From positions 124,001-188,000 of the forward strand of contig NZ_AHCF03000003.1 in the NCBI RefSeq assembly GCF_000238275.3: a stretch of 64,000 nt of DNA. The letters run 5' to 3'. Position numbers and translations under genes: made by a program. This document shows, piece after piece, positions 1 through 64,000 of the stretch (positions are counted from its first letter, which is position 1; every line of letters starts with the position of its first letter). This stretch comes from Pseudoalteromonas undina. GTDB lineage: Bacteria; Pseudomonadota; Gammaproteobacteria; Enterobacterales; Alteromonadaceae. The notes under the pieces were generated by a model. The model was not told the origin of the DNA. It made no database searches and saw only the letters and a program-made list of their open reading frames with translations.

Positions 1-1134
1 AATGGCGTTGCGCAGAATGTTCTCTAAGGCACTGGCAATTAACATTTCGTCGCACTCTATATTTACTTCAACATTACCGTGTACAACTAGGGCTTTATTG
101 TGCTGTTTTGCTTCAAACTGAGCATCGTTAATCACATGGTCAACAATCACTTGCAGCGACTGTGTTTGCAGCGATAAAGGTTGGCTATTAGCTTCTAAGC
201 GCGATACCTGCAATACATCGGCTATCATTTTATCTAGTTGATTAGCTTCTTTTTCAATACGCAATAAATACGATTGGCTTGCTTCACTTGCCTGCATTTG
301 TGCCAACCCCGTAGCCATTTTTAAACGGGTTAGCGGAGAGCGTAATTCATGGGATATATCGGCTAATAAACGCTTTTGAGCGCTGAGTAGCTGCTCAAGT
401 TGATCAGCCATACGGTTAAAGTCGCGTCCTAAAACTCCAAGTTCATCTTTTCGCTGACTATTTATCGCCGCACGCGCACTTAAATCACCGTTTGAAAGTT
501 TGATTGCTGCTTGTTTTAAGCTATTTATAGGGGCAATTAAGTTACGACTAAATAAGAAACTTAATGTAAGTGAGGCGATAATTGCAATGGAAATTTTTAA
601 CCAAACGGGTAATAACCTTAAGCGAATAAAGAGTGGTCGCTGCTGATTGATATCGATTTCATATAACTCAAATTCCCCTTCAGGAACCCGAATGCGTACA
701 GGCCCAAAAGCTTGGTAATATTCAGTAAAAATAACCTGTGGCGACATGCCCTTACTAAAGTTAAGTAAGCTTAAATCAATATTGTTCTCAACATTTTTAC
801 TGATCAACACTTCATCGCTATTTTGTGAATTTAAATAAAGTAACTTACGTTTAGTTAAACGCGGATGAGTAATAATGTCATTAATAGAGCGCTTGTGTTT
901 ATGTGCGCTACGCTCGATACCTCGTGCCAAATATTCTAGGTTTTTTTGCATCGGCCCTTGTAGTGGATCATGGCTAATGGCGTTTATTAGTGAAATATTA
1001 CTCAAGAAAAAGAGCGCTGTAAAAGTGCCTATAATCGTCAGCCAAAACCACGTAAAGACCTTAAAAAACAAATAATACCGTGGGTGGCGAAGCCAACTAA
1101 AACGCAGGGGTTTATTCTCCTTGGATGAAGACAT
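1..1134 (-). CDS. cpxA: Sensor histidine kinase CpxA (3' end outside window)
   Basis: Envelope-stress sensor kinase of the inner membrane, partner of the CpxR homologue that overlaps its start by 23 bases. The reading frame is open from ATG at 1134 through base 1 (378 residues seen). It shows an N-terminal membrane segment, a periplasmic sensor region, a second membrane segment with HAMP region, the phospho-acceptor H box DISHELRSPLTRLKMATG (about 335-360), and the first part of the N box, ENILRNAI, at the window edge. The rest of the ATPase domain lies beyond the window. Assignment to CpxA rather than another HAMP kinase rests on the CpxR-like partner and the divergent cpxP-like gene. Confidence 0.88.
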   Translation of the reverse strand, partial: MSSSKENKPLRFSWLRHPRYYLFFKVFTWFWLTIIGTFTALFFLSNISLINAISHDPLQGPMQKNLEYLARGIERSAHKHKRSINDIITHPRLTKRKLLYLNSQNSDEVLISKNVENNIDLSLLNFSKGMSPQVIFTEYYQAFGPVRIRVPEGEFELYEIDINQQRPLFIRLRLLPVWLKISIAIIASLTLSFLFSRNLIAPINSLKQAAIKLSNGDLSARAAINSQRKDELGVLGRDFNRMADQLEQLLSAQKRLLADISHELRSPLTRLKMATGLAQMQASEASQSYLLRIEKEANQLDKMIADVLQVSRLEANSQPLSLQTQSLQVIVDHVINDAQFEAKQHNKALVVHGNVEVNIECDEMLIASALENILRNAI

Positions 1135-1801
1135 AACCCGTTCCCCTCATTGTTTTAATTTTATCGCCCTCAATATGCTCGGCTATTTTTTTACGAATAT
1201 TACTCACATGCATATCTATAGAGCGGTCGAAAGACGCTAAGCGTCTGCCTAATACATCTTCGCTTATTTGCTCTTTGCTAATTACATCTGGCGCGTGTTT
1301 TATCAATAAAGCGAGTATTTCGTATTCGGTGCCCGTTAGTGTGAGGGGGCTGTTATTAATACTGGCCTCTCGCGCAGCAAAATTAATAGTAATACCATTT
1401 AAAGAGAGCTTTTTATTAGTGTTATTGCTCACACTATTTATATGTTCAATGCGGCGAGTAATTGCTTTTACGCGGGCAAGGAGTTCTCTGTGATTAAACG
1501 GCTTTGGTATGTAGTCGTCAGCGCCGAGCTCTAAACCAAAAATACGGTCAAAGTCTTCTCCTTTAGCGGTCAACATAATCACTGGTGTTAATTTACTTTG
1601 CCTGAGTTGCTTCAGCACTTCAAAGCCATCTATAGAGGGTAGCATAACGTCTAGTAATATAAGCGCGTAATCGTTTTGCAAGGCAAGCTCTAAGCCTTGT
1701 TGACCATCATGTGCGGTTTGAACGCTAAAGCCCTGTGCACTTAGGTATTCGCTTAATAATTCGCATAAACCGGTATCATCATCAATCATTAATAGTTTCA
1801 T
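1112..1801 (-). CDS. cpxR: Response regulator CpxR (OmpR/PhoB family)
   Basis: 229-residue DNA-binding response regulator for envelope stress. The receiver domain (about 1-115) has the acidic pair DDD near residue 8, phospho-acceptor Asp in LILLDVMLP and Lys in DDYIPKPFN. The winged-helix domain (about 130-229) contains DRSIDMHVSNIRKKI and ends in RGTGYVFIQGE, the arrangement seen in CpxR. The length matches the family. It is transcribed away from a cpxP/spy-like gene and overlaps cpxA, as in the Cpx regulon. A CpxR-type box lies in the shared upstream region, so autoregulation is likely. Confidence 0.93.
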   Translation of the reverse strand: MKLLMIDDDTGLCELLSEYLSAQGFSVQTAHDGQQGLELALQNDYALILLDVMLPSIDGFEVLKQLRQSKLTPVIMLTAKGEDFDRIFGLELGADDYIPKPFNHRELLARVKAITRRIEHINSVSNNTNKKLSLNGITINFAAREASINNSPLTLTGTEYEILALLIKHAPDVISKEQISEDVLGRRLASFDRSIDMHVSNIRKKIAEHIEGDKIKTMRGTGYVFIQGE

Positions 1802-1864
1802 ATATAAAGCCTTACGCGCTGTTTATGGTTTTATTTTACGCGTTTAATGTATCAATAGTTAGTC

Positions 1865-1880
1865 TTTACATAACCTTTAC
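1865..1880 (-). promoter_or_regulatory. CpxR box
   Basis: On the minus strand two direct GTAAA repeats (1876-1880 and 1865-1869) are separated by six bases. This fits the CpxR recognition pattern of tandem GTAAA. It sits between divergent cpxR and the cpxP-like gene, upstream of a -10-like TATAGT at 1912-1917, so it could serve both directions. The match is visible in sequence; binding is inferred. Confidence 0.65.
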
Positions 1881-1967
1881 ACTGCTTTGCGTTACTTTGC
1901 ATTGAGCCAGTTATAGTGAACACACTGGTTAGCAGCCAACAACCAACCCAATATAAAGGTGATGATT

Positions 1968-2456
1968 ATGACTAAAGTAAACACGCTATCAAAATTAGTA
2001 CTTATATGTGGCTTAACAGCTGCAACGCTCAGTGCGGGCAGCGCATTTGCAAAAGGCGATGGCTATAAACAAGAACACTCTCAAGCGCGCTTTTTACTCT
2101 CTGAGCGAGCAGTAGATAAGCTGGCACTTACGCAAGATCAACAAACACAACTAAAAGCGATTTTTACAGCGCAAAAAACGCAAATTAAAGCGCTAAGAAG
2201 CCAAGACAAAGACGTGCGCAAGGCACAGCGTCAAGCCTATAAAGCACAAATGGATGCATTATTGTCAGCGCCAAATTTTGACGAAAATGCAGCTAAAGAG
2301 TTATTAACCGCACGCCAAGATAAGAAACAGCAATTGGGGTTAATTAAATTAAAAACCCAGCATCAAGTAATGCAATTGCTTAACGCTGAGCAAAAAGAAA
2401 AGTTAGCTAAAATACAGCAGCGAATGAATAAAAAACACCGTAAACATAGAGCATAA
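1968..2456 (+). CDS. cpxP: Spy/CpxP-family periplasmic chaperone-like protein
   Basis: 162-residue secreted protein with a signal peptide ending near SAGSAFA, followed by a basic, all-alpha region with two LTxxQ-type motifs, KLALTQDQQTQLKAI and MQLLNAEQKEKLAKIQ, the hallmark of Spy/CpxP. In enterobacteria CpxP binds misfolded periplasmic protein and restrains CpxA. ATG 1968 is preferred because AAAGGTGA lies at good distance; an upstream GTG (1959) and ATG (1962) are in frame. The divergent cpxR and the CpxR box support membership of the Cpx circuit. It could equally be called Spy; sequence alone does not separate the two. Confidence 0.82.
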   Translation: MTKVNTLSKLVLICGLTAATLSAGSAFAKGDGYKQEHSQARFLLSERAVDKLALTQDQQTQLKAIFTAQKTQIKALRSQDKDVRKAQRQAYKAQMDALLSAPNFDENAAKELLTARQDKKQQLGLIKLKTQHQVMQLLNAEQKEKLAKIQQRMNKKHRKHRA

Positions 2457-2472
2457 CGTTTTAACGCAAAGC

Positions 2473-2501
2473 AAAAAGCCAGCTAAATGCTGGCTTTTTT
2501 A
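2473..2501. terminator. Bidirectional rho-independent terminator
   Basis: Stem AGCCAGC/GCTGGCT (2477-2483 and 2489-2495) with A-run before and T-run after, between the convergent cpxP-like gene and yacG. It can end transcripts from both sides. Confidence 0.85.
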
Positions 2502-2515
2502 TATTACACGAGTGA

Positions 2516-2746
2516 TTATTTAAAAAAGTCATCTTCATTTTTTGCCATCATTGCTTCAATGTCTTCAATCATGTCTTGATTGAATTCATCTGCAGAGGTG
2601 ATGGGTGCTGAAATTTTATTATTTTCAAACGACCACTCACCTAAGTCAATAAGTTGGCAACGCTTTGAACAAAAAGGGCGGTGCGGACTTTGTGCTGACC
2701 ATTCTACTTTTATTTTGCAGGTTGGGCAGTTAACCATAGTTGGCAT
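2516..2746 (-). CDS. yacG: DNA gyrase inhibitor / zinc protein YacG
   Basis: 76-residue small zinc protein. The N-terminal half carries CPTC and CSKRC, the four-cysteine zinc site of YacG, followed by [12 protein letters not shown], a family signature. The acidic C-terminal tail is also typical. In E. coli YacG binds GyrB and inhibits gyrase. It normally lies beside coaE and zapD. Here pilB occupies the position next to it, 65 bp upstream, and no zapD is present in the window. Confidence 0.93.
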
Positions 2747-2811
2747 AATTTACTCTCAAATTGATATAAGCTTAGCCGCTCAATTTATCGTTAAGCAACT
2801 AAGCACTTTAT

Positions 2812-4488
2812 TTAAAAACTAGTAACACGGTTTATCTCAGCCAGAGAGGTAACGCCCTCTGCTGCTTTTCGAAGACCTGATAAGCGTATGTTATTAAACC
2901 CTGCTTTAAGTGATACTTCGGCAATTTCTAGTGAGTTACCCCCACGCATAATAATTTGTGCAATTTCTGGAGTAACTTTCATAACTTCATAAATACCAAC
3001 ACGGCCTTTGAAGCCATCTGTACAGTTTTCACAGCCTTTAGGGGCATATAAAACCATATCCTGTATTTGCTGTTCACTAAAGCCTTGGCGCATAAGTTCT
3101 TCACGCGGTAATTGCTCTGGCGTTTTACATTTAGAGCATAACCTTCGGGCTAAACGCTGGGCGATTATCAAGCTGATTGAACTGGCCACATTATACGCGG
3201 GTACGCCCATATTTAACAAACGAGTAATCGTTTCTGGTGCTGAGTTAGTATGTAATGTAGATAACACTAAATGACCGGTTTGCGCCGCCTTAATAGATAT
3301 TTCAGCAGTTTCTAAATCACGTATTTCACCGACCATTACTACATCGGGATCTTGGCGTAAAAATGCCCGCAAAGCGTTAGCAAAGGTCATGTCGGCTTTA
3401 GTGTTTATTTGTACTTGGTTAATCCCTTCGAGGTTAATTTCTACCGGATCTTCGGCGGTACTAATATTTCGCTCGGGCTGATTTAGTATATTTAAGCCCG
3501 TATACAGGGATACGGTTTTACCCGAGCCAGTTGGGCCAGTAACTAAAATCATCCCCTGAGGTTGATTTAGTGCATCGAGGTAGAGCTCTTTCTGTTCGGG
3601 CTCATAGCCTAAAACATCAATACCTAACATGGCACTTGATGAATCGAGGATACGCATTACAATTTTTTCGCCCCACAAAGTGGGCATAGTACTAACACGA
3701 AAATCAATACTTTTACGTTCTGTCACTTTGAGTTTTATGCGGCCATCTTGTGGCTTACGTTTTTCAGCGATATCAAGGCGCGACATAACTTTTATACGGG
3801 CAGATAGCTTACTGGCTAAGGTATTTGGCGGGCTGGCTACCTCATGCAAAATTCCGTCGATACGAAAGCGAATACGGTATTTATGTTCATAAGGTTCAAA
3901 GTGTAAGTCTGAAGCGCCTTTTTTTATTGCGTCCATTAAAATTTTATTAATGTAGACAATAATAGGGGCGTCGTCTTTGTCATCGTCTTTAGACGTATGA
4001 TCTTTTTGTGGCTCAGAATCTAGTTCAGCAAACTCTTTAAATTCATCCTCACTTAAATTTAAGCTACCTGCAGCATCCAGTAGTTGCTCAATTTTATGGT
4101 CAAGCTGTAGGTAGTCAACCACTACCACTTCACACGATAAACCGGTGCTAAATTCAAAGTTTTCAAAAGCGCCGTAATCGGTAGGATCTGAAGCGGCAAT
4201 ATATACTTTTCTGCCTTTTTGTACCAAAGGTAAAATATGATGCTTACGGATCAGCTTTTCTTTAACTAGCTCGGCAGGAATTTGTGCAACATTAAAATCT
4301 TTTAAATCAAAAAAAGGCACTCTAAACAAATCAATACATTGCTCAGCTAAATCGTTGCTATCTATTTTTCCGCATTTAGAAATAAGTTCTGCGGTTGACG
4401 CAAAGTCTTGCTGCCTGGCTTTTACGGTATCGGTATCAACCCGGCCGAGGGTAATAAATTTTCGTAGTAACGGTGAGTTAATATTCAT
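2812..4488 (-). CDS. pilB: Type IV pilus assembly ATPase PilB
   Basis: 558-residue cytoplasmic hexameric ATPase that powers pilus extension. Visible parts: N-terminal GspE/PilB N domain (about 1-150), a charged linker, then the secretion ATPase domain with DLHFEP, Walker A GPTGSGKT (about 318-325), Asp box, Walker B region [12 protein letters not shown], His box [12 protein letters not shown], and a zinc-type cysteine set CSKC ... CENC near 450-490. The last two features favour PilB over a twitching PilT. A 134-bp gap separates it from coaE, with AGGTG ahead of the ATG. Its place, downstream of coaE rather than between pilA and pilC, is unusual. Confidence 0.95.
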
Positions 4489-4622
4489 TGCGCACCTGAT
4501 TTAATCCTTCTTTACTCAGCAATTTATCAGAAAAAAGAAAGGAATACATTAATCGTACCAATGCAGCAGATAATTTACCGATAAAAATATCAGTTTATTG
4601 CGCTGTGATTGGGTCAGTCACT

Positions 4623-5252
4623 CTATATTGTAGACTTTGCTTGCTGTAAATAATAATTATGTAGCTTAAGTAAGTCTTGTTTTACATCGTTTAAATCGCG
4701 GTTATTATTTAAAATATCATCCGCTTTTTGTTGTTTATGCTCACGAGACATTTGTGCGTCAATTATTTGTTTTGCTTGTTCAGAGCTTATATTGTCACGT
4801 TTTGTGGTGCGGGTAATTTGTATTTCTACTGGTACATCAATCAGCAAGGTGCGATTACAGTAGCTATCAAGCCCATTTTCGAATAATAACGGGGCAACTA
4901 AAACCACATAGTCGCTTTGCGCGTTTTTTAAGTCAGTGAGCAGTTTAGTGCGTATTAAAGGGTGCAACAGCGCATTGAGCCATGTTTTTTGCTCCGGATT
5001 ACTAAAAATCCGGGCTCTTAGCTCGCCACGGTTTAATGCGCCATGTTCATCGAGTATGTCAGTGCCAAAATGCTCAACAATAGCTTTTAAACCATCAGTG
5101 CCAGGTTCAACTACTTGGCGAGCCACAATATCAGCATCAACAATAGTAATGCCTAGCTCTGCCAACATATCGCTAACTGCGGTTTTACCGCAGCCAATTC
5201 CGCCGGTTAGTCCCAATACCCAGTTGTTTTTATGATGTTGTGTATTGTTCAT
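4623..5252 (-). CDS. coaE: Dephospho-CoA kinase
   Basis: 209-residue cytosolic kinase for the last step of coenzyme A synthesis, phosphorylating the ribose 3'-OH of dephospho-CoA. P-loop GGIGCGKTAV lies near residue 17; DADIVARQVVEPG and LLFENGLDSYCN are family motifs for substrate binding and the lid region. Length is normal. It starts two bases after the pilD stop, so the two are surely co-transcribed, as in many gammaproteobacteria. Confidence 0.96.
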   Translation of the reverse strand: MNNTQHHKNNWVLGLTGGIGCGKTAVSDMLAELGITIVDADIVARQVVEPGTDGLKAIVEHFGTDILDEHGALNRGELRARIFSNPEQKTWLNALLHPLIRTKLLTDLKNAQSDYVVLVAPLLFENGLDSYCNRTLLIDVPVEIQITRTTKRDNISSEQAKQIIDAQMSREHKQQKADDILNNNRDLNDVKQDLLKLHNYYLQQAKSTI

Positions 5253-5254
5253 AG

Positions 5255-6166
5255 TTAGTAGCCAATAAAATTAAAATAGCTGTTTTGCAGTTGCGTCCCC
5301 CATAGCATAGTGATCCAACCTGCTATTGCTAAGTAAGGGCCAAAAGGAATAGGCGTTGCTTTGTCTTTACCTTGAATACTCAGTAGGGCAATGCCAATAA
5401 CAGCGCCAACTACGCTTGAAAGTAAAATAACGGTCAATAACGATTGCCAACCCAGCAGTGCGCCAAACACCGCCAGTAATTTAAAGTCGCCATAACCCAT
5501 ACCTTCTTTGCCGGTTATTAACTTAAACAGCCAAAACACGCTCCATAAGCTTAAGTAACCACATGCTGCACCAATAATCGCATCGCTAGGGGCTATGGTA
5601 TAACCCAATACTGAGGCGATTAACGCCAGCCATAAAAGCGGCAAAGTAAGCTGATCTGGCAGTAGCATGTGATCAATATCAACAAAAGTCAGTGCTACCA
5701 ATGCCCAAGTCACTACAATGTACAATAAAGCCTGCTCTGTTGCGCCAAAGGTGTAGGCAACCGCTAAACTTAAAATAGCGGTGATGGCTTCAACGGTTGG
5801 GTAACGCACTGAGATTGGGTTATCACAGGTTGCGCATTTACCTTTTAAAAATAACCAACTAAATATAGGAATGTTTTGCCATGGTTTAATGGCTGCTTCG
5901 CACTTAGGACAACATGAGTTGGGCTTAACTAAATTAAACGTGTCAGTAGTTTGTGAAGTGATCTGTTCAGTCTTTGGGCTGGTTAGTTCATCGGCTAATA
6001 ATAAGCGGCATTCAGTTTGCCATTCTTTTTGCATCATTAGTGGCAAGCGATATATCACTACATTTAAAAAGCTACCTATACATAAACTTACTAGGCCAAC
6101 CATGGTCAAGTAAAACCATAGGTTTGCTTGCATCGCGTTGCTGATATCAATAAAAAGACTTTGCAT
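5255..6166 (-). CDS. pilD: Type IV prepilin peptidase / N-methyltransferase PilD
   Basis: 303-residue polytopic inner-membrane aspartyl protease. It cleaves the leader of PilA and N-methylates the new Phe. The N-terminal methylase region (about 75-125) has two CxxC pairs, CCPKC and CATC, in the usual zinc-binding spacing. The two catalytic aspartates are in FVDIDHMLLPDQ and in GYGDFKLLA (GxGDxK). Several hydrophobic segments follow. It is separated from pilC by about 250 bp containing a dispersed repeat, but is tightly linked to coaE downstream. Confidence 0.95.
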   Translation of the reverse strand: MQSLFIDISNAMQANLWFYLTMVGLVSLCIGSFLNVVIYRLPLMMQKEWQTECRLLLADELTSPKTEQITSQTTDTFNLVKPNSCCPKCEAAIKPWQNIPIFSWLFLKGKCATCDNPISVRYPTVEAITAILSLAVAYTFGATEQALLYIVVTWALVALTFVDIDHMLLPDQLTLPLLWLALIASVLGYTIAPSDAIIGAACGYLSLWSVFWLFKLITGKEGMGYGDFKLLAVFGALLGWQSLLTVILLSSVVGAVIGIALLSIQGKDKATPIPFGPYLAIAGWITMLWGTQLQNSYFNFIGY

Positions 6167-6225
6167 TTATTTTACCTAAAACTAAATTCTGTGTTGATAA
6201 TACAGTGGTTTTACATAAGTGCAAA

Positions 6226-6410
6226 GTTAGGTTCGAGGTTTGGGCGACGGGCGACGAGATGCGGGGAACCACCGCGTTTTAATTGTTCTGTAGGCGGAGC
6301 TTTATGCCGCGCAAGGTCATTATTCACAATAGAGGTTAAGAGACGCTTCGCTTTTAGAGGTAGTTAAGGTTACGGGCGGCAAGCTGGGGTCTCGAACCCC
6401 GCGCCTAAAA
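6226..6410. repeat. Heptad-phased intergenic repeat element (copy 1)
   Basis: This fills most of the pilC-pilD gap. Bases 6242-6269 read as four 7-base units, gggcgac gggcgac gagatgc ggggaac. They are preceded by ggttcgaggtt and followed by a G+C-rich body with inverted words, for example GGGGTCTCGAACCCC at 6386-6400. The words agcgaagcgtctct (minus strand, about 6336-6353) and attgttctgt (about 6280) recur, with changes, in the copy at 18.83 kb. No coding potential is evident. Confidence 0.6.
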
Positions 6411-6415
6411 CCTGT

Positions 6416-7645
6416 CTAAATAACTGAACCTAGTTGGAATATAGGTAAGTACATGGCCACAATTAAGCCACCCACTAGCACGCCGAGTACCGCCATTATT
6501 AATGGCTCTAATAGGCTAGATAGGCCATCTACGGCGTCATCCACCTCTTGCTCATAAATAGTGGCCACTTTAGCCAGCATGCCATCTAAGGATCCTGACT
6601 CTTCACCAATGGCGACCATTTGTACCACCATATCGGGGAATATTTTTGAATTACGCATCGCCCAGTTCATTTGATTACCTGAGCTTACCTCAGCTTTTAT
6701 TTCTAAAATAGCATAACGATAAACCGCATTACCTGAGGCACCGGCTGCAGAATCAAGCGCATCTACCAGCGGTACACCCGCAGCAAAGGTGGTCGATAAA
6801 GTACGCGCATAACGTGCCACGGCCGCTTTATTTAAAATCATACCTATAACAGGGAGCTTGAGTATGGCGCGGTCGGTGGCATCTCTGAGCGCTAAACTTC
6901 TGAGTGCGGCTTCTTTATATATGTAGCCAAATGCCATTACGGCAATCAATATCATCCACCAATACTCTTGCATAAATTCAGAAATGGCGATAACAAATAA
7001 AGTAAAAGCGGGCAGCTCTGCGCCAAAACCAGCAAATATTTCTTGAAACTGTGGTACTACAAATATCAGCAAGATAGAAGTTACAATACCTGCAACCACT
7101 AAAACCGATATAGGATAAAACATGGCTTTTTTAATTTTTGATTTTAGTGCTTCTGACTTTTCTTTATATAGCGCAACGCGGTCAAATATTTTATCCAGTG
7201 CACCAGATTGCTCACCAGAGGCCACTAAATCGCAATATAAATCATCAAAATAGCGAGGGTATTTTCTAAGTGCGTTAGAAAGCGGCAACCCTGCTTTGAC
7301 TTCATCGCCAATAGCACTCATCAGCTTACTCACGCTTTTATTGGTGGAGCCTGAAGCTATCATCTCAATGGACTGAATTAGTGGTACACCCGCCATTAGC
7401 ATAGTGGCAATTTGTCGAGTAACTAAGGCAATATCTTTCGGGGTTACTTTTTGTACGCTTTTTATACCAAACAGCGGCTTGGCTTTACGTTTAACTTTTG
7501 AGGGAGTAATGCCTTGTTTGCGTAACTGCGCTTTGACTAGTGCAATGCTTGATCCAGTAAGCTCACCCTCAAGCTTCTTGCCGCGAGCGCTTACACCTAC
7601 CCATTGAAAGGTATCTAGGCCTTTATTTTCTTGTTTATCTGCCAT
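6416..7645 (-). CDS. pilC: Type IV pilus inner-membrane platform protein PilC
   Basis: 409-residue polytopic protein that anchors the PilB/PilT motors. Two GspF domains are visible (about 75-200 and 280-400). The first begins VTRQIATMLMAGVPLIQSIE and the second ARYARTLSTTFAAGVPLVDAL. Three hydrophobic segments lie at about 175-200, 225-245 and the C-terminal stretch ending in GGLIVAMYLPIFQLG. Length and domain order fit PilC/PilG. A terminator-like hairpin separates it from pilA upstream, so it probably depends on read-through or its own promoter. Confidence 0.95.
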   Translation of the reverse strand: MADKQENKGLDTFQWVGVSARGKKLEGELTGSSIALVKAQLRKQGITPSKVKRKAKPLFGIKSVQKVTPKDIALVTRQIATMLMAGVPLIQSIEMIASGSTNKSVSKLMSAIGDEVKAGLPLSNALRKYPRYFDDLYCDLVASGEQSGALDKIFDRVALYKEKSEALKSKIKKAMFYPISVLVVAGIVTSILLIFVVPQFQEIFAGFGAELPAFTLFVIAISEFMQEYWWMILIAVMAFGYIYKEAALRSLALRDATDRAILKLPVIGMILNKAAVARYARTLSTTFAAGVPLVDALDSAAGASGNAVYRYAILEIKAEVSSGNQMNWAMRNSKIFPDMVVQMVAIGEESGSLDGMLAKVATIYEQEVDDAVDGLSSLLEPLIMAVLGVLVGGLIVAMYLPIFQLGSVI

Positions 7646-7705
7646 ATGAAACTCACTTGAATTAAACGGGGGTTAAATTACGCAATTAGTAAAAATTTAT
7701 ATAAA

Positions 7706-7733
7706 AAAAAGCGCCCTACAGAGCGCTTATTAA
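7706..7733 (-). terminator. Terminator downstream of pilA
   Basis: On the minus strand a GCGCT/GGGCGC-type stem (about 7710-7729) is followed by a run of T (A-run at 7703-7710 on the plus strand). It fits attenuation that keeps major pilin expression high relative to pilC. Confidence 0.75.
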
Positions 7734-7765
7734 AAGTTAAATACCGATCATAATTATAATTATAA

Positions 7766-8215
7766 TTATGATGATGGTGTTGCAGCAGCAGCTTGAGGGC
7801 AGCTCTTTGGAGCTAGGCTAGCATCACCAGTAATGCCGGCTGTAGCACACGTCCAAGCTCCAGTTGTATCATTACGTGTCCAAGTTAAGGTTGCGCCATT
7901 GACTTGAGAAGGTGCATTTTGAACAGTACATACAATGGTATTTGCTGTAGCTGTAATTGCACAATTTTGCGTATCAGTATTGGTAACAGCTTTGATATCA
8001 CCGATGGCAGAAACAGTTTCACCATTATTCTTCATTATTTCAAACTCAGTTTTAGCGCCTGTTATTTCAGCTAAACCAGCAGTTAGCTTAGATGAAGCTT
8101 GATAATTAGAATAAGCAGGCAGTGCTACTGCTGCTAAAATACCGATGATTGCTACTACAATCATTAATTCAATTAGGGTGAAACCCTTTTGGTTTTGTTG
8201 TGTCATTGTTTGCAT
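7766..8215 (-). CDS. pilA: Type IV major pilin PilA
   Basis: 149-residue prepilin. The short basic leader ends in QKG followed by [24 protein letters not shown], the class III signal cut by PilD between Gly and Phe, with the essential Glu at +5. The rest is a variable globular head, with cysteines in NCAITA, VCTV, WTCATA and KSCPQ that could form the disulfide loops. Length is typical for type IVa pilins. AGGAG lies before the first ATG; a second in-frame ATG (three codons on) is also possible. It stands alone between its own terminator and a long upstream region. Confidence 0.93.
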
Positions 8216-8727
8216 GTTTCCTCTCCTAAAGGATAATGTTGTGGTAAGCCAAACGGGTATAAGTTTTAAAACTATAACTTATGTGTTTACTTAACCTGTT
8301 ACTACAAAAATAAAATCATTTTGCCAAATTTAGTGCTGCGCTTGAGTGGTAAAATATTTGCCGCAAATACAGCACGCTATATGGCGATTACGTACTAACT
8401 TGACCCTTATTTGAGTATAAGCCTAACTATTAAAAGTTAGTTATAACCCGTGTAAGTTACAAGTTAATTATAAAAATAAACCCTGTCGCTTATTTTTACT
8501 CTGTCCCTTATAAAGGCTTTTTCACTCTTTTTAACTAATTAAAAATTCAAAACTAGTTAATATGGATGAGTCTAACACTGTTTATTGCGCTTTTGTATGT
8601 AAAAACTTTATAAAAAACGCATTAATTTAATAACTTGTTACAAATAATCCTTTTGAATTATTTAATGCCCTTTTTTAAAAGCTGTCAATCAATTAGCGCA
8701 AGAATATATAAATAAATTTTACATTAT
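8216..8727. other. Gene-free region between nadC and pilA
   Basis: 512 bp, A+T-rich, holding the pilA upstream region. I looked for a sigma-54 site (TGGCA-type with a GC 10-12 bases downstream), common before pilA, and found no convincing match. A small inverted repeat CTAACT/AGTTAG lies near 8423-8440. No gene or RNA is supportable. Confidence 0.6.
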
Positions 8728-9585
8728 TTATTCAAATCGCATCGATAAATCGATTGATTGTAAATTTTTTGTAAGCGCGCCGCTTGAAATAAAGTCGACC
8801 CCAGCTTGCGAGTAGGCTTTGAGCGTTTCTAGGGTCATATTGCCTGATACTTCTAACTTAGCGCGCTTATTTGTAATGCTAACCGCTTGGCGTATTTGCT
8901 CTGGGTTAAAGTTATCTAACATTATGATGTCGGCGCCAGCGTTAATGGCTTGCTCTAGCTCATCAAACGATTCAACCTCAACCTCTATAGGTTTATCGGC
9001 ATGATTTAGCTTAGCTTGAGTAATAGCGTTATTAATTCCTCCACAAGCCGCTATGTGGTTTTCTTTAATTAAAAACGCATCAAACAAACCAATTCGGTGG
9101 TTTGCACCGCCACCACACTTAACTGCGTATTTTTGCAATGCTCTTAGCCCAGGTATGGTTTTACGAGTATCGAGTAGTTGCGTGCTTGTACCACTTAGCT
9201 CTTTTACATAATGCGCGGTGGTGGTGGCTGTGCCAGAAAGCGTTTGTACAAAATTAAGTGCGGTGCGCTCGGCCGTTAAAATAGCGCGAGCAGAACCGGA
9301 TGCGGTAAATAGGGTGCTATTGGCACTGACAAAGTCGCCATCGTTAACGCATATGTTTACAACCACACTTGGGTCGACTTGTTTGAACACTTCAATGATT
9401 AGGTCTTTACCACAAAAAATGCAGTCTTCACGGGTGATCACTTTCGCATTGGCTTGCTCTGCTTGAGGAATAAGCTGTGCGGTAATATCGCCTTGTTCTG
9501 CGCTTTGATAATTAAGGTCTTCATCCAGTGCTAAAGTAACAAGTTGGCTAATTAGGGTATGCGAAATAGACATGAAAAAGCTCAT
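8728..9585 (-). CDS. nadC: Nicotinate-nucleotide pyrophosphorylase (quinolinate phosphoribosyltransferase)
   Basis: 285-residue cytosolic enzyme of NAD synthesis, converting quinolinate and PRPP to nicotinate mononucleotide. Recognised by LDEDLNYQSAEQGDITAQL near the start, ERTALNFVQTLSGTATTT, LDTRKTIPGLRALQKYAV, CGGGANHRIGLFDAFLIKENH, and the barrel motifs IEVEVES, IIMLDNF and EVSGN. Length matches the family. Two start codons are possible (ATG 9585 or 9573). It is divergent from ampD and neighbours the pil genes, the same nadC-ampD-pil neighbourhood as in Vibrio and Pseudomonas. Confidence 0.96.
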   Translation of the reverse strand: MSFFMSISHTLISQLVTLALDEDLNYQSAEQGDITAQLIPQAEQANAKVITREDCIFCGKDLIIEVFKQVDPSVVVNICVNDGDFVSANSTLFTASGSARAILTAERTALNFVQTLSGTATTTAHYVKELSGTSTQLLDTRKTIPGLRALQKYAVKCGGGANHRIGLFDAFLIKENHIAACGGINNAITQAKLNHADKPIEVEVESFDELEQAINAGADIIMLDNFNPEQIRQAVSITNKRAKLEVSGNMTLETLKAYSQAGVDFISSGALTKNLQSIDLSMRFE

Positions 9586-9761
9586 AGTAGATAATAAATT
9601 AACTAAATTTTACTCTGTTTAATTACTAATTAGAAGCAGCTAACAACTAAACTAAAAATTAACGCGTTAATCATATTTTATCGTTTAGTATTACGCTATC
9701 TTTATAGGGTTAAATCTATTAGCATCTTGATATACATCAATTTTGGTTGATTAACCTGAGC

Positions 9762-9803
9762 GCTGCGAGCTACGGGTAACGGGCTATGGGCAGCGGGCTA
9801 CAT
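9762..9803. repeat. Heptad-phased repeat upstream of ampD (copy 2)
   Basis: Six consecutive 7-base units: gctgcga gctacgg gtaacgg gctatgg gcagcgg gctacat. Each differs by one to three bases but the phase never slips. It ends about 18 bp before the ampD start, so it would lie in the 5' leader or promoter. Confidence 0.75.
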
Positions 9804-9821
9804 AAGTTTTAAATAAATAGT

Positions 9822-10367
9822 ATGAAAATAGATTCTTTAGGCGTTATAAATAATATTAGCCAGCGGGCGTGTAGCCACTTTGACGAGCGACCTGCTCACT
9901 GCGATATTTCGCTGTTGGTTATTCATAATATTTCATTACCCGCGGGGGGGTTTAACACATCTTACGTTGATGACTTATTTATGGGGTGTATTGATTGTAA
10001 TGCGCACCCTAGCTTTAGTGACCTAGAAGGGGTTAGGGTATCAGCGCATTGTTTTATTAAGCGCTGCGGCGAGATAATACAGTACGTGCCTTTTGAAAAA
10101 CGTGCATGGCACGCAGGGCGTTCCTGCTTTGCTGGGCAACAAAATTGTAATGATTTTAGTATAGGTATAGAGCTTGAGGGCACAGATACAACTAACTACA
10201 CCGATGCGCAATATCAAAGTTTAGCTGCATTGGCGCACGCTATTATGCAGCGTTACCCAAAAATAACAGCCAGTAATATAGTAGGGCACTGCGATATTGC
10301 CCCTGGGCGAAAAACCGACCCTGGAGAGAGTTTTAACTGGCGTAAATTTTTTAACCTAATTGAATAA
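9822..10367 (+). CDS. ampD: 1,6-anhydro-N-acetylmuramyl-L-alanine amidase AmpD
   Basis: 181-residue cytosolic zinc amidase of peptidoglycan recycling. It removes the stem peptide from anhydro-muropeptides and so keeps AmpR inducers low. The N-acetylmuramoyl-alanine amidase fold spans most of the protein. Zinc ligands are His in LLVIHNISLP, His in KRAWHAGRS and Asp in the C-terminal GHCDIAPGRKTDPG, which also holds the catalytic Lys/His region. Length fits cytosolic AmpD (no signal peptide). ampE follows after 21 bp. Confidence 0.95.
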   Translation: MKIDSLGVINNISQRACSHFDERPAHCDISLLVIHNISLPAGGFNTSYVDDLFMGCIDCNAHPSFSDLEGVRVSAHCFIKRCGEIIQYVPFEKRAWHAGRSCFAGQQNCNDFSIGIELEGTDTTNYTDAQYQSLAALAHAIMQRYPKITASNIVGHCDIAPGRKTDPGESFNWRKFFNLIE

Positions 10368-10388
10368 CTAAGTAAAGCGAGTAACTAC

Positions 10389-11240
10389 ATGATTTTGGTT
10401 TCAATAATAATAGCACTGATACTTGAGCGTTTAGGTGCTCGCTCTGCGCATTGGCAAATGAGTTATTACGCTAATGGCTACTTAACTCGCTCTGTTAATT
10501 TATTGACCAATAAAGGTTTATTTGGCACAGCTACGGGGTTTTTAATTTGGCTATTCCTGCCTGTGATTGCTATTGGGTGTGTGTATTTTTTATCTGACTT
10601 TGTACTTTGGCAGCTTGTTTTTAATGTGGCAGTGTTATTGGTGTGCTTTGGTTGTGCTAAACAGCGTGCTTTGTATAAGTCGTACCTCAATGCATTAACT
10701 CGAGGTGATCAAACTGCAGCTACCTTATACGCTTTGCAATTGGGACAAAAGCGCACAGAGGAGCAACAAGGAGGTGAAACCTTAGGGCAAACGCTGGCTT
10801 GGGTTAACTTTCGATTTTATTGTGCGGTTATATTTTGGTTTGTGGTATTGGGTGTTGCCGGTGCTGTTTTTTATGCGCTAGTGCGCACTTTTGCCGACTT
10901 AGTGAGTGACAATAGTGATGAAGTCATTGCTAAGCATTTTAAGTTAATCCACCGTTTATTGTTTTGGCTAGATTGGCTCCCAGCGCGTATTACCAGTTTT
11001 GGTTATTTAGTGATTGGTAACTTTAATAAAGGGACTAGCTGTTGGCTGCATTACGTGTTTGACTTTTCAAGCCCTAATCGCAAGGTGGTTACTTATACGG
11101 CGTTAGCGGCTGAACAAGTTGAAGAGCGCTATTATGGTTGCACCTTTGAAGCCACCTGCATGATCAAACTGGTTAAGCGCAATGTACTTTTTTATTTAGT
11201 ATTAATTGCCTTAATGACTTTATTTGGTGGTTTAAGCTAA
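10389..11240 (+). CDS. ampE: Regulatory signalling modulator protein AmpE
   Basis: 283-residue inner-membrane protein, the length of E. coli AmpE (284). It begins ILVSIIIALILERLG, has hydrophobic segments near 50-70, 75-90 and 140-165 and a final one at the C terminus, and ends with a FYLVLIALMTLFGG helix. The family is related to CobD/CbiB-like proteins, but its biochemical role is not established. It is placed directly after ampD as in enterobacteria. Identification rests on length, topology, LERLGARS start and context. Confidence 0.88.
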   Translation: MILVSIIIALILERLGARSAHWQMSYYANGYLTRSVNLLTNKGLFGTATGFLIWLFLPVIAIGCVYFLSDFVLWQLVFNVAVLLVCFGCAKQRALYKSYLNALTRGDQTAATLYALQLGQKRTEEQQGGETLGQTLAWVNFRFYCAVIFWFVVLGVAGAVFYALVRTFADLVSDNSDEVIAKHFKLIHRLLFWLDWLPARITSFGYLVIGNFNKGTSCWLHYVFDFSSPNRKVVTYTALAAEQVEERYYGCTFEATCMIKLVKRNVLFYLVLIALMTLFGGLS

Positions 11241-11468
11241 AGAGCAGGGGTTAGGTTCTAGGTATTAGTTGGCGGGCTACGAGCAATGAGCAACGGGGAA
11301 CGGGGAACGGGGAACGGGCTTAAAACCTTTAACCTCTAACCTAGAGCCCAAATATGCGCGAGGTAAACTCTCACTTACAATGATATAAAAGTATGTTTGT
11401 ATAAGGTGCTAGGTTTTATCCTACTGCCGAACCCCGAACCCCGAACCCCGAACCCCGAACCCCGAAAA
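11241..11468. repeat. Composite heptad-array element (copy 3)
   Basis: Left arm: units gggctac gagcaat gagcaac, then cggggaa three times exactly (11294-11314) plus cggg. A central core follows (11355-11428). Right arm: ccgaacc five times exactly (11427-11461) plus a partial. The left array is G-rich on the plus strand and the right array G-rich on the minus strand, so the two arms form imperfect inverted ends. The core aligns with the core of the copy at 18.93 kb (shared tgcgcgag-taaa, ataaaagt-atg-ttg and tttta-ctac/g-gcc words). It lies between ampE and the pdhR operator region. Confidence 0.75.
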
Positions 11469-11476
11469 TTAAAATC

Positions 11477-11493
11477 ATCTGGTCTGACCATTT
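11477..11493 (+). promoter_or_regulatory. Possible second PdhR site
   Basis: The dyad GGTCTGACC with flanking T/A resembles the PdhR operator core GGTNNNACC but lacks the full TTGGT arms. It is about 150 bp upstream of the better site. Confidence 0.4.
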
Positions 11494-11635
11494 GTTTTTC
11501 ATCTTATTAACCTTTCTTTACCCTCTGTGATCTGTGTATTATTTGAACTTTGTTTAAATTACGTTACGCTGGCCTTAGGGCTTTAAAACTGCTGTAAATT
11601 GACAGTAATTACGGTTTTTGATAACGTATGGCAAA

Positions 11636-11652
11636 ATTTGGTATGACCAATT
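11636..11652 (+). promoter_or_regulatory. PdhR operator upstream of pdhR
   Basis: ATTTGGTATGACCAATT matches the E. coli PdhR consensus ANTTGGTNNNACCAANT at every defined position. It is 78 bp before the pdhR start, so PdhR probably represses its own operon and is released by pyruvate. The match is direct; binding is inferred. Confidence 0.85.
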
Positions 11653-11729
11653 TACCTTTTGGTCAGGTCATTCAGTTAAAAGCCTTATTTAATGGGCTGC
11701 TAGCACTTATACAACGCGGACGTTGATTG

Positions 11730-12479
11730 ATGTCTTTAAAAATTAAAGCGGCAAAATTATCTGATGTTATTTTACAACAACTTGAGAACATGATTCTTGA
11801 GGGGTCGTTAGCACCAGGAGAAAAGTTACCACCGGAGCGTGAACTCGCTAAGCAATTTGAAGTGTCGCGTCCGTCGTTGCGTGAAGCCATTCAAAAGCTT
11901 GAGGCAAAAGGGCTCGTAACCCGTCGTCAAGGTGGTGGAACGTATGTAAAAAATCAATTGGAAGAGGGGCTGACTGATCCGTTGTTTGATTTGATCAGTA
12001 AACACCCCGAATCGCAATTTGATTTATTAGAATTTCGTCATGCTCTAGAGGGAATTGCGGCTTATTACGCAGCACTTCGCGGCACAAGCAACGATTTTGC
12101 AAAAGTAAAACAAAGCTTTGATCAGATTGCATTAGCTAAAGATGAATTAAAGCAAAAAGCCAAAGCGATTAATGACTTTCATTTTTGCATCGCTGAGGCG
12201 TCTCATAACGTAGTGTTACTGCATTTAGTAAGAGGGATGCAAAGCTTACTTGAGCAGAATGTTTTACAAAATTTAACGGTATTACTTAAAAAGTCAGATA
12301 TAAGCAGCCAATTAGCCGAGCATAGACGCTTATTAATGGATGCAGTGATTGACGGTAATCCTGAACAAGCTCGCTTAGCGAGTAATGCGCATTTAGCCTA
12401 TATTGAAGAAGCATTGCTTGAAGCGGGTAAAGAGCATTCGCGAATTGAACGTAGTTTAAGACGCACCAAACAAAATTAA
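11730..12479 (+). CDS. pdhR: Pyruvate dehydrogenase complex repressor PdhR (GntR/FadR family)
   Basis: 249-residue transcription repressor. An N-terminal winged helix (about 8-75) reads LAPGEKLPPERELAKQFEVS with recognition helix SRPSLREAIQKLEAKGLV and wing RRQGGGTYV. A C-terminal FCD effector domain (about 95-235) has the metal-binding pattern with FRHALEG, FHFCIAEASHN and HRRLLMDAVIDGN. ATG 11730 is preferred over TTG 11727. It lies 84 bp ahead of aceE in the same direction with a perfect operator upstream, so local control of the PDH complex by pyruvate is a firm inference. Confidence 0.95.
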   Translation: MSLKIKAAKLSDVILQQLENMILEGSLAPGEKLPPERELAKQFEVSRPSLREAIQKLEAKGLVTRRQGGGTYVKNQLEEGLTDPLFDLISKHPESQFDLLEFRHALEGIAAYYAALRGTSNDFAKVKQSFDQIALAKDELKQKAKAINDFHFCIAEASHNVVLLHLVRGMQSLLEQNVLQNLTVLLKKSDISSQLAEHRRLLMDAVIDGNPEQARLASNAHLAYIEEALLEAGKEHSRIERSLRRTKQN

Positions 12480-12563
12480 GCAAGTACATTCACTTTTAAC
12501 TTGAGTTAACAGTGAAGTATTCAATACATAAAATTAGTATTTTAAACATAAGGAAACCTCCAT

Positions 12564-15230
12564 ATGTCTGAAGTCAATAAAATTGACGTAGACGCGCTAG
12601 AAACACAAGAGTGGTTACAAGCTCTTGAATCGGTTGTGCGCGAAGAAGGTGTTGAACGAGCTCAGTTTTTACTTGAGCAAGTGTTAGAACAAGCCCGTTT
12701 AGACGGTGTTGATATGCCAACAGGCATTAACACAAACTACGTTAATACGATTCCGGTTGATCAAGAACCTGCCTACCCTGGTGATGTAAATCTTGAGCGC
12801 CGTATTCGTTCAATTATTCGCTGGAACGCGATTATGATTGTATTGCGTGCATCGAAAAAAGATCTCGACTTAGGCGGCCATATGGCGTCTTACCAATCGT
12901 CTGCTGCATTTTACGAAGTGTGTTTTAACCATTTCTTTAAAGCGCCAAATGATGTTGATGGCGGCGATTTAGTTTATTACCAAGGTCATATTTCTCCGGG
13001 TATTTATGCGCGTGCATTTGTTGAAGGGCGTTTAAGTGCTGAACAGCTTGATAATTTCCGTCAGGAAGTAGATGGTAAAGGCCTACCTTCTTACCCTCAT
13101 CCTAAATTAATGCCTGAGTTTTGGCAGTTCCCAACGGTATCTATGGGCTTAGGTCCAATTTCTTCAATTTACCAAGCGCGTTTCTTAAAGTACTTAGATG
13201 GCCGTGGATTAAAAGACACTAAAAACCAACGTGTATATGCGTTTTTAGGTGATGGTGAAATGGATGAGCCAGAATCACGTGGTGCTATTTCTTTTGCTGC
13301 CCGTGAAAAGCTAGATAACCTATGTTACTTAGTTAACTGTAACCTACAGCGCTTAGATGGCCCTGTAATGGGTAACGGTAAAATCATTCAAGAGCTAGAA
13401 GGCCTATTTAAAGGCGCTGGCTGGAATGTTATTAAACTTGTTTGGGGCAGCGGTTGGGATATTCTGCTTGCTAAAGACACCACAGGTAAATTACTACAGT
13501 TAATGAACGAAACTGTTGATGGTGATTACCAAACATATAAAGCAAAAGATGGCGCGTACGTACGTGAACATTTCTTTGGTCGTTACCCAGAAACAGCAGC
13601 ACTTGTTGCTGATATGACAGATGAAGAAATTTTCGCCCTTAAGCGCGGTGGTCATGAGCCTTCAAAACTGTTTGCTGCATTTAAAAAAGCAGAAGAAACG
13701 AAAGGTCGTCCAACAGTAATCCTTGCTAAAACAGTAAAAGGTTACGGCATGGGTGAAGCGGCTGAAGGTAAAAACATTGCGCACCAAGTTAAGAAAATGG
13801 ATATGTCGCATGTGGCTCACTTACGCTCACGTTTAGGCTTAGATGATTTAGTATCTGAAGAGCAATTGAAAGAGCTACCATACTTAGAGCTTGAAAAAGA
13901 TTCTCCAGAGTATAAGTACCTTCATGCACGTCGTGATGCGCTACAAGGTTACACGCCAACACGTATCGCTAAGTTTTCTGAAAAGTTACAGTTACCAGAA
14001 GTAGATGCGTTCAAGCCATTACTTGAAGAGCAAAAGCGTGATATTTCAACCACTATGGGCTTTGTGCGTGCACTTAATATCTTATTAAAAGATAAAGGTA
14101 TTGGTAAAAATATTGTGCCAATTATTGCCGATGAAGCACGTACTTTTGGTATGGAAGGTTTATTCCGTCAAATCGGTATTTACAACCCACATGGCCAAAA
14201 TTACACCCCTCAAGACCGTGATATTGTTTCTTACTATAAAGAAGCAACCTCAGGGCAGGTATTACAAGAAGGGATTAACGAGCTAGGTGCAATGTCGTCA
14301 TGGGTTGCTGCTGCAACATCTTACAGTACCAACGACTTACCGATGATCCCATTCTACATTTACTACTCTATGTTTGGTTTCCAACGTGTTGGTGACATGG
14401 CATGGATGGCAGGGGATCAACAAGCACGTGGTTTCTTATTAGGTGCTACAGCGGGTCGTACAACGCTAAATGGTGAAGGCTTACAGCACGAAGATGGCCA
14501 CAGCCACATTCTTGCAAACACTGTACCTAACTGTATTTCTTACGATCCTACTTATGCATTTGAAGTAGCGGTTATCGTGCAAGACGGTATTCGTCGTATG
14601 TACGGTGAAGAGCAAGAAAACATTTACTACTATCTAACGCTAATGAACGAAAACTACCATCAGCCAGCAATGCCAGAAGGCGCTGAAGAAGGTATTCGTA
14701 AAGGTATCTACAAGCTAGAAAGCTACGAAGGTAAAAAAGCCAACGTACAGCTATTAAGCTCAGGTACTATCATGACTGAAGTGCGTAAAGCTGCGGCAAT
14801 TTTAAGCGAAGAGTTTGGTATTGCGTCTGATGTTTACTCAGTAACTTCATTCAATGAACTTACCCGTGATGGACAAGATGTTGAACGTTTCAACATGCTT
14901 AACCCAGAAAGCGAGCAAAAAACGCCATACATCACTAGCGTATTAAACGATTCAGTAACTGTTGCTGCAACGGATTACATGAAAAACTACGCAGAACAAG
15001 CGCGTTCATTTATTCCAAGCAATAACTACAAAGTATTGGGTACAGATGGTTACGGTCGTTCAGACAGCCGTGAAAACCTACGTCGTCACTTTGAAGTTAA
15101 CGCAAGCTACGTGGTAGTTGCGACATTATCTGAACTTGCTAAACGTGGTGAAGTTGAAAAGTCAGTGGTTGTTGAAGCAATTAAAAAATTCAACATCGAC
15201 ACTAACAAACTAAATCCACTGTACGCATAA
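12564..15230 (+). CDS. aceE: Pyruvate dehydrogenase E1 component, homodimeric type
   Basis: 888-residue thiamine-diphosphate enzyme (E. coli 887) that decarboxylates pyruvate and acetylates the lipoyl groups of E2. The ThDP/Mg motif is [19 protein letters not shown] with the distal Asn in [12 protein letters not shown]; the catalytic-loop region includes GQILE-like [15 protein letters not shown], and the C-terminal transketolase domain ends near [11 protein letters not shown] strong GGAAACC lies before the ATG. First gene of aceE-aceF, 10 bp ahead of aceF. Codon use is the strongly biased type of highly expressed genes. Confidence 0.98.
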
Positions 15231-15240
15231 GAGGTTTGCA

Positions 15241-17157
15241 ATGAGTATTGAAATTAAAGTACCTGATATCGGTGGCGATGAAGTAGAAGTAACCGAAATA
15301 CTAGTGAGCGTTGGCGATAAAGTTGAAGTTGACCAATCACTATTAAGTGTTGAAGGTGATAAAGCTGCGATGGAAGTACCTGCTGAACAAGCCGGTACGG
15401 TAAAAGAAATTAAAGTAAATGTGGGTGACACTGTTACCACAGGCACTTTAGTGTTCATCTTTGAAGGTGAAGCGCAAGACTCTGCTGCTGACTCTAAAGA
15501 AGCTGAAAAAACCGAGGAAGCAGCACCTGCTGCGCCATCGGCTTCATCAACCAAAGAAGTTACTGTGCCAGATATTGGTGATGACGAAGTTGAAGTAACT
15601 GAAATTATGGTTGCAGTTGGTGATAGCGTAGAAGAAGAGCAGTCTATCTTAAACGTTGAAGGCGACAAAGCGGCAATGGAAGTACCAGCACCCTTTGCCG
15701 GTACAGTAAAAGAAATTAAAGTAAATACTGGTGACAAAGTGAAAACGGGTTCATTAGTATTTGTTTTTGAAGTGTCAGGTGGTGATAACCAAAGTGCTCC
15801 TGCAGCTGATTCAAAAGCACAAGAGAAGCCTGCTGAACAAACATCGGCATCAAGCACTAAAGAAGTTAGCGTGCCTGATATTGGTGATGACGAAGTTGAA
15901 GTAACAGAAGTGATGGTTGCGGTTGGCGATAGCGTAGAAGAAGAGCAATCTATCTTAAACGTTGAAGGCGACAAAGCAGCTATGGAAGTACCGGCGCCGT
16001 TTGCAGGTACTGTTAAAGAGATTAAAGTAGCGACTGGCGATAAAGTTAAAACTGGCTCATTGATTTTTGTATTTGAAGTGGCGGGTAGTGCACCAGCTGC
16101 AGCACCTGCAGAAAAATCAGCACCAGCGCCTAAAACAGAATCTAAGCCGGCAGCTCAGACTGAGTCAAAACCAGCAGCATCATCTGCTAAAGCAAGCTCT
16201 GAAAGCTTTGAAAACAATAGCGCTTATGCACATGCATCGCCAGTGGTTCGCCGTTTAGCACGTGAGTTTGGTATTAACCTTGCCAACGTTAAAGGCACGG
16301 GTCGTAAAAACCGTGTTGTTAAAGAAGACGTGCAAAACTATGTTAAGCAACTGGTTAAGCAAGTTGAGTCTGGTCAAGTACCAGCAGCTAAAGGCAATGC
16401 TGGTGGCGGTGAGCTTGGTTTAATTCCATGGCCAAAAGTTGATTTTGCTAAGTTTGGTGAAATTGAAGAGAAAAAACTCTCTCGTATTCAAAAGCTGTCA
16501 GGTAAAAACTTACACCGTAACTGGGTACAAATCCCACATGTTACCCAGTTTGATGAAGCGGATATCACGAGCCTTGAGCAGTTCCGTAAAGAGCAAAATG
16601 CCCTTAACGAGAAGAAAAAGCTGGGTGTTAAAATTACGCCATTAGTATTTGTAATGAAAGCAGCTGCTAAAGCGCTTGCTGAGTTCCCTACATTTAACTC
16701 ATCGCTTTCAGAGGATGGCGAAAGCTTAATCCTTAAAAAGTACATTAATATTGGTGTAGCGGTTGATACGCCAAATGGCTTAGTTGTACCAGTGTTTAAA
16801 GATGTTGATAAAAAAGGCATTATTGAACTATCTCGTGAACTAATGGAAGTATCTGCTAAAGCGCGTGATGGCAAGTTAAGTTCATCAGATATGCAAGGTG
16901 GTTGTTTTACTATTTCAAGCCTAGGTGGCATTGGCGGTACGGCATTTACGCCGATTGTGAATGCGCCTGAGGTGGCAATTTTAGGTGTGTCAAAATCTGA
17001 AATGAAGCCTAAGTGGAATGGTAAAGAGTTTGAGCCTAAGCTAATGGTTCCACTTTCAATGTCTTACGACCATAGAGTGATTGACGGTGCACTTGCTGCA
17101 CGCTTTACTGTTACTCTTGCAAGTTACATGAGTGATATACGCCAGTTAGTGATGTGA
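15241..17157 (+). CDS. aceF: Dihydrolipoyllysine acetyltransferase (PDH E2) with three lipoyl domains
   Basis: 638-residue core of the PDH complex. Three lipoyl domains (about 1-78, 103-180, 205-282) each carry [11 protein letters not shown] with the lipoylated Lys. They are joined by Ala/Pro/Glu-rich swinging linkers. A peripheral-subunit-binding domain follows (about 325-362, [20 protein letters not shown]) and then the acyltransferase domain with catalytic [11 protein letters not shown] at the end. Domains two and three are nearly the same at DNA level. Three lipoyl domains match E. coli; many relatives have two. Confidence 0.98.
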
Positions 17158-17180
17158 TCACTACAGAGTGAGTAAAATCA

Positions 17181-17214
17181 AATCCCAGCCAGTTGTTTTT
17201 AGCTGGGATTTTTA
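17181..17214 (+). terminator. Terminator after aceF
   Basis: Stem AATCCCAGC/GCTGGGATT (17181-17189 and 17202-17210) followed by Ts. It separates aceEF from lpdA, which therefore probably has a promoter in 17215-17320 that lets it be made for other dehydrogenase complexes. Confidence 0.85.
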
Positions 17215-17320
17215 TCATTTGCAATGATACAATATTTGCACAAATGCCCTTTTCTGCCTTGCAGAAACATGGCAGTTAAATTTTGGGGCTGTGTCCCGTT
17301 CAAACAATAAAGGTAATAGC

Positions 17321-18748
17321 ATGAGCAACGAATTAAAAACTCAAGTTGTTGTACTAGGCGGTGGTCCTGGTGGTTACTCTGCAGCTTTTCGCGCTGCTGA
17401 CTTGGGCTTAGAAGTTACATTAGTAGAATCTCGCGAGACATTAGGCGGTGTATGTCTTAATGTTGGTTGTATTCCTTCTAAAGCACTTTTACACGTAGCT
17501 AAAGTGATTGATGATGCTGCAGAAATGTCATCTCACGGCGTTACTTTTGGCGCACCAAAAATTGACTTAGATGAAGTTCGTTCTTGGAAAGACTCTGTTG
17601 TTGGCCAGCTTACAGGTGGCTTAGACGGCATGGCTAAAATGCGTAAAGTAAAAGTTGTATCTGGTTACGGTAAATTTACTGGTAGCAACACTTTAGATGT
17701 TGAAGGCGCTGACGGTAAAACAACCATTACCTTTGATAACGCAATTATTGCTGCGGGTTCTAAACCTGTAAACTTACCTTTCATCCCTGAGGATGATCGC
17801 GTTATTGATTCAACGGGCGCGCTAGAGCTTAAAGATGTTCCTGAAAAGCTACTTGTTTTAGGTGGTGGTATTATCGGTCTTGAAATGGGTACGGTTTACC
17901 GTGCACTAGGTTCTGCAATTGATGTTGTAGAATTTGCAGACCAACTTGTTCCTGCTGCTGATAAAGACATCATTAAAATTTACCAAAAGCATGTTAAAGA
18001 CAAGTTTAATGTAATGCTTTCAACTAAAGTAACTGGCGTTGAAGCAAAAGACGACGGTTTATATGTTACGTTTGAAGGCAAAAATGCACCGGCAGAGCCA
18101 GTACGTTACGATAAAGTACTTGTTGCTGTAGGTCGTACACCAAATGGTAACATGTTAGACGCTGATAAAGCGGGTGTGAATATTGATGAGCGTGGTTTTA
18201 TTAACGTTGATAAGCAATTACGTACTAACGTAGAACATATTTTTGCGATTGGTGACTTAGTGGGTCAGCCTATGCTTGCGCATAAAGCGGTTCATGAAGG
18301 CCATGTTGCAGCAGAAGTTATCTCTGGTCAAAAACATTACTTTGATCCTAAGTGTATTCCTTCAATTGCTTACACTGACCCTGAAATTGCATGGGCGGGT
18401 GTAACTGAAAAAGAAGCGAAAGAGCAAGGTTTAAGCATTGAAACAGCTGTATTCCCTTGGGCTGCATCGGGTCGTGCTATTGCTTCTTCACGTACTGAAG
18501 GTTCTACTAAGCTTATTTTTGATAAAGAAAGCGGCCGTATTATCGGTGGTGCTATGATTGGTATTAACGCAGGCGAAATGCTGGGCGAAATCGGTCTAGG
18601 TATTGAAATGGGTGCAGATGGTGAAGACCTAGCGCTAACAATTCATGCTCACCCAACATTGAACGAATCAATCGGCCTTGCTGCTGAAATTTTTGAAGGT
18701 TCAATCACTGATTTACCAAACAAAAAAGCAGTTAAAAAGAAGAAGTAA
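17321..18748 (+). CDS. lpdA: Dihydrolipoyl dehydrogenase (E3)
   Basis: 475-residue flavoprotein that reoxidises dihydrolipoyl groups of PDH, 2-oxoglutarate dehydrogenase and the glycine system with NAD. The FAD-binding VVVLGGGPGGYSAAFRAAD is at the start; the redox-active disulfide is in GGVCLNVGCIPSK (about 43-55). The NAD-binding GGGIIGLEMG is mid-protein, and the active-site His/Glu pair is in HAHPTLNES near the C terminus. ATG 17321, with AAAGGTAA upstream, is preferred over an in-frame ATG 30 bases earlier. It is separated from aceF by a terminator. Confidence 0.97.
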   Translation: MSNELKTQVVVLGGGPGGYSAAFRAADLGLEVTLVESRETLGGVCLNVGCIPSKALLHVAKVIDDAAEMSSHGVTFGAPKIDLDEVRSWKDSVVGQLTGGLDGMAKMRKVKVVSGYGKFTGSNTLDVEGADGKTTITFDNAIIAAGSKPVNLPFIPEDDRVIDSTGALELKDVPEKLLVLGGGIIGLEMGTVYRALGSAIDVVEFADQLVPAADKDIIKIYQKHVKDKFNVMLSTKVTGVEAKDDGLYVTFEGKNAPAEPVRYDKVLVAVGRTPNGNMLDADKAGVNIDERGFINVDKQLRTNVEHIFAIGDLVGQPMLAHKAVHEGHVAAEVISGQKHYFDPKCIPSIAYTDPEIAWAGVTEKEAKEQGLSIETAVFPWAASGRAIASSRTEGSTKLIFDKESGRIIGGAMIGINAGEMLGEIGLGIEMGADGEDLALTIHAHPTLNESIGLAAEIFEGSITDLPNKKAVKKKK

Positions 18749-18775
18749 TTTCTTTTAGTTAATCGCGATAAAAAA

Positions 18776-18799
18776 CCCAAGCCTCGGCTTGGGTTTTTT
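18776..18799 (+). terminator. Terminator after lpdA
   Basis: Stem CCCAAGCC/GGCTTGGG (18776-18783 and 18786-18793) followed by TTTTTT, 28 bp after the lpdA stop. Confidence 0.9.
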
Positions 18800-18828
18800 G
18801 TTTTTATAGCCTCAGCGTTTAGCAAAAG

Positions 18829-19044
18829 ATTGTTCTGTGTAGCGCAGCGTCTCTATGGTGCAAAAACAAAGACTAAACCATGTCGAGCTGCGAGTGTCGG
18901 GCAACGGGCTTAAAACCCTAAATTAAACCTGCGCGAGATAAATTCACGCCTGCAACATAAAAGTTATGCTTGCAAAAAGCTCGGTGTTTTATTTTACTAG
19001 CGCCCGCAGCCCGCAGCCCGCAGCCCGCAGCCCGCAGCCCGCAG
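18829..19044. repeat. Composite heptad-array element (copy 4)
   Basis: Left arm units cgagctg cgagtgt cgggcaa cgggctt (18884-18911), core 18930-19002, right arm cccgcag six times exactly (19003-19044). The layout is the same as copy 3: G-rich left array, homologous core, C-rich right array, yet the repeated heptamer is different. The upstream part (18829-18883) shares attgttctgt and agcgcagcgtctct-like words with copy 1. It fills the lpdA-tapT gap. Confidence 0.75.
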
Positions 19045-19107
19045 ATATCTATTTCCTTTTATTTTAGCTACAATGCGCAGCCATCAGTTTATAGGTAATT
19101 AACCACA

Positions 19108-19794
19108 GTGACCCAGAGTTTAAAAAATTCAGTTTTAGCATTACGTGCTCAGCAAATAAGTGAATCTCGACGTGAGTTTAATGCCCGTGGTGGAAAAATG
19201 GATCGCTGTGAGCAATGCTTAATTGCCAAGCATTACTGTATTTGTGAGGACGCTGAGTACGCAAGCTGTAGCGCTGCAGTATGCTTACTTATGTATCACA
19301 ATGAAAGTTTTAAACCGTCTAATACAGGGCGTTTAATTGCGGAAATAGTGCCTGATAATCATGCGTTTCGTTGGGATAGAACCTCCCCAGATCCTGCTTT
19401 ATTAGCATTGTTGAATAATGATAAATATCAGCCTTTTGTGATTTTTCCGGCTGAAGATGTTGAAACTGATAGGGTGGTAACCCAGGTTGAAACGCATGCA
19501 GGTAAACAGCCATTGTTTATATTTTTAGATGGTACATGGCGAGAAGCTAAAAAAATGATTCGTAAGAGTCCTTATTTAGATAACTTACCTGTGCTTTCTA
19601 TTACCGCAGAAAAACTCTCAGATTACCGATTACGTGTAGCGCCCCATGCTCATCAGTTAGGAACGGCAGAAGTAGCTATTATGGTATTAGCATTGGCTGG
19701 TGAAGTTGATGCGAGCACTAAATTAGAACAGCATTTTATTAAGTTTCGCGACGCTTATTTACTTGGTAAGCGTAACAAAGGCAGGCCCGAATAA
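19108..19794 (+). CDS. tapT: tRNA-uridine aminocarboxypropyltransferase, DTW domain (YfiP/TapT)
   Basis: 228-residue cytosolic DTW-domain protein. In E. coli the family member YfiP/TapT makes acp3U47 in tRNA using S-adenosylmethionine. Visible: the N-terminal zinc-type cysteine cluster DRCEQCLIAKHYCIC (about 31-45), a SPOUT-like fold, and the signature FLDGTWREAKKM (DxTW). The C-terminal half has LGTAEVAIMVLAL. The start is GTG (19108); no better in-frame ATG with a ribosome site is seen before GGKMDRCE. Context is neutral: it is followed by the CsrB-like RNA on the other strand. Confidence 0.88.
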   Translation: MTQSLKNSVLALRAQQISESRREFNARGGKMDRCEQCLIAKHYCICEDAEYASCSAAVCLLMYHNESFKPSNTGRLIAEIVPDNHAFRWDRTSPDPALLALLNNDKYQPFVIFPAEDVETDRVVTQVETHAGKQPLFIFLDGTWREAKKMIRKSPYLDNLPVLSITAEKLSDYRLRVAPHAHQLGTAEVAIMVLALAGEVDASTKLEQHFIKFRDAYLLGKRNKGRPE

Positions 19795-19882
19795 AGTGCA
19801 GGGTATTAATACGAAAAAGCTGAATTTGACGCTTGAGTATAGCCTAAACATATATAACTTGGCTGACCGCTGACTTTCAGGC

Positions 19883-19915
19883 AAAAGAAAAGCGCGAACC
19901 ATCTCTAGTCGCGCT
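19883..19915 (-). terminator. Terminator of the CsrB-like RNA
   Basis: Perfect stem AGCGCGA/TCGCGCT (19891-19897 and 19909-19915) with an 11-base loop. On the minus strand it is followed by TTTTCTTTT. Confidence 0.88.
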
Positions 19916-20351
19916 TGCGGAATCTTCTAACTTTGTTGCATCCTGCAATTGAACCTAATCAACTCCAATTTTTACGATCCGTGTTATTACAATATTACTT
20001 TCTAGTTCTATGTAATATAGGCTATCCGGGCCTGTCTCCATAAATTCCTAAAACATCCTGTAAGGTAAAATCTATTACCAATCCTTATTGCACATCCGAG
20101 TGCATTCCCTTTGTTACCATTCCGTTGTGTTGCCTTTAAGGCCTGTCCTTTTTGTTCCCTATCCTTTATAAACAACTATTCCGCTGTTGTTATCCATTAT
20201 GCATCATCCTGATGCTATCCCTTGTGCAACAATCCATTGCGATACTCATCCTGAGCCTGTCCTTAAATCCCTGTTATCCTAAAAACCAAACCTTGGTATT
20301 CGAGTAGTTAATCCGTTTCCATTTACTCGGTAAGCGTCGTTGCTTATTTAT
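19883..20351 (-). ncRNA. csrB: CsrB/RsmZ-type CsrA-sequestering small RNA
   Basis: The minus strand of this gene-free region contains 25 GGA triplets in about 470 bases (24 of the 25 within 19940-20325), many as AGGA, GGAT or CAGGAT. That is the form of CsrA-binding hairpin loops. A -10 TATAAT lies at 20358-20363, and a strong terminator with 7-bp perfect stem plus U-rich tract lies at 19883-19915. A GacA/UvrY-type box lies about 160 bp upstream of the -10. No open frame of note exists. By analogy with CsrB it should titrate CsrA and be activated by BarA/UvrY (GacS/GacA). Ends are estimates. Confidence 0.88.
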
Positions 20352-20357
20352 GGGTTA

Positions 20358-20363
20358 ATTATA
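20358..20363 (-). promoter_or_regulatory. -10 element of the CsrB-like RNA
   Basis: TATAAT on the minus strand, placing the start near 20351. No good -35 is seen at 17 bases, which fits a promoter that needs an activator. Confidence 0.7.
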
Positions 20364-20509
20364 GAGAGTGATTTGCAGTAAATGTAGGATAAAACCGCTT
20401 ATGGTTTATGTTCTTACAAATGAAATATTTATAAATTATCTAAAATACAATGGCTTGCTGTATTTATGGGGTGTTATGCAGGGTGTTTTTACTCATTTAC
20501 TGCCATAAG

Positions 20510-20527
20510 CGTAAGAGATATCTTACA
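20510..20527 (-). promoter_or_regulatory. GacA/UvrY upstream activating box
   Basis: CGTAAG-N6-CTTACA, with perfect inverted arms GTAAG/CTTAC (20511-20515 and 20522-20526). The GacA/UvrY/VarA consensus is TGTAAG-N6-CTTACA, found roughly 150-190 bp upstream of csrB/rsmZ starts. The distance here fits for the minus-strand RNA. It also lies 111 bp before the fbpA-like gene, so an effect there cannot be excluded. Confidence 0.8.
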
Positions 20528-20602
20528 AGGGTTTTCTTTTTTGGGCGTATTTATCACTAAGTAATTATATAAAGTGTGCACTTTTTAGTTCATCGCGGTA
20601 AA

Positions 20603-20621
20603 ATTAATGATAATAATTATT
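20603..20621 (+). promoter_or_regulatory. Fur box
   Basis: Matches 15 of 19 positions of the consensus GATAATGATAATCATTATC. It lies 17 bp before the iron-binding protein gene, so Fe-Fur should repress this transporter operon when iron is plentiful. Confidence 0.8.
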
Positions 20622-20637
20622 AGTCAGGTAAGAAAAT

Positions 20638-21642
20638 ATGAAAAAAACACTAGCGCTTGTCGTTGGACTAATTATCTCAGCACCTGCTGTTGCAACCGAT
20701 GTTGTGAATATTTACTCATTTAGACAACCTTTTTTAATTAAACCTATTTTAGATGATTTTACACAGCAAACAGGCATTAAAACTAATGTTGTGTTTGCTA
20801 AAAAAGGCCTAATCGAGCGTGTTAAGCGTGAAGGCAAGCACAGCAAAGCAGATTTAGTTTTAACGTCTAACTTTAGTGCGTTAATTCAGTTAGAAGAGCT
20901 AAAGCTAACGCGAACTATTGATAGCGAGAAGGTTAATAAGAATGTGCCGGCTGCATTTCGTGATGGCGATGGTCAGTGGGTGGCGCTCACTAAGCGAGTG
21001 CGAAATGTTTACTCTTCAAAAGAGCGTTTAGGTCCATTACCTGAGCTGAGTTATGAAGATTTAGCTGCACCTGAATATAAAGGTCAAATTTGTACTCGCT
21101 CTGGTAAACACCCTTATAACTTAGGGTTAGTGGCTTCTATGATTGCTCATCATGGTGAAGTCCAGACTAAAACATGGCTCGAGGGTGTAAAAGCGAATTT
21201 AGCGCGTAAGCCGCAGGGAAATGACCGTGCGCAAGTGAAAGCCGTTAAAGAAGGTTTATGTAATTTAGCTTTAGGTAACAGTTACTACTTAGGTAAAATG
21301 TTGCAAGATGAAGCGCAAAAACCGTGGGCAGATGCGGTTAATATTAATTTTCCAAACCAAACTAACCGTGGTTCGCATATTAACGTATCGGGTGCGGTAA
21401 TTACTAAGTATGCTAAAAACCCTGAAAATGCCTTGAAACTTATAGAGTATATGACCGACAATAAGGCGCAAAATATGTATGCCTCGCTCAATATGGAGTA
21501 CCCGGTCAAGCCAGGTGTTAAGCTTTCAAGTTTGGTTGCATCATGGGGAAGCTTTAAGGAAGACAGCTTACCGCTTGATGAAATTAGCAAATATCGTCCG
21601 TTAGCCCTTAAGCTAATTGATGAGGTGAAGTTCGATCTTTAA
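20638..21642 (+). CDS. fbpA: Periplasmic ferric-iron-binding protein (FbpA/FutA type)
   Basis: 334-residue substrate-binding protein with signal peptide MKKTLALVVGLIISAPAVAT. The mature start VVNIYSFRQPFLIKPILDDF and the C-terminal-lobe tyrosine pair in LALGNSYYLGKM are the iron-ligand regions of the FutA/IdiA class. The domain is a two-lobe periplasmic-binding type II fold. A Fur box lies directly upstream, and permease and ATPase genes follow with a one-base overlap, making an FbpABC transporter for free Fe3+. Confidence 0.93.
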   Translation: MKKTLALVVGLIISAPAVATDVVNIYSFRQPFLIKPILDDFTQQTGIKTNVVFAKKGLIERVKREGKHSKADLVLTSNFSALIQLEELKLTRTIDSEKVNKNVPAAFRDGDGQWVALTKRVRNVYSSKERLGPLPELSYEDLAAPEYKGQICTRSGKHPYNLGLVASMIAHHGEVQTKTWLEGVKANLARKPQGNDRAQVKAVKEGLCNLALGNSYYLGKMLQDEAQKPWADAVNINFPNQTNRGSHINVSGAVITKYAKNPENALKLIEYMTDNKAQNMYASLNMEYPVKPGVKLSSLVASWGSFKEDSLPLDEISKYRPLALKLIDEVKFDL

Positions 21643-23273
21643 TGACTTATAAATTTCAGCTGTCGAAGTGGCAGCTTATTGCGTGGTCGACAGGGTTATT
21701 ACTGTCGACCCCGTTGTTTTTTCTGCTAGTAGAATCTTTACAAGGCGACTCAGAGGTATTTACTCACCTGTGGAATACCGTGCTGTGGGACTACATAAGT
21801 AATACCGTATTGCTGGTTTTAGGTGTAGGGTTACTTAGCTGTCTGATTGCGTTGCCACTGGGTTGGCTCACCGCTTATTGCCGTTTTCCTGGCAAACAAC
21901 AGTTTGAATGGGCACTGATGCTGCCGCTTGCCATGCCTACCTATATTATTGCTTATGTGTACACGGATTTACTCGACTACGCGGGGCCGATACAAATAAC
22001 ACTAAGAGAATGGTTTGGTTGGCAATCACCCAATGATTACTGGTTTTTTGATATACGCACTTTGCCAGGGGCTATCATCATGATTGCGCTGGTACTCTAC
22101 CCGTATTTATATTTAATTTTTAAAACCGCACTACGTGAACAATCCTTTAAATTAGTTCAAGCAAGCCAATTAATGGGATTAAGTGCATGGAAAAGCTTTT
22201 TTAAAGTAAGCCTAGTGCTTTCTCGTGGTGCTATTGTTGCTGCGCTGGCTTTGATCAGCATGGAAACCATGGCTGATTTTGCTACCGTTAGCTACTTTGC
22301 AGTCAGTACATTAACCACCGCAGTATACGATACTTGGTTTGGTTATTACTCATTAACTGCGGCAGCAAAAATTTCAGGGGTGATGTTGTTACTGCTATTC
22401 TTAGCATTGATCACCGAGCGTTTTAGCCGTCGTAACCAAGCTGTATTTGAGCGTCAGTCAAGTGTGAACAGTGAGGCGCTTTATATTCTTAAAGGTAAGT
22501 CTGCATGGTTAGCAACGGGGTTTTGTAGCCTTATTTTAATAATCTCATTTATTATTCCCATGGTTGTTTTGCTCAAGTATGCAATCATGTATTTTGATCA
22601 AGCGTGGAGTAGTGAATTTTTTAGCTATGCATGGCAAAGTTTGAAAGTGGCCGCAGTAGTGAGTGTAGTGACTATTGTTTTGAGTGTTTTAGTGGTGTTT
22701 TATCAGCGCATTGCAAAACAAGTAAACCCACTTATACCTGGGCGCTTAGCAAGTACCGGGTATGCACTCCCTGGGACAGTATTAGCTATTGCTGTATTGT
22801 TGCCACTCACCCTATTAGAAAATACTATTAACCGCATTCTGACTCCTTATAACTTAGATATTGGTTTATTACTTACTGGTAGTTTACTAACGATTATCTT
22901 TGCTTATATTGTGCGTTTTTACGCAGTTGCTCATGGTGCTATAGAGTCGAGCTTTTCACGCATTAGCCCCTCGCTTGATATGGCAAGTCAGTCAATGGGG
23001 AAAAGCCAAGGCCACACATTACGCTTAGTGCATTTGCCTTTATTACGCCGAGGCTTATTAACCGCTGGTTTATTGGTATTTATTGAGTGTATGAAAGAGC
23101 TGCCCGCAGCCTTACTGCTAAGGCCTTTTGATTTTGAAAGTTTAGCTACGCACGTGTTTCAATATGTTAGCGATGAACAATTAGAGCTGGCCTCCATATC
23201 AGCTTTATTTATAGTGGTGGTAGGTTTTATTCCGTTATATTTTATTAACCGTTCAATGGAGCAACATAGTTAA
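21642..23273 (+). CDS. fbpB: Ferric-iron ABC transporter permease FbpB
   Basis: 543-residue inner-membrane permease, a fusion of two BPD_transp_1 units (about 55-265 and 335-530) as is usual for FbpB/ThiP. About twelve hydrophobic segments are visible. The EAA loops appear around QASQLMGLSAWKSFFKVSL and DMASQSMGKSQGHTLRLVHLPLL. It overlaps the fbpA stop by one base (TAATG) and abuts fbpC, indicating translational coupling. Confidence 0.94.
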   Translation: MTYKFQLSKWQLIAWSTGLLLSTPLFFLLVESLQGDSEVFTHLWNTVLWDYISNTVLLVLGVGLLSCLIALPLGWLTAYCRFPGKQQFEWALMLPLAMPTYIIAYVYTDLLDYAGPIQITLREWFGWQSPNDYWFFDIRTLPGAIIMIALVLYPYLYLIFKTALREQSFKLVQASQLMGLSAWKSFFKVSLVLSRGAIVAALALISMETMADFATVSYFAVSTLTTAVYDTWFGYYSLTAAAKISGVMLLLLFLALITERFSRRNQAVFERQSSVNSEALYILKGKSAWLATGFCSLILIISFIIPMVVLLKYAIMYFDQAWSSEFFSYAWQSLKVAAVVSVVTIVLSVLVVFYQRIAKQVNPLIPGRLASTGYALPGTVLAIAVLLPLTLLENTINRILTPYNLDIGLLLTGSLLTIIFAYIVRFYAVAHGAIESSFSRISPSLDMASQSMGKSQGHTLRLVHLPLLRRGLLTAGLLVFIECMKELPAALLLRPFDFESLATHVFQYVSDEQLELASISALFIVVVGFIPLYFINRSMEQHS

Positions 23274-24326
23274 ATGAGTAGTTTGATTTTACAAGGTGTG
23301 AGCTATGCATATAACGGGACTAAGGTTGTAGATGATTTAGACTTAACCTTAGGTAAAGACGAAATAGTGTGTTTACTCGGTGCCAGTGGCTGCGGCAAAA
23401 CCACCACGCTTAAAGCCATTGCAGGGTTAATTGAAGCCAAACAAGGACAGGTATTTATTGATGGTAAGTTAGTCAGTGACGCCAATACGTTTGTGTCACC
23501 AGAGCATCGTAATATTGGCATGATGTTTCAAGACTACGCATTATTCCCACATTTAACGGTGGCGAATAATATTGGCTTTGGTCTAAGCGGTATGAGCAAA
23601 GCGGATAAACAGGCTCGCGTGGATGAAATGTTAAAACTTGTGCACTTGGTTGGCTGCGCGGATAGATATCCACATCAACTCTCTGGTGGTCAACAGCAAC
23701 GGGTAGCGATTGCGCGTGCATTAGCTTATAAACCCAGCTTACTATTGTTAGATGAGCCGTTTTCTAATATTGATACCCAAGTCCGATTTGAATTAATCGC
23801 TGATATAAGACGTATTATTAAAGCTCAACAAGTGTCGGCAGTATTTGTTACTCACTCAAAAGAAGAGGCGTTTGCATTTTCAGATACACTTGCTGTTATG
23901 CACCAAGGTAAAATTGCGCAGCAAGGAACGCCAGAGCAGCTTTTTGCTAAACCAAGTTCAAAGGAGGTTGCAGAGTTTCTGGGTCAGGGCATATACTTAA
24001 GCGCAACTGCATTAACAGCCACTGAATATGAAACGCCGTTTGGTGTGGTTAAATCAATACTGCCACAGCAACACGCAGTGGCTGAAAAGGGGGTTATTTA
24101 TGTGCGTCCACACCAGCTTGAGCTTGCCAGTAGTAACAATAACGAACTGCAGTGTGAGTGCGTTACAATTCTAAGCAGTCGCTTTATTGGCTCTGCTTAT
24201 GTATATACTGTGGTTATTGCTGAACAAGAAATAGAAGTTGCAGCTCAGTATGGCCAGTCATTTGAAATTAATGAACAGGTTATAATAAAAATAAAACCGC
24301 ACACGGTGAATTTTTTTAAATCGTAA
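23274..24326 (+). CDS. fbpC: Ferric-iron ABC transporter ATP-binding protein FbpC
   Basis: 350-residue ATPase. Walker A GASGCGKTTT (about 36-45), Q loop MMFQDYALFPHL, signature LSGGQQQRVAIARAL, Walker B LLLLDEPFSNID, H loop VFVTHSKEEA, then a C-terminal TOBE-like regulatory domain (about 240-350) including VYVRPHQLEL. Length and C-terminal domain fit the FbpC/PotA class. It starts immediately after the fbpB stop. Confidence 0.95.
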   Translation: MSSLILQGVSYAYNGTKVVDDLDLTLGKDEIVCLLGASGCGKTTTLKAIAGLIEAKQGQVFIDGKLVSDANTFVSPEHRNIGMMFQDYALFPHLTVANNIGFGLSGMSKADKQARVDEMLKLVHLVGCADRYPHQLSGGQQQRVAIARALAYKPSLLLLDEPFSNIDTQVRFELIADIRRIIKAQQVSAVFVTHSKEEAFAFSDTLAVMHQGKIAQQGTPEQLFAKPSSKEVAEFLGQGIYLSATALTATEYETPFGVVKSILPQQHAVAEKGVIYVRPHQLELASSNNNELQCECVTILSSRFIGSAYVYTVVIAEQEIEVAAQYGQSFEINEQVIIKIKPHTVNFFKS

Positions 24327-24365
24327 TTAATCACTGTGTTTTGCTCTAAAAAGTAAGGAATAACA

Positions 24366-25265
24366 ATGGCGCAAGCGCAATCAGGGATTTGTGCTGAAGC
24401 AAACTTACACGGTTTGCACTTATTTTTTAATGTACTTGATGGTCACGACGAATCACTTCGCGCTAAGCTTAAACAAGTGAGCGATATTGAAGATGAGTTT
24501 AGTGATCAGTTTTCTGAATCTATGCTTTCTTGCATGGTGGCAATTGGTGCGCAATATTGGCCGCATATCTTACCTGATTTCATGCCAAGCGAGCTGCAAA
24601 GCTTTCCTAATATTACCCATAGCGAGTTTGTTATGAGTGCAAGGCCATGTGATTTGTTTGTGCAAATCCGCTCAGACAGAGAAGACGTGAACCACTTGTT
24701 TGCACTACAAATACTCAAACTATTCACCCCTGATGTTGAGCTGGTAGAGCAAGTTCGTAATTTCCGTTTTTTAGATGGTCGTGATTTTAATGGTTTTATT
24801 TATGCGGGCGATACCCCACATGGCCGTCAAAAACGCGTAACGGCGTTAGTAAACAAACCTGATAGTTTTGAAGATCAAGGTAGTTACATTCATGTGCAGC
24901 GCTTCAAACATGACTTGAGCTTGTGGCAGCATTTGTCATTACATGAACAAGAGCAAATAATGGGTCGTACACGCCTTGATAATACCTTGCTCAGCCCCGC
25001 ACTTGAGAGCAGCCATGCAACCCGAAGTGAATTAAAAGACGAACAAGGTCAGGCACTGTTACTTAACCAAAGCATGCCTTATGGCGATGTGTATGAGCAA
25101 GGTATGTTAGTGATTACGTGCTCTGCTAAAGGGGATGCATTCGAAAAAGTGCTAACTAGCCGACTAGGGCAGGGAGAGAATTATGATCACTGGCTTGATT
25201 TTACTCAGGCGGATATGGGCTCTGCATTTTTTGCCCCCTCAGTACGATTTTTAAAGCAGTTATAA
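24366..25265 (+). CDS. DyP-type heme peroxidase (YfeX-like)
   Basis: 299-residue protein of the dye-decolorising peroxidase family, cytosolic class (no Tat or Sec signal). Visible: FRFLDGRDFNGFIYAGDTP, equivalent to the GxxDG motif with catalytic Asp on the distal side; IHVQRFKHDLSLWQHLS; MGRTRLDN; ESSHATRSE with the likely proximal heme-ligand His; and a C-terminal FFAPSVRFLKQL. It follows fbpC after 39 bp and may share the Fur-controlled transcript, suggesting a role in heme or peroxide handling linked to iron uptake. The physiological substrate is unknown. Confidence 0.9.
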   Translation: MAQAQSGICAEANLHGLHLFFNVLDGHDESLRAKLKQVSDIEDEFSDQFSESMLSCMVAIGAQYWPHILPDFMPSELQSFPNITHSEFVMSARPCDLFVQIRSDREDVNHLFALQILKLFTPDVELVEQVRNFRFLDGRDFNGFIYAGDTPHGRQKRVTALVNKPDSFEDQGSYIHVQRFKHDLSLWQHLSLHEQEQIMGRTRLDNTLLSPALESSHATRSELKDEQGQALLLNQSMPYGDVYEQGMLVITCSAKGDAFEKVLTSRLGQGENYDHWLDFTQADMGSAFFAPSVRFLKQL

Positions 25266-25275
25266 CAATTACAAA

Positions 25276-25304
25276 ACGGCTATGTATTATTCATAGCCGT
25301 CTTT
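25276..25304. terminator. Terminator between DyP gene and argR
   Basis: Stem ACGGCTATG/CATAGCCGT (25276-25284 and 25292-25300) followed by CTTT. It lies between convergent genes. Confidence 0.7.
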
Positions 25305-25320
25305 ATTACAGCGTTAGTGA

Positions 25321-25788
25321 TTAAACCGTATCAAATAAAATACGAACACGCTCTAGTGTGAGGTCTATTTCTGAGATTTTAGCTGGTGCGATAAAAATAG
25401 TATCATCGCCAGCAATAGTACCTAGTACGCCATCTGCTTTGCCTAATGAATCAAGTAAACGCGCAATGAGTTGAGCAGCTCCAGGACTGGTGCGAATAAT
25501 AATCATCATTTCGTTATGCATAATATCAATAACGAGCTGGCGTAATGGGCTCTTAGCGGTTGGTACCCCCATTTCGGCGGGTAAACAGTATACCATTTCT
25601 TGTTTTGCATTACGGGTGCGTACCGCGCCAAACTTACTTAACATTCGCGACACTTTACTTTGGCTAATATTATCAAAGCCTTGCTCTTTTAACGCATCAA
25701 CTATTTCGCCTTGTGAGCCAAAGTTTTCTTCTTTTAAAAGTGCTTTAAAGGCTTTAACCAATGCTTCTTGTTTATCTTGTGGTTGCAT
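25321..25788 (-). CDS. argR: Arginine repressor ArgR
   Basis: 155-residue hexameric repressor of arginine genes. The N-terminal winged helix (about 1-70) includes [29 protein letters not shown] cut by family-typical spacing. The C-terminal oligomerisation/arginine-binding domain (about 80-150) has [14 protein letters not shown] and [13 protein letters not shown]. Length is 156 in E. coli. It is divergent from mdh, the same argR-mdh pairing as in E. coli and Vibrio, with a palindromic ARG-like box between. Confidence 0.96.
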
Positions 25789-25835
25789 AGTGTCTAATTA
25801 GTTATGTAATAGATACTGCAAATTCTACACAAAAA

Positions 25836-25849
25836 TGCATAATTATGCA
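25836..25849. promoter_or_regulatory. ARG box-like operator
   Basis: Perfect 14-bp palindrome TGCATAATTATGCA, close to the ARG box core TGAATNNNNATTCA, 47 bp upstream of argR. It suggests ArgR autoregulation. Confidence 0.65.
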
Positions 25850-26013
25850 GCAGTTGTTTGCTTAAGTTGCCATTTTGCTGCGTTTAAACAGCAAAGTTTA
25901 CAACTATGGTCGAAAATATAGCTAAAATAAGCAGGATAAATTTGTTTTTAGTCGTTAATTTCTTTATCTTATGAACCACAAATATTTCCTACCTCAAATC
26001 ACGGAGAATTCCA

Positions 26014-26946
26014 ATGAAAGTTGCTGTATTAGGTGCTGCAGGCGGTATCGGTCAAGCGTTGTCTTTATTATTAAAAACAGGTTTACCAGCTGGCTCTGAA
26101 TTATCACTATATGATGTTGCGCCAGTAGTTCCTGGTGTTGCTGTTGACCTTTCTCACATCCCAACAGATGTTAAAGTTGCAGGTTTTGGTGCTGACGATT
26201 TAGATAAAGCATTAACAGGTTGTGATATCGTTCTTATCCCAGCGGGTATGCCACGTAAGCCAGGTATGGATCGTGCTGATTTATTTAATGTTAACGCTGG
26301 TATCATCAAAACACTAGCAGAAGGCATTGTTGCTAACTGTCCTAAAGCGCTTGTGGGTATTATTACTAACCCAGTTAACGGCACTGTACCAATTGTTGCT
26401 GAAGTATTTAAAAAAGCAGGTACTTATGATGCTAAACGTGTATTCGGTATTACAACACTCGATGTGATCCGTTCTGAAGCGTTCATTGCTGAGCTTAAAG
26501 GCGTTGACGTAGCAAGCGTTAAAGTTCCAGTAATTGGTGGCCACTCAGGCACAACTATCCTACCGTTACTTTCTCAAGTTGAAGGTGTTACTTTCACTGA
26601 TGAAGAAGTGGCTGCACTGACTCCACGTATCCAAAACGCGGGTACTGAAGTAGTTAATGCTAAAGCGGGCGGTGGTTCTGCAACATTATCAATGGGTGCT
26701 GCTGCTGCACGTTTTTGTATGTCTTTAGTTAAAGGCTTACAAGGTGAAGACGTTGTAGATTATGCATACGTTGCTGTTGAAAATGGCGATGCAGAGTACT
26801 TCGCACATCCAGTACGTTTAGGTAAAAATGGCGTAGAAGAAATTCTTTCTTACGGCACCCTAAGCGCATTTGAAGAGCAAGCAAAAAATGACATGCTTGA
26901 AACTCTGAAAAAAGACATTAAAGAAGGTGTTGATTTTATGGCGTAA
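26014..26946 (+). CDS. mdh: Malate dehydrogenase
   Basis: 310-residue NAD-dependent enzyme of the TCA cycle. Rossmann motif [13 protein letters not shown] at the start, active-site loop [12 protein letters not shown] with substrate-binding Arg, NPVNGTVPI, and catalytic His in [12 protein letters not shown]. Length and the start [11 protein letters not shown] match the gammaproteobacterial enzyme (312 in E. coli). GGAG lies before the ATG. Codon use suggests high expression. Confidence 0.98.
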
Positions 26947-26965
26947 TAGCCAAAATTAACCCATA

Positions 26966-26992
26966 AAAAAGCCTGCACTTGCAGGCTTTTTT
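26966..26992 (+). terminator. Terminator after mdh
   Basis: Stem GCCTGCA/TGCAGGC (26971-26977 and 26980-26986) with A-run before and T-run after. It can also serve ispB on the other strand. Confidence 0.9.
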
Positions 26993-27021
26993 ATTGCTCG
27001 GAACTATCTACACAGTATAAC

Positions 27022-27993
27022 TTAGTGGTCGCGGTCAACCGCTATTCTAGCTAAGCTAATTAACGCTTGCTTGTAACTTGATTCAGCTAAGCAATCTAAA
27101 CAAGCAATTGCTTTCTCTGCTTCTTGCTCTGCTTTTTGCATAGTGAACTCAAGGGCATTGGTATGTTTAAGTGCAGCGAGTATCTCATCTAGATGCTCCA
27201 TACCATTACAGTGCTCAATAGCGTCTCTTATTAACTGTGTTTGATGCTCACTACCGTGTTGCATTGCATATATAAGAGGTAACGTCGGCTTACCTTCAGC
27301 TAAATCATCGCCAATGTTTTTACCAAGTTGGTCGGCATCAGCGTTGTAATCTAAAACATCATCCACTAACTGAAAAGCAGTGCCTAAATGCATACCATAC
27401 AAATTAAGTGCGTTTAATACACTGTCATCTTGCTCAGTAATAATAGCAGCTAGCCCGGTTGCAGCTTCAAATAACTTGGCGGTTTTAGAGTAAATAACCT
27501 GCATATAACTGGCTTCAGTAGTATCTGGGTCATTACAGTTCATTAATTGCAGCACTTCGCCTTCAGCAATAATATTGGTTGCATCGGCTAATACTTGCAT
27601 TATCTGCATTTTACCAAGGCCTACCATTAGCTGAAACGAGCGAGTATAAATAAAGTCTCCCACGAGAACACTGGCGGCATTACCAAACTCGGCATTTGCT
27701 GTGGGTGTGCCACGGCGCAAGTTAGATTCATCTACTACATCGTCATGTAAAAGCGTTGCGGTATGAATAAATTCAATAATTGTTGCTAGCGTAATGTGAT
27801 CTTTACCTTGGTAACCTAGCGCTTTTGCCGCCAAAATAGCCAACATGGGGCGAACACGTTTGCCACCGCTGTTAACAATATACAAACCAAGTTGATTAAC
27901 TAACGCCACATCTGAGCGCATTTGCGCATGTATTAGTTGATTGACGTCATTCATATCGCTTTCGATTAACGCCTGGATAGCTTTTATATCCAT
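27022..27993 (-). CDS. ispB: Octaprenyl diphosphate synthase
   Basis: 323-residue trans-polyprenyl diphosphate synthase that makes the side chain of ubiquinone and menaquinone. The first Asp-rich motif is LLHDDVVDESNLRRG and the second QLVDDVLDYNAD, with GGKRVRPML upstream for isopentenyl diphosphate binding. ATG 27993 behind GGAGATCA is preferred over a TTG 15 bases upstream, and gives exactly the E. coli length. It is divergent from rplU-rpmA, as in E. coli. Confidence 0.96.
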   Translation of the reverse strand: MDIKAIQALIESDMNDVNQLIHAQMRSDVALVNQLGLYIVNSGGKRVRPMLAILAAKALGYQGKDHITLATIIEFIHTATLLHDDVVDESNLRRGTPTANAEFGNAASVLVGDFIYTRSFQLMVGLGKMQIMQVLADATNIIAEGEVLQLMNCNDPDTTEASYMQVIYSKTAKLFEAATGLAAIITEQDDSVLNALNLYGMHLGTAFQLVDDVLDYNADADQLGKNIGDDLAEGKPTLPLIYAMQHGSEHQTQLIRDAIEHCNGMEHLDEILAALKHTNALEFTMQKAEQEAEKAIACLDCLAESSYKQALISLARIAVDRDH

Positions 27994-28325
27994 TGATCTC
28001 CGAGCCAATTTTAATGTGTGAACGGCGCAGATTGTACAACAAAAAACGCATTAGCTCGATATTTTGTGATGATTCCTTAAAAAAACACCCTTAAGTAGGT
28101 TAAATGACCTATTAACTTGGTGAATAAATGATTAAACAGCGCGGTTTAAATTTGAATCATCCTTGACGGTTAATTGAACTGCGTGGGCTTGCTTTGCGAT
28201 TGCTAATTTATTTTCTCTAACCGTTAAAAAGCGCTTGGCAAAGGGGGATTTTAATATAAAATAGGGGAAATATTGAATTGCTCTCAATGCAGCTACTTTT
28301 TATTCATTTAATTACAAAAAGAGGC

Positions 28326-28354
28326 TTGCTAGTTTTTTCGCATTAGCGTAAACT
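28326..28354 (+). promoter_or_regulatory. Promoter of rplU-rpmA
   Basis: -35 TTGCTA (28326-28331), 17-base spacer, -10 TAAACT (28349-28354), giving a leader of about 55 bases before rplU. The rest of the 423-bp ispB-rplU gap holds nothing else I can support. Confidence 0.65.
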
Positions 28355-28416
28355 TCGCGCCCTATTGAAGAATATTTTAGTTGCGTCGATTTGAGGGCGC
28401 ACAGACGGAGTTAATT

Positions 28417-28728
28417 ATGTACGCGGTTTTCCAAAGTGGTGGTAAACAGCACCGTGTGACTGAAGGTCAAACAATTCGTCTTGAGAAATTAGACGTTGAA
28501 ACTGGTGCAGCAGTTGAATTTGATTCAGTACTTTTAGTTGCTGATGGTGAGAAGATCGAGATTGGTGTACCGTTCGTAAACGGTGGTAAAGTAACAGCTG
28601 AGGTTGTTTCACACGGTCGCGGTGAGAAGATTAAGGTTGTTAAATTTAGACGCCGTAAGCATTCTCGTAAGCAAATGGGCCATCGTCAATGGTTCACAGA
28701 AGTTAAAATCACTGGCATTAGCGCTTAA
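28417..28728 (+). CDS. rplU: 50S ribosomal protein L21
   Basis: 103-residue protein, same length as E. coli L21. It starts [14 protein letters not shown] and ends in the rRNA-binding [19 protein letters not shown] region, with ITGISA at the C terminus. ATG 28417 behind GGAG is chosen; the frame extends upstream without a better start. rpmA follows after 16 bp. Confidence 0.98.
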
Positions 28729-28744
28729 TTAGAGGTACTTAGAA

Positions 28745-29002
28745 ATGGCACATAAAAAAGCAGCTGGTAGTACTCGTAACGGTCGCGATTCAGAAAGCAA
28801 ACGCCTAGGTGTTAAGCGTTTTGGTGGCGAATCAGTTCTAGCGGGTAGCATCATTGTTCGTCAACGTGGAACTCGTTTTCATGCTGGCGCAAACGTAGGT
28901 ATCGGTAAAGACCACACTATCTTCGCAAAAGCAGATGGTAAAGTTCAGTTTGAACAAAAAGGTCCTTTAAACCGTAAATACGTAACTATCGTAGCTGAGT
29001 AA
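28745..29002 (+). CDS. rpmA: 50S ribosomal protein L27
   Basis: 85-residue protein beginning [19 protein letters not shown], with [12 protein letters not shown] and GKDHTIFA, the standard L27 motifs. The N-terminal tail reaches the peptidyl-transferase centre. It forms an operon with rplU and ends at a strong terminator. Confidence 0.98.
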
Positions 29003-29020
29003 TCAGTAAGGTAGTTAAAA

Positions 29021-29045
29021 AACCCCGCCTTTGCGGGGTTTTTTG
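29021..29045 (+). terminator. Terminator after rpmA
   Basis: Stem AACCCCGC/GCGGGGTT (29021-29028 and 29033-29040) followed by TTTTTT. Confidence 0.92.
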
Positions 29046-29062
29046 TTTTAAGCAGCTCTAAA

Positions 29063-29117
29063 TATATACCCAAGTGTTTTTATGCTCAGTGTGCTCTATA
29101 GGCCACTTAGGTATATA
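29063..29117. repeat. 55-bp palindromic element before obgE
   Basis: Inverted ends TATATACCCAAGTG (29063-29076) and CACTTAGGTATATA (29104-29117), 13 of 14 paired. It lies between the rpmA terminator and obgE; its right end runs into TATAAT (29114-29119), which may be the obgE -10. Confidence 0.65.
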
Positions 29118-29150
29118 ATAGAGTTATTAACAAGCCAATCCCTAAAGTGA

Positions 29151-30308
<1,158 letters not shown>

Positions 30309-30330
30309 TGATAATTGTATATGTTTAAAA

Positions 30331-30357
30331 GGAGCTAACGCTCCTTTTTTATTTTTT
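30331..30357 (+). terminator. Terminator after obgE
   Basis: Stem GGAGC/GCTCC (30331-30335 and 30340-30344) with A-run before and T-run after. Confidence 0.75.
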
Positions 30358-30382
30358 AATAATAAAGAATTAGGTGTTTAGT

Positions 30383-30874
30383 GTGATAATTTCAATGATT
30401 GCAGCAATGGCAAACAACCGTGTCATTGGTTTAGATAATAAAATGCCATGGCACTTACCTGGCGATCTTCAGCACTTTAAAAAAGTAACCTCTGGTAAGC
30501 CCGTTATTATGGGGCGTAAAACATTTGAGTCGATAGGTAGGCCGCTGCCTGGGCGTCGCAATATTATTATTACTCGCAACACTAAATATAAAGCAGCGGG
30601 AATTGAAACAGTAACCACGCCTGAGGCTGCACTTGAGCTTGTTAATGATGTTGCAGAGGTGATGATTATTGGCGGTGGAAACATTTACCAGCAGTTCTTA
30701 GGGCAAGCACATCGGTTGTATTTAACCTTTATTGACTTAGATGTAGAAGGGGATACACAGTTTCCTGATTACCAAAATGTTGCAAGTTGGCAAATTGAAG
30801 ATGAAATGTTGATAGCTCCTGATGATAAAAATAAATATAGTTATAAGTTCGTAACTTTGAATAAAATCTCTTAA
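30383..30874 (+). CDS. folA: Dihydrofolate reductase
   Basis: 163-residue enzyme reducing dihydrofolate with NADPH. Motifs: IAAMANNRVIGLDNKMPWHLPGDLQHFK with the catalytic acidic residue in LPGDL, GRKTFESIGRPLPGRRNIIITR, and IIGGGNIYQQF. A GTG start at 30383 gives an N terminus aligned with E. coli DHFR (159 residues) and has AGGTG seven bases upstream. A GTG at 30374 is also in frame. Confidence 0.96.
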   Translation: MIISMIAAMANNRVIGLDNKMPWHLPGDLQHFKKVTSGKPVIMGRKTFESIGRPLPGRRNIIITRNTKYKAAGIETVTTPEAALELVNDVAEVMIIGGGNIYQQFLGQAHRLYLTFIDLDVEGDTQFPDYQNVASWQIEDEMLIAPDDKNKYSYKFVTLNKIS

Positions 30875-30956
30875 CATTATTGCCAAAATCTGAGCGTGTT
30901 GGTACAATATTAAACAGTCGAGTACGAAAAAAGTATTAATATAGGGTGTCCAATCA

Positions 30957-31331
30957 ATGATTAAATTACCGAAGCTAGTTGTAATTGCTGCTATTGCAGC
31001 GGGTTCGTTTGCTTATACTGCGCCTGCAAGCGCTAATGATCAGTTAGCTGTTTCAGTCTGTGAATACATTGCTGGTGATGATAAAAACCGTCTGCGTAGC
31101 AAATTAAAAAGTTCACGTGTGAAAGTTCGTAATATCTATGATGCAGTTTTCTGTAATGGTAATAACTTATTGCGTCACGCTGTTGCAAGTAATGCAGTTG
31201 ATACAGGCGAGTACATTGTTAAAAACTTATCAAAGAGCTCACTTGAAGATGGTGCCGATATTGCTTGGGCTGAGGCAAATCATGCTGGATCACCTTTAAT
31301 CCCTATTATTAAAGACCGCGCAGGCCTTTAA
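30957..31331 (+). CDS. Small secreted DUF3718-family protein
   Basis: 124 residues with a clear signal peptide ending near APASAN. The mature part has two cysteines (SVCEYIAGDDKNRLRSKLK and DAVFCNGNNLLRHAV) in the pattern I recognise as DUF3718, a family found in Alteromonadales and Vibrionales with no known function. The C-terminal part has a loosely ankyrin-like helical feel (HAVASNAVDTGEYIVKNL). It stands alone between folA and a terminator. The family name is from memory. Confidence 0.7.
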   Translation: MIKLPKLVVIAAIAAGSFAYTAPASANDQLAVSVCEYIAGDDKNRLRSKLKSSRVKVRNIYDAVFCNGNNLLRHAVASNAVDTGEYIVKNLSKSSLEDGADIAWAEANHAGSPLIPIIKDRAGL

Positions 31332-31350
31332 ATAAAAGCTTAATTAATAA

Positions 31351-31380
31351 AAAAAACCACGTTTAAACGCGGTTTTTTTA
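31351..31380 (+). terminator. Terminator after the DUF3718 gene
   Basis: Stem AACCACGTTT/AAACGCGGTT (one mismatch, about 31355-31374) with flanking A- and T-runs. Confidence 0.8.
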
Positions 31381-31523
31381 CTTAGATAAATTGTCATTTT
31401 ACACCCTGTTTAACTACCTTTAAGTCTAGTTCCCCCCTGAGTATTTATCCTTATTACTCTTATTACATAAAAATGTCATAAAAACTCAATACTCTATGTG
31501 TATGTCAGTTTTGAGATATATTT

Positions 31524-33464
31524 ATGCGTGTATCATTTTTTACCCGTTTACTAGCCATTTTATTAACGTTAGCAAGTATCCTTTTAGCCGCTACCTTGTT
31601 ATGGGCAAGCCATACATTACTTAAACTTCAGCAACAAGATAGCGCATATAGCCAATTAAAAAATAGCATAATGGTCGAGCTTGCCGATCATTTGGAAAGT
31701 TATTTAGTACAAGGTAATAGCCAATACCTAAAACAATCATCGACCTTGATTGAGCAGCTTAAAGCGCAACAGTTAACGGTGCTGCCTCCTGAATTAGAAA
31801 TTCGTTTAGCTGCACAATTAACTTCATTAAATACAGATATTAATGGTAAATACAGAGCACTTGGAAAACTATCTGGCAATGAAACTGCGCTGTTAGATAA
31901 CGCGCTTAGACAAATGGCCGGCTCAGCCTCTTCACTCATTAATTATGCGCAAAAAGCACCAATGCAAACCAGTAACGCTCTTAATTATTATAAATTAGCG
32001 AGTGATTATTACAGTGAAGTGGTTAATTTATCTTTATCGACTTACCAGTTGATCAATGATTACCAACCTGAGGTAGAGAAAAACCTGCAACAAAGTATAA
32101 AAACCCTAAATTTACTAGCTATAAATATTGAGCAGTTACCGAACTTAGGGGTAATGACTGAGGTTGATGAGTTTGCTTTATTTGTAGATGAGGAACCGGA
32201 AGATTTGGCAGCTGAAATAAAAGCGGAGTTGGTGAGTTGGCCTAAACGTTATTTGCGCGATTTAAGCAGTACTTTATCGCAATCAAAACAACGTGATTCT
32301 GGAACGAATGAGTTACGTGAACAAATTAGTTTAGTATCAAAAACAGTGATTGAGGCAGAGCAAACATTAAAAGCACAGCAAGATAACGTGAAACGACAAG
32401 TGTTTTGGGTGTTTGGAATAGCAATAGGCGGATTAGTAATATTAGCTTTTAGTGTCTATTGGGTACAGCGCAGACAGGTTTTACAGCCTTTACGACAACT
32501 GCGAGATGGGTTTGCATTTTTAATAGAAAGTAATGAGTTAAAAAATATTACAGTGAATAATCCTAAAACAGAGGTAGGAGAAATAGCACAGTATTTTAAC
32601 CAGCTAATTGAGCGCCAGCGTTTAGAAGCGCAAGAAAGAGCGAATATGCTCAATGTAGTCAGTCAGTTTATGCAGCAAATGAGTGAGCATTTACATACTA
32701 TTGGGCAAAAAAGTAATACGAGTTATCAGCAGGTAAATCACAATGAAGAACTGCTTCTTAATATTCAGCAACTTGGTGAGCAGGTTAATCATATTAACGC
32801 TCAGGCTGCTGAAAATGCCCAAAGTACTTATGAGGCAATGCAGCAAAGTGTTGGTTTTGCTAAAAGTATGCTTAATGCCAGTTCTGATACACAGCAACGT
32901 ATTGAGCAGGGGATGCATAGTGTTCAGGAATTACTGAGTGGGGTGCAAGGAGTGAGTAATATTATTACGGTTATACGTACCATCGCTGAGCAAACAAACT
33001 TACTCGCGCTCAACGCTGCGATAGAATCAGCAAGAGCCGGTGAGCAAGGTCGAGGTTTTGCCGTAGTTGCCGATGAGGTAAGGCAATTAGCAATGCAAAC
33101 CCAAGGTTCGTTAAAAGAGATCAATGATCAGTTGGCGCTACTAAGTGAAAACTCTCAAGTGGTTTATAAACAAATCAATGCACTAACTGAGGATGCACAA
33201 TTACAAACCGCAAATGCTCAAGAGCTTAAAGCAAACTCTGAAGGAGTCGCAGGCAATGCGCAGCAGGCTAATAAAGTTGCGATTGATGCAATGGAGCTGG
33301 CTAAACAGCAAAATGAGTTGCTCCAAGGCTTTACTCTATCGATGCATGATATGAAAAGCCAAGTAAGTGAGTCGAGTGAATTAGTTGCTGATATAGGCTC
33401 GCAGTTAGAGTTGCAAATGACATCTATTAAAGAAGGTCTAGGTTTAGATAACAACAGCGATTAA
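31524..33464 (+). CDS. Methyl-accepting chemotaxis protein
   Basis: 646-residue receptor. N-terminal membrane segment (about 10-30), long periplasmic helical sensor region (about 31-290) without a domain I can name, second membrane segment [22 protein letters not shown] (about 293-315), HAMP region [15 protein letters not shown], and a cytoplasmic signalling coiled coil with the hairpin tip [20 protein letters not shown] and [18 protein letters not shown]. No C-terminal CheR-binding pentapeptide is seen (it ends GLDNNSD). The ligand is unknown. Confidence 0.95.
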
Positions 33465-33528
33465 TCGAAGACGAATTAAATATTAATCTGTATGCTAAAA
33501 GACTATGTAATTATCCTAAGGAATTAAT

Positions 33529-34002
33529 ATGATAGAGCAAGGTCAAACAATACCTGCAGTAAGTTTATCTCAGCTTAGTGATGAAGGTATGCAAACGCTC
33601 ACTAATAATGAATTATTCGCAGATAAAAAAGTTGTATTATTTGCAGTGCCGGGTGCTTTTACGCCTACTTGTTCCAATGCTCATTTGCCTGGTTATATCG
33701 CGCTAGCTGATAAATTCAAGGCTAAGGGTATTAACGCTATTTATTGTGTATCGGTAAATGATGCATTTGTTATGAAAGCATGGGGCGAGTCACAAAATGC
33801 AGAACATATAGATATGCTTGCAGACGGCGATGCCAGTTTTACTCGTGCCTTAGAGCTTGAAAAAGATACTGCTGGCTTTGGTGGTTTGCGTTCTAAGCGC
33901 TACGCTATGGTTGTAGATAATGGTGTTGTTAGCGAATTACTTGTAGAACAAGAAAAAGAATTTGTAATAAGTAGTGCTGAAGCCGTTTTAGCCAAGCTAT
34001 AA
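33529..34002 (+). CDS. Peroxiredoxin, Prx5 family
   Basis: 157-residue thiol peroxidase. The peroxidatic Cys is in PGAFTPTCSNAHLPGY (about residue 48), with the PxxxTxxC pattern of Prx5. GINAIYCVSVND contains a second Cys at the usual Prx5 position. No glutaredoxin domain is fused. AAGGAATTAAT lies before the ATG. It is monocistronic, ending in a perfect palindromic terminator. Confidence 0.93.
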   Translation: MIEQGQTIPAVSLSQLSDEGMQTLTNNELFADKKVVLFAVPGAFTPTCSNAHLPGYIALADKFKAKGINAIYCVSVNDAFVMKAWGESQNAEHIDMLADGDASFTRALELEKDTAGFGGLRSKRYAMVVDNGVVSELLVEQEKEFVISSAEAVLAKL

Positions 34003-34025
34003 CTAAGCTGTTTTAGGTATTGAAT

Positions 34026-34057
34026 AAAAGCCGATACATATGTATCGGCTTTTTTTA
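34026..34057. terminator. Bidirectional terminator
   Basis: Perfect 22-bp palindrome AGCCGATACATATGTATCGGCT minus its flanks (34029-34050), with A-run and T-run. It lies between the convergent peroxiredoxin and subtilase genes. Confidence 0.92.
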
Positions 34058-34074
34058 TCTAAGGAGAAAGTAGT

Positions 34075-36207
34075 TTACGGCTGGTATTGACCGCTTAGCG
34101 TTAAACCAGAAAAGGTTTGATACGCATTTACGCTTAGATGCCATGTTCCCGCTTGAGGGTTACTAAATGTACATGTTTCAGCGTTACCATTTTTATAAGG
34201 ACGACAATCATAGCTTGAGCTAGTTGGTTGACTGCCAAATTTTACAAATAAATCTGCATCACCGGTGCCGCCAGACGTTGTTACTGTAAAGCTAGCCATG
34301 CCAGCTGGCACATCTAGCGTGTAATGTTTCCACTGACCTGCATTTGCAGTAACATCAGACACTGTGCCACCACCTGCTTGAGGTGTACCTGAACCACCAC
34401 CGGTTGAACCACCTGTAATGTTACCGACTAAGCTAACACCAGTGTAGGCAGAATAACCATTTAACATTATATGATAAGTACCTGGGGTTGGGTTATCAAT
34501 AGAGCACTCTTCACTGTTACCGCCTTTATAAGGGCGACAGTCGTATGTAGAGGTAGTTGGTTTGCTACCAGCACGTACATACAAGTCAGCATCACCTGTA
34601 CCACCGCTCATAGTGAAAGTAACATTAGTGGCACCGCTTGGGACTGTCATAGTGTAAAAGTCTTGTGCACTTGCTGCACCACTTAATCCCGTTTTCACTT
34701 GTCCATCAACAAGCTCATTATCACCTGATGTTGGCGGTGGTGTGCCACCTGATGCTGCGGCAACAGCGGCTGCAGCATCCACAATACCTGTGCCACAGCT
34801 AGTACATGTTGCAGAGAATGAGCGAGTGGTTGTTTTTAAGATGTTTTCAATTTCATCAGGAGTCGCATTTGGTTTAGCTTGTTTGATCAATGCAGCAACA
34901 CCCGCAACATGAGGTGCAGCCATTGATGTACCTTGCGAAAAACCATAGCTGTCGCTTGATGGTGTTGTTGAACCTGAGTTGTAAGTAGATAAAACACCCT
35001 CAGAATCATTTGCAAAGCTTTGCGCGCCACCTGGGGCTGCTACATCAATATTACTACCATAATTTGAGTAATATGCGCGGCCACCGTTACGGCCAACTGA
35101 TGCAACGTTAACAACACCACTACAGTTACCTGGGTTGTAGTTTGCAGAATTATCGTTATCGTTACCTGCGGCAATAACAACAACAGTACCGTTATTGCGT
35201 GCTGTATTAATAGCATTTTGAGTCGTTGAGCTACATGCACCTGCACCACCTAAGCTCATGTTTATAACATCAGCAGGGTTAGCATTTGCCGATGTACCCG
35301 ACACATTTCCACCTGAAGCCCAAATAATACCATCAGCAATATCAGAGGTTAAACCGCCACATTTACCTAACACACGTACAGGCACTACTTTCGCGTCGTA
35401 AGCAACACCAGCAACACCTTCACCGTTATTAGTTACCGCAGCAACAGTTCCTGCTACGTGAGTACCGTGCCAGCTAGAACCTTGTGCACCGTTGTTACCA
35501 CATTCTCCGGCTGCAACAGCATCCCCTGGATCGCGAGCATCGTTATCACGGCCATTGCCATCATTAGCGACTGATAGATTAGAGATCATATCGTAGCCAG
35601 GTAAAATATTGGCGTTTAAATCAGCGTGCGGACGGTAACCAGTATCAAGAACAGCTACAACCACGCCGCTACCTGTAGCAGTATCCCAGGCTGTTGGTAG
35701 ATTTAGGCCACCGGCTTGCTCATAGTAATGCCATTGGTCGCCATAACGAGGGTCGTTTGGTGTTGCAAATGGTTTTAACATTTGATCGACTTCAATGTAT
35801 TCAACATTGCCTGAATTGACCATTTCTTGCATAAACTGTTGTGCTTCTTCAGCATTAAGCTTTTTGTCGGCACGCATTACGTGATGATCATTCAATGCCA
35901 TTGCGCGGATATATTTAGCTTTAACTTTACCTTTTTTTGAGGTGAAGTTTTTTACAAAGCTTTGCGCTTTTTTATTCATCATTGCAGGCGATGCTTCAGT
36001 TGTTGATACGTTCATCATATCGCTATTATTTTTATATTTGATAATGAACTGAGTTTCAAACCCACCTTGATTTTGCATTTTAGCTGAGGTTTCAGCCATA
36101 GAAGGTGAGATTGCTTGTTCTGGATTTGCCATGCTTGAGCTGGCTGCAAATAGTGTACTTATTGTTAGCGCAACAGCGCATTTTTTAAATGAATCATTAG
36201 AAGTCAT
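34075..36207 (-). CDS. Secreted S8 (subtilisin-like) serine protease with two PPC domains
   Basis: 710-residue preproenzyme. Signal peptide ending near SSSMAN, inhibitor-type propeptide (about 35-130, with FVKNFTSKKGKVKAKYIRAM and VEYIEVDQ), then the subtilase domain with catalytic Asp in VVAVLDTGYRPHADL, His in SSWHGTHVAGTVAA and Ser in GTSMAAPHVAGVAAL. Two C-terminal prepeptidase (PPC) domains follow (about 510-600 and 625-710), each ending in a CRPYK ... C ... GTYH/GTWH pattern. This layout is common in marine secreted proteases. ATG 36207 follows AAGGGTAATT; the frame reads on upstream without support. Confidence 0.95.
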   Translation of the reverse strand: MTSNDSFKKCAVALTISTLFAASSSMANPEQAISPSMAETSAKMQNQGGFETQFIIKYKNNSDMMNVSTTEASPAMMNKKAQSFVKNFTSKKGKVKAKYIRAMALNDHHVMRADKKLNAEEAQQFMQEMVNSGNVEYIEVDQMLKPFATPNDPRYGDQWHYYEQAGGLNLPTAWDTATGSGVVVAVLDTGYRPHADLNANILPGYDMISNLSVANDGNGRDNDARDPGDAVAAGECGNNGAQGSSWHGTHVAGTVAAVTNNGEGVAGVAYDAKVVPVRVLGKCGGLTSDIADGIIWASGGNVSGTSANANPADVINMSLGGAGACSSTTQNAINTARNNGTVVVIAAGNDNDNSANYNPGNCSGVVNVASVGRNGGRAYYSNYGSNIDVAAPGGAQSFANDSEGVLSTYNSGSTTPSSDSYGFSQGTSMAAPHVAGVAALIKQAKPNATPDEIENILKTTTRSFSATCTSCGTGIVDAAAAVAAASGGTPPPTSGDNELVDGQVKTGLSGAASAQDFYTMTVPSGATNVTFTMSGGTGDADLYVRAGSKPTTSTYDCRPYKGGNSEECSIDNPTPGTYHIMLNGYSAYTGVSLVGNITGGSTGGGSGTPQAGGGTVSDVTANAGQWKHYTLDVPAGMASFTVTTSGGTGDADLFVKFGSQPTSSSYDCRPYKNGNAETCTFSNPQAGTWHLSVNAYQTFSGLTLSGQYQP

Positions 36208-36514
36208 AATTACCCTTAGTTTTATTATTATTTGTGGAAAGCCACAAAGCGGGTACAAAGGTAAATGATCTGTTAACTATTTTGAAATATTAAATACGTA
36301 TGTGCCTATTTCATTTAGTTATAACCGTGAATTCAGTAAGCTTTCAGTCGTTTTGTATTTGTTTTTATTATGTTGACGATCCTAATGTATTAGATTTATT
36401 TGGTGCTTTTTATCATTATTTAATCTTTATTGATAAATTAAAAACAATATAACAGCTATCTTGTTGTTACCGAAACTTTGTTATAATTCACCAAAGTTTT
36501 TAAGAGATGACCAA
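36208..36514. other. Divergent intergenic region
   Basis: 307 bp, A+T-rich, between the subtilase and the flavoprotein gene. TATAAT at 36482-36487 with TTGTTG upstream is a plausible promoter for the flavoprotein gene. Nothing else is supportable. Confidence 0.5.
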
Positions 36515-37699
36515 ATGACTCACCTTGATGTGATAGTGATCGGTGCCGGAGCTGCAGGTTTAATGTGTGCAGCGCAAGCAGGATATCGCGGCCGAAGTGT
36601 TACAGTGCTTGATATGGGTAAAAAGCCAGGACGTAAAATTTTAATTAGTGGCGGCGGGCGTTGTAACTTTACTAACGAAAATGCGAGCCCTAATAACTAT
36701 TTATGCACTAATCCCCATTTTGTAAAGTCGTGCTTAAGTCGTTATACCCAGCATGACTTTGTAGAGCTTGTAGACCGACATGGTTTGGCGTATCACCATA
36801 AAACATTGGGACAATTATTCTGTGACAATAGCGCACAAGACATTGTTGATATTTTACTAACAGAGTGTGAGTGGGCGGGTGTTACAATTAAACTACGCAG
36901 CGAAGTGTTAAATGTAGCTAAAACAGCAACAGGTTACAGTGTCACAACTGAGCAAGAAACACTGACCTGTGAGTCGTTAGTTGTCGCATCTGGCGGTTTA
37001 ACTATGCCTAAACTTGGCGCGACGCCAATAGGTTATAAAATTGCAGAGCAATTTGGTTTAAAGGTATTGCCGACGATGGCCGCTCTAGTTCCCTTTACCT
37101 TACATCAGCACGATAAAGAGCGTTTTGAAGGGCTTTCGGGTATTAGTATTTCTTGTGAAGTTGCAAGCGAAGATGGCACTGTATTTAAAGAGAATATTTT
37201 ATTTACTCACCGCGGCTTATCCGGGCCTGCCATATTACAAATAAGCTCATTTTGGCGAGCAGGTCAGGCGGTGACGATCAATTTATTACCTGAACTAGAT
37301 TTAAAGCAACAGCTAGCCGATTGGCGAGAAACGCAAGCGCAAAAATCGTTAAAAAATAGCCTTGCTACTATCTTACCTAAGCGTTTTGTTGAAATACTCT
37401 ATGACAGTAAAGCTATTCCTGATTGCAATATTAACCAGCTAACGCATGGCCAAATAGATGCACTCGCGGATTATATTCATGCTTGGCAAATTAAGCCAAA
37501 TGGTACCGAAGGTTACAGAACCGCAGAAGTGACTTTAGGTGGTGTAGATACCGATGAGCTAAGCTCAAAAACATTTGAGGCTAAAAAAGCCAAAGGTTTA
37601 TACTTTATTGGTGAAGTGACCGATGTAACGGGTTGGCTAGGAGGCTATAATTTCCAATACGCGTGGAGCTGTGGATTTGCCGCTGGGCAATACGCGTAA
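36515..37699 (+). CDS. HI0933-family NAD(P)/FAD-dependent oxidoreductase (YhiN-like)
   Basis: 394-residue flavoprotein. N-terminal dinucleotide motif DVIVIGAGAAGLMCAAQA, then GKKPGRKILISGGGRCNFTN, the signature of the HI0933/YhiN (BaiN) group, LVVASGGLTMPKLGATPIGYKIAEQFG, and the C-terminal FAD motif GLYFIGEVTDVTGWLGGYNFQYAWSCG cut across family positions. Substrate is not established for this group. ATG 36515 follows AAGAGATGACCA and aligns with the family start. Confidence 0.92.
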   Translation: MTHLDVIVIGAGAAGLMCAAQAGYRGRSVTVLDMGKKPGRKILISGGGRCNFTNENASPNNYLCTNPHFVKSCLSRYTQHDFVELVDRHGLAYHHKTLGQLFCDNSAQDIVDILLTECEWAGVTIKLRSEVLNVAKTATGYSVTTEQETLTCESLVVASGGLTMPKLGATPIGYKIAEQFGLKVLPTMAALVPFTLHQHDKERFEGLSGISISCEVASEDGTVFKENILFTHRGLSGPAILQISSFWRAGQAVTINLLPELDLKQQLADWRETQAQKSLKNSLATILPKRFVEILYDSKAIPDCNINQLTHGQIDALADYIHAWQIKPNGTEGYRTAEVTLGGVDTDELSSKTFEAKKAKGLYFIGEVTDVTGWLGGYNFQYAWSCGFAAGQYA

Positions 37700-37727
37700 A
37701 AAGTCGCTCAGCGCGGCTTATTAAACC

Positions 37728-37758
37728 TGCCACTTAAGCTCTTAAGTGGCATTTTTTA
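37728..37758. terminator. Bidirectional terminator
   Basis: Perfect stem TGCCACTTAAG/CTTAAGTGGCA (37728-37738 and 37741-37751) followed by TTTTTT. It lies between convergent genes. Confidence 0.9.
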
Positions 37759-37761
37759 TTT

Positions 37762-38685
37762 CTAACTTTTAAGTCTATATTGCTGCATTTTACTATTCGG
37801 TTTTTCGGGAATAGTCATTTCGATTATGCCTGCATCAATTGCAGGTTTTAAATAGCGCTCTCTAAAATGTTTTCGATCTTTTAACCCTAGCTGGTTTTGT
37901 AGCTCTTGTCGGTTTAATGGTTTTTCGCTTTGGTTAAATACATTTATTAAAGCGATGACTTGGGGGGCTTGTATGTCTAAGTGTATAGTGTTTTTAACTT
38001 GAGGGGGGTGTTGTGGGGTTTGGCTTTTTGTTATTGATTTTAAATCACTTTCTAAAATATCTAATGCTGAAAGTAATGTCTCTAACATGTACTCAATAAA
38101 CACGGATGAGTCACCGGTTTTGGTACTTAGGTTAATGCTTTCAAAGTATCGTTGGCGTGTTGCCGCTATTAAGTTATGAATGTTTAGCAATGAAAACAGC
38201 GTATGCCATTGTGATAATTGTTGGGTTTGCCACACACACGCTAACTCAGTATTACCCTGTGCAACCGGTTGAATAAACTGTAATTCATAATGGCATACTG
38301 CACTACTGATTAGAGGGTGGTGGTTAGTTGTATTAAACCACGCAAATAATTCTTCTACCATTTTTGGCACTCGAATTGCCTGTGGTGCCATTTGTAAGCC
38401 ATTTTTTAACGCTAGACCTTGCTCCCTATAACGGCCTGACTTTTCACTTTGATCTTTCATTAAGCTGCGATGCAGAGCTAATAAGCTATCTGGGCTTGAT
38501 AGGTCAGATACTGTAAATTGAAATTCAGAGTTTTTCATTTGTATAGAGGTGAGTTTTTGTTGCTTATAGTGCTCAATAGTTGCTGGCGAATATAAGGCAC
38601 TGATTTTACCTAAAGCTTCACTAATATTTGCAATGCTGTGAGTCATGCTGGCTGAGATTGAAAATGGGGGAGTGGCGTTGCTCAT
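37762..38685 (-). CDS. Fic-fold protein with degenerate active site
   Basis: 307 residues. The middle part follows the Fic architecture: SGRYREQG, then VPKMVEELFAWFN, HPLISSAVCHYELQFIQPV and a helix after it. C-terminal winged-helix region (about 235-305: ALINVFNQSEKPLNRQELQNQLGLKDRKHF), as in many Fic proteins. The AMP-transfer motif HPFxDGNGRxxR is replaced by QPVAQGNTELACVW: the catalytic His is Gln, and the acidic residue, second Gly and both Arg are lost. It is therefore probably not an AMP transferase. No antitoxin gene is adjacent. The Fic assignment is inference from spacing and flanking motifs. Confidence 0.68.
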   Translation of the reverse strand: MSNATPPFSISASMTHSIANISEALGKISALYSPATIEHYKQQKLTSIQMKNSEFQFTVSDLSSPDSLLALHRSLMKDQSEKSGRYREQGLALKNGLQMAPQAIRVPKMVEELFAWFNTTNHHPLISSAVCHYELQFIQPVAQGNTELACVWQTQQLSQWHTLFSLLNIHNLIAATRQRYFESINLSTKTGDSSVFIEYMLETLLSALDILESDLKSITKSQTPQHPPQVKNTIHLDIQAPQVIALINVFNQSEKPLNRQELQNQLGLKDRKHFRERYLKPAIDAGIIEMTIPEKPNSKMQQYRLKS

Positions 38686-38842
38686 TTCGTTATAGAGGTT
38701 ATTTAAATCAGGAGATTAGAATACGCGAACTGAATATAAAAGTCAGTTTTAATAGTGATTTAGTATTTATTTAAAATTTTACATAGTCTTTAATTACTGG
38801 TTTTAAATGTTAAACCGACGCCAAATAGCGCCGGTTTATTAG

Positions 38843-41590
38843 TTACTCTTCGATAAACGCTTCACCTTCGTTCATCCACTTAGCGGCTGGCTTGCCTTTT
38901 AAGTAATGATCAAAGTACTGCATCATACGTACTGAGAAATCTACCTGATTAGGGAATTGCTTTAAGTGATGCGGTTCACCTTCATATTGTAAAAATGTAG
39001 CATCTTTACCCGCACGGCGCAGTGCTAAGTAATATTGCACGCCTTCATGCCATGGCACAGCATCATCTTTATCACCAAACATAATCAGAATCGGGGTATT
39101 TACTTTATCCGCAAAAAAGACTGGTGAGTTCTCAATATAAAGCTCAGGGGCTTCAAATAAGTTTTTACCAATGCGACTTTGCCCTGTTTCATATTGAAAT
39201 TGGCGAGCAAGCCCTGACTTTAAGCGAATGCCACTGTAGGCGCTGGTCATGTTAGACACTGGCGCCCCCGAAACTACAGCTTTAAACATATCAGTTTCAG
39301 TGATCATAAACGCGCTTTGATAACCCGCCCATGAGTGGCCTTGTAGCCCTATTTTATTAGCATCGGCAATGCCTAAATCAATCAGCTTTTGGGTGGCGTT
39401 GATCATGGTTTGAGTTGAAGACTTACCTGGGTGACCTATTTCAAAGCGAATATCAGGTAAAAAGATGGCGTAGCCATTTGATGTAAACATTGGGAAGTTA
39501 GGACGATGATTTAATTCCATTTTAGGGAAATCGTACATACGCTGGCTCATATAGCGGTAAAAGTACACCACAACCGGTACTTTATCGCCTTTTTTATAGC
39601 CGGCAGGTTTGATTAATACCCCTTGTAAATCTTCTCCATCAAAGCCTTTATAGCTAATAAGTTCAGGTTCTTGGCCCCACGCGAAGTTATTAACTTGTGG
39701 ATTTAAGTTCGTGACCTTTTGTGGCTTATTAAAGCTAAAGTCAGTTTGGTAAATATCAGGGAATTGCTGATAGGTTTGCTCAGTAAATAAGTATTTATCG
39801 GCATTTTTGGCTTTTTTAATTACATCAAAACGCTTATTACCTGTGAGTACTTTAGTAACGTTAAGCGTTGTTAAATTAAGTTTAGCCACCTCACTTTGCT
39901 TACTTTGTAAGTTAATTGCAGAGAGCAAAAGAGTATCATTGCTGTTAAAGCCCACTTGGTTTTTATCAAGCTTGATTACTCTGTACTGAGTATTACTTTG
40001 TTTACCATTAGTTAAGCGTTTGGCTTGTTTGGTATTTACATTAAACGACCAAATATCATATTTACTATAAACCAGTATTTCGCTGCTATCGTTAAGCCAG
40101 CCAGCAAAGCCATAGCCAGGCTGCTTAGATGGGTAATCGTGTTTGTCATCGGCAAAGGTAGCGTTAATTGCTTTGCTGAGTACGCTCACTTTGTTATTGC
40201 CTAAGTTTTTAAGCTGTACTTGGTTGTTATCAAAGTAAGCAGCAAACTGACCATTAGGCGCAAGGCTAGGTCTAAATGGATAGTCGTTAATAATAGGTGT
40301 TTGTTTACCCGTTTTTATATCAACCGCAAAGTAGTCAGCAAAAAAGCCGCCATACATTATTTTTTCAAGATGGGCTAGATTTGAGTAGCCTAATAATGAA
40401 TCCGCGCGTTCAGTATTAAGTGCCAGCTCTGGCATATTTGGTGTGCTTAACTGTACAACTTGTTGCGAGTTTACATGGTATACCGCCGTGTAATGTCTGT
40501 TTTTATTGTTTTTATGCCACTGCTGCTCTTCGCGAGGTTTAATTTGTGCATCGTTGTTGTGCCATACATTTAACCCTTTTTGGTCGCGAATAACCTCAAA
40601 GTTATACAGGGACGACTCATCGGTATATTCTTTTTTCTTAACTTTTGCAGCAAGTTTTGGGCGGTTTTCAAAGTATAGGCGTGTACCATCTTCGGCCCAC
40701 GTTAATGTTGCAGTTTTACCCATTAACCATTCTGGGTTAGGTGACTGCACAGTGGTAAGCGTTTCGTTCTGCCAAAGCGTTAATTCGTATTGGCGGCGAC
40801 GCTTATCATCGTTTACATAGTTACCTAAAGTAAATGCAACACTCTTATTGATTGGATGCCAAGCTATTTTGTTGGCAACCACACCAGGCTCGTCAATTAA
40901 TGCTGTGCTGGTAAAATCATTGAGTGAAAATAAAGTAATTTGATTATTATTACCATCCACATAGCTTTGGCTCACTAATAATTGATCGCTGGTGGCGCTA
41001 ATATCATAGGTGAAAGCACTTTCAAGAGTGTGGGTGCGTTTATCGCTTAAGTTGACGACAACCAGTGGGTAGCTTTTATCTTTTTTATCAGCTGTGATAG
41101 CGCTATCTTTATCGGAGTTTTTATCATCCGCGTCGGTGCTCTCATTTTTACGATAGGCAAGCCATTGGCCGTTATTAGCGAGTACGTAATCTTTTACGTC
41201 ATTAAAGCGTTGTTGCTCACCGGTTTGGGTATTCACTAATACTAGATTGTTTTTTAAATCACTTTTTTTCTTAGTGGTCTCTTTTTCAAGTAGGGTAGGC
41301 ACTTGGGTGAATACGACCCAGTTCGCCATTTTGTTAATTGTAGGGCGAGTGCCTCGCTCTACCTCAGCAATAAGCTTGTTGTTATTTAGCGAGTAGACTT
41401 GCCCAGTGGCATTGCCACGATAAGGAGTTGCACTTAAAGAGAGGATTTGACCATTTTCAGAAAGCTGTGTGCCTTTTGCAGATTTAAAATCAAATACATC
41501 TTTAAATTCTAATGGCTTATTTGCTAAGGCACTGGCGCTCGTTAAGCTGGTAATAAGTGCACAGCCTATAAGAGTGAGTTGTGTTTTCAT
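38843..41590 (-). CDS. Secreted S9 family prolyl-oligopeptidase-like peptidase
   Basis: 915 residues with signal peptide ending near SASALAN. A long beta-propeller-like region (about 40-640) is followed by an alpha/beta-hydrolase domain (about 650-900). The catalytic Ser is in GLQGHSWAGYQSAF, Asp in ILIMFGDKDDAVPW and His in YEGEPHHLKQFP. Large S9C/acylaminoacyl-type relatives of this size occur in Alteromonadales and are thought to degrade peptides in the periplasm. Substrate preference cannot be read from sequence. Confidence 0.92.
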   Translation of the reverse strand: MKTQLTLIGCALITSLTSASALANKPLEFKDVFDFKSAKGTQLSENGQILSLSATPYRGNATGQVYSLNNNKLIAEVERGTRPTINKMANWVVFTQVPTLLEKETTKKKSDLKNNLVLVNTQTGEQQRFNDVKDYVLANNGQWLAYRKNESTDADDKNSDKDSAITADKKDKSYPLVVVNLSDKRTHTLESAFTYDISATSDQLLVSQSYVDGNNNQITLFSLNDFTSTALIDEPGVVANKIAWHPINKSVAFTLGNYVNDDKRRRQYELTLWQNETLTTVQSPNPEWLMGKTATLTWAEDGTRLYFENRPKLAAKVKKKEYTDESSLYNFEVIRDQKGLNVWHNNDAQIKPREEQQWHKNNKNRHYTAVYHVNSQQVVQLSTPNMPELALNTERADSLLGYSNLAHLEKIMYGGFFADYFAVDIKTGKQTPIINDYPFRPSLAPNGQFAAYFDNNQVQLKNLGNNKVSVLSKAINATFADDKHDYPSKQPGYGFAGWLNDSSEILVYSKYDIWSFNVNTKQAKRLTNGKQSNTQYRVIKLDKNQVGFNSNDTLLLSAINLQSKQSEVAKLNLTTLNVTKVLTGNKRFDVIKKAKNADKYLFTEQTYQQFPDIYQTDFSFNKPQKVTNLNPQVNNFAWGQEPELISYKGFDGEDLQGVLIKPAGYKKGDKVPVVVYFYRYMSQRMYDFPKMELNHRPNFPMFTSNGYAIFLPDIRFEIGHPGKSSTQTMINATQKLIDLGIADANKIGLQGHSWAGYQSAFMITETDMFKAVVSGAPVSNMTSAYSGIRLKSGLARQFQYETGQSRIGKNLFEAPELYIENSPVFFADKVNTPILIMFGDKDDAVPWHEGVQYYLALRRAGKDATFLQYEGEPHHLKQFPNQVDFSVRMMQYFDHYLKGKPAAKWMNEGEAFIEE

Positions 41591-41716
41591 TATAGATTCT
41601 CGTTTTTTAACATTATTTTATTGTAACGAGTTTTAATAACAATTCGAGTAGATACGATAAGCGGTAGCAAGGCAGAGATGAGAGGGGAAAAATGAATGGT
41701 AAAAGGTTAAATTTTC

Positions 41717-41744
41717 GGGCCACGGGATGCGAGGTGTTTGGCAT
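41717..41744. repeat. Heptad-phased repeat, left part of copy 5
   Basis: Units gggccac gggatgc gaggtgt ttggcat (41717-41744), degenerate but in phase, within the S9 peptidase-slmA gap. An inverted repeat CTCTGTGTTC/GAACACAGAG (41802-41811 and 41842-41851) with an A+T-rich loop lies further right. The exact heptamer array at 41905 completes the element. Confidence 0.5.
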
Positions 41745-41904
41745 CGGTAAAAAGTTAGGGAAGTAAAAGTTTAATTGTGGTTTTCAATTTTTTACTTTTT
41801 GCTCTGTGTTCAAATTAATTTTTAAATATAATTTATAAAAAGAACACAGAGTTTATGTGGAATTGATGATAGGAGAATAATTTAATAACCTTGCTGGCAA
41901 GATT

Positions 41905-41936
41905 ACCTAAAACCTAAAACCTAAAACCTAAAACCT
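41905..41936. repeat. Exact heptamer array touching the slmA stop codon
   Basis: acctaaa four times exactly (41905-41932) plus acct; the array ends at the last base of the slmA stop codon (TAA on the minus strand, 41938-41936). It would be the first transcribed sequence after slmA. Confidence 0.85.
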
Positions 41937-42523
41937 TATAACCAAATTTTTTGAAGTTCTGGCCATTGTTTTTCAAATTGCTCACTTGGGCGAGCACTAA
42001 AATTACTGCGCACAAACTGATTCATTTTACCTTCAACGTAGGCAAGCAAAAAGTTAGCTAGGGTTAACTCATCGCTTTGGAAGTTTTTACCTTCACGTAG
42101 CTTACGCTCTCTAAGAATTTGTTTAAATTGGGTTTCTAGTTTTTCAAATAAGCCCTGTACACGCTCACGAAGTCGCTCTTGTTCTCCTTGTAGAGCGTCG
42201 CCTGTTAATATACGAGTAATGCCAGGGTTTTTCTCAGCAAACGTTAGCAACAGTAATAAGGTATTATATACGCGTGCTTTGCTTTCTTTTTCGTTATCTA
42301 AAATAAGATTAATACGTGATAGCAGGGTATCTTCAATAAACTCAATTAATCCTTCAAACATCCGCGCTTTGCTCGGAAAGTGGCGATAAAGAGCGGCTTC
42401 AGATACGCCAACTTCTGCGGCAAGTTTGGCAGTTGTAATACGCTGGCCAGGGCTGGTTTCTAACATTTGTGCGAGTGCTTGCAGTATTTGCTCTTTGCGA
42501 TTACTTTTTTTTGTCGCAGGCAT
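41936..42523 (-). CDS. slmA: Nucleoid occlusion factor SlmA (TetR family)
   Basis: 195-residue DNA-binding inhibitor of FtsZ assembly over the nucleoid. The N-terminal helix-turn-helix [38 protein letters not shown] is nearly that of E. coli Slm[22 protein letters not shown] and the C-terminal [19 protein letters not shown] are also conserved. ATG 42523 lies behind AAGGA at good spacing; the frame extends upstream. It lies downstream of coaBC as in E. coli, but dut, usual between them, is absent here. Confidence 0.95.
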
Positions 42524-42746
42524 GAACATTCCTTTTTTAATAGTTATTTTTTCTACATCAATGTGCGATAACACAGCTACCGGCCTAGTGCTGCTGCGGG
42601 CAATAACCAGTAAGGCGGTATTTTCACGTATTACGTGAAGCTCTGGTACTGCGCAAGCATTAAACTATATTAGCGAAGTAAAATTACACTAAAAGGTCAC
42701 AAGGCGTCATCATGTTAATGTTTTATTCAGTTTGTTTCCAGCCTTT

Positions 42747-43940
42747 TTATAATCGCTTGGCAAGCTGTTCGATCACTTTGATTGCTATTTCTGTTTTGCT
42801 GGCCTCAGGTAAATCGAGTTGTTCATTTTGCCAATAAAGAGTAAGTGCGTTACGTTCTGAATTAAAGCCTAAATCACTCTGCGATACGTCGTTTGCGCAA
42901 ATCATATCGAGGTTTTTATTAGTCAATTTCCCTTTAGCATAGTTAGCAACATTTTGCGTTTCTGCTGCAAAGCCGACAGTGTAAGGGCGGCTTTGTGTAA
43001 GGTTTGCTATCGCTGCTATAACATCTGGGTTCTTAACTAAGCTAAGAGTGAGTTCATCGCCTTGTTTTTTCATTTTTTGCGTGGCGATATTTGCTGCACG
43101 GTAATCGGCTACAGCAGCGCACCCAATAAAGGCGTCTGATTGAGGGGCGTAACTGAGAGATTCTTGCAGTAGCTGCTCAGCACTTTCTATATTAATTAAA
43201 TTAACACCTTGCGGCGCGGTAATGGTTACTGGGCCTGAAATTAAGTTAACTTGCGCGCCAAATGATAAAGCGGCTTGTGCTAGTGCATAGCCCATTTTTC
43301 CTGAGCTGTGGTTTGATATAAAACGCACCGGATCGAGAGGTTCTCGAGTTGGACCTGCGGTAATAGTAATGGTTTTACCCGCTAAGAGTTGTGGTTGCGC
43401 AGGTTCAGTGCATAAACTCACTAATTCATGCGGTTCAAGCATTCGCCCTGCACCCACATCACCACAGGCTTGCTCACCCTTACCTGGTCCCCAAACAGCA
43501 ACGCCACGAGCCTTTAAAGTGGCTATATTAGCTTGCGTTGCAAGGTGTGCGTACATTTGCTGATTCATTGCCGGCGCTATGGCTACTTTTGCAGGGGTTG
43601 CGAGCAATAACGTAGTGAGTAGGTCATCAGCAATGCCTGCGGCCATTTTTGCAATAATATTGCTGGTGGCAGGGGCAACTAAAATTAAATCAGCCCATTT
43701 TGCAAATTCAATATGTCCCATTGCAGCTTCTGCTGATGGGTCGAGTAATGAGTCAGACACCATTTCACCACTGACGGCTTGCATCGTTAGCGGGGTAATA
43801 AAATGCTTTGCTGATTCAGTCATTACAACTTTAACGTCACAACCATGGTCTTTTAAACGTCTTACGAGTTCGGCACATTTATAGGCTGCAATTCCACCGC
43901 TAATTCCCAGCACTATTTTTTTATTTGTTAAATTAATCAT
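42747..43940 (-). CDS. coaBC: Bifunctional phosphopantothenoylcysteine decarboxylase / phosphopantothenate-cysteine ligase
   Basis: 397-residue two-step enzyme of coenzyme A synthesis. The N-terminal CoaC flavoprotein (about 1-185) has [20 protein letters not shown], the catalytic His in [11 protein letters not shown], and PAMNQQMY with the [10 protein letters not shown] loop. The C-terminal CoaB ligase (about 186-397) has [24 protein letters not shown] and a VKNPDVIA loop. Length is normal. It is divergent from radC, as usual. Confidence 0.97.
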
Positions 43941-44081
43941 GGTTGTTCATCAATTTTATAAAATATGCTGGCTAAAATAACAAATCTTGAGCGTGACAGC
44001 TAAGATAAAATGCGTTTTATCGCGCTAATTTTTAATTTTGCATTACAGTTATATGATACTGACCGCTTTCAAGGATGAACG

Positions 44082-44756
44082 ATGCAATTAACCTCTCTGC
44101 CTAATTCACTCAGACCGCGAGAAAAGCTGCTAGAAAAAGGCGCAAAGGCACTCTCTGATGCTGAACTATTGGCTATATTTTTACGTACTGGTTTACCCGG
44201 TATGAATGCGATAGAGCTGGCACAGCACCTGCTTAATGAAAATAAAACCCTGCATAATTTGTTTAATGCCAGCATAGATGAATTTTGTGCGCAAAAAGGG
44301 CTAGGAACAGCTAAATATGTACAGCTACAAGCGGTACTTGAGCTGAGTCAGCGTTATATGCAAGAAGGCTTTGTTCGCGATGCGGTTTTTAACTCGCCTC
44401 AAGCTGTATACGACTATTTAACCTTGCAAATGCGAGGGCTGCAGCAGGAGGTGTTTATGGTGTTGTATCTTGATAGCCAAAATCGTTTATTAAAAGATGA
44501 AATTTTATTTTATGGTACGATTAACGCCGCCAGTGTGTATCCGCGTGAAGTTGTTAAAGCGGCTTTAAAAAATAATGCAGCGACGGTTATTTTTTCACAT
44601 AATCATCCCAGCGGTATTGCAGAGCCAAGTCAGGCCGATAAGCTAATTACCAATAAATTGTGCCAAGCGCTGCAATTAGTCGACATAAATGTATTGGATC
44701 ATATTATTATTGGCGGTGAAAAATGTGTTTCGTTTGCCGAACGGGGACTTATTTAA
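44082..44756 (+). CDS. radC: RadC family protein (JAMM metalloprotease-like fold)
   Basis: 224 residues. N-terminal helix-hairpin-helix-like part (about 1-85: PREKLLEKGAKALSDAELLAIFL and GLGTAKYVQLQA) and C-terminal MPN/JAMM domain with HSH-equivalent FSHNHPSGIAEPSQAD and a preceding catalytic Glu region EVFMVLYL. The old link to DNA repair is not well founded; the biochemical role is unknown. It sits between coaBC and rpmB-rpmG as in most gammaproteobacteria. Confidence 0.95.
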   Translation: MQLTSLPNSLRPREKLLEKGAKALSDAELLAIFLRTGLPGMNAIELAQHLLNENKTLHNLFNASIDEFCAQKGLGTAKYVQLQAVLELSQRYMQEGFVRDAVFNSPQAVYDYLTLQMRGLQQEVFMVLYLDSQNRLLKDEILFYGTINAASVYPREVVKAALKNNAATVIFSHNHPSGIAEPSQADKLITNKLCQALQLVDINVLDHIIIGGEKCVSFAERGLI

Positions 44757-44914
44757 GTTTATCGCTCGCAGATATGTGCTAAAAATGAGCGGTTTACTGT
44801 GTTTTGGCAAATTAGTTTAATTTAAATGCAGTTTTTACTTTCCCTAAGGGCATTCGATCTTTATAATTAGCCGCTATCAAATTTACACATGAGCTGGTTG
44901 GATAAGATCAGTAT

Positions 44915-44943
44915 TTGATCTTTGCCTGTAAAAGCTGTATAAA
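44915..44943 (+). promoter_or_regulatory. Promoter of rpmB-rpmG
   Basis: -35 TTGATC (44915-44920), 17-base spacer, -10 TATAAA (44938-44943). The leader would be about 80 bases. Confidence 0.65.
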
Positions 44944-45029
44944 GAGCGCCCTTCGATTTATCTCTAGGGCACAAATACATGGCCTTAGGGAAAATTAAGC
45001 TCGAGCGAAGTTATTGGAGATATATAGAC

Positions 45030-45266
45030 ATGTCTAAAGTATGTCAAGTTACAGGTAAGCGTCCAGCGGTTGGTAACCACCGTTCACACGCGAGAAACGC
45101 GACTAAACGTCGTTTCCTACCTAACCTACAAACACACCGTTTTTGGGTTGAAAGTGAAAAACGTTTTGTAACATTACGCACTACTACTAAAGGTATGCGT
45201 ATTATCGATAAAAAAGGCATTGACACGGTTCTTACAGAAATCCGTGCTCGTGGCGAAAAAGTTTAA
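45030..45266 (+). CDS. rpmB: 50S ribosomal protein L28
   Basis: 78-residue ribosomal protein, E. coli length. It starts [20 protein letters not shown] and has [23 protein letters not shown] 45030 follows a GGAGATATATAG ribosome site; the open frame extends upstream but without homology. rpmG follows after 11 bp. Confidence 0.98.
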
Positions 45267-45277
45267 GGAACTGAATT

Positions 45278-45433
45278 ATGCGCGATAAGATCCGTTTAGT
45301 TTCAACTGCTGGTACTGGTTTTTTCTACACTACCGACAAGAACAAGCGTAACATGCCTGAAAAAATGGAAATCAAAAAGTTCGATCCTAAGGCTCGTAAA
45401 CATGTGATTTTCAAAGAAGCTAAAATCAAGTAA
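45278..45433 (+). CDS. rpmG: 50S ribosomal protein L33
   Basis: 51-residue protein, read directly from the sequence: it starts [19 protein letters not shown], continues [18 protein letters not shown] and ends [23 protein letters not shown] precedes the ATG. Co-transcribed with rpmB. It lacks the zinc cysteines of the C+ type, so it is the zinc-free form. Confidence 0.97.
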
Positions 45434-45455
45434 TTTAGTTTTCTTTCAGAAGTGT

Positions 45456-45483
45456 AAAAACCCAGCTTATGCTGGGTTTTTTG
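45456..45483 (+). terminator. Terminator after rpmG
   Basis: Stem AACCCAGC/GCTGGGTT with A- and T-runs (core 45459-45478). Confidence 0.9.
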
Positions 45484-45610
45484 TTTTTAAAATCCACTCT
45501 ATTATCCACCGACAATATACTCACCGTAATTGTGTCCATTTAATTAAACCGCTAACTGGCTTTTGTTAGGCACCATAGCTTATTTCTTTAATAACGGTAT
45601 CAGTTGTTTG

Positions 45611-45776
45611 TAATACCAATCCGCAATAATACTTAATCATTTTACGGGGCTAAACGTGTCGCAACCTGCGTTAAAAAATTCTCGTTTAGAACAACTAAAT
45701 AGCAAATTTTTTGCCTAGCTATCAACACGTTTTTCCAGCCTCAAAATAGACCACTTAATTAAGCGAATTGGTATAA
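45611..45776. mobile_element. 166-bp MITE-like element
   Basis: Terminal inverted repeats TAATACCAATCCGC (45611-45624) and GCGAATTGGTATAA (45763-45776), 12 of 14 paired. A further inverted pair lies inside (AAACGTGT near 45652 and ACACGTTT near 45725). No open frame. It is gene-free DNA between rpmG and the second chemotaxis receptor; the remainder of this 517-bp gap (45484-45610 and 45777-45950) shows nothing I can name. The size and ends fit a non-autonomous element, but no transposase is present to prove it. Confidence 0.65.
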
Positions 45777-45950
45777 CCAAAGAAAACATAAAGAGTATTA
45801 AATGACTTTACGGGCTAAGCTGTTGGGTGTTGTGTATTTAGAGTGAGATTGTGCGGTGTATAAGCATGTCTGGAGAGGGAACGGGTGTTTTACTATGGCT
45901 CGCTAGGGTATAAACTGTAAGTAGCCCTTAGGCTACTTACAGTGTGATTC

Positions 45951-47978
45951 TTATACTTTAAAGTTCTCTACTGATATTCTTAGCTCTTCGGCTAACTTAG
46001 CCACTTCTGAACTTGAAATATTCGTTTGTACAGCACCTTCTGCTGTTTGCTCGGCAATAGCAACAATAGACTCTAAGCGTTCACTGATCTCTTGTGATAC
46101 TTGTTGTTGTTCTTGTGCTGCTGTTGATATCTCTTCACTGACATTGTGCGCTTGCGATACCGCAAGAGTAATTGAATCCAGTGCACTATTAGCTAAATCA
46201 CTTTGCTCAACACACGAAACCGCGCGTTCTTTACCTTTTTCCATTGCCTTAACTGCTTCTTCAGCGCCCGACTGTAGTGATTCAATCATAGATTGAATTT
46301 CTTGTGTCGACTCTTGAGTTTTACTTGCAAGCGATCTTACTTCATCAGCTACCACAGCAAACCCTCGACCGTACTCACCGGCACGCGCTGCCTCAATCGC
46401 CGCATTAAGTGCAAGTAAGTTAGTTTGCTCAGCGATACCACGAATAACGTCTAAAATACTACCAATTGAGGCGCTGTCTTTGTGTAGTTTATTAATAACA
46501 CTTGATGCTTCATCAACTTCGTAAGCGAGTTGTTCAATGGTTGCTTTATTTTGATTTGAAATACCTTTAACGCGTTCAGCTTCTTTATCGGCATTTTTGA
46601 TTTCGCCTAGTGCTTGTTGAGCACTGTTGCTCACTGTTTGAGAAGTACTGCTCATTTCAGTGGTTGCGGTTGCCGCTTGCTCTACTTGCGCTTGTTGATT
46701 ACTAATCGCTTTGCTTGATTCACCGGTAATTGTTGAGGTTTGCTCAGAAGCGGCAGCAAGTTGTGTTGAACGCGAAATAATACCGGTAATTAAGCTGCGT
46801 AAGCTATCAATTAAGGTATTACAGCTTTTCGATAATTCACCAAATTCATCTTTTGCGCTGTCATCTAAGCGTTGAGTCATATCACCACTGGCAACAATAT
46901 CTAGAATGCGGTTAACTTCAGCTAAAGGCTTAGTAATACGGTTAACCGTAATGATGGCTACAAGCACTGCGATGATAGTCGCAATAATCATACCTATCCA
47001 AGTCCATAAATTAGCTGAGTTTACATCGCTGCGAACGCCTTCTTGCAAAGTAAATGCAACGCCGCTTGCTTGTAGTACTAATTCGTCAATTTGGCTAAGT
47101 GCTGTTTTAGTGGCTTTTTCCGATTCTTCTAATTCACGTTCAGTTGTGCTGATTGCATCAATAAGGCGTTTTTTATTCGCTGAAAGGCTATCGTTACCTA
47201 AGATATTGCTTTCAAGCGTATCTACGTAGCCTTTTAGGTCGTTAAACAAGCCGCTATGGCTTTGCTCTATCGCGGGTTGTATTAATGCAACAGTACGAAC
47301 GACTTCTTCAAAATAATACACTTGTTCATTTTTAATAATATCGAGCGTGTTAAGCGTTTTAACAGTTAACATATCGGTGCTGCTGGTAACCACAGACATA
47401 AAGTTATTTTCAAGGTTATTAGCTGCTTGGTAAGCACGCGGGTGGTTATCTTCTAAGCCATCAATATCAATAATATCAAGTACCATAGAGTTAGCGTCTT
47501 CAGCCGCGAGTTCAACAGTTTCTAATTGAGCTTTGAGCTTTTTATTAAGCACTAACTGAGTGTTTTTGTCTTTCAGCAGACTCTCTATAATGTTTAAAAA
47601 ACTTAAGTAGGTTTTTTCAACGTCAAGGCTGCTCTTATTTAATTGTGGGTCATCTTTTACTACCTGTTGTAGCTCGCGATGTAGCTTATCAAATAATTGT
47701 TTTTGTTCTTCTATTTGTGCTTTTATTGGCGCTAGCTCTTGAGCAGATGAAGTGTGAAAACTGGCTTGAGCAGCTTTACTCATCAAAATAAATTCAGCTT
47801 GTAATTGAGCGCTCTTGTTTAATGCCGGAAGCGATAGCTGATTAACTTTTTGAGTTGAACGATCTATATTTGCTATTTTTATTAAAGAGTTACCGCCAAT
47901 AATTAAAAGTAATAAAGTGATAAATATAAAACCACCCCAAATACGTTGACTCACTGTTAGATTCATATGGTTTTCCAT
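45951..47978 (-). CDS. Methyl-accepting chemotaxis protein behind a sigma-28 promoter
   Basis: 675-residue receptor. N-terminal membrane segment (about 12-32), four-helix-type periplasmic sensor (about 33-310), second membrane segment [20 protein letters not shown] (about 325-345), [24 protein letters not shown], and a signalling domain with [20 protein letters not shown] and [18 protein letters not shown]. It ends VENFKV, typical of receptors without a CheR pentapeptide. The start could be ATG 47978 or 47966. The ligand is unknown. Confidence 0.94.
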
Positions 47979-48000
47979 TCAAAAATACGTCTATTAAAAC

Positions 48001-48027
48001 TTATCGGCGCTTTCAACAATAAGTTAA
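48001..48027 (-). promoter_or_regulatory. Sigma-28 (FliA) promoter
   Basis: On the minus strand TTAACTTA, an 11-base spacer, then GCCGATAA. The E. coli FliA consensus is TAAAGTTT-N11-GCCGATAA; the -10 is perfect. It lies about 23-35 bp before the receptor start, so the receptor belongs to the late flagellar/chemotaxis regulon. Confidence 0.85.
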
Positions 48028-48275
48028 GTAATTAAAAATAATTAATTTTTACTGTTAATAGTTAGTTGCTAAATTTACCGTGAAACTTCATCACACACTA
48101 AGCATACATAATTCAACTATTCGACTATGGATATAAAATAATACAAGGCAATTCTCCTCGTCCTTAATTAGATTAAGGGAGTGTTGCTATTTTTTACACT
48201 TAGTTGTGAATGGTTTGTAATTATGTAATTTAACATGCACTCTTAAACTTAACAGATGTATTAACTTTTTTCAGT

Positions 48276-49094
48276 TTATTTAGACAAAAGTTGTGATTTT
48301 TCTGAAATTTTTTGTTTGCTTTGTAAATCTATTAAGGTCATTGAGCCGCCCCAGACGCAACCTGTGTCTAGAGCGTACAGGTGTTTGTAGGGAGTTTGAC
48401 CTTCAAGGGCAGCCCAATGACCAAAAATAAGGTCATGTTGAGCGTTAACGATTTTAGGGTGAGAAAACCAAGGAATTAATGAGTGGCTATTGGCTGTTGC
48501 TTCTTTTGCATTAAAATCAAGCAAATTATCAGGCGTAACAAAGCGCATACGGGTGAAATAATTAACGATATAGCGAAACTTTGCAGCGTCATCAAGCTGC
48601 TCACTCCATGAAAGTGGGTGAGGCTGATACATGTTTTTTAAGAAGTATTGAGCGTTGTCAGCACCATAGCATTGCTGCGCGAATTGGGCATGCTGAATGG
48701 CTTGCTCGCATGACCAATCAGGATTAAGTCCTGCGTGAGAGATAAAACAATCATACTGCTCTAAATAAAGAGCTAAAGGCTGAGTTTGTAAAAACGCGAT
48801 GTACTCGGGGAGTTTACTGCTGTTGAACAGTGTCGTTAGTTTGTCTTTAGGGTTGGGTGCAACATTATTTAAATAACAGGCAATCATGTGTAAGTCATGA
48901 TTGCCTAATGTGACGCTAACGCTGTCTTGATGTTGATAAATATAATCAAGGCACGCTTTGGAGTCTGGGCCGCGAGCAACAATATCACCTACTAGGTAGA
49001 GGTGGTCTTTGCTAGGGTTAAAGTCGACTTGCTTTAACAATAAACTAAATTCGTTAAAGCAGCCTTGTAAATCACCTATTGCGTAGTCAGCCAT
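48276..49094 (-). CDS. apaH: Bis(5'-nucleosyl)-tetraphosphatase, symmetrical
   Basis: 272-residue metallophosphatase that hydrolyses Ap4A to two ADP and can remove Np4 caps from RNA. Metal motifs: GDLQGCFNEF at the start, VGDIVARGPDS, LGNHDLHMI, and later ISHAGLNP. E. coli ApaH is 280 residues. Last gene of the surA-pdxA-rsmA-apaG-apaH cluster, 15 bp after apaG. Confidence 0.97.
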   Translation of the reverse strand: MADYAIGDLQGCFNEFSLLLKQVDFNPSKDHLYLVGDIVARGPDSKACLDYIYQHQDSVSVTLGNHDLHMIACYLNNVAPNPKDKLTTLFNSSKLPEYIAFLQTQPLALYLEQYDCFISHAGLNPDWSCEQAIQHAQFAQQCYGADNAQYFLKNMYQPHPLSWSEQLDDAAKFRYIVNYFTRMRFVTPDNLLDFNAKEATANSHSLIPWFSHPKIVNAQHDLIFGHWAALEGQTPYKHLYALDTGCVWGGSMTLIDLQSKQKISEKSQLLSK

Positions 49095-49109
49095 TAGTCG
49101 CTGTTTTAA

Positions 49110-49499
49110 TCAGTGTAAGATATTAGGGCAAGCTAAACGGAACACATTTATGGGTGCTTCAAACTCAGCACCAAACTCGTTTCGTAAAGTGTAATGCCCT
49201 TGCATGGTGCCTACGGGAGTGTCTAATATTGCACCACTGGTGTATTTGTAACTTTCACCAGGGGCTATATCTGGGGTTTCACCCACCACACCTTCGCCTT
49301 GCACTTCTACTTCTTTACCGTTGGCATCGGTAATTAACCAATAGCGGCTAAGTAGTTTTGCACTACATAAACTGTGGTTTTTTATAGTAACGGAATAAGC
49401 AAATACAAATTTATCAAGTTCAGGTTGCGATTGCTCTTCTACATAAAATGTTTCTACAGATACCTTTACAGGTGATCCCATATTACTGCTTGTTGTCAT
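49110..49499 (-). CDS. apaG: ApaG/CorD protein
   Basis: 129-residue DUF525 domain protein: [61 protein letters not shown]. It has a fibronectin III-like fold; its function in bacteria is not settled. It overlaps the end of rsmA by 17 bases if it starts at 49499; a second ATG at 49481 just clears the rsmA stop. Confidence 0.95.
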
Positions 49500-50289
49500 A
49501 AATCCAGTTAGCTATATCAATAAATTGTTGTAACGACAGGCTCTCAGCACGCAAGGTAATATCAATGCCAATGCTGGTTAACTCTTCAGCGGTTAAAAGG
49601 TTGCCTAGGCTGTTGCGCAGTGTTTTACGACGTTGATTAAACGCTTCTAAACAGACTGTATTTAGTATTTTAACGCTTTTAGCTGTGCGCTGTTCTGCCT
49701 TTTTGGGGATTAAGCGAATAACCGCAGAATCTACTTTAGGTGCAGGTTTAAAGCACTCTGGTGGTACTTCTACTACAGGCATCGCATTACAGTAGTATTG
49801 AGTCATTACACTCAAGCGGCCAAAGGTTTTGCTGCCTGGGCCTGCAACCATGCGTTTTACCACTTCTTTTTGCAGCATAAAGTGCATGTGCTCAATATGA
49901 TCGGCAAATTCAAAAAGGTGAAACAACAAAGGAGTAGAAATGTTGTACGGTAGGTTACCAAATACTTTTAGCTTTTTGTCGTCTTTAACTAGGCTTGCAA
50001 AATCAAACTTCATTGCATCGCCTTGGTTTACGGTTAATTTAGGCCCTAAAAAAGGGTGTTCAATTAAACGTTGGGCTAAATCTTTATCTAGCTCAACAAC
50101 CGTTAAATGGCCACTTAAATCGGCTACAGGCTCAGTAATAGCGCCAAGGCCTGGGCCAATTTCGACTAAATTATCTTGCGGCTTGGGATCAATAGCGGTG
50201 ACAATTTTATCGATGATTGATTCATCGAATAAAAAGTTTTGGCCAAAACGTTTACGGGCGCGGTGTCCTAAATGTACTTTATCGGTCAT
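49483..50289 (-). CDS. rsmA: 16S rRNA dimethyladenosine transferase RsmA/KsgA
   Basis: 268-residue methyltransferase that dimethylates A1518 and A1519 of 16S rRNA late in 30S assembly. Motifs: [21 protein letters not shown]-binding [14 protein letters not shown], catalytic NLPYNISTP, and C-terminal [12 protein letters not shown]. It overlaps pdxA by four bases (ATGA), indicating coupled translation. Confidence 0.97.
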
Positions 50290-51278
50290 TGATTCTGTGC
50301 TTTTTCATGGGCGAGCTTAATTGCTTCGCGGATCGCTAATTCAAAACTGCCAACATCAGCATCGCCTGTACCGGCTAAATCAAGCGCAGTACCGTGGTCG
50401 ACTGAAGTGCGGATAAATGGAAGGCCAAGAGTTATATTCACTGACTTACCAAATCCTTTGTATTTTAGCACAGGTAATCCCTGATCGTGATACATAGCCA
50501 GTACTGCATCGGCTTCATTTAGGTATTTATCTTGAAATAATGTATCTGCTGGTAAAGGACCGATTAAGTTCATCCCTTCAGCTCTTAGTATGTCAAGTGT
50601 AGGCGTTATCGTGTCGATTTCTTCGCGGCCTAAATGGCCATCTTCACCAGCGTGCGGGTTTAAGCCACAGACTAAAATACGCGGTTGCTCAATACCAAAC
50701 TTGGTTTTTAAGTCATGATTAAGAATATTAGCCACTTTAACCAGTCGCTCTTGGGTAATAGCACGAGCAACATAAGCAAGCGGGATATGCGTTGTTACTA
50801 ATGCAACTCGCAGCCCTTCGGTAGCTAATAACATAACAACATCAGCGGTGCCCGACTGTTGAGCAAAGTACTCAGTGTGGCCACTAAAAGAAATACCGGC
50901 TTGGTTAATAATACCTTTATGAACAGGGCCAGTAACAACGGCATCAAAAGTGCCGTCCATATTCTTCTCACTGGCGATACGCAGTGTATCTAGTACGTAT
51001 TGACCGTTTGCGTCATTTAGCTCACCCAGTTCAACTGACTCGGCTAAATCAATCTGTTTTATATATAAGCTGCCAGCCGCTGTAGGCATGGCTTCGGCGC
51101 TTTCATCAAATTCAATTAACTTAATGTTTAAACCTAAATGTTTAGCGCGCTGCTTTAGTAGCGATGCATCTGCAATCGCTACTAGCTGTGCATCCCAGCT
51201 GTGCTGTGCCAGTTTTAATAGCAAGTCAGGGCCAATGCCAGCAGGCTCACCAGGGGTTACCGCAATTCTTAAGGTCAT
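50286..51278 (-). CDS. pdxA: 4-hydroxythreonine-4-phosphate dehydrogenase
   Basis: 330-residue NAD-dependent, metal-requiring enzyme of pyridoxal phosphate synthesis. Motifs: [17 protein letters not shown] near the start, [17 protein letters not shown], metal-ligand His residues in [10 protein letters not shown] and [13 protein letters not shown], and [13 protein letters not shown]. Length is normal. It starts two bases after surA. Confidence 0.97.
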
Positions 51279-51280
51279 AA

Positions 51281-52576
51281 TTATTCGTCTGTTGGGAAAA
51301 TTTCAACATGGGCTTGTTCGCGCATTTCTTGCTGCCAGTTAAAGCTTTCTTCTTTAAATTTACGATTAAACAACATGCCATGTGCACGATTACGTTTAGC
51401 TTGCTCGGTTTTATCAGCAACGCGTGTATCTAATAACTGTACAATGTGCCAACCATACTGAGTTCTAAATGGTTCGCTGATTTCGTTTTGATCAAGAGAT
51501 AGTAATGTATCTCTAAACGCAGGTACGTAGGTAGTTGGATCAGTCCAGTCGTATTGTCCGCCTTTAAGTGCTGAGCCTGGATCTTGCGAGTGCTCTTTAG
51601 CTAGTTCTGCAAAGTCAGCATTTCCAGCACGTAAATCCTTAACAAAGCCAGTTAGCATAGTGCGGGCTTTTTCTTCGCTTAAAATAATTGAAGGCTTAAT
51701 AAGAATATGACGAGATTTAACTTCTGTGGTTTCTACTACTTGGCGACCACGTACGTCTTGCACCTTAATAATGTGAAAACCTGCGCCAGAGCGAAGCGGG
51801 CCAATAATCGCATCTTTCTTTTGACCTTTTACAGCTTCTGCAAATAAAGATGGCATTTCGTTAATGCCCATCCAGCCTAATTGACCTCCCTCAAGCGCTT
51901 TTGAGCCACTTGATGAAGAAATAGCAATACGCTTAAATTCTTGGCCGTCTTGCAGCAGCTCAATTACTTTGTCTGCGCGTGTTTTTGCAGAGCTTACGTC
52001 GTCTGCACTTGCCCCGCTTGGAATATCGATAAGAATATGACCAATATCGTATTCTTCGGCATTTTGGCCTTGGCTATCCATAATTTTTAGTAAGTTATCA
52101 ATTTCTTGGTCACTTACATATATACGGCGGTCTACGTTTGCACGCGTTACTTGTTGCGTGGTTATCTCTTTACGAATTTCTTCACGGTAAGCTTGAAAGC
52201 TCTCACCCGACGCTTCAATAGTACGACGTAAATCAGCAATTGTACCGCCTTGCTCTTTGGCCATGTTGGCAAGTGTTTGGTCAAGCTGGCTATCTGAAAT
52301 CTCTAAGCCCATGCGCTCAGCCATTTGCATCATTAGCGTTTGATTAACTAAGCGCTCAATTGCTTGTACACGTAGTGTTTCGTCTTTTGGCAGCTGTTGA
52401 TTTTGTTCTTCTGCTTGCTTTTTAACACGATCAACAATGGTATCTACTTCACTTTTTAAAATAACGCCTTGGTTTACAATACCAATCACTTTATCTATTT
52501 CGACCGGTGCGGCGAATGCACTTTGGCATAAGCTAAACGTTAAAACTGCTGATGTTAATAATTTTTTTAAATTCAT
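51281..52576 (-). CDS. surA: Periplasmic chaperone / peptidyl-prolyl isomerase SurA
   Basis: 431 residues with signal peptide ending CQSAFA. N-terminal chaperone domain (about 22-170) with [16 protein letters not shown], two parvulin domains (about 175-275, [14 protein letters not shown]; and 285-385, [14 protein letters not shown]), and a C-terminal helix. It guides outer-membrane proteins, including LptD encoded just upstream, to the Bam complex. The gene lies 96 bp after lptD. Confidence 0.97.
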
Positions 52577-52672
52577 ATTCTTTTTACTACTCTTACTAAT
52601 AGTACTGTTGTAATGCTAAAAGCGACTAGATTGATATAGTTATTTGTAAATTTTTACTATACAAAATGCAGC

Positions 52673-54919
52673 TTAGTCATTAAGAAAATACGGCCTACGA
52701 TAACCAAAAATACCTTGTTGTAATAATTTTTGAGCATCATAACGGCTTTTACTACCAAGCCCTTTTAATACAAAATTCAAACGAATGCTTGAATCAAAAG
52801 TGGCTTGGGGTTGCCCAATTGACTGATTTAAATCAGTTTCAATTTGGCGGTGGCCAGTAATTTGGAACGCCCAACAGCACGATTCATACTGTAATCCACT
52901 AAATACTTCAATACTGCGGTTATTATCAAGGTCGCGATGGTAACTTGCAATAAATTGCCATTCGTCACTAATAGGGATGCTTGTAAATAAGCCCGCTTGT
53001 TCGATTGTATTTCCTGAGACATCATTTGCATAGCGATGGTTCAATTGAACCAGCTGATTATCGTCACCTTTATAATCTAAGGTTAAATTTGACTGGATAA
53101 TTTGCTTGCCATCCGTGTCGTACTGAATTCCACCCGATAAATACCAGCGGCGATGCCAATGTAACATGGTTTGCGCTGCAAACAAGGCATTGTAGTTACT
53201 GTCGCTATTCAGCCCTTGCTCTGTGGGCTTGGCTGAATCACTTAAATAAAATATTTGGCCAGCACTGAAATTAAATACTTCTTCATTTTTATTATCAAAT
53301 AAACGGGTGGTTGCCCCAAGCGTAAACTGATTTGCAGCGGCAATACGGTCAACACTTGAAAAACGCGCATCTCTAAATAAGCCAAAAAAGTCATCTTGTA
53401 ATTTAGTGGTATCGTATAAGCCAATGTCAGATTGATCTTTGTTAGGCGTATATAAATACTGAATTTGTGGCTCTAAGGTTTGAATACCATCGTCGATAAA
53501 AATTGAGGTATCACGCTCAAAGTTAAGCTGAGAATATAAGCGCACTTTTGGCAATGTGCGCGAAACATTATCGCTATACTGTGTACCCTGTAAATCACCG
53601 TCTTGTTTATAGTTAGTTTGCAATAAGCTCACTTCAGATAAAAACGACCAGGCATACTCTTTGTAATCAAAGCGTGCTTTAGGTTCTATATGCACGCGAG
53701 TTGCTTGATCAATAACCGCTGAGCTATTAGTAAAGTGGCTCAGCTCCCCTGAAACAGTAAAATCGAAGTAATCAATTTTCCACGGCGTAGTTTGTGTAAA
53801 GTTAACTTGCGGTAAGGCTGTATATGACTCTAAGTGGTCACCGAGTACTTCAAAGTTTTGTATTTTTATATCAGTACGCCACATCTCGCCCATATGAGTT
53901 AGTGAGCCGGTACGATAAAGCTGAGTATCGGTTTTACTTGCATAAGTTGAGTTTAAATCAGTGAGGTAGTTATCATCACTGACATTGGTAATATCAATAC
54001 TGGCTCGCCAGTCTTCGCCTATATAGCTTTTTTGTTGCCAATGAAACAAAAAACGCTCGTCAAGCTCAGGCTCTGAGTCATCTTTATTTAAGTATTCGAC
54101 AGCCACTAAACCTTGGTGTTCTGGAGTTAGATATCTAAATTCAGTTTGTAGCTGTAAACCTTTACGTGACATATAACGCGGCGTAATGGTTGCATCATAG
54201 TTTGGAGCAATATTCCAATAATAAGGCGTAATAGTCTCTAACCCATAACGATCTGAACTTGAAAAGCTGGGCGTTAATAAGCCTGACTTACGGCGCTCAT
54301 CGAGTGGGAAAGTAAAATAAGGTAAATAGAGTACTGGCGTGTCTAAAATACGTAGCACCGCATTGTAGGTTTCACCCCAGCCTTCTTCTCGTGATAAATT
54401 AATTTCGTCGGCTTCAATCGCCCACACAGGCGTATTACCAGGGCAAGCAGTAAAGCTTGCATTCATCAGCATTAAGCCAGACTTGTCGATGGTGAGTTTT
54501 TCCGCGCCGCCTTTGCCTTGCTGTTGTGTTAGGCTGTATTGTGCGCCTAATAAGCTAAAGGCTGAGTTATTTAAATCGGCGTTTAAGCCCGCACTTTGAA
54601 CTTTGCTCACATAATCGCGATAGGTAATAGGGCCGGTGGCATTGAGTAAGCCGCGTTGTTTATCAATCAGTGCTGATTGTGCGGACAAACTCATGTTAAC
54701 GGTGTTAATATCAACATTACCAGTAAATTCAGCGCTTTGTGTGCCTAAAAGCTCAACGTCATCAGCGCTGATATCAACCGTTCCAAGCTCAAGGCCAGCT
54801 AGCGGTTGCCAAGCTCTGGTTTGCATTGAAGTGCCACAAAAGTTGTGTGTCAGTTCAGTTTCGGCAAGCGATGGTGCGCTCAGTACGCTTAGCATCAAAA
54901 TGCCCCAGGTTTTGCTCAT
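52673..54919 (-). CDS. lptD: LPS-assembly protein LptD
   Basis: 748-residue outer-membrane protein that inserts lipopolysaccharide in the outer leaflet with LptE. Signal peptide MSKTWGILMLSVLSAPSLAE, N-terminal OstA/LptA-like beta-jellyroll (about 45-180, SADDVELLGTQSAEFTG), and the large beta-barrel (about 190-748). Cysteines at HNFCGTS, TACPGN and YESCCWAF fit the conserved disulfide pattern with an adjacent Cys pair near the C terminus. It is divergent from amgK-murU and heads the surA cluster. Confidence 0.96.
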   Translation of the reverse strand: MSKTWGILMLSVLSAPSLAETELTHNFCGTSMQTRAWQPLAGLELGTVDISADDVELLGTQSAEFTGNVDINTVNMSLSAQSALIDKQRGLLNATGPITYRDYVSKVQSAGLNADLNNSAFSLLGAQYSLTQQQGKGGAEKLTIDKSGLMLMNASFTACPGNTPVWAIEADEINLSREEGWGETYNAVLRILDTPVLYLPYFTFPLDERRKSGLLTPSFSSSDRYGLETITPYYWNIAPNYDATITPRYMSRKGLQLQTEFRYLTPEHQGLVAVEYLNKDDSEPELDERFLFHWQQKSYIGEDWRASIDITNVSDDNYLTDLNSTYASKTDTQLYRTGSLTHMGEMWRTDIKIQNFEVLGDHLESYTALPQVNFTQTTPWKIDYFDFTVSGELSHFTNSSAVIDQATRVHIEPKARFDYKEYAWSFLSEVSLLQTNYKQDGDLQGTQYSDNVSRTLPKVRLYSQLNFERDTSIFIDDGIQTLEPQIQYLYTPNKDQSDIGLYDTTKLQDDFFGLFRDARFSSVDRIAAANQFTLGATTRLFDNKNEEVFNFSAGQIFYLSDSAKPTEQGLNSDSNYNALFAAQTMLHWHRRWYLSGGIQYDTDGKQIIQSNLTLDYKGDDNQLVQLNHRYANDVSGNTIEQAGLFTSIPISDEWQFIASYHRDLDNNRSIEVFSGLQYESCCWAFQITGHRQIETDLNQSIGQPQATFDSSIRLNFVLKGLGSKSRYDAQKLLQQGIFGYRRPYFLND

Positions 54920-55013
54920 TTATCGACCTTTATGCTCTGTGATTAGTTACAAGCTATACATAATAAAGGAAAACAATAGCAAAGTAATTAGTGAAAAATA
55001 GATAGCTTATAAA

Positions 55014-56015
55014 ATGACACGTTTTGAGAGTTTACAACAGTTTATTAATACTCACTTTAGTGAGCAATCCTGCGCGCTTAATGCAATAACCGCAGATGCC
55101 AGTTTTCGCCGTTATTATAGGTTAAGCGCTGAAAATAAAAGCTTTATTGTGATGGACTCAGATCCAAAAAAAGTTAACAACGTCCCTTATATTGCATTAA
55201 ATAAGGTGTTTTCTGAGCATGGGTTTTTATTACCATCCATTATTCATAGTGATGAGCAGCAAGGTTTTTTTATTTTAAGTGATTTGGGTAACACCCATTT
55301 AGCTGACTTGCTTGATGATGCCAATCGCAGCGAGCATTACCAGCAGCTGATCAGTTTAAGTGCCAAGTGGGCTAAAACGCCTAAAGCTCCGTCAATGAAT
55401 CCGTATGACCATGACTTTATTGCACTTGAGCTGGATATTTTTAAAAATTGGTTAGTTAATGATTTTATTAGTACAGAGCTCAGCGCTGAGCAACAAAATA
55501 TATGGCAAACAAGTGCTGCGCTGCTAATCAATACACTGCTTGAACAACCCACAGTGACTATGCATCGCGATTACCACAGCCGTAATATTATGCGCTGCGA
55601 GCAGCAATGGGCAATTATTGATTATCAAGACGCGGTACAAGGTCCGTTATGTTATGACTTAGTCTCGCTTTTAAGAGATTGTTATTTTAAATTGCCCAAC
55701 GACGAGCTGACTCATTTACTTGAGTTTGGTTATGACGAATTTAAGCGCCAAAGTTTAATAACTAACGAGTCATTCGCACAATTTAAGTATTGGTTTGATT
55801 TAACCGGCTTGCAGCGCCATTTAAAAGCAGCGGGTATTTTTTGTCGCTTGTTTTTACGGGATGGCAAAAAAGGTTACTTAGCGAATATACTACCGACACT
55901 AACTTATATTGTTGAAGTGGCGGCAGAGTACCCAGAGCTTAGTGGTTTGTCTGATTGGGTAAAAAGTTACGTGGTGCCAAAGGTACAGCAGCGGTTAAAA
56001 GAGGAACAATTATGA
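55014..56015 (+). CDS. amgK: N-acetylmuramate/N-acetylglucosamine kinase AmgK
   Basis: 333-residue aminoglycoside-phosphotransferase-fold kinase. In Pseudomonas AmgK phosphorylates MurNAc at the anomeric position for wall recycling that bypasses de novo UDP-MurNAc synthesis. Motifs: ITADASFRRYYRL near the start, FILSDLGN, catalytic TMHRDYHSRNIM and metal-binding IIDYQDAVQGPLCYDLVSLLRD. Overlaps murU by four bases (ATGA), and lies divergent from lptD, the arrangement known from Pseudomonas. Together with ampD in this window it points to an anabolic recycling route. Confidence 0.92.
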   Translation: MTRFESLQQFINTHFSEQSCALNAITADASFRRYYRLSAENKSFIVMDSDPKKVNNVPYIALNKVFSEHGFLLPSIIHSDEQQGFFILSDLGNTHLADLLDDANRSEHYQQLISLSAKWAKTPKAPSMNPYDHDFIALELDIFKNWLVNDFISTELSAEQQNIWQTSAALLINTLLEQPTVTMHRDYHSRNIMRCEQQWAIIDYQDAVQGPLCYDLVSLLRDCYFKLPNDELTHLLEFGYDEFKRQSLITNESFAQFKYWFDLTGLQRHLKAAGIFCRLFLRDGKKGYLANILPTLTYIVEVAAEYPELSGLSDWVKSYVVPKVQQRLKEEQL

Positions 56016-56668
56016 AGGCCATGATCTTAGCTGCTGGACGCGGTAAACGTATGATGCCGCTCACCGCACAGTTGCCAAAACCTATGTTATGTGTAGCAGG
56101 TAAACCACTTATTGAACATCATATTATGCGCTTAAAAGCGGCTGGTATAACGCAAATTGTGATTAACCTTGCGTGGCAAGGAGATAAAATAAAAACCTAC
56201 TTTGCAGATGGCAGTGCATGGGGTGTAAGTATTACCTATAGCCAGGAAGCAACTGGCGGGCTTGAAACTGCAGGCGGTATTATTCAAGCACTTCCTTTAT
56301 TAGGTGAGTCATTTATTGTTATTAATGGTGATGTTTACAGCGACTACGATATTAGTGCATTAATGCAGCTGCATTTACAGCCAAAAGAAGCGCACATTGT
56401 ATTGGTTGAAAATCCTGCGCATAACCCAGAGGGTGATTTTACCCTAAGCCACTTACCTAATAGTGAACAGCGCTATACTTTTTCTGGAATTGGCCGTTAT
56501 CAGGCTGATTTCTTTGAAGGGCTGGCCCTAGGTACCCGCCCGTTAGGGCCTTTACTGCGTGAAAAAATAAATGAACATTTAGTCTCCACTGAACTCTATA
56601 TTGGCCAATGGGACGATATAGGCACACCAGAGCGTTTATCGACTCTTAACCAACAATTAGCGCCATAA
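56012..56668 (+). CDS. murU: N-acetylmuramate alpha-1-phosphate uridylyltransferase MurU
   Basis: 218-residue nucleotidyltransferase that makes UDP-MurNAc from MurNAc-1-phosphate. Motifs: MILAAGRGKRMMPLT (G-X-G-T/K-R type), PKPMLCVAGKPLIEHHI, FIVINGDVYSDYD with the metal-binding Asp, and C-terminal YIGQWDDIGTPERL. ATG 56012 behind GAGGAACAATT is chosen because it overlaps the amgK stop and fits the family start; the frame runs 57 bases further upstream inside amgK. Confidence 0.94.
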   Translation: MKAMILAAGRGKRMMPLTAQLPKPMLCVAGKPLIEHHIMRLKAAGITQIVINLAWQGDKIKTYFADGSAWGVSITYSQEATGGLETAGGIIQALPLLGESFIVINGDVYSDYDISALMQLHLQPKEAHIVLVENPAHNPEGDFTLSHLPNSEQRYTFSGIGRYQADFFEGLALGTRPLGPLLREKINEHLVSTELYIGQWDDIGTPERLSTLNQQLAP

Positions 56669-56701
56669 GCTAAATATAAAACACTAGAGGTAAGTTTTAA
56701 A

Positions 56702-57559
56702 ATGTGGGGAAAAATTCTCGGTTTCTGTTTTGGTTTTATGTTTGGCAAAATATTTGGCGCCATTTTAGGCTTATACCTAGGTCATATGTTTGATAAAAGC
56801 CTAAAGAAAGACTTTGATCAGGCTGGCGGCTTCTCTAACCTTTTTAAGGGCGATGATGTTAACGAGCGCCAAGCACTGTTTTTTTCTAGCTGCTTTGCAG
56901 TAATGGGGCATATCGCCAAGTCAAATGGACGAATAAGCGAAACCCATATTAAAGCTGCGACGCTATTTATGGATGAAATGGGCTTAAAAGGCGAAGAGCG
57001 CCGTGAAGCTCAACAAGCGTTTCAATCAGGTAAAGACAGCGACTTTTCACTCAAAGACACAGTTTATGACTTTAAAGAACGTTTTGCTAAACGTTACGAT
57101 TTACTGCAGTTATTTTTAGAAATTCAAATTCAAATGGCGTTTTCTGATGGCGTGCTTGCCGCGCAAGAAAAGCAATTATTACAAGAAGTCAGCAAGCAGT
57201 TGGGGGTATCTAAAGCACACTTTGCCTTTGTACTAAAACGTTATCAAGCAGAGTTTAATTTTAGGCAGCAACAACAGCGCTTTAGGCAGCAGCAAAGTCA
57301 GAGCAGTAGTTACCGAGAAGGCTCAGGACATCATGTACCGCCAAGTAATGATATGAATCGCTCGCAGGCATTGGCCTTATTGGGATTAAATAAAGACGCG
57401 TCGCAACGTGATATTAAAGTAGCGTACCGAAAGCTTATGGCTCAGCACCATCCTGATAAACTGGTATCGCAAGGTTTACCTAAGCATATGATGGAAGTCG
57501 CGGTTAAAAAAAGCCAAGATATTCAAGCCGCTTACGAGTATTTAAAAAAGGCGGCGTAA
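56702..57559 (+). CDS. djlA: Co-chaperone DjlA
   Basis: 285-residue membrane-anchored J protein. N-terminal Gly-rich transmembrane segment GFCFGFMFGKIFGAILGLYL, TerB-like domain (about 55-175), Gln-rich linker, and C-terminal J domain (about 218-285) with AQHHPDKLVSQG carrying the HPD tripeptide that stimulates DnaK. Length fits DjlA. Its last 18 bases overlap the convergent DUF3530 gene. Confidence 0.96.
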   Translation: MWGKILGFCFGFMFGKIFGAILGLYLGHMFDKSLKKDFDQAGGFSNLFKGDDVNERQALFFSSCFAVMGHIAKSNGRISETHIKAATLFMDEMGLKGEERREAQQAFQSGKDSDFSLKDTVYDFKERFAKRYDLLQLFLEIQIQMAFSDGVLAAQEKQLLQEVSKQLGVSKAHFAFVLKRYQAEFNFRQQQQRFRQQQSQSSSYREGSGHHVPPSNDMNRSQALALLGLNKDASQRDIKVAYRKLMAQHHPDKLVSQGLPKHMMEVAVKKSQDIQAAYEYLKKAA

Positions 57560-58471
57560 AAAACCGTCTATTTCTTTGCTCAAGCGTGCATGTTGCTGCG
57601 GCGCGTCGCGCAATCCAAACAGCTGGCGCTGGCGGTAATCAAACTTTGCATTACGGTTAACCCAACGCTGACGGTTTTTAAGGTTCATTAAAATATCGTT
57701 ACTGTCTGTAGCAAAATAAATATCCAACAAAGCAGGGGTGACCAAGGATGTTATTTGGCTTAACTTGGCATTGCGTTTTGTATTAGGAAGGTAACTACTC
57801 AAACTAATGAAGGCGTTTATTTTTAAGTCTGCAAATTCAGCGTAGTGCTCCAACAACACCCCAGAACTGGTGCCTTGTGCAATAACAACAATATTGTCAG
57901 ACTCCATTGCTGCCTGCTGATACAAGGCTTCGTAGCGAGCGAGCAGCTTTAACTTGTAGTTATCCACGACCTCGGTATTTACTTGCTCAACATAGTCGGC
58001 ATGATGAGGCTGTTTTTGTGTGCTGGTGTCAGGCTCAGTATTTGCGTTGGCTGTTTCATTATTTGTGCCCACAGAATCATTAATCGTTTTTGCTGTGTCA
58101 TCTTGGGCTGCTTGCCAATCTACATCAGGAACTGTCATCGCATAAGAAGTGTACCCATGATTATTCAGCTCTTTACGCAAAAAGTTCATGCCGGAATTGT
58201 TTGTGGGCGTTGATTGCCAGTCAGGAATGAGTATGACTACCCCTCTAAAGTCGGCGCTCATATATTCACTGTATAAAGTTAAAAACTCAGTATCACCAAC
58301 TAAAATAGACTTTACTTCATCACTTTGGGCTAGGCGAGAGATATCCGCATCAATATTTTTTGAAAAGGGAGGAGGAGCGATATACTCAGCACTAAGCACT
58401 TGAAAACTGATTAATGCACAGCCAAGCGAAAGAGTAGTAATAATGACTTTAAACATCTGCGTAATAAACAT
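57542..58471 (-). CDS. DUF3530 family periplasmic protein, alpha/beta-hydrolase-like
   Basis: 309 residues with a probable signal peptide (to about ALISFQVLSAE). FRGVVILIPDWQSTPTNNSG, YTSYAMTVPD and IVVIAQGTSSGVLLEHYAE follow the hydrolase-fold order of DUF3530. The nucleophile elbow reads AQGTSSG, with Gly-Thr where Gly-x-Ser-x-Gly is expected shifted by one, so activity is unsure. A low-complexity Thr/Asn/Asp-rich insert lies at about 125-155. It lies between convergent djlA and rluA. Function unknown; the family call is from memory. Confidence 0.75.
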   Translation of the reverse strand: MFITQMFKVIITTLSLGCALISFQVLSAEYIAPPPFSKNIDADISRLAQSDEVKSILVGDTEFLTLYSEYMSADFRGVVILIPDWQSTPTNNSGMNFLRKELNNHGYTSYAMTVPDVDWQAAQDDTAKTINDSVGTNNETANANTEPDTSTQKQPHHADYVEQVNTEVVDNYKLKLLARYEALYQQAAMESDNIVVIAQGTSSGVLLEHYAEFADLKINAFISLSSYLPNTKRNAKLSQITSLVTPALLDIYFATDSNDILMNLKNRQRWVNRNAKFDYRQRQLFGLRDAPQQHARLSKEIDGFLRRLF

Positions 58472-58563
58472 AATAAGCTTTTAATTTAAATCTTATTTAT
58501 GTATCGGCGTAGCACTCTTAAAGTTTAGCTATTTACTGCAAATAACTAAAAGATTAATCCGTA

Positions 58564-59217
58564 TTAAAAGTCGGGTTCAGCTTCAAAAGTAAGTACTTGC
58601 TCCGTTACAGGGTGTTTGAGTTGTAGCATTTGTGCATGCAGCTGTAGGCGAGGAGCCGCAGCAAGTGCGTCTTTGTGGGCATATAAACGATCGCCTAAAA
58701 TAGGGTGGCCTAAGCTTAGCATATGTACTCGCAGCTGGTGGGAACGCCCTGTAATCGGAGTAAGCTCTACACGGGTTGCCTGTGCTTCACGTTCAAGCAC
58801 TTTAAAATGCGTGAGTGAAGGTTTGCCATTGTCGTGATCAACCATTTGCTTAGGACGGTTCGGCCAATCACAAATAAGCGGTAAATCAACGGAGCCGGTT
58901 TCACTTTCAAGTTGCCCATAAACTCGCGCAATGTAACGCTTTGCCGTTTCACGCTCTTGAAATTGCATACTTAAATGGCGGTGAGCGGCTTTGTTCATTG
59001 CCAAGCAAAGTATCCCTGAGGTAGCCATATCTAAACGGTGAACAATTTTAGCCGTAGGAAAAACACGGTTGACGCGATTAATTAAGCTATCGGCATGTTT
59101 TGGGTCTTTACCTGGTACGGTGAGTAACTCGCTAGGCTTATTTACAATAAGTAAATCATCGTCTTGAAACAGTATAGTTAAATACGGGCTCATAGGGGGA
59201 TTGTAATTAACTAACAC
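58564..59217 (-). CDS. rluA: Dual-specificity pseudouridine synthase RluA
   Basis: 217-residue enzyme that makes pseudouridine at 23S rRNA position 746 and tRNA position 32. The N terminus VNYNPP and LLIVNKPSELLTVPGK match E. coli RluA; the catalytic Asp is in KIVHRLDMATSGIL (HRLDxxTSG), followed by TGRSHQLRVHMLSLGHPILGD in two family motifs. No S4 domain, as expected for RluA. It lies downstream of rapA as in E. coli. Confidence 0.95.
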   Translation of the reverse strand: MLVNYNPPMSPYLTILFQDDDLLIVNKPSELLTVPGKDPKHADSLINRVNRVFPTAKIVHRLDMATSGILCLAMNKAAHRHLSMQFQERETAKRYIARVYGQLESETGSVDLPLICDWPNRPKQMVDHDNGKPSLTHFKVLEREAQATRVELTPITGRSHQLRVHMLSLGHPILGDRLYAHKDALAAAPRLQLHAQMLQLKHPVTEQVLTFEAEPDF

Positions 59218-59276
59218 GGCAGACCTCAGTGATTTTGAAGTGCGCTATTTTAGTGGAGCGAGCGCAAAGGCTCAAG

Positions 59277-59310
59277 TAAAAAGCGCGATATAAATATCGC
59301 GCTTTTTTCA
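59277..59310. terminator. Terminator between rapA and rluA
   Basis: Stem AAGCGCGATAT/ATATCGCGCTT (59281-59291 and 59294-59304) with A-run and T-run flanks. For the minus-strand rapA transcript the T-run comes from 59277-59282. Confidence 0.85.
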
Positions 59311-59371
59311 ATACACACGCTAGTTAATCTTTAACTAACGACTGACAGCTTATAGCTCACAGCAAGATCCC

Positions 59372-62266
59372 TTAGTGCGAAACCACAATTAAACGAATGG
59401 CATCGAGTTTTAACTGCGCTTTTTCAATATGTGCGGTTAGCTCATTGCGCTGTTTATCGTAAAAGGTAATTTCTTCTTGGCGAATATTTGGGTTTATTTG
59501 TTTAAGTGCCTCTAAACGCTGCTGCTCTTCACTCAACGATGTTTGCATTTTAGTTAATGACTCTGCACGAATAACATCCAGCTTTTGTTGAGCCATGTCT
59601 TTTGCTGTGTTGATCATTGGATGAACCGCACTTTGTAATGCACCGGCTAATTTACTTGCTGTTTGGCGACCTACCGCAGATAACTGTTGATTAAAGCCAT
59701 CAAAGCCAACGTTTTCGCCTAAGTTATTACTGCTCTTATCGAGTAAAATACGAATAGGCGTAGGCGGTAAAAAGCGGCCCACTTGCAGTACTTTTGGTGC
59801 CATTGCTTCGGCAACAAAGATTAGCTCAACAAAGAATGTTCCTGGTGGTAACTTTTTGTTTTTAAGTAACGCCACTGACGCACTACCAAAGTCATCATCG
59901 CAAATCATGTCCATAGTGCCTTGCACCATAGGGTGATCCCAACTAATAAAGTGAACATCTTCTTGTGAAAGAGCGGTATCACGGTCAAATGTCACCGTCA
60001 TGCCATCTTCTTTTAAAGCTGGGAATGAGGCATTAAGCATATGCTCAGTGGGTTTTAAAATAATGGTGTTTTCACCTTTATCTTCTTGGCTTACGCCAAA
60101 GGTGTCGAACACATTGATCATGTAACTTGGTAGCTCAAACTGATTATCGAGTTTTTCAATGTCAGCTACAAGTGAATCAGCAGCGCCTTGCCCTGATGAA
60201 TGCAGTTCTAGTAGGCGATCTCGGCCACTTTCCATTTGCTTACGTAATACTGCATTCTTTTGTGCTACTTGCTCAAGCAATGGGTCTAGCTCATCTTCGT
60301 CACAATTATGAGCTGCAATATATTCAAGTAAGTCTTCGCTAAACTCTTTATATAATAACTGCCCTGTGGTTGAAGTGCTTTCAAATGCATCTAGGCCTTC
60401 GTTGTACCAACGTAATAACACTTCCTGAGCCGTATTTTCAAAGTAAGGCACATGAATGTTCACATCTTGTGTTTGTCCTATGCGGTCTAAGCGACCAATA
60501 CGTTGCTCAAGTAAATCTGGGTTGAGCGGTAAATCAAACAACACTAAATGATGTGAGAATTGGAAGTTACGACCTTCTGAACCAATTTCAGAACACAATA
60601 ATATTTGAGCATTATCGTATTCATCGGCAAAGAATGCCGCGGCGCGGTCTCGTTCAATTATCGACATGCCCTCGTGGAAAACCGAGGCTTTAATTGCTTC
60701 GCGTTCACGTAATATTTGCTCAAGGCTGATTGCGGTTTCGGCTTTAGCACAAATGAGTAATACTTTTTCACGTTTGAGAGTTTTTAGCGTTTCGATTAGC
60801 CAATCTACACGGGGGTCAAATAAACCCCAGCTGGCGCTTTCACCTTCAAACTCTTGAAATATTTTTTCAGGGAAAAGTGCACGTTGTGCACTGAGTTCAG
60901 CATTTTGAATGCCGCTCATATTACCTAGTACAGTCATTGCTGTTTTGTACTGCTTAGGTAAAGCCATAGGGTAGGCGTGTAATTTACGACTTGGGTAACC
61001 ATCAATACCACTGCGACTATTTCTAAATAAGATGCGGCCAGTACCGTGACGGTCTAAAAGCATATTTAAAATTTCTTTACGTGCTTCAAGGTCGCCTTGT
61101 TGTGCTGTTTCAAGAATATCGGTGATATCCGTTTCTTTTAATAGCTCAATCAAGGTTGCTTTAGCGTTATCATCTAATGATTGCTCTTGCAGTAGTTGGT
61201 TAGCAGCTTCGGCTACATCTTTGTAGTTTGCTTCTTCTTCTTTAAATACGTCGTAGTCGTAAAAGCGATCTGGGTCGAGCAGTTGTAAGCGTGCAAAGTG
61301 GCTACGATGACCCAGTTGGTCTGGCGTTGCTGTTAATAGAATTAACCCCGGAATGTCTTGGCTTAGCTCAGCCATACGTTGGTATTCGGCACTAGGTTTA
61401 TTGTTGTTAATGCTTAAATGATGGGCTTCATCAATGACTAATAAGTCCCAGTCGGCCAAAGTAGCTTGTTCAAACCAACGTTTTTTCTTAGTTAAAAACT
61501 CAAGACTGGTAAGCACCAGTTGCTCGGTATCAAATACGTTAGGTGAATCAGCAAACGCTTCGTCGCAGCGCTCTTCATCAAAAATAGAAAAACGTAAATT
61601 AAAACGGCGTAGCATTTCTACTAACCATTGGTGCTGCAAGTTCTCAGGTACCACAATGAGCACACGGCTGGCGCGACCAGTAATAATTTGTTGATGTAAA
61701 ATCATGCCAGCTTCGATGGTTTTACCCAAACCTACTTCATCAGAAAGTAATACACGTGGCGCAAAACGTTTACCTACTTCTTGGGCAATATAAAGCTGAT
61801 GCGGAATAAGGTTGGCACGTTGGCCAATTAAACCTTTAATAGGTGACTGTTGGCGTTCAAATTGGTGTAACCAAGTTTGGTAGCGCAAAGTGTATCGATC
61901 AAAGCGGTCTACTTGGCCTGCAAATAAACGGTCTTGTGGTTTATTAAATTTAATAAAATGGTCTAAAAAGGTTTCTTTTAATTGTACTTTTTCACCGTTA
62001 TCAATACGTTCACCGTGATAGCACAGTAATTCGCCTTGTACTTCAATTGACTCAACTTGTAATTCCCACTCCTCAACGCTTCGGATCACATCACCAGGAT
62101 TAAATGCTACGCGGGTTACCGGAGCTTCTGCAGAAGAATAAACACGGTTTTCACCACTGGCAGGAAATAAAATGCTGACCTGGCGGCCATCAATGGCAAC
62201 AACGGTGCCCAATCCTAAATCTGACTCTGTATCACTGATCCAACGCTGACCTAAGGAAAAATTCAT
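59372..62266 (-). CDS. rapA: RNA polymerase-associated ATPase RapA (HepA)
   Basis: 964-residue SWI2/SNF2 ATPase that recycles RNA polymerase after termination. N-terminal Tudor-like domains (about 1-110) start MNFSLGQRWISDTESDLGLG. Helicase motifs: LSDEVGLGKTIEAGMILHQQ (Walker A), LLVIDEAHHL (DEAH), SEIGSEGRNFQFSHHLVLFD and EQRIGRLDRIGQT (motif VI). ATG 62266 is chosen to align with E. coli RapA (968); the frame extends 20 codons upstream. A C-terminal coiled coil follows the RapA-specific region. Confidence 0.97.
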   Translation of the reverse strand: MNFSLGQRWISDTESDLGLGTVVAIDGRQVSILFPASGENRVYSSAEAPVTRVAFNPGDVIRSVEEWELQVESIEVQGELLCYHGERIDNGEKVQLKETFLDHFIKFNKPQDRLFAGQVDRFDRYTLRYQTWLHQFERQQSPIKGLIGQRANLIPHQLYIAQEVGKRFAPRVLLSDEVGLGKTIEAGMILHQQIITGRASRVLIVVPENLQHQWLVEMLRRFNLRFSIFDEERCDEAFADSPNVFDTEQLVLTSLEFLTKKKRWFEQATLADWDLLVIDEAHHLSINNNKPSAEYQRMAELSQDIPGLILLTATPDQLGHRSHFARLQLLDPDRFYDYDVFKEEEANYKDVAEAANQLLQEQSLDDNAKATLIELLKETDITDILETAQQGDLEARKEILNMLLDRHGTGRILFRNSRSGIDGYPSRKLHAYPMALPKQYKTAMTVLGNMSGIQNAELSAQRALFPEKIFQEFEGESASWGLFDPRVDWLIETLKTLKREKVLLICAKAETAISLEQILREREAIKASVFHEGMSIIERDRAAAFFADEYDNAQILLCSEIGSEGRNFQFSHHLVLFDLPLNPDLLEQRIGRLDRIGQTQDVNIHVPYFENTAQEVLLRWYNEGLDAFESTSTTGQLLYKEFSEDLLEYIAAHNCDEDELDPLLEQVAQKNAVLRKQMESGRDRLLELHSSGQGAADSLVADIEKLDNQFELPSYMINVFDTFGVSQEDKGENTIILKPTEHMLNASFPALKEDGMTVTFDRDTALSQEDVHFISWDHPMVQGTMDMICDDDFGSASVALLKNKKLPPGTFFVELIFVAEAMAPKVLQVGRFLPPTPIRILLDKSSNNLGENVGFDGFNQQLSAVGRQTASKLAGALQSAVHPMINTAKDMAQQKLDVIRAESLTKMQTSLSEEQQRLEALKQINPNIRQEEITFYDKQRNELTAHIEKAQLKLDAIRLIVVSH

Positions 62267-62475
62267 GTATGTCTCGTCTATGAAGAAAAAGGCGGCTATG
62301 TTACCTGTTAGATAACACCACTGCAAGGCGCTATTTGCCTGACTTTTAATTAATTTTATAAGTGTGAATTATTCCTATCTATAAGCACTGATTAGTGCGC
62401 CGATTTTGTAGGAAATTCAAACTAAATGATATTTGTCATAAAACAGACTTTTATGACAAATAGACTAAACTCAAA

Positions 62476-62532
62476 TTATACCTAAGTAATTAATCAAGTT
62501 TATTAGTCACACTGATTAGTTTATTGGGTATA
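62476..62532. repeat. Possible short inverted element before the phoH-like gene
   Basis: Ends TATACCTAA and TTGGGTATA resemble the ends of the 55-bp element at 29.06 kb (TATACCCAA/TTAGGTATA). The interior is different. It lies 32 bp upstream of the PIN-PhoH gene. Confidence 0.4.
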
Positions 62533-62564
62533 GCATAAAAATCATAAAACGTAAGGAAAGTGCT

Positions 62565-63956
62565 ATGGAAAAAGCTTCGAACCTTGATAGTAAAATGTAT
62601 GTGCTAGATACCAATGTATTGCTTCATGAACCCCTCGCGTATTTGTCATTTCAAGAACACCAAGTGGTTATTCCAATGACGGTATTGGAAGAGCTTGATC
62701 ACATTAAAGATAGAAAACACGATGTAAGTCGCGATGCCCGAGTGGCCATTCGTGGACTTGATGGAGTGCTCAGCCAGGCCTCTCCCGAGCAAATGTTACA
62801 AGGGGTTGCGCTACCAAGTAATAAACAAGGCGGATTAACGGGAAGCTTACTGATTGTAAATGACCATTTATTTGCCGATTCTATTTCCGGCTTACCGGGC
62901 AATGAAAACGACCACCGCATTATTAATTGCGCGGTGCACTTACAAAATCAGCACAGTGATAAAAAAGTCATACTGGTTACTAAAGATATCAACATGCGCT
63001 TAAAAGCCAAAGGGGCGGGGCTTAAATATGTTGAAGATTACCGTACCGATCAGCTTATTGACGATATCGCCTTACTTACCAGCGGCTATAAAAAAATTAC
63101 TGGTGATTTTTGGCAGCATGTTGGCGAGTGTAACACTGAGCAACACGGGCGTGAAACAGTCCATCATATCCCTAAAGATTTAATCCCAGATGTGTTTTGT
63201 AATGAGTATTTACTTGATGATGGCGATCAGTTTGCCGCTAGAGTCAAATCTTACGATGGTGAGCATATTACCATTAAAGATATTGGAGCAGAGCGACTAA
63301 TGCATCAAAGTGCTTGGGGAATAAAGCCAAAAAATATTTACCAAGCAATGGCACTAGATGCACTGCTCGATACCTCTATTGAACTTGTTATTTTAACCGG
63401 CCCTGCGGGGTGTGGTAAAACCTTACTCGCGCTTGCTTGTGCACTTGAGATGGTGATTGAAAAAGGTGTTTACGATAAAGTGATTGTAACCCGAAACACC
63501 CCTGAAATTGCCGAATCGATTGGCTTTTTACCTGGCACCGAGGAAGAGAAAATGGCGCCTTGGCTGGCTGCCATAACCGATACCTTAGAGGTGCTGCATA
63601 AAGGAGATGAGAACCCTGTTTCAAGCCGTAATTACATTATGGAAAAAGCCAATGTTCAGTTTAAATCGGTAAACTTTATGCGTGGGCGAAGCATTCAAAA
63701 TGCGGTGGTGATTTTAGATGAAAGCCAAAACTTAACGGCTTCTCAGCTCAAAACCATAATTACCCGCTGTGGTGAAGGAACTAAACTTATTTGTACCGGA
63801 AATTTAGCACAAATAGACAGTAATTATTTAACCGCTGTTACCTCAGGGCTTACCTATATTGTGGAGCGATTTAAGCACTTTGAAGGCGGCGCTACTGTTA
63901 ATCTTAATGGTGTAGTAAGAAGTCGACTAGCGTCATTTGCAGAGGAGAATTTATAA
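62565..63956 (+). CDS. PIN domain-PhoH family ATPase (YlaK-like)
   Basis: 463 residues. N-terminal PIN nuclease domain (about 10-150) with acidic residues in YVLDTNVLLHEPL, VLEELDHIKD, NDHRIINCAVHL and TKDINMRLKAKG. C-terminal PhoH ATPase (about 250-455) with Walker A TGPAGCGKTLLALA, Walker B AVVILDESQNLT and TRCGEGTKLICTGN. Such PIN-PhoH (PhoH2/YlaK-type) proteins are proposed RNA helicase-nucleases; the role in this organism is unknown. AAGGAAAGTGCT precedes the ATG. Confidence 0.92.
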   Translation: MEKASNLDSKMYVLDTNVLLHEPLAYLSFQEHQVVIPMTVLEELDHIKDRKHDVSRDARVAIRGLDGVLSQASPEQMLQGVALPSNKQGGLTGSLLIVNDHLFADSISGLPGNENDHRIINCAVHLQNQHSDKKVILVTKDINMRLKAKGAGLKYVEDYRTDQLIDDIALLTSGYKKITGDFWQHVGECNTEQHGRETVHHIPKDLIPDVFCNEYLLDDGDQFAARVKSYDGEHITIKDIGAERLMHQSAWGIKPKNIYQAMALDALLDTSIELVILTGPAGCGKTLLALACALEMVIEKGVYDKVIVTRNTPEIAESIGFLPGTEEEKMAPWLAAITDTLEVLHKGDENPVSSRNYIMEKANVQFKSVNFMRGRSIQNAVVILDESQNLTASQLKTIITRCGEGTKLICTGNLAQIDSNYLTAVTSGLTYIVERFKHFEGGATVNLNGVVRSRLASFAEENL

Positions 63957-63962
63957 GTGTTC

Positions 63963-64000
63963 TTTGGCTCGATAATCTACTATTTTATTATCGAGCCAAA
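63963..64000 (+). terminator. Hairpin after the PIN-PhoH gene
   Basis: Perfect 14-bp inverted repeat TTTGGCTCGATAAT/ATTATCGAGCCAAA (63963-63976 and 63987-64000) ending exactly at the window edge. Probable terminator; the following bases are not visible. Confidence 0.7.

Follow-up and report, generated by a model that had tools for sequence, protein, structure and literature searches.

A predicted CsrB-type RNA between tapT and fbpA in Pseudoalteromonas, probably an ortholog of Pf2

The DNA analysed here, referred to as the window, is a stretch of 64,000 nucleotides from Pseudoalteromonas undina (contig NZ_AHCF03000003.1), and it very probably encodes a CsrB-type sponge RNA of ~470 nt that would be activated by UvrY and would titrate CsrA. 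The predicted RNA lies on the minus strand of the intergenic region between a tapT-like gene and an fbpA-like gene (Table 1), and its architecture is the one expected of a CsrA sponge. From the sequence, its conservation, covariation, spacing and the presence of csrA, uvrY and barA we infer its transcription, the activation by UvrY, the binding of CsrA and the titration. The RNA appears to be real and conserved and was largely to be expected; its class, and probably this exact RNA, are already in print. A sequence-only reading that preceded our analysis had recognized a Csr RNA here and was right about the class, but it was unaware that Csr RNAs of the genus had already been published (PMC9927453, PMC11882849). 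Our data narrow the published candidates, pointing most likely to Pf2 and not to Pf1.

Table 1. Features of the tapT-fbpA region, in window positions
Feature	Position	Strand	Basis and remarks
tapT-like gene, DTW domain	19108..19794	+	PF03942, 190 bits; convergent with the RNA
Predicted CsrB-type small RNA	19883..20351	-	25 GGA; ends placed from the -10 element (5') and the terminator (3')
Intrinsic terminator hairpin and T-rich tail	19883..19916	-	Predicted folds; 5/9 pairs changed on both sides
Invariant AAGATTCC	19919..19926	-	Flanked by the last GGA hairpin and the terminator; holds the sole TCC of the RNA
Last GGA hairpin TTGCAGGATGCAA	19936..19948	-	19 rows without a non-standard pair; two pairs gapped in one row
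GGA hairpin GCATCAGGATGATGC	20201..20215	-	5 pairs formed in 19/19 rows, 3/5 changed on both sides
-10 element TATAAT of the putative RNA promoter	20358..20363	-	Sequence match; near-TATAAT hexamer in 29/29 loci
GacA/UvrY box, TGTAAG-ATATCT-CTTACG on the minus strand	20510..20527	-	1 mismatch; spacing conserved
Fur-box-like sequence	20603..20621	+	Just upstream of fbpA; 14/19 positions match
fbpA-like periplasmic iron-binding protein gene	20638..21642	+	390.5 bits to solved FbpA 1q35; divergent from the RNA

Exactly 25 GGA triplets are found on the minus strand in the 467 nt from 19883 to 20349, and the number does not change when the stretch is extended to 20352 or 20357; this recount agrees with the 25 GGA that the sequence-only reading had given between tapT and fbpA. 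None of 2000 dinucleotide shuffles of the RNA reached 25 GGA (mean 13.4, maximum 23), and no other 470-nt stretch of the window that does not overlap it has more than 8 on either strand. The region had also been said to carry no usable reading frame, and indeed the longest ATG/GTG/TTG ORF within the RNA encodes only 55 aa, considering the ORFs that overlap the stretch between the ends of the two genes. At another place in the window, the gene 15241-17157 has a 254-aa ORF facing its start on the minus strand (15210-15974). Judged by reading, the gene appears to encode a dehydrogenase E2 with multiple lipoyl domains. The minus-strand ORF is repetitive because the E2 domains opposite to it are repetitive, and it is probably not a gene.

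The two promoter elements are located where the sequence-only reading had placed them, namely TATAAT at 20358-20363 and CGTAAG-N6-CTTACA at 20510-20527, the latter with 1 mismatch to TGTAAG-N6-CTTACA. No good -35 element was seen by inspection, and a consensus promoter scan did not report the promoter; a poor -35 would be expected of an activator-dependent promoter. The box alone was rejected as evidence, as its occurrence is near chance: the pattern with at most 1 mismatch has 9 sites genome-wide, versus 5 for the reversed control pattern. It becomes credible because its spacing to the -10 element is fixed in the relatives. We determined this spacing in 29 loci, i.e. the window and 28 named tapT-fbpA loci, using as the box the best match at 80-259 bp from the start of fbpA and as the -10 element the best match 130-184 bp further on; a search without distance limits misplaced the -10 element in several rows. 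The best box has 1-3 mismatches in each of the 29 loci, and a hexamer with at most 2 mismatches to TATAAT lies 145-157 bp from it in all of them, the gap being 146 in 23 loci, 145 in 2 and 154-157 in 4. Restricted searching favours similar gaps, yet it cannot account for an identical gap of 146 in 23 of 29 loci. The distance from the box to the ATG of fbpA is 101-114 in 25 of the 29 loci and 137-185 in 4. We conclude from these spacings that the box belongs to the predicted RNA promoter, because its gap to the -10 element is nearly constant, whereas fbpA begins anywhere between 101 and 185 bp from it.

The predicted fold of the whole RNA is more stable than those of its shuffles (z -2.43, 0/100). 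That the GGA motifs lie in hairpin loops, a test proposed with the sequence-only reading, holds only in part: it is clear for some hairpins, but the mean unpaired probability in the whole-RNA fold is 0.67 for GGA versus 0.57 for all purines (0.47 for all bases), and four of the 25 GGA have values of 0.43 or lower. The hairpin GCATCAGGATGATGC, the GGA of which has an unpaired probability of 1.0, is among the best candidate CsrA-site hairpins. We evaluated the pairs of four helices in a 19-row alignment (the window and 18 loci). When these helices are pooled, the number of pairs changed on both sides was reached by 14 of 500 shuffles and the covariation score by 1 of 500, most of the other pairs being invariable. 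The pair count excludes the GGA hairpin at ~20097, which is aligned in different registers from clade to clade, as well as those at ~20235 and ~20027, which are paired in 9-14 and 15-19 of the 19 rows, respectively. Across 17 divergent rows, the last GGA hairpin has invariant inner pairs and a covarying outer pair, and together with the terminator it has 95.9% of its cells paired and 6 pairs changed on both sides (1/500 shuffles). As for the GGA motifs themselves, 13 are retained in all rows of a 25-row set (the window and 24 loci), two in 16-17 rows, and those at 20182, 20164, 20158 and 20048 in just 1-5. Invariant columns make up 46 of the 72 GGA columns versus 109 of the 325 others, with the last 70 nt excluded; the difference is modest for G columns alone (29/48 in GGA versus 25/53 outside).

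The RNA is predicted to end in a stem-loop followed by TTTTCTTTT. A perfect-stem terminator had been claimed at 19883-19915; the terminator is there, but in the predicted folds the 10-11 pairs of its stem include a G-U and are interrupted by one bulge. A strict terminator scan did not report it, and the stem nevertheless covaries across the genus. Just before it and after the last GGA hairpin, the motif AGATTCC contains the sole TCC in 19 of 19 aligned rows (the TCC count is 1 in the window copy, 19883-20349, minus strand). The avoidance of TCC is weak evidence, because the base composition of the window copy predicts just ~2.4 TCC. AAGATTCC is common to all 17 divergent rows, and AAGAUUCC/AAGATTCC precedes the terminator in 54 of 54 loci checked in 41 genomes, with L125-L127 among these loci having been found by a model that contains the 3' element. 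By reading, AAGATTCC is absent from the Pf1-type RNA of the same genome.

In E. coli CsrB, an RNase E site is located at the place equivalent to AAGAUUCC, and the preference of RNase E is RN-WUU, which AGAUU fits. The last GGA pairs with the UCC of the 3' element in the unconstrained consensus fold, as an alternative to the hairpin, and it does so too in the isolated 3' piece of the window copy, the stability of which is not unusual (z -1.48). A possible function of the element, which we put forward tentatively and consider doubtful, is that of a decay switch built into the RNA and kept since the ancestor of the genus. The UCC of AAGAUUCC, positioned where RNase E cuts E. coli CsrB, would either pair with the last GGA or be single-stranded when CsrA holds that GGA in the hairpin loop, and CsrA at the last GGA would set the stability of the whole sponge. 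If true, a 3' device would have been conserved in an RNA that has otherwise become unrecognizable. The invariant element offers a cheap direct test of Csr RNA decay outside enteric bacteria. Neither the invariant AAGAUUCC nor the orthologs beyond BLAST reach were found in the main texts of the literature on Pseudoalteromonas Csr RNAs, and synteny, decay and turnover are unmentioned in the main texts of PMC9927453 and PMC11882849, whose RNase E discussion concerns Spot42.

A model of the 3' module, R2, matches 96 of 394 genomes across the order at E<=0.5. Among 26 non-genus loci from these matches, 4 have at least 25 GGA per 450 nt beside the match and 22 do not. The GGA-rich stretches obtained through this model in other genera of the order (L128, L129, L142 and L147, 25-33 GGA per 450 nt) are probably the Csr RNAs of their genera; AAGATTCC was not seen in the 70 nt inspected in these four.

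The GGA cluster is a constant feature of its place in the genus. We found 37 distinct Pseudoalteromonas loci by a tapT protein search, and each of the 28 loci with fbpA downstream of tapT has a GGA cluster between the two genes, with 13-33 GGA per 470 nt. No fbpA and no GGA cluster were found at the other nine loci, two of which (L043 and L044) end early at contig ends; in at least one of the nine (L049, P. arctica) the RNA is apparently elsewhere on the same contig. With the copy of P. fuliginea KMM 216 as the query, 71 of 108 genus genomes match at E<=0.001, the genome of the window included, and 51 match at E<=1e-5. With the window copy as the query, one genome from each of 24 other families of the order was searched, and none of them matches. 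The loci L066-L069 retain the place, the box, the GGA cluster and the 3' signature, and no DNA similarity to the RNA is left in them (best blastn E of at least 18 at one-genome size). Place, promoter spacing and 3' signature thus show the predicted RNA in genus members where BLAST sees nothing, and the published BLAST frequencies would undercount it because it occurs where BLAST detects none. One divergent counterpart, approximately at L067:5232-5738 on the minus strand, reaches 33 GGA per 470 nt; near-repeats of a unit around CAGTTTAGGACAACTGAGCTAGGACGCAAGGA, noticed by eye, suggest that the sponge grew by internal duplication.

The Rfam covariance check proposed along with the sequence-only reading went against it: on a 1301-base stretch the CsrB model RF00018 gives 21.6 bits (E 0.0012), far below its gathering score of 71 bits. 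This model has no match above its cut-off across the 4.03-Mb genome. It is plausible that annotation leaves the RNA locus blank, because nothing in the window reaches any Rfam gathering score. We rejected Rfam as the sole test, as sub-threshold scores are common in control genomes; RF00018 matches 8 of 14 such genomes at E<=10, E. coli included, and only 1 of the 8 is above the cut-off. The predicted RNA would give this genome, where the Rfam CsrB model has none above the cut-off, a regulatory RNA that is well placed. The genome encodes a single copy of CsrA (89.6 bits, cut-off 27), as well as UvrY (393.7 bits, cut-off 280) and BarA (1164.6 bits, cut-off 890). Csr/Rsm sponge RNAs, which bind and antagonize CsrA, are recognized by their GGA density, GGA motifs that are looped out or otherwise unpaired, an upstream GacA/UvrY box, an intrinsic terminator with no evident coding role, and csrA, uvrY/gacA and barA/gacS in one genome. 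The window locus has 25 GGA in 467 nt (0/2000 shuffles), a box with 1 mismatch upstream, and a terminator with no evident coding role, and its genome has the three genes, all above curated cut-offs. The idea of a CsrB-type RNA with a UvrY/GacA box is backed by the GGA density, the conserved GGA hairpins, the fixed spacing between the box and the -10 element, and a genome that contains the genes csrA, uvrY and barA.

In the mechanism that we propose, BarA would drive the phosphorylation of UvrY, and phosphorylated UvrY, bound to the box at a gap of 146 bp upstream from the -10 element, would activate a promoter with a good -10 and a poor -35. The resulting RNA, having ~25 GGA sites of which many are unpaired or lie in hairpin loops, could bind several CsrA dimers, and the mRNAs controlled by CsrA would be freed by this capture. 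It may act alongside at least one paralog, the Pf1 ortholog.

Could the locus be GGA-rich sequence without an RNA function, for instance a gene in decay or purine-rich filler? The base composition does lift the GGA expectation, as the shuffle mean indicates, but not to 25, and the position is conserved, the hairpins covary, the promoter spacing is fixed and the 3' element is invariant across the genus, so we give this explanation practically no credence. It is also very unlikely that the box, like the intergenic region as a whole, works for the iron operon, with UvrY and Fur jointly controlling fbpA and the RNA being secondary. From the box to the ATG of fbpA there are 110 bp, the Fur-like site (scored against a Fur consensus) is close to the box, fbpA encodes a true homolog of iron-binding proteins, and fbpA is present within ~1.5 kb on each side in 50 of the 54 RNA loci checked. 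However, the box keeps a distance of 145-146 to the RNA -10 element in 25 of 29 loci versus 101-185 to the fbpA ATG, and 4 of the 54 loci, in 3 genomes, have the RNA with neither fbpA nor tapT within ~1.5 kb on each side. The cross-talk with a Fur-controlled iron operon proposed earlier is thus unsupported, the spacing of the box being fixed to the RNA promoter and not to fbpA. The tapT-like gene has no NCBIfam match, and no NCBIfam family reaches its cut-off for the fbpA-like gene.

Taking the locus as a CsrA sponge, we compared it with the Csr RNAs published for P. fuliginea BSW20308. Pf1 was reported with a putative GacA site and 21 GGA (Wen et al. 2023, PMC9927453); Duan et al. 2025 added Pf2 (21 GGA) and Pf3 (9 GGA) and gave 25 GGA for Pf1 (PMC11882849). 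Promoter activity and a glycogen assay in E. coli have been published for all three (PMC9927453, PMC11882849), and for Pf2 and Pf3 also gel shifts with CsrA (PMC11882849). Homologs of Pf1, Pf2 and Pf3 were found in 37.5%, 45.1% and 69.9% of 672 genomes, those of Pf1 and Pf2 not beyond the genus, and Pf2 lies between D172_RS02375 and D172_RS02370, the products of which are not named in the main text (PMC11882849). We found no other literature on Csr RNAs of Pseudoalteromonas besides a gene-editing paper (PMC12628799) and passing mentions of the genus.

The window RNA was first assumed to be Pf1, and this was rejected: the Pf1 18-mer box is at another locus in KMM 216, and the tapT-fbpA locus of that genome has a different box and 23 GGA. 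This published box, the written orientation of which is unstated in the main text (PMC9927453), occurs exactly in 3 of 108 genomes. In KMM 216 it is at C1:96948, upstream of another RNA with 25 GGA, which is the ortholog of a second GGA-rich RNA in the genome of the window (L002). The second exact box, in G031, is at the same kind of locus, while the third, in EB27, is at the tapT-fbpA locus on the tapT strand and counts against a simple assignment. The second CsrB-type RNA of the window's genome (L002:1361-1720, i.e. G000:C3 ~779900-780260, outside the window) contains 20 GGA, and a degenerate box, TGTGAG-N6-CCTACA, can be read at L002:1181-1198. Based on these comparisons, it is most likely the ortholog of Pf1.

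Because Pf1 is most likely the other locus and Pf3 has just 9 GGA, we hold with good confidence that the window RNA is the ortholog of Pf2, the only one of the three that fits by size. It would be somewhat surprising if it were instead a further Csr RNA not yet in print, though the tapT-fbpA locus of KMM 216 has 23 GGA versus the 21 given for Pf2, the products flanking Pf2 are unnamed, and the nemA landmark misfits: the sole nemA-like match in G061 (45% identity) does not fit the Pf2 placement, and no nemA-like gene was found at the predicted place, 3440-3700 kb of G061. The yfiA landmark, in contrast, fits Pf2, with a ratio of position to D172 gene number of 0.913 kb for the yfiA-like gene versus 0.914 kb for the RNA, counted back from the end of contig G061:C1 in a direction chosen after the fact and for a match of 33% identity that is unsure as to paralog. 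The frequency of 51/108 genomes at E<=1e-5 also agrees with the 45.1% of Pf2, but frequency separates Pf1 and Pf2 poorly (49/108 with a Pf1-type query versus the published 37.5%). The predicted place of Pf3, 790-1030 kb of G061, has no stretch with at least 8 GGA per 200 nt, and the rest of G061 has such stretches at ~2952.9 kb (8) and ~3002.6 kb (11, coding). Thirteen other loci with a GacA-like box, 10 in the genome of the window and 3 in KMM 216, have at most 11 GGA per 470 nt.

Among the known systems, Pf2 (BSW20308, PMC11882849) shares with the window RNA the genus, the intergenic location, the richness in GGA, the conserved upstream element, the promoter and the terminator; neither has a reported match outside the genus, and their frequencies within it are similar. 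The two differ in GGA number, 21 for Pf2 versus 23 at the tapT-fbpA locus of KMM 216 and 25 in the window, and their identity is probable. Pf1 (PMC9927453) is of the same class and has a GacA-type box upstream, but it is most likely another locus, with its ortholog at G000:C3 ~779.9-780.26 kb. E. coli CsrB (RF00018) resembles the window RNA in its many GGA hairpins, in the UvrY/BarA input, here judged by the genes present, and in the stretch between the last GGA site and the terminator, while the sequence similarity is little (21.6 versus 71 bits). In another marine genus, Aln1a-c of Alteromonas macleodii Te101 are described, in the part of PMC5864184 available to us, as CsrB-C analogs, comprising three RNAs with three start sites in one 404-bp intergenic region as opposed to the one long RNA predicted here.
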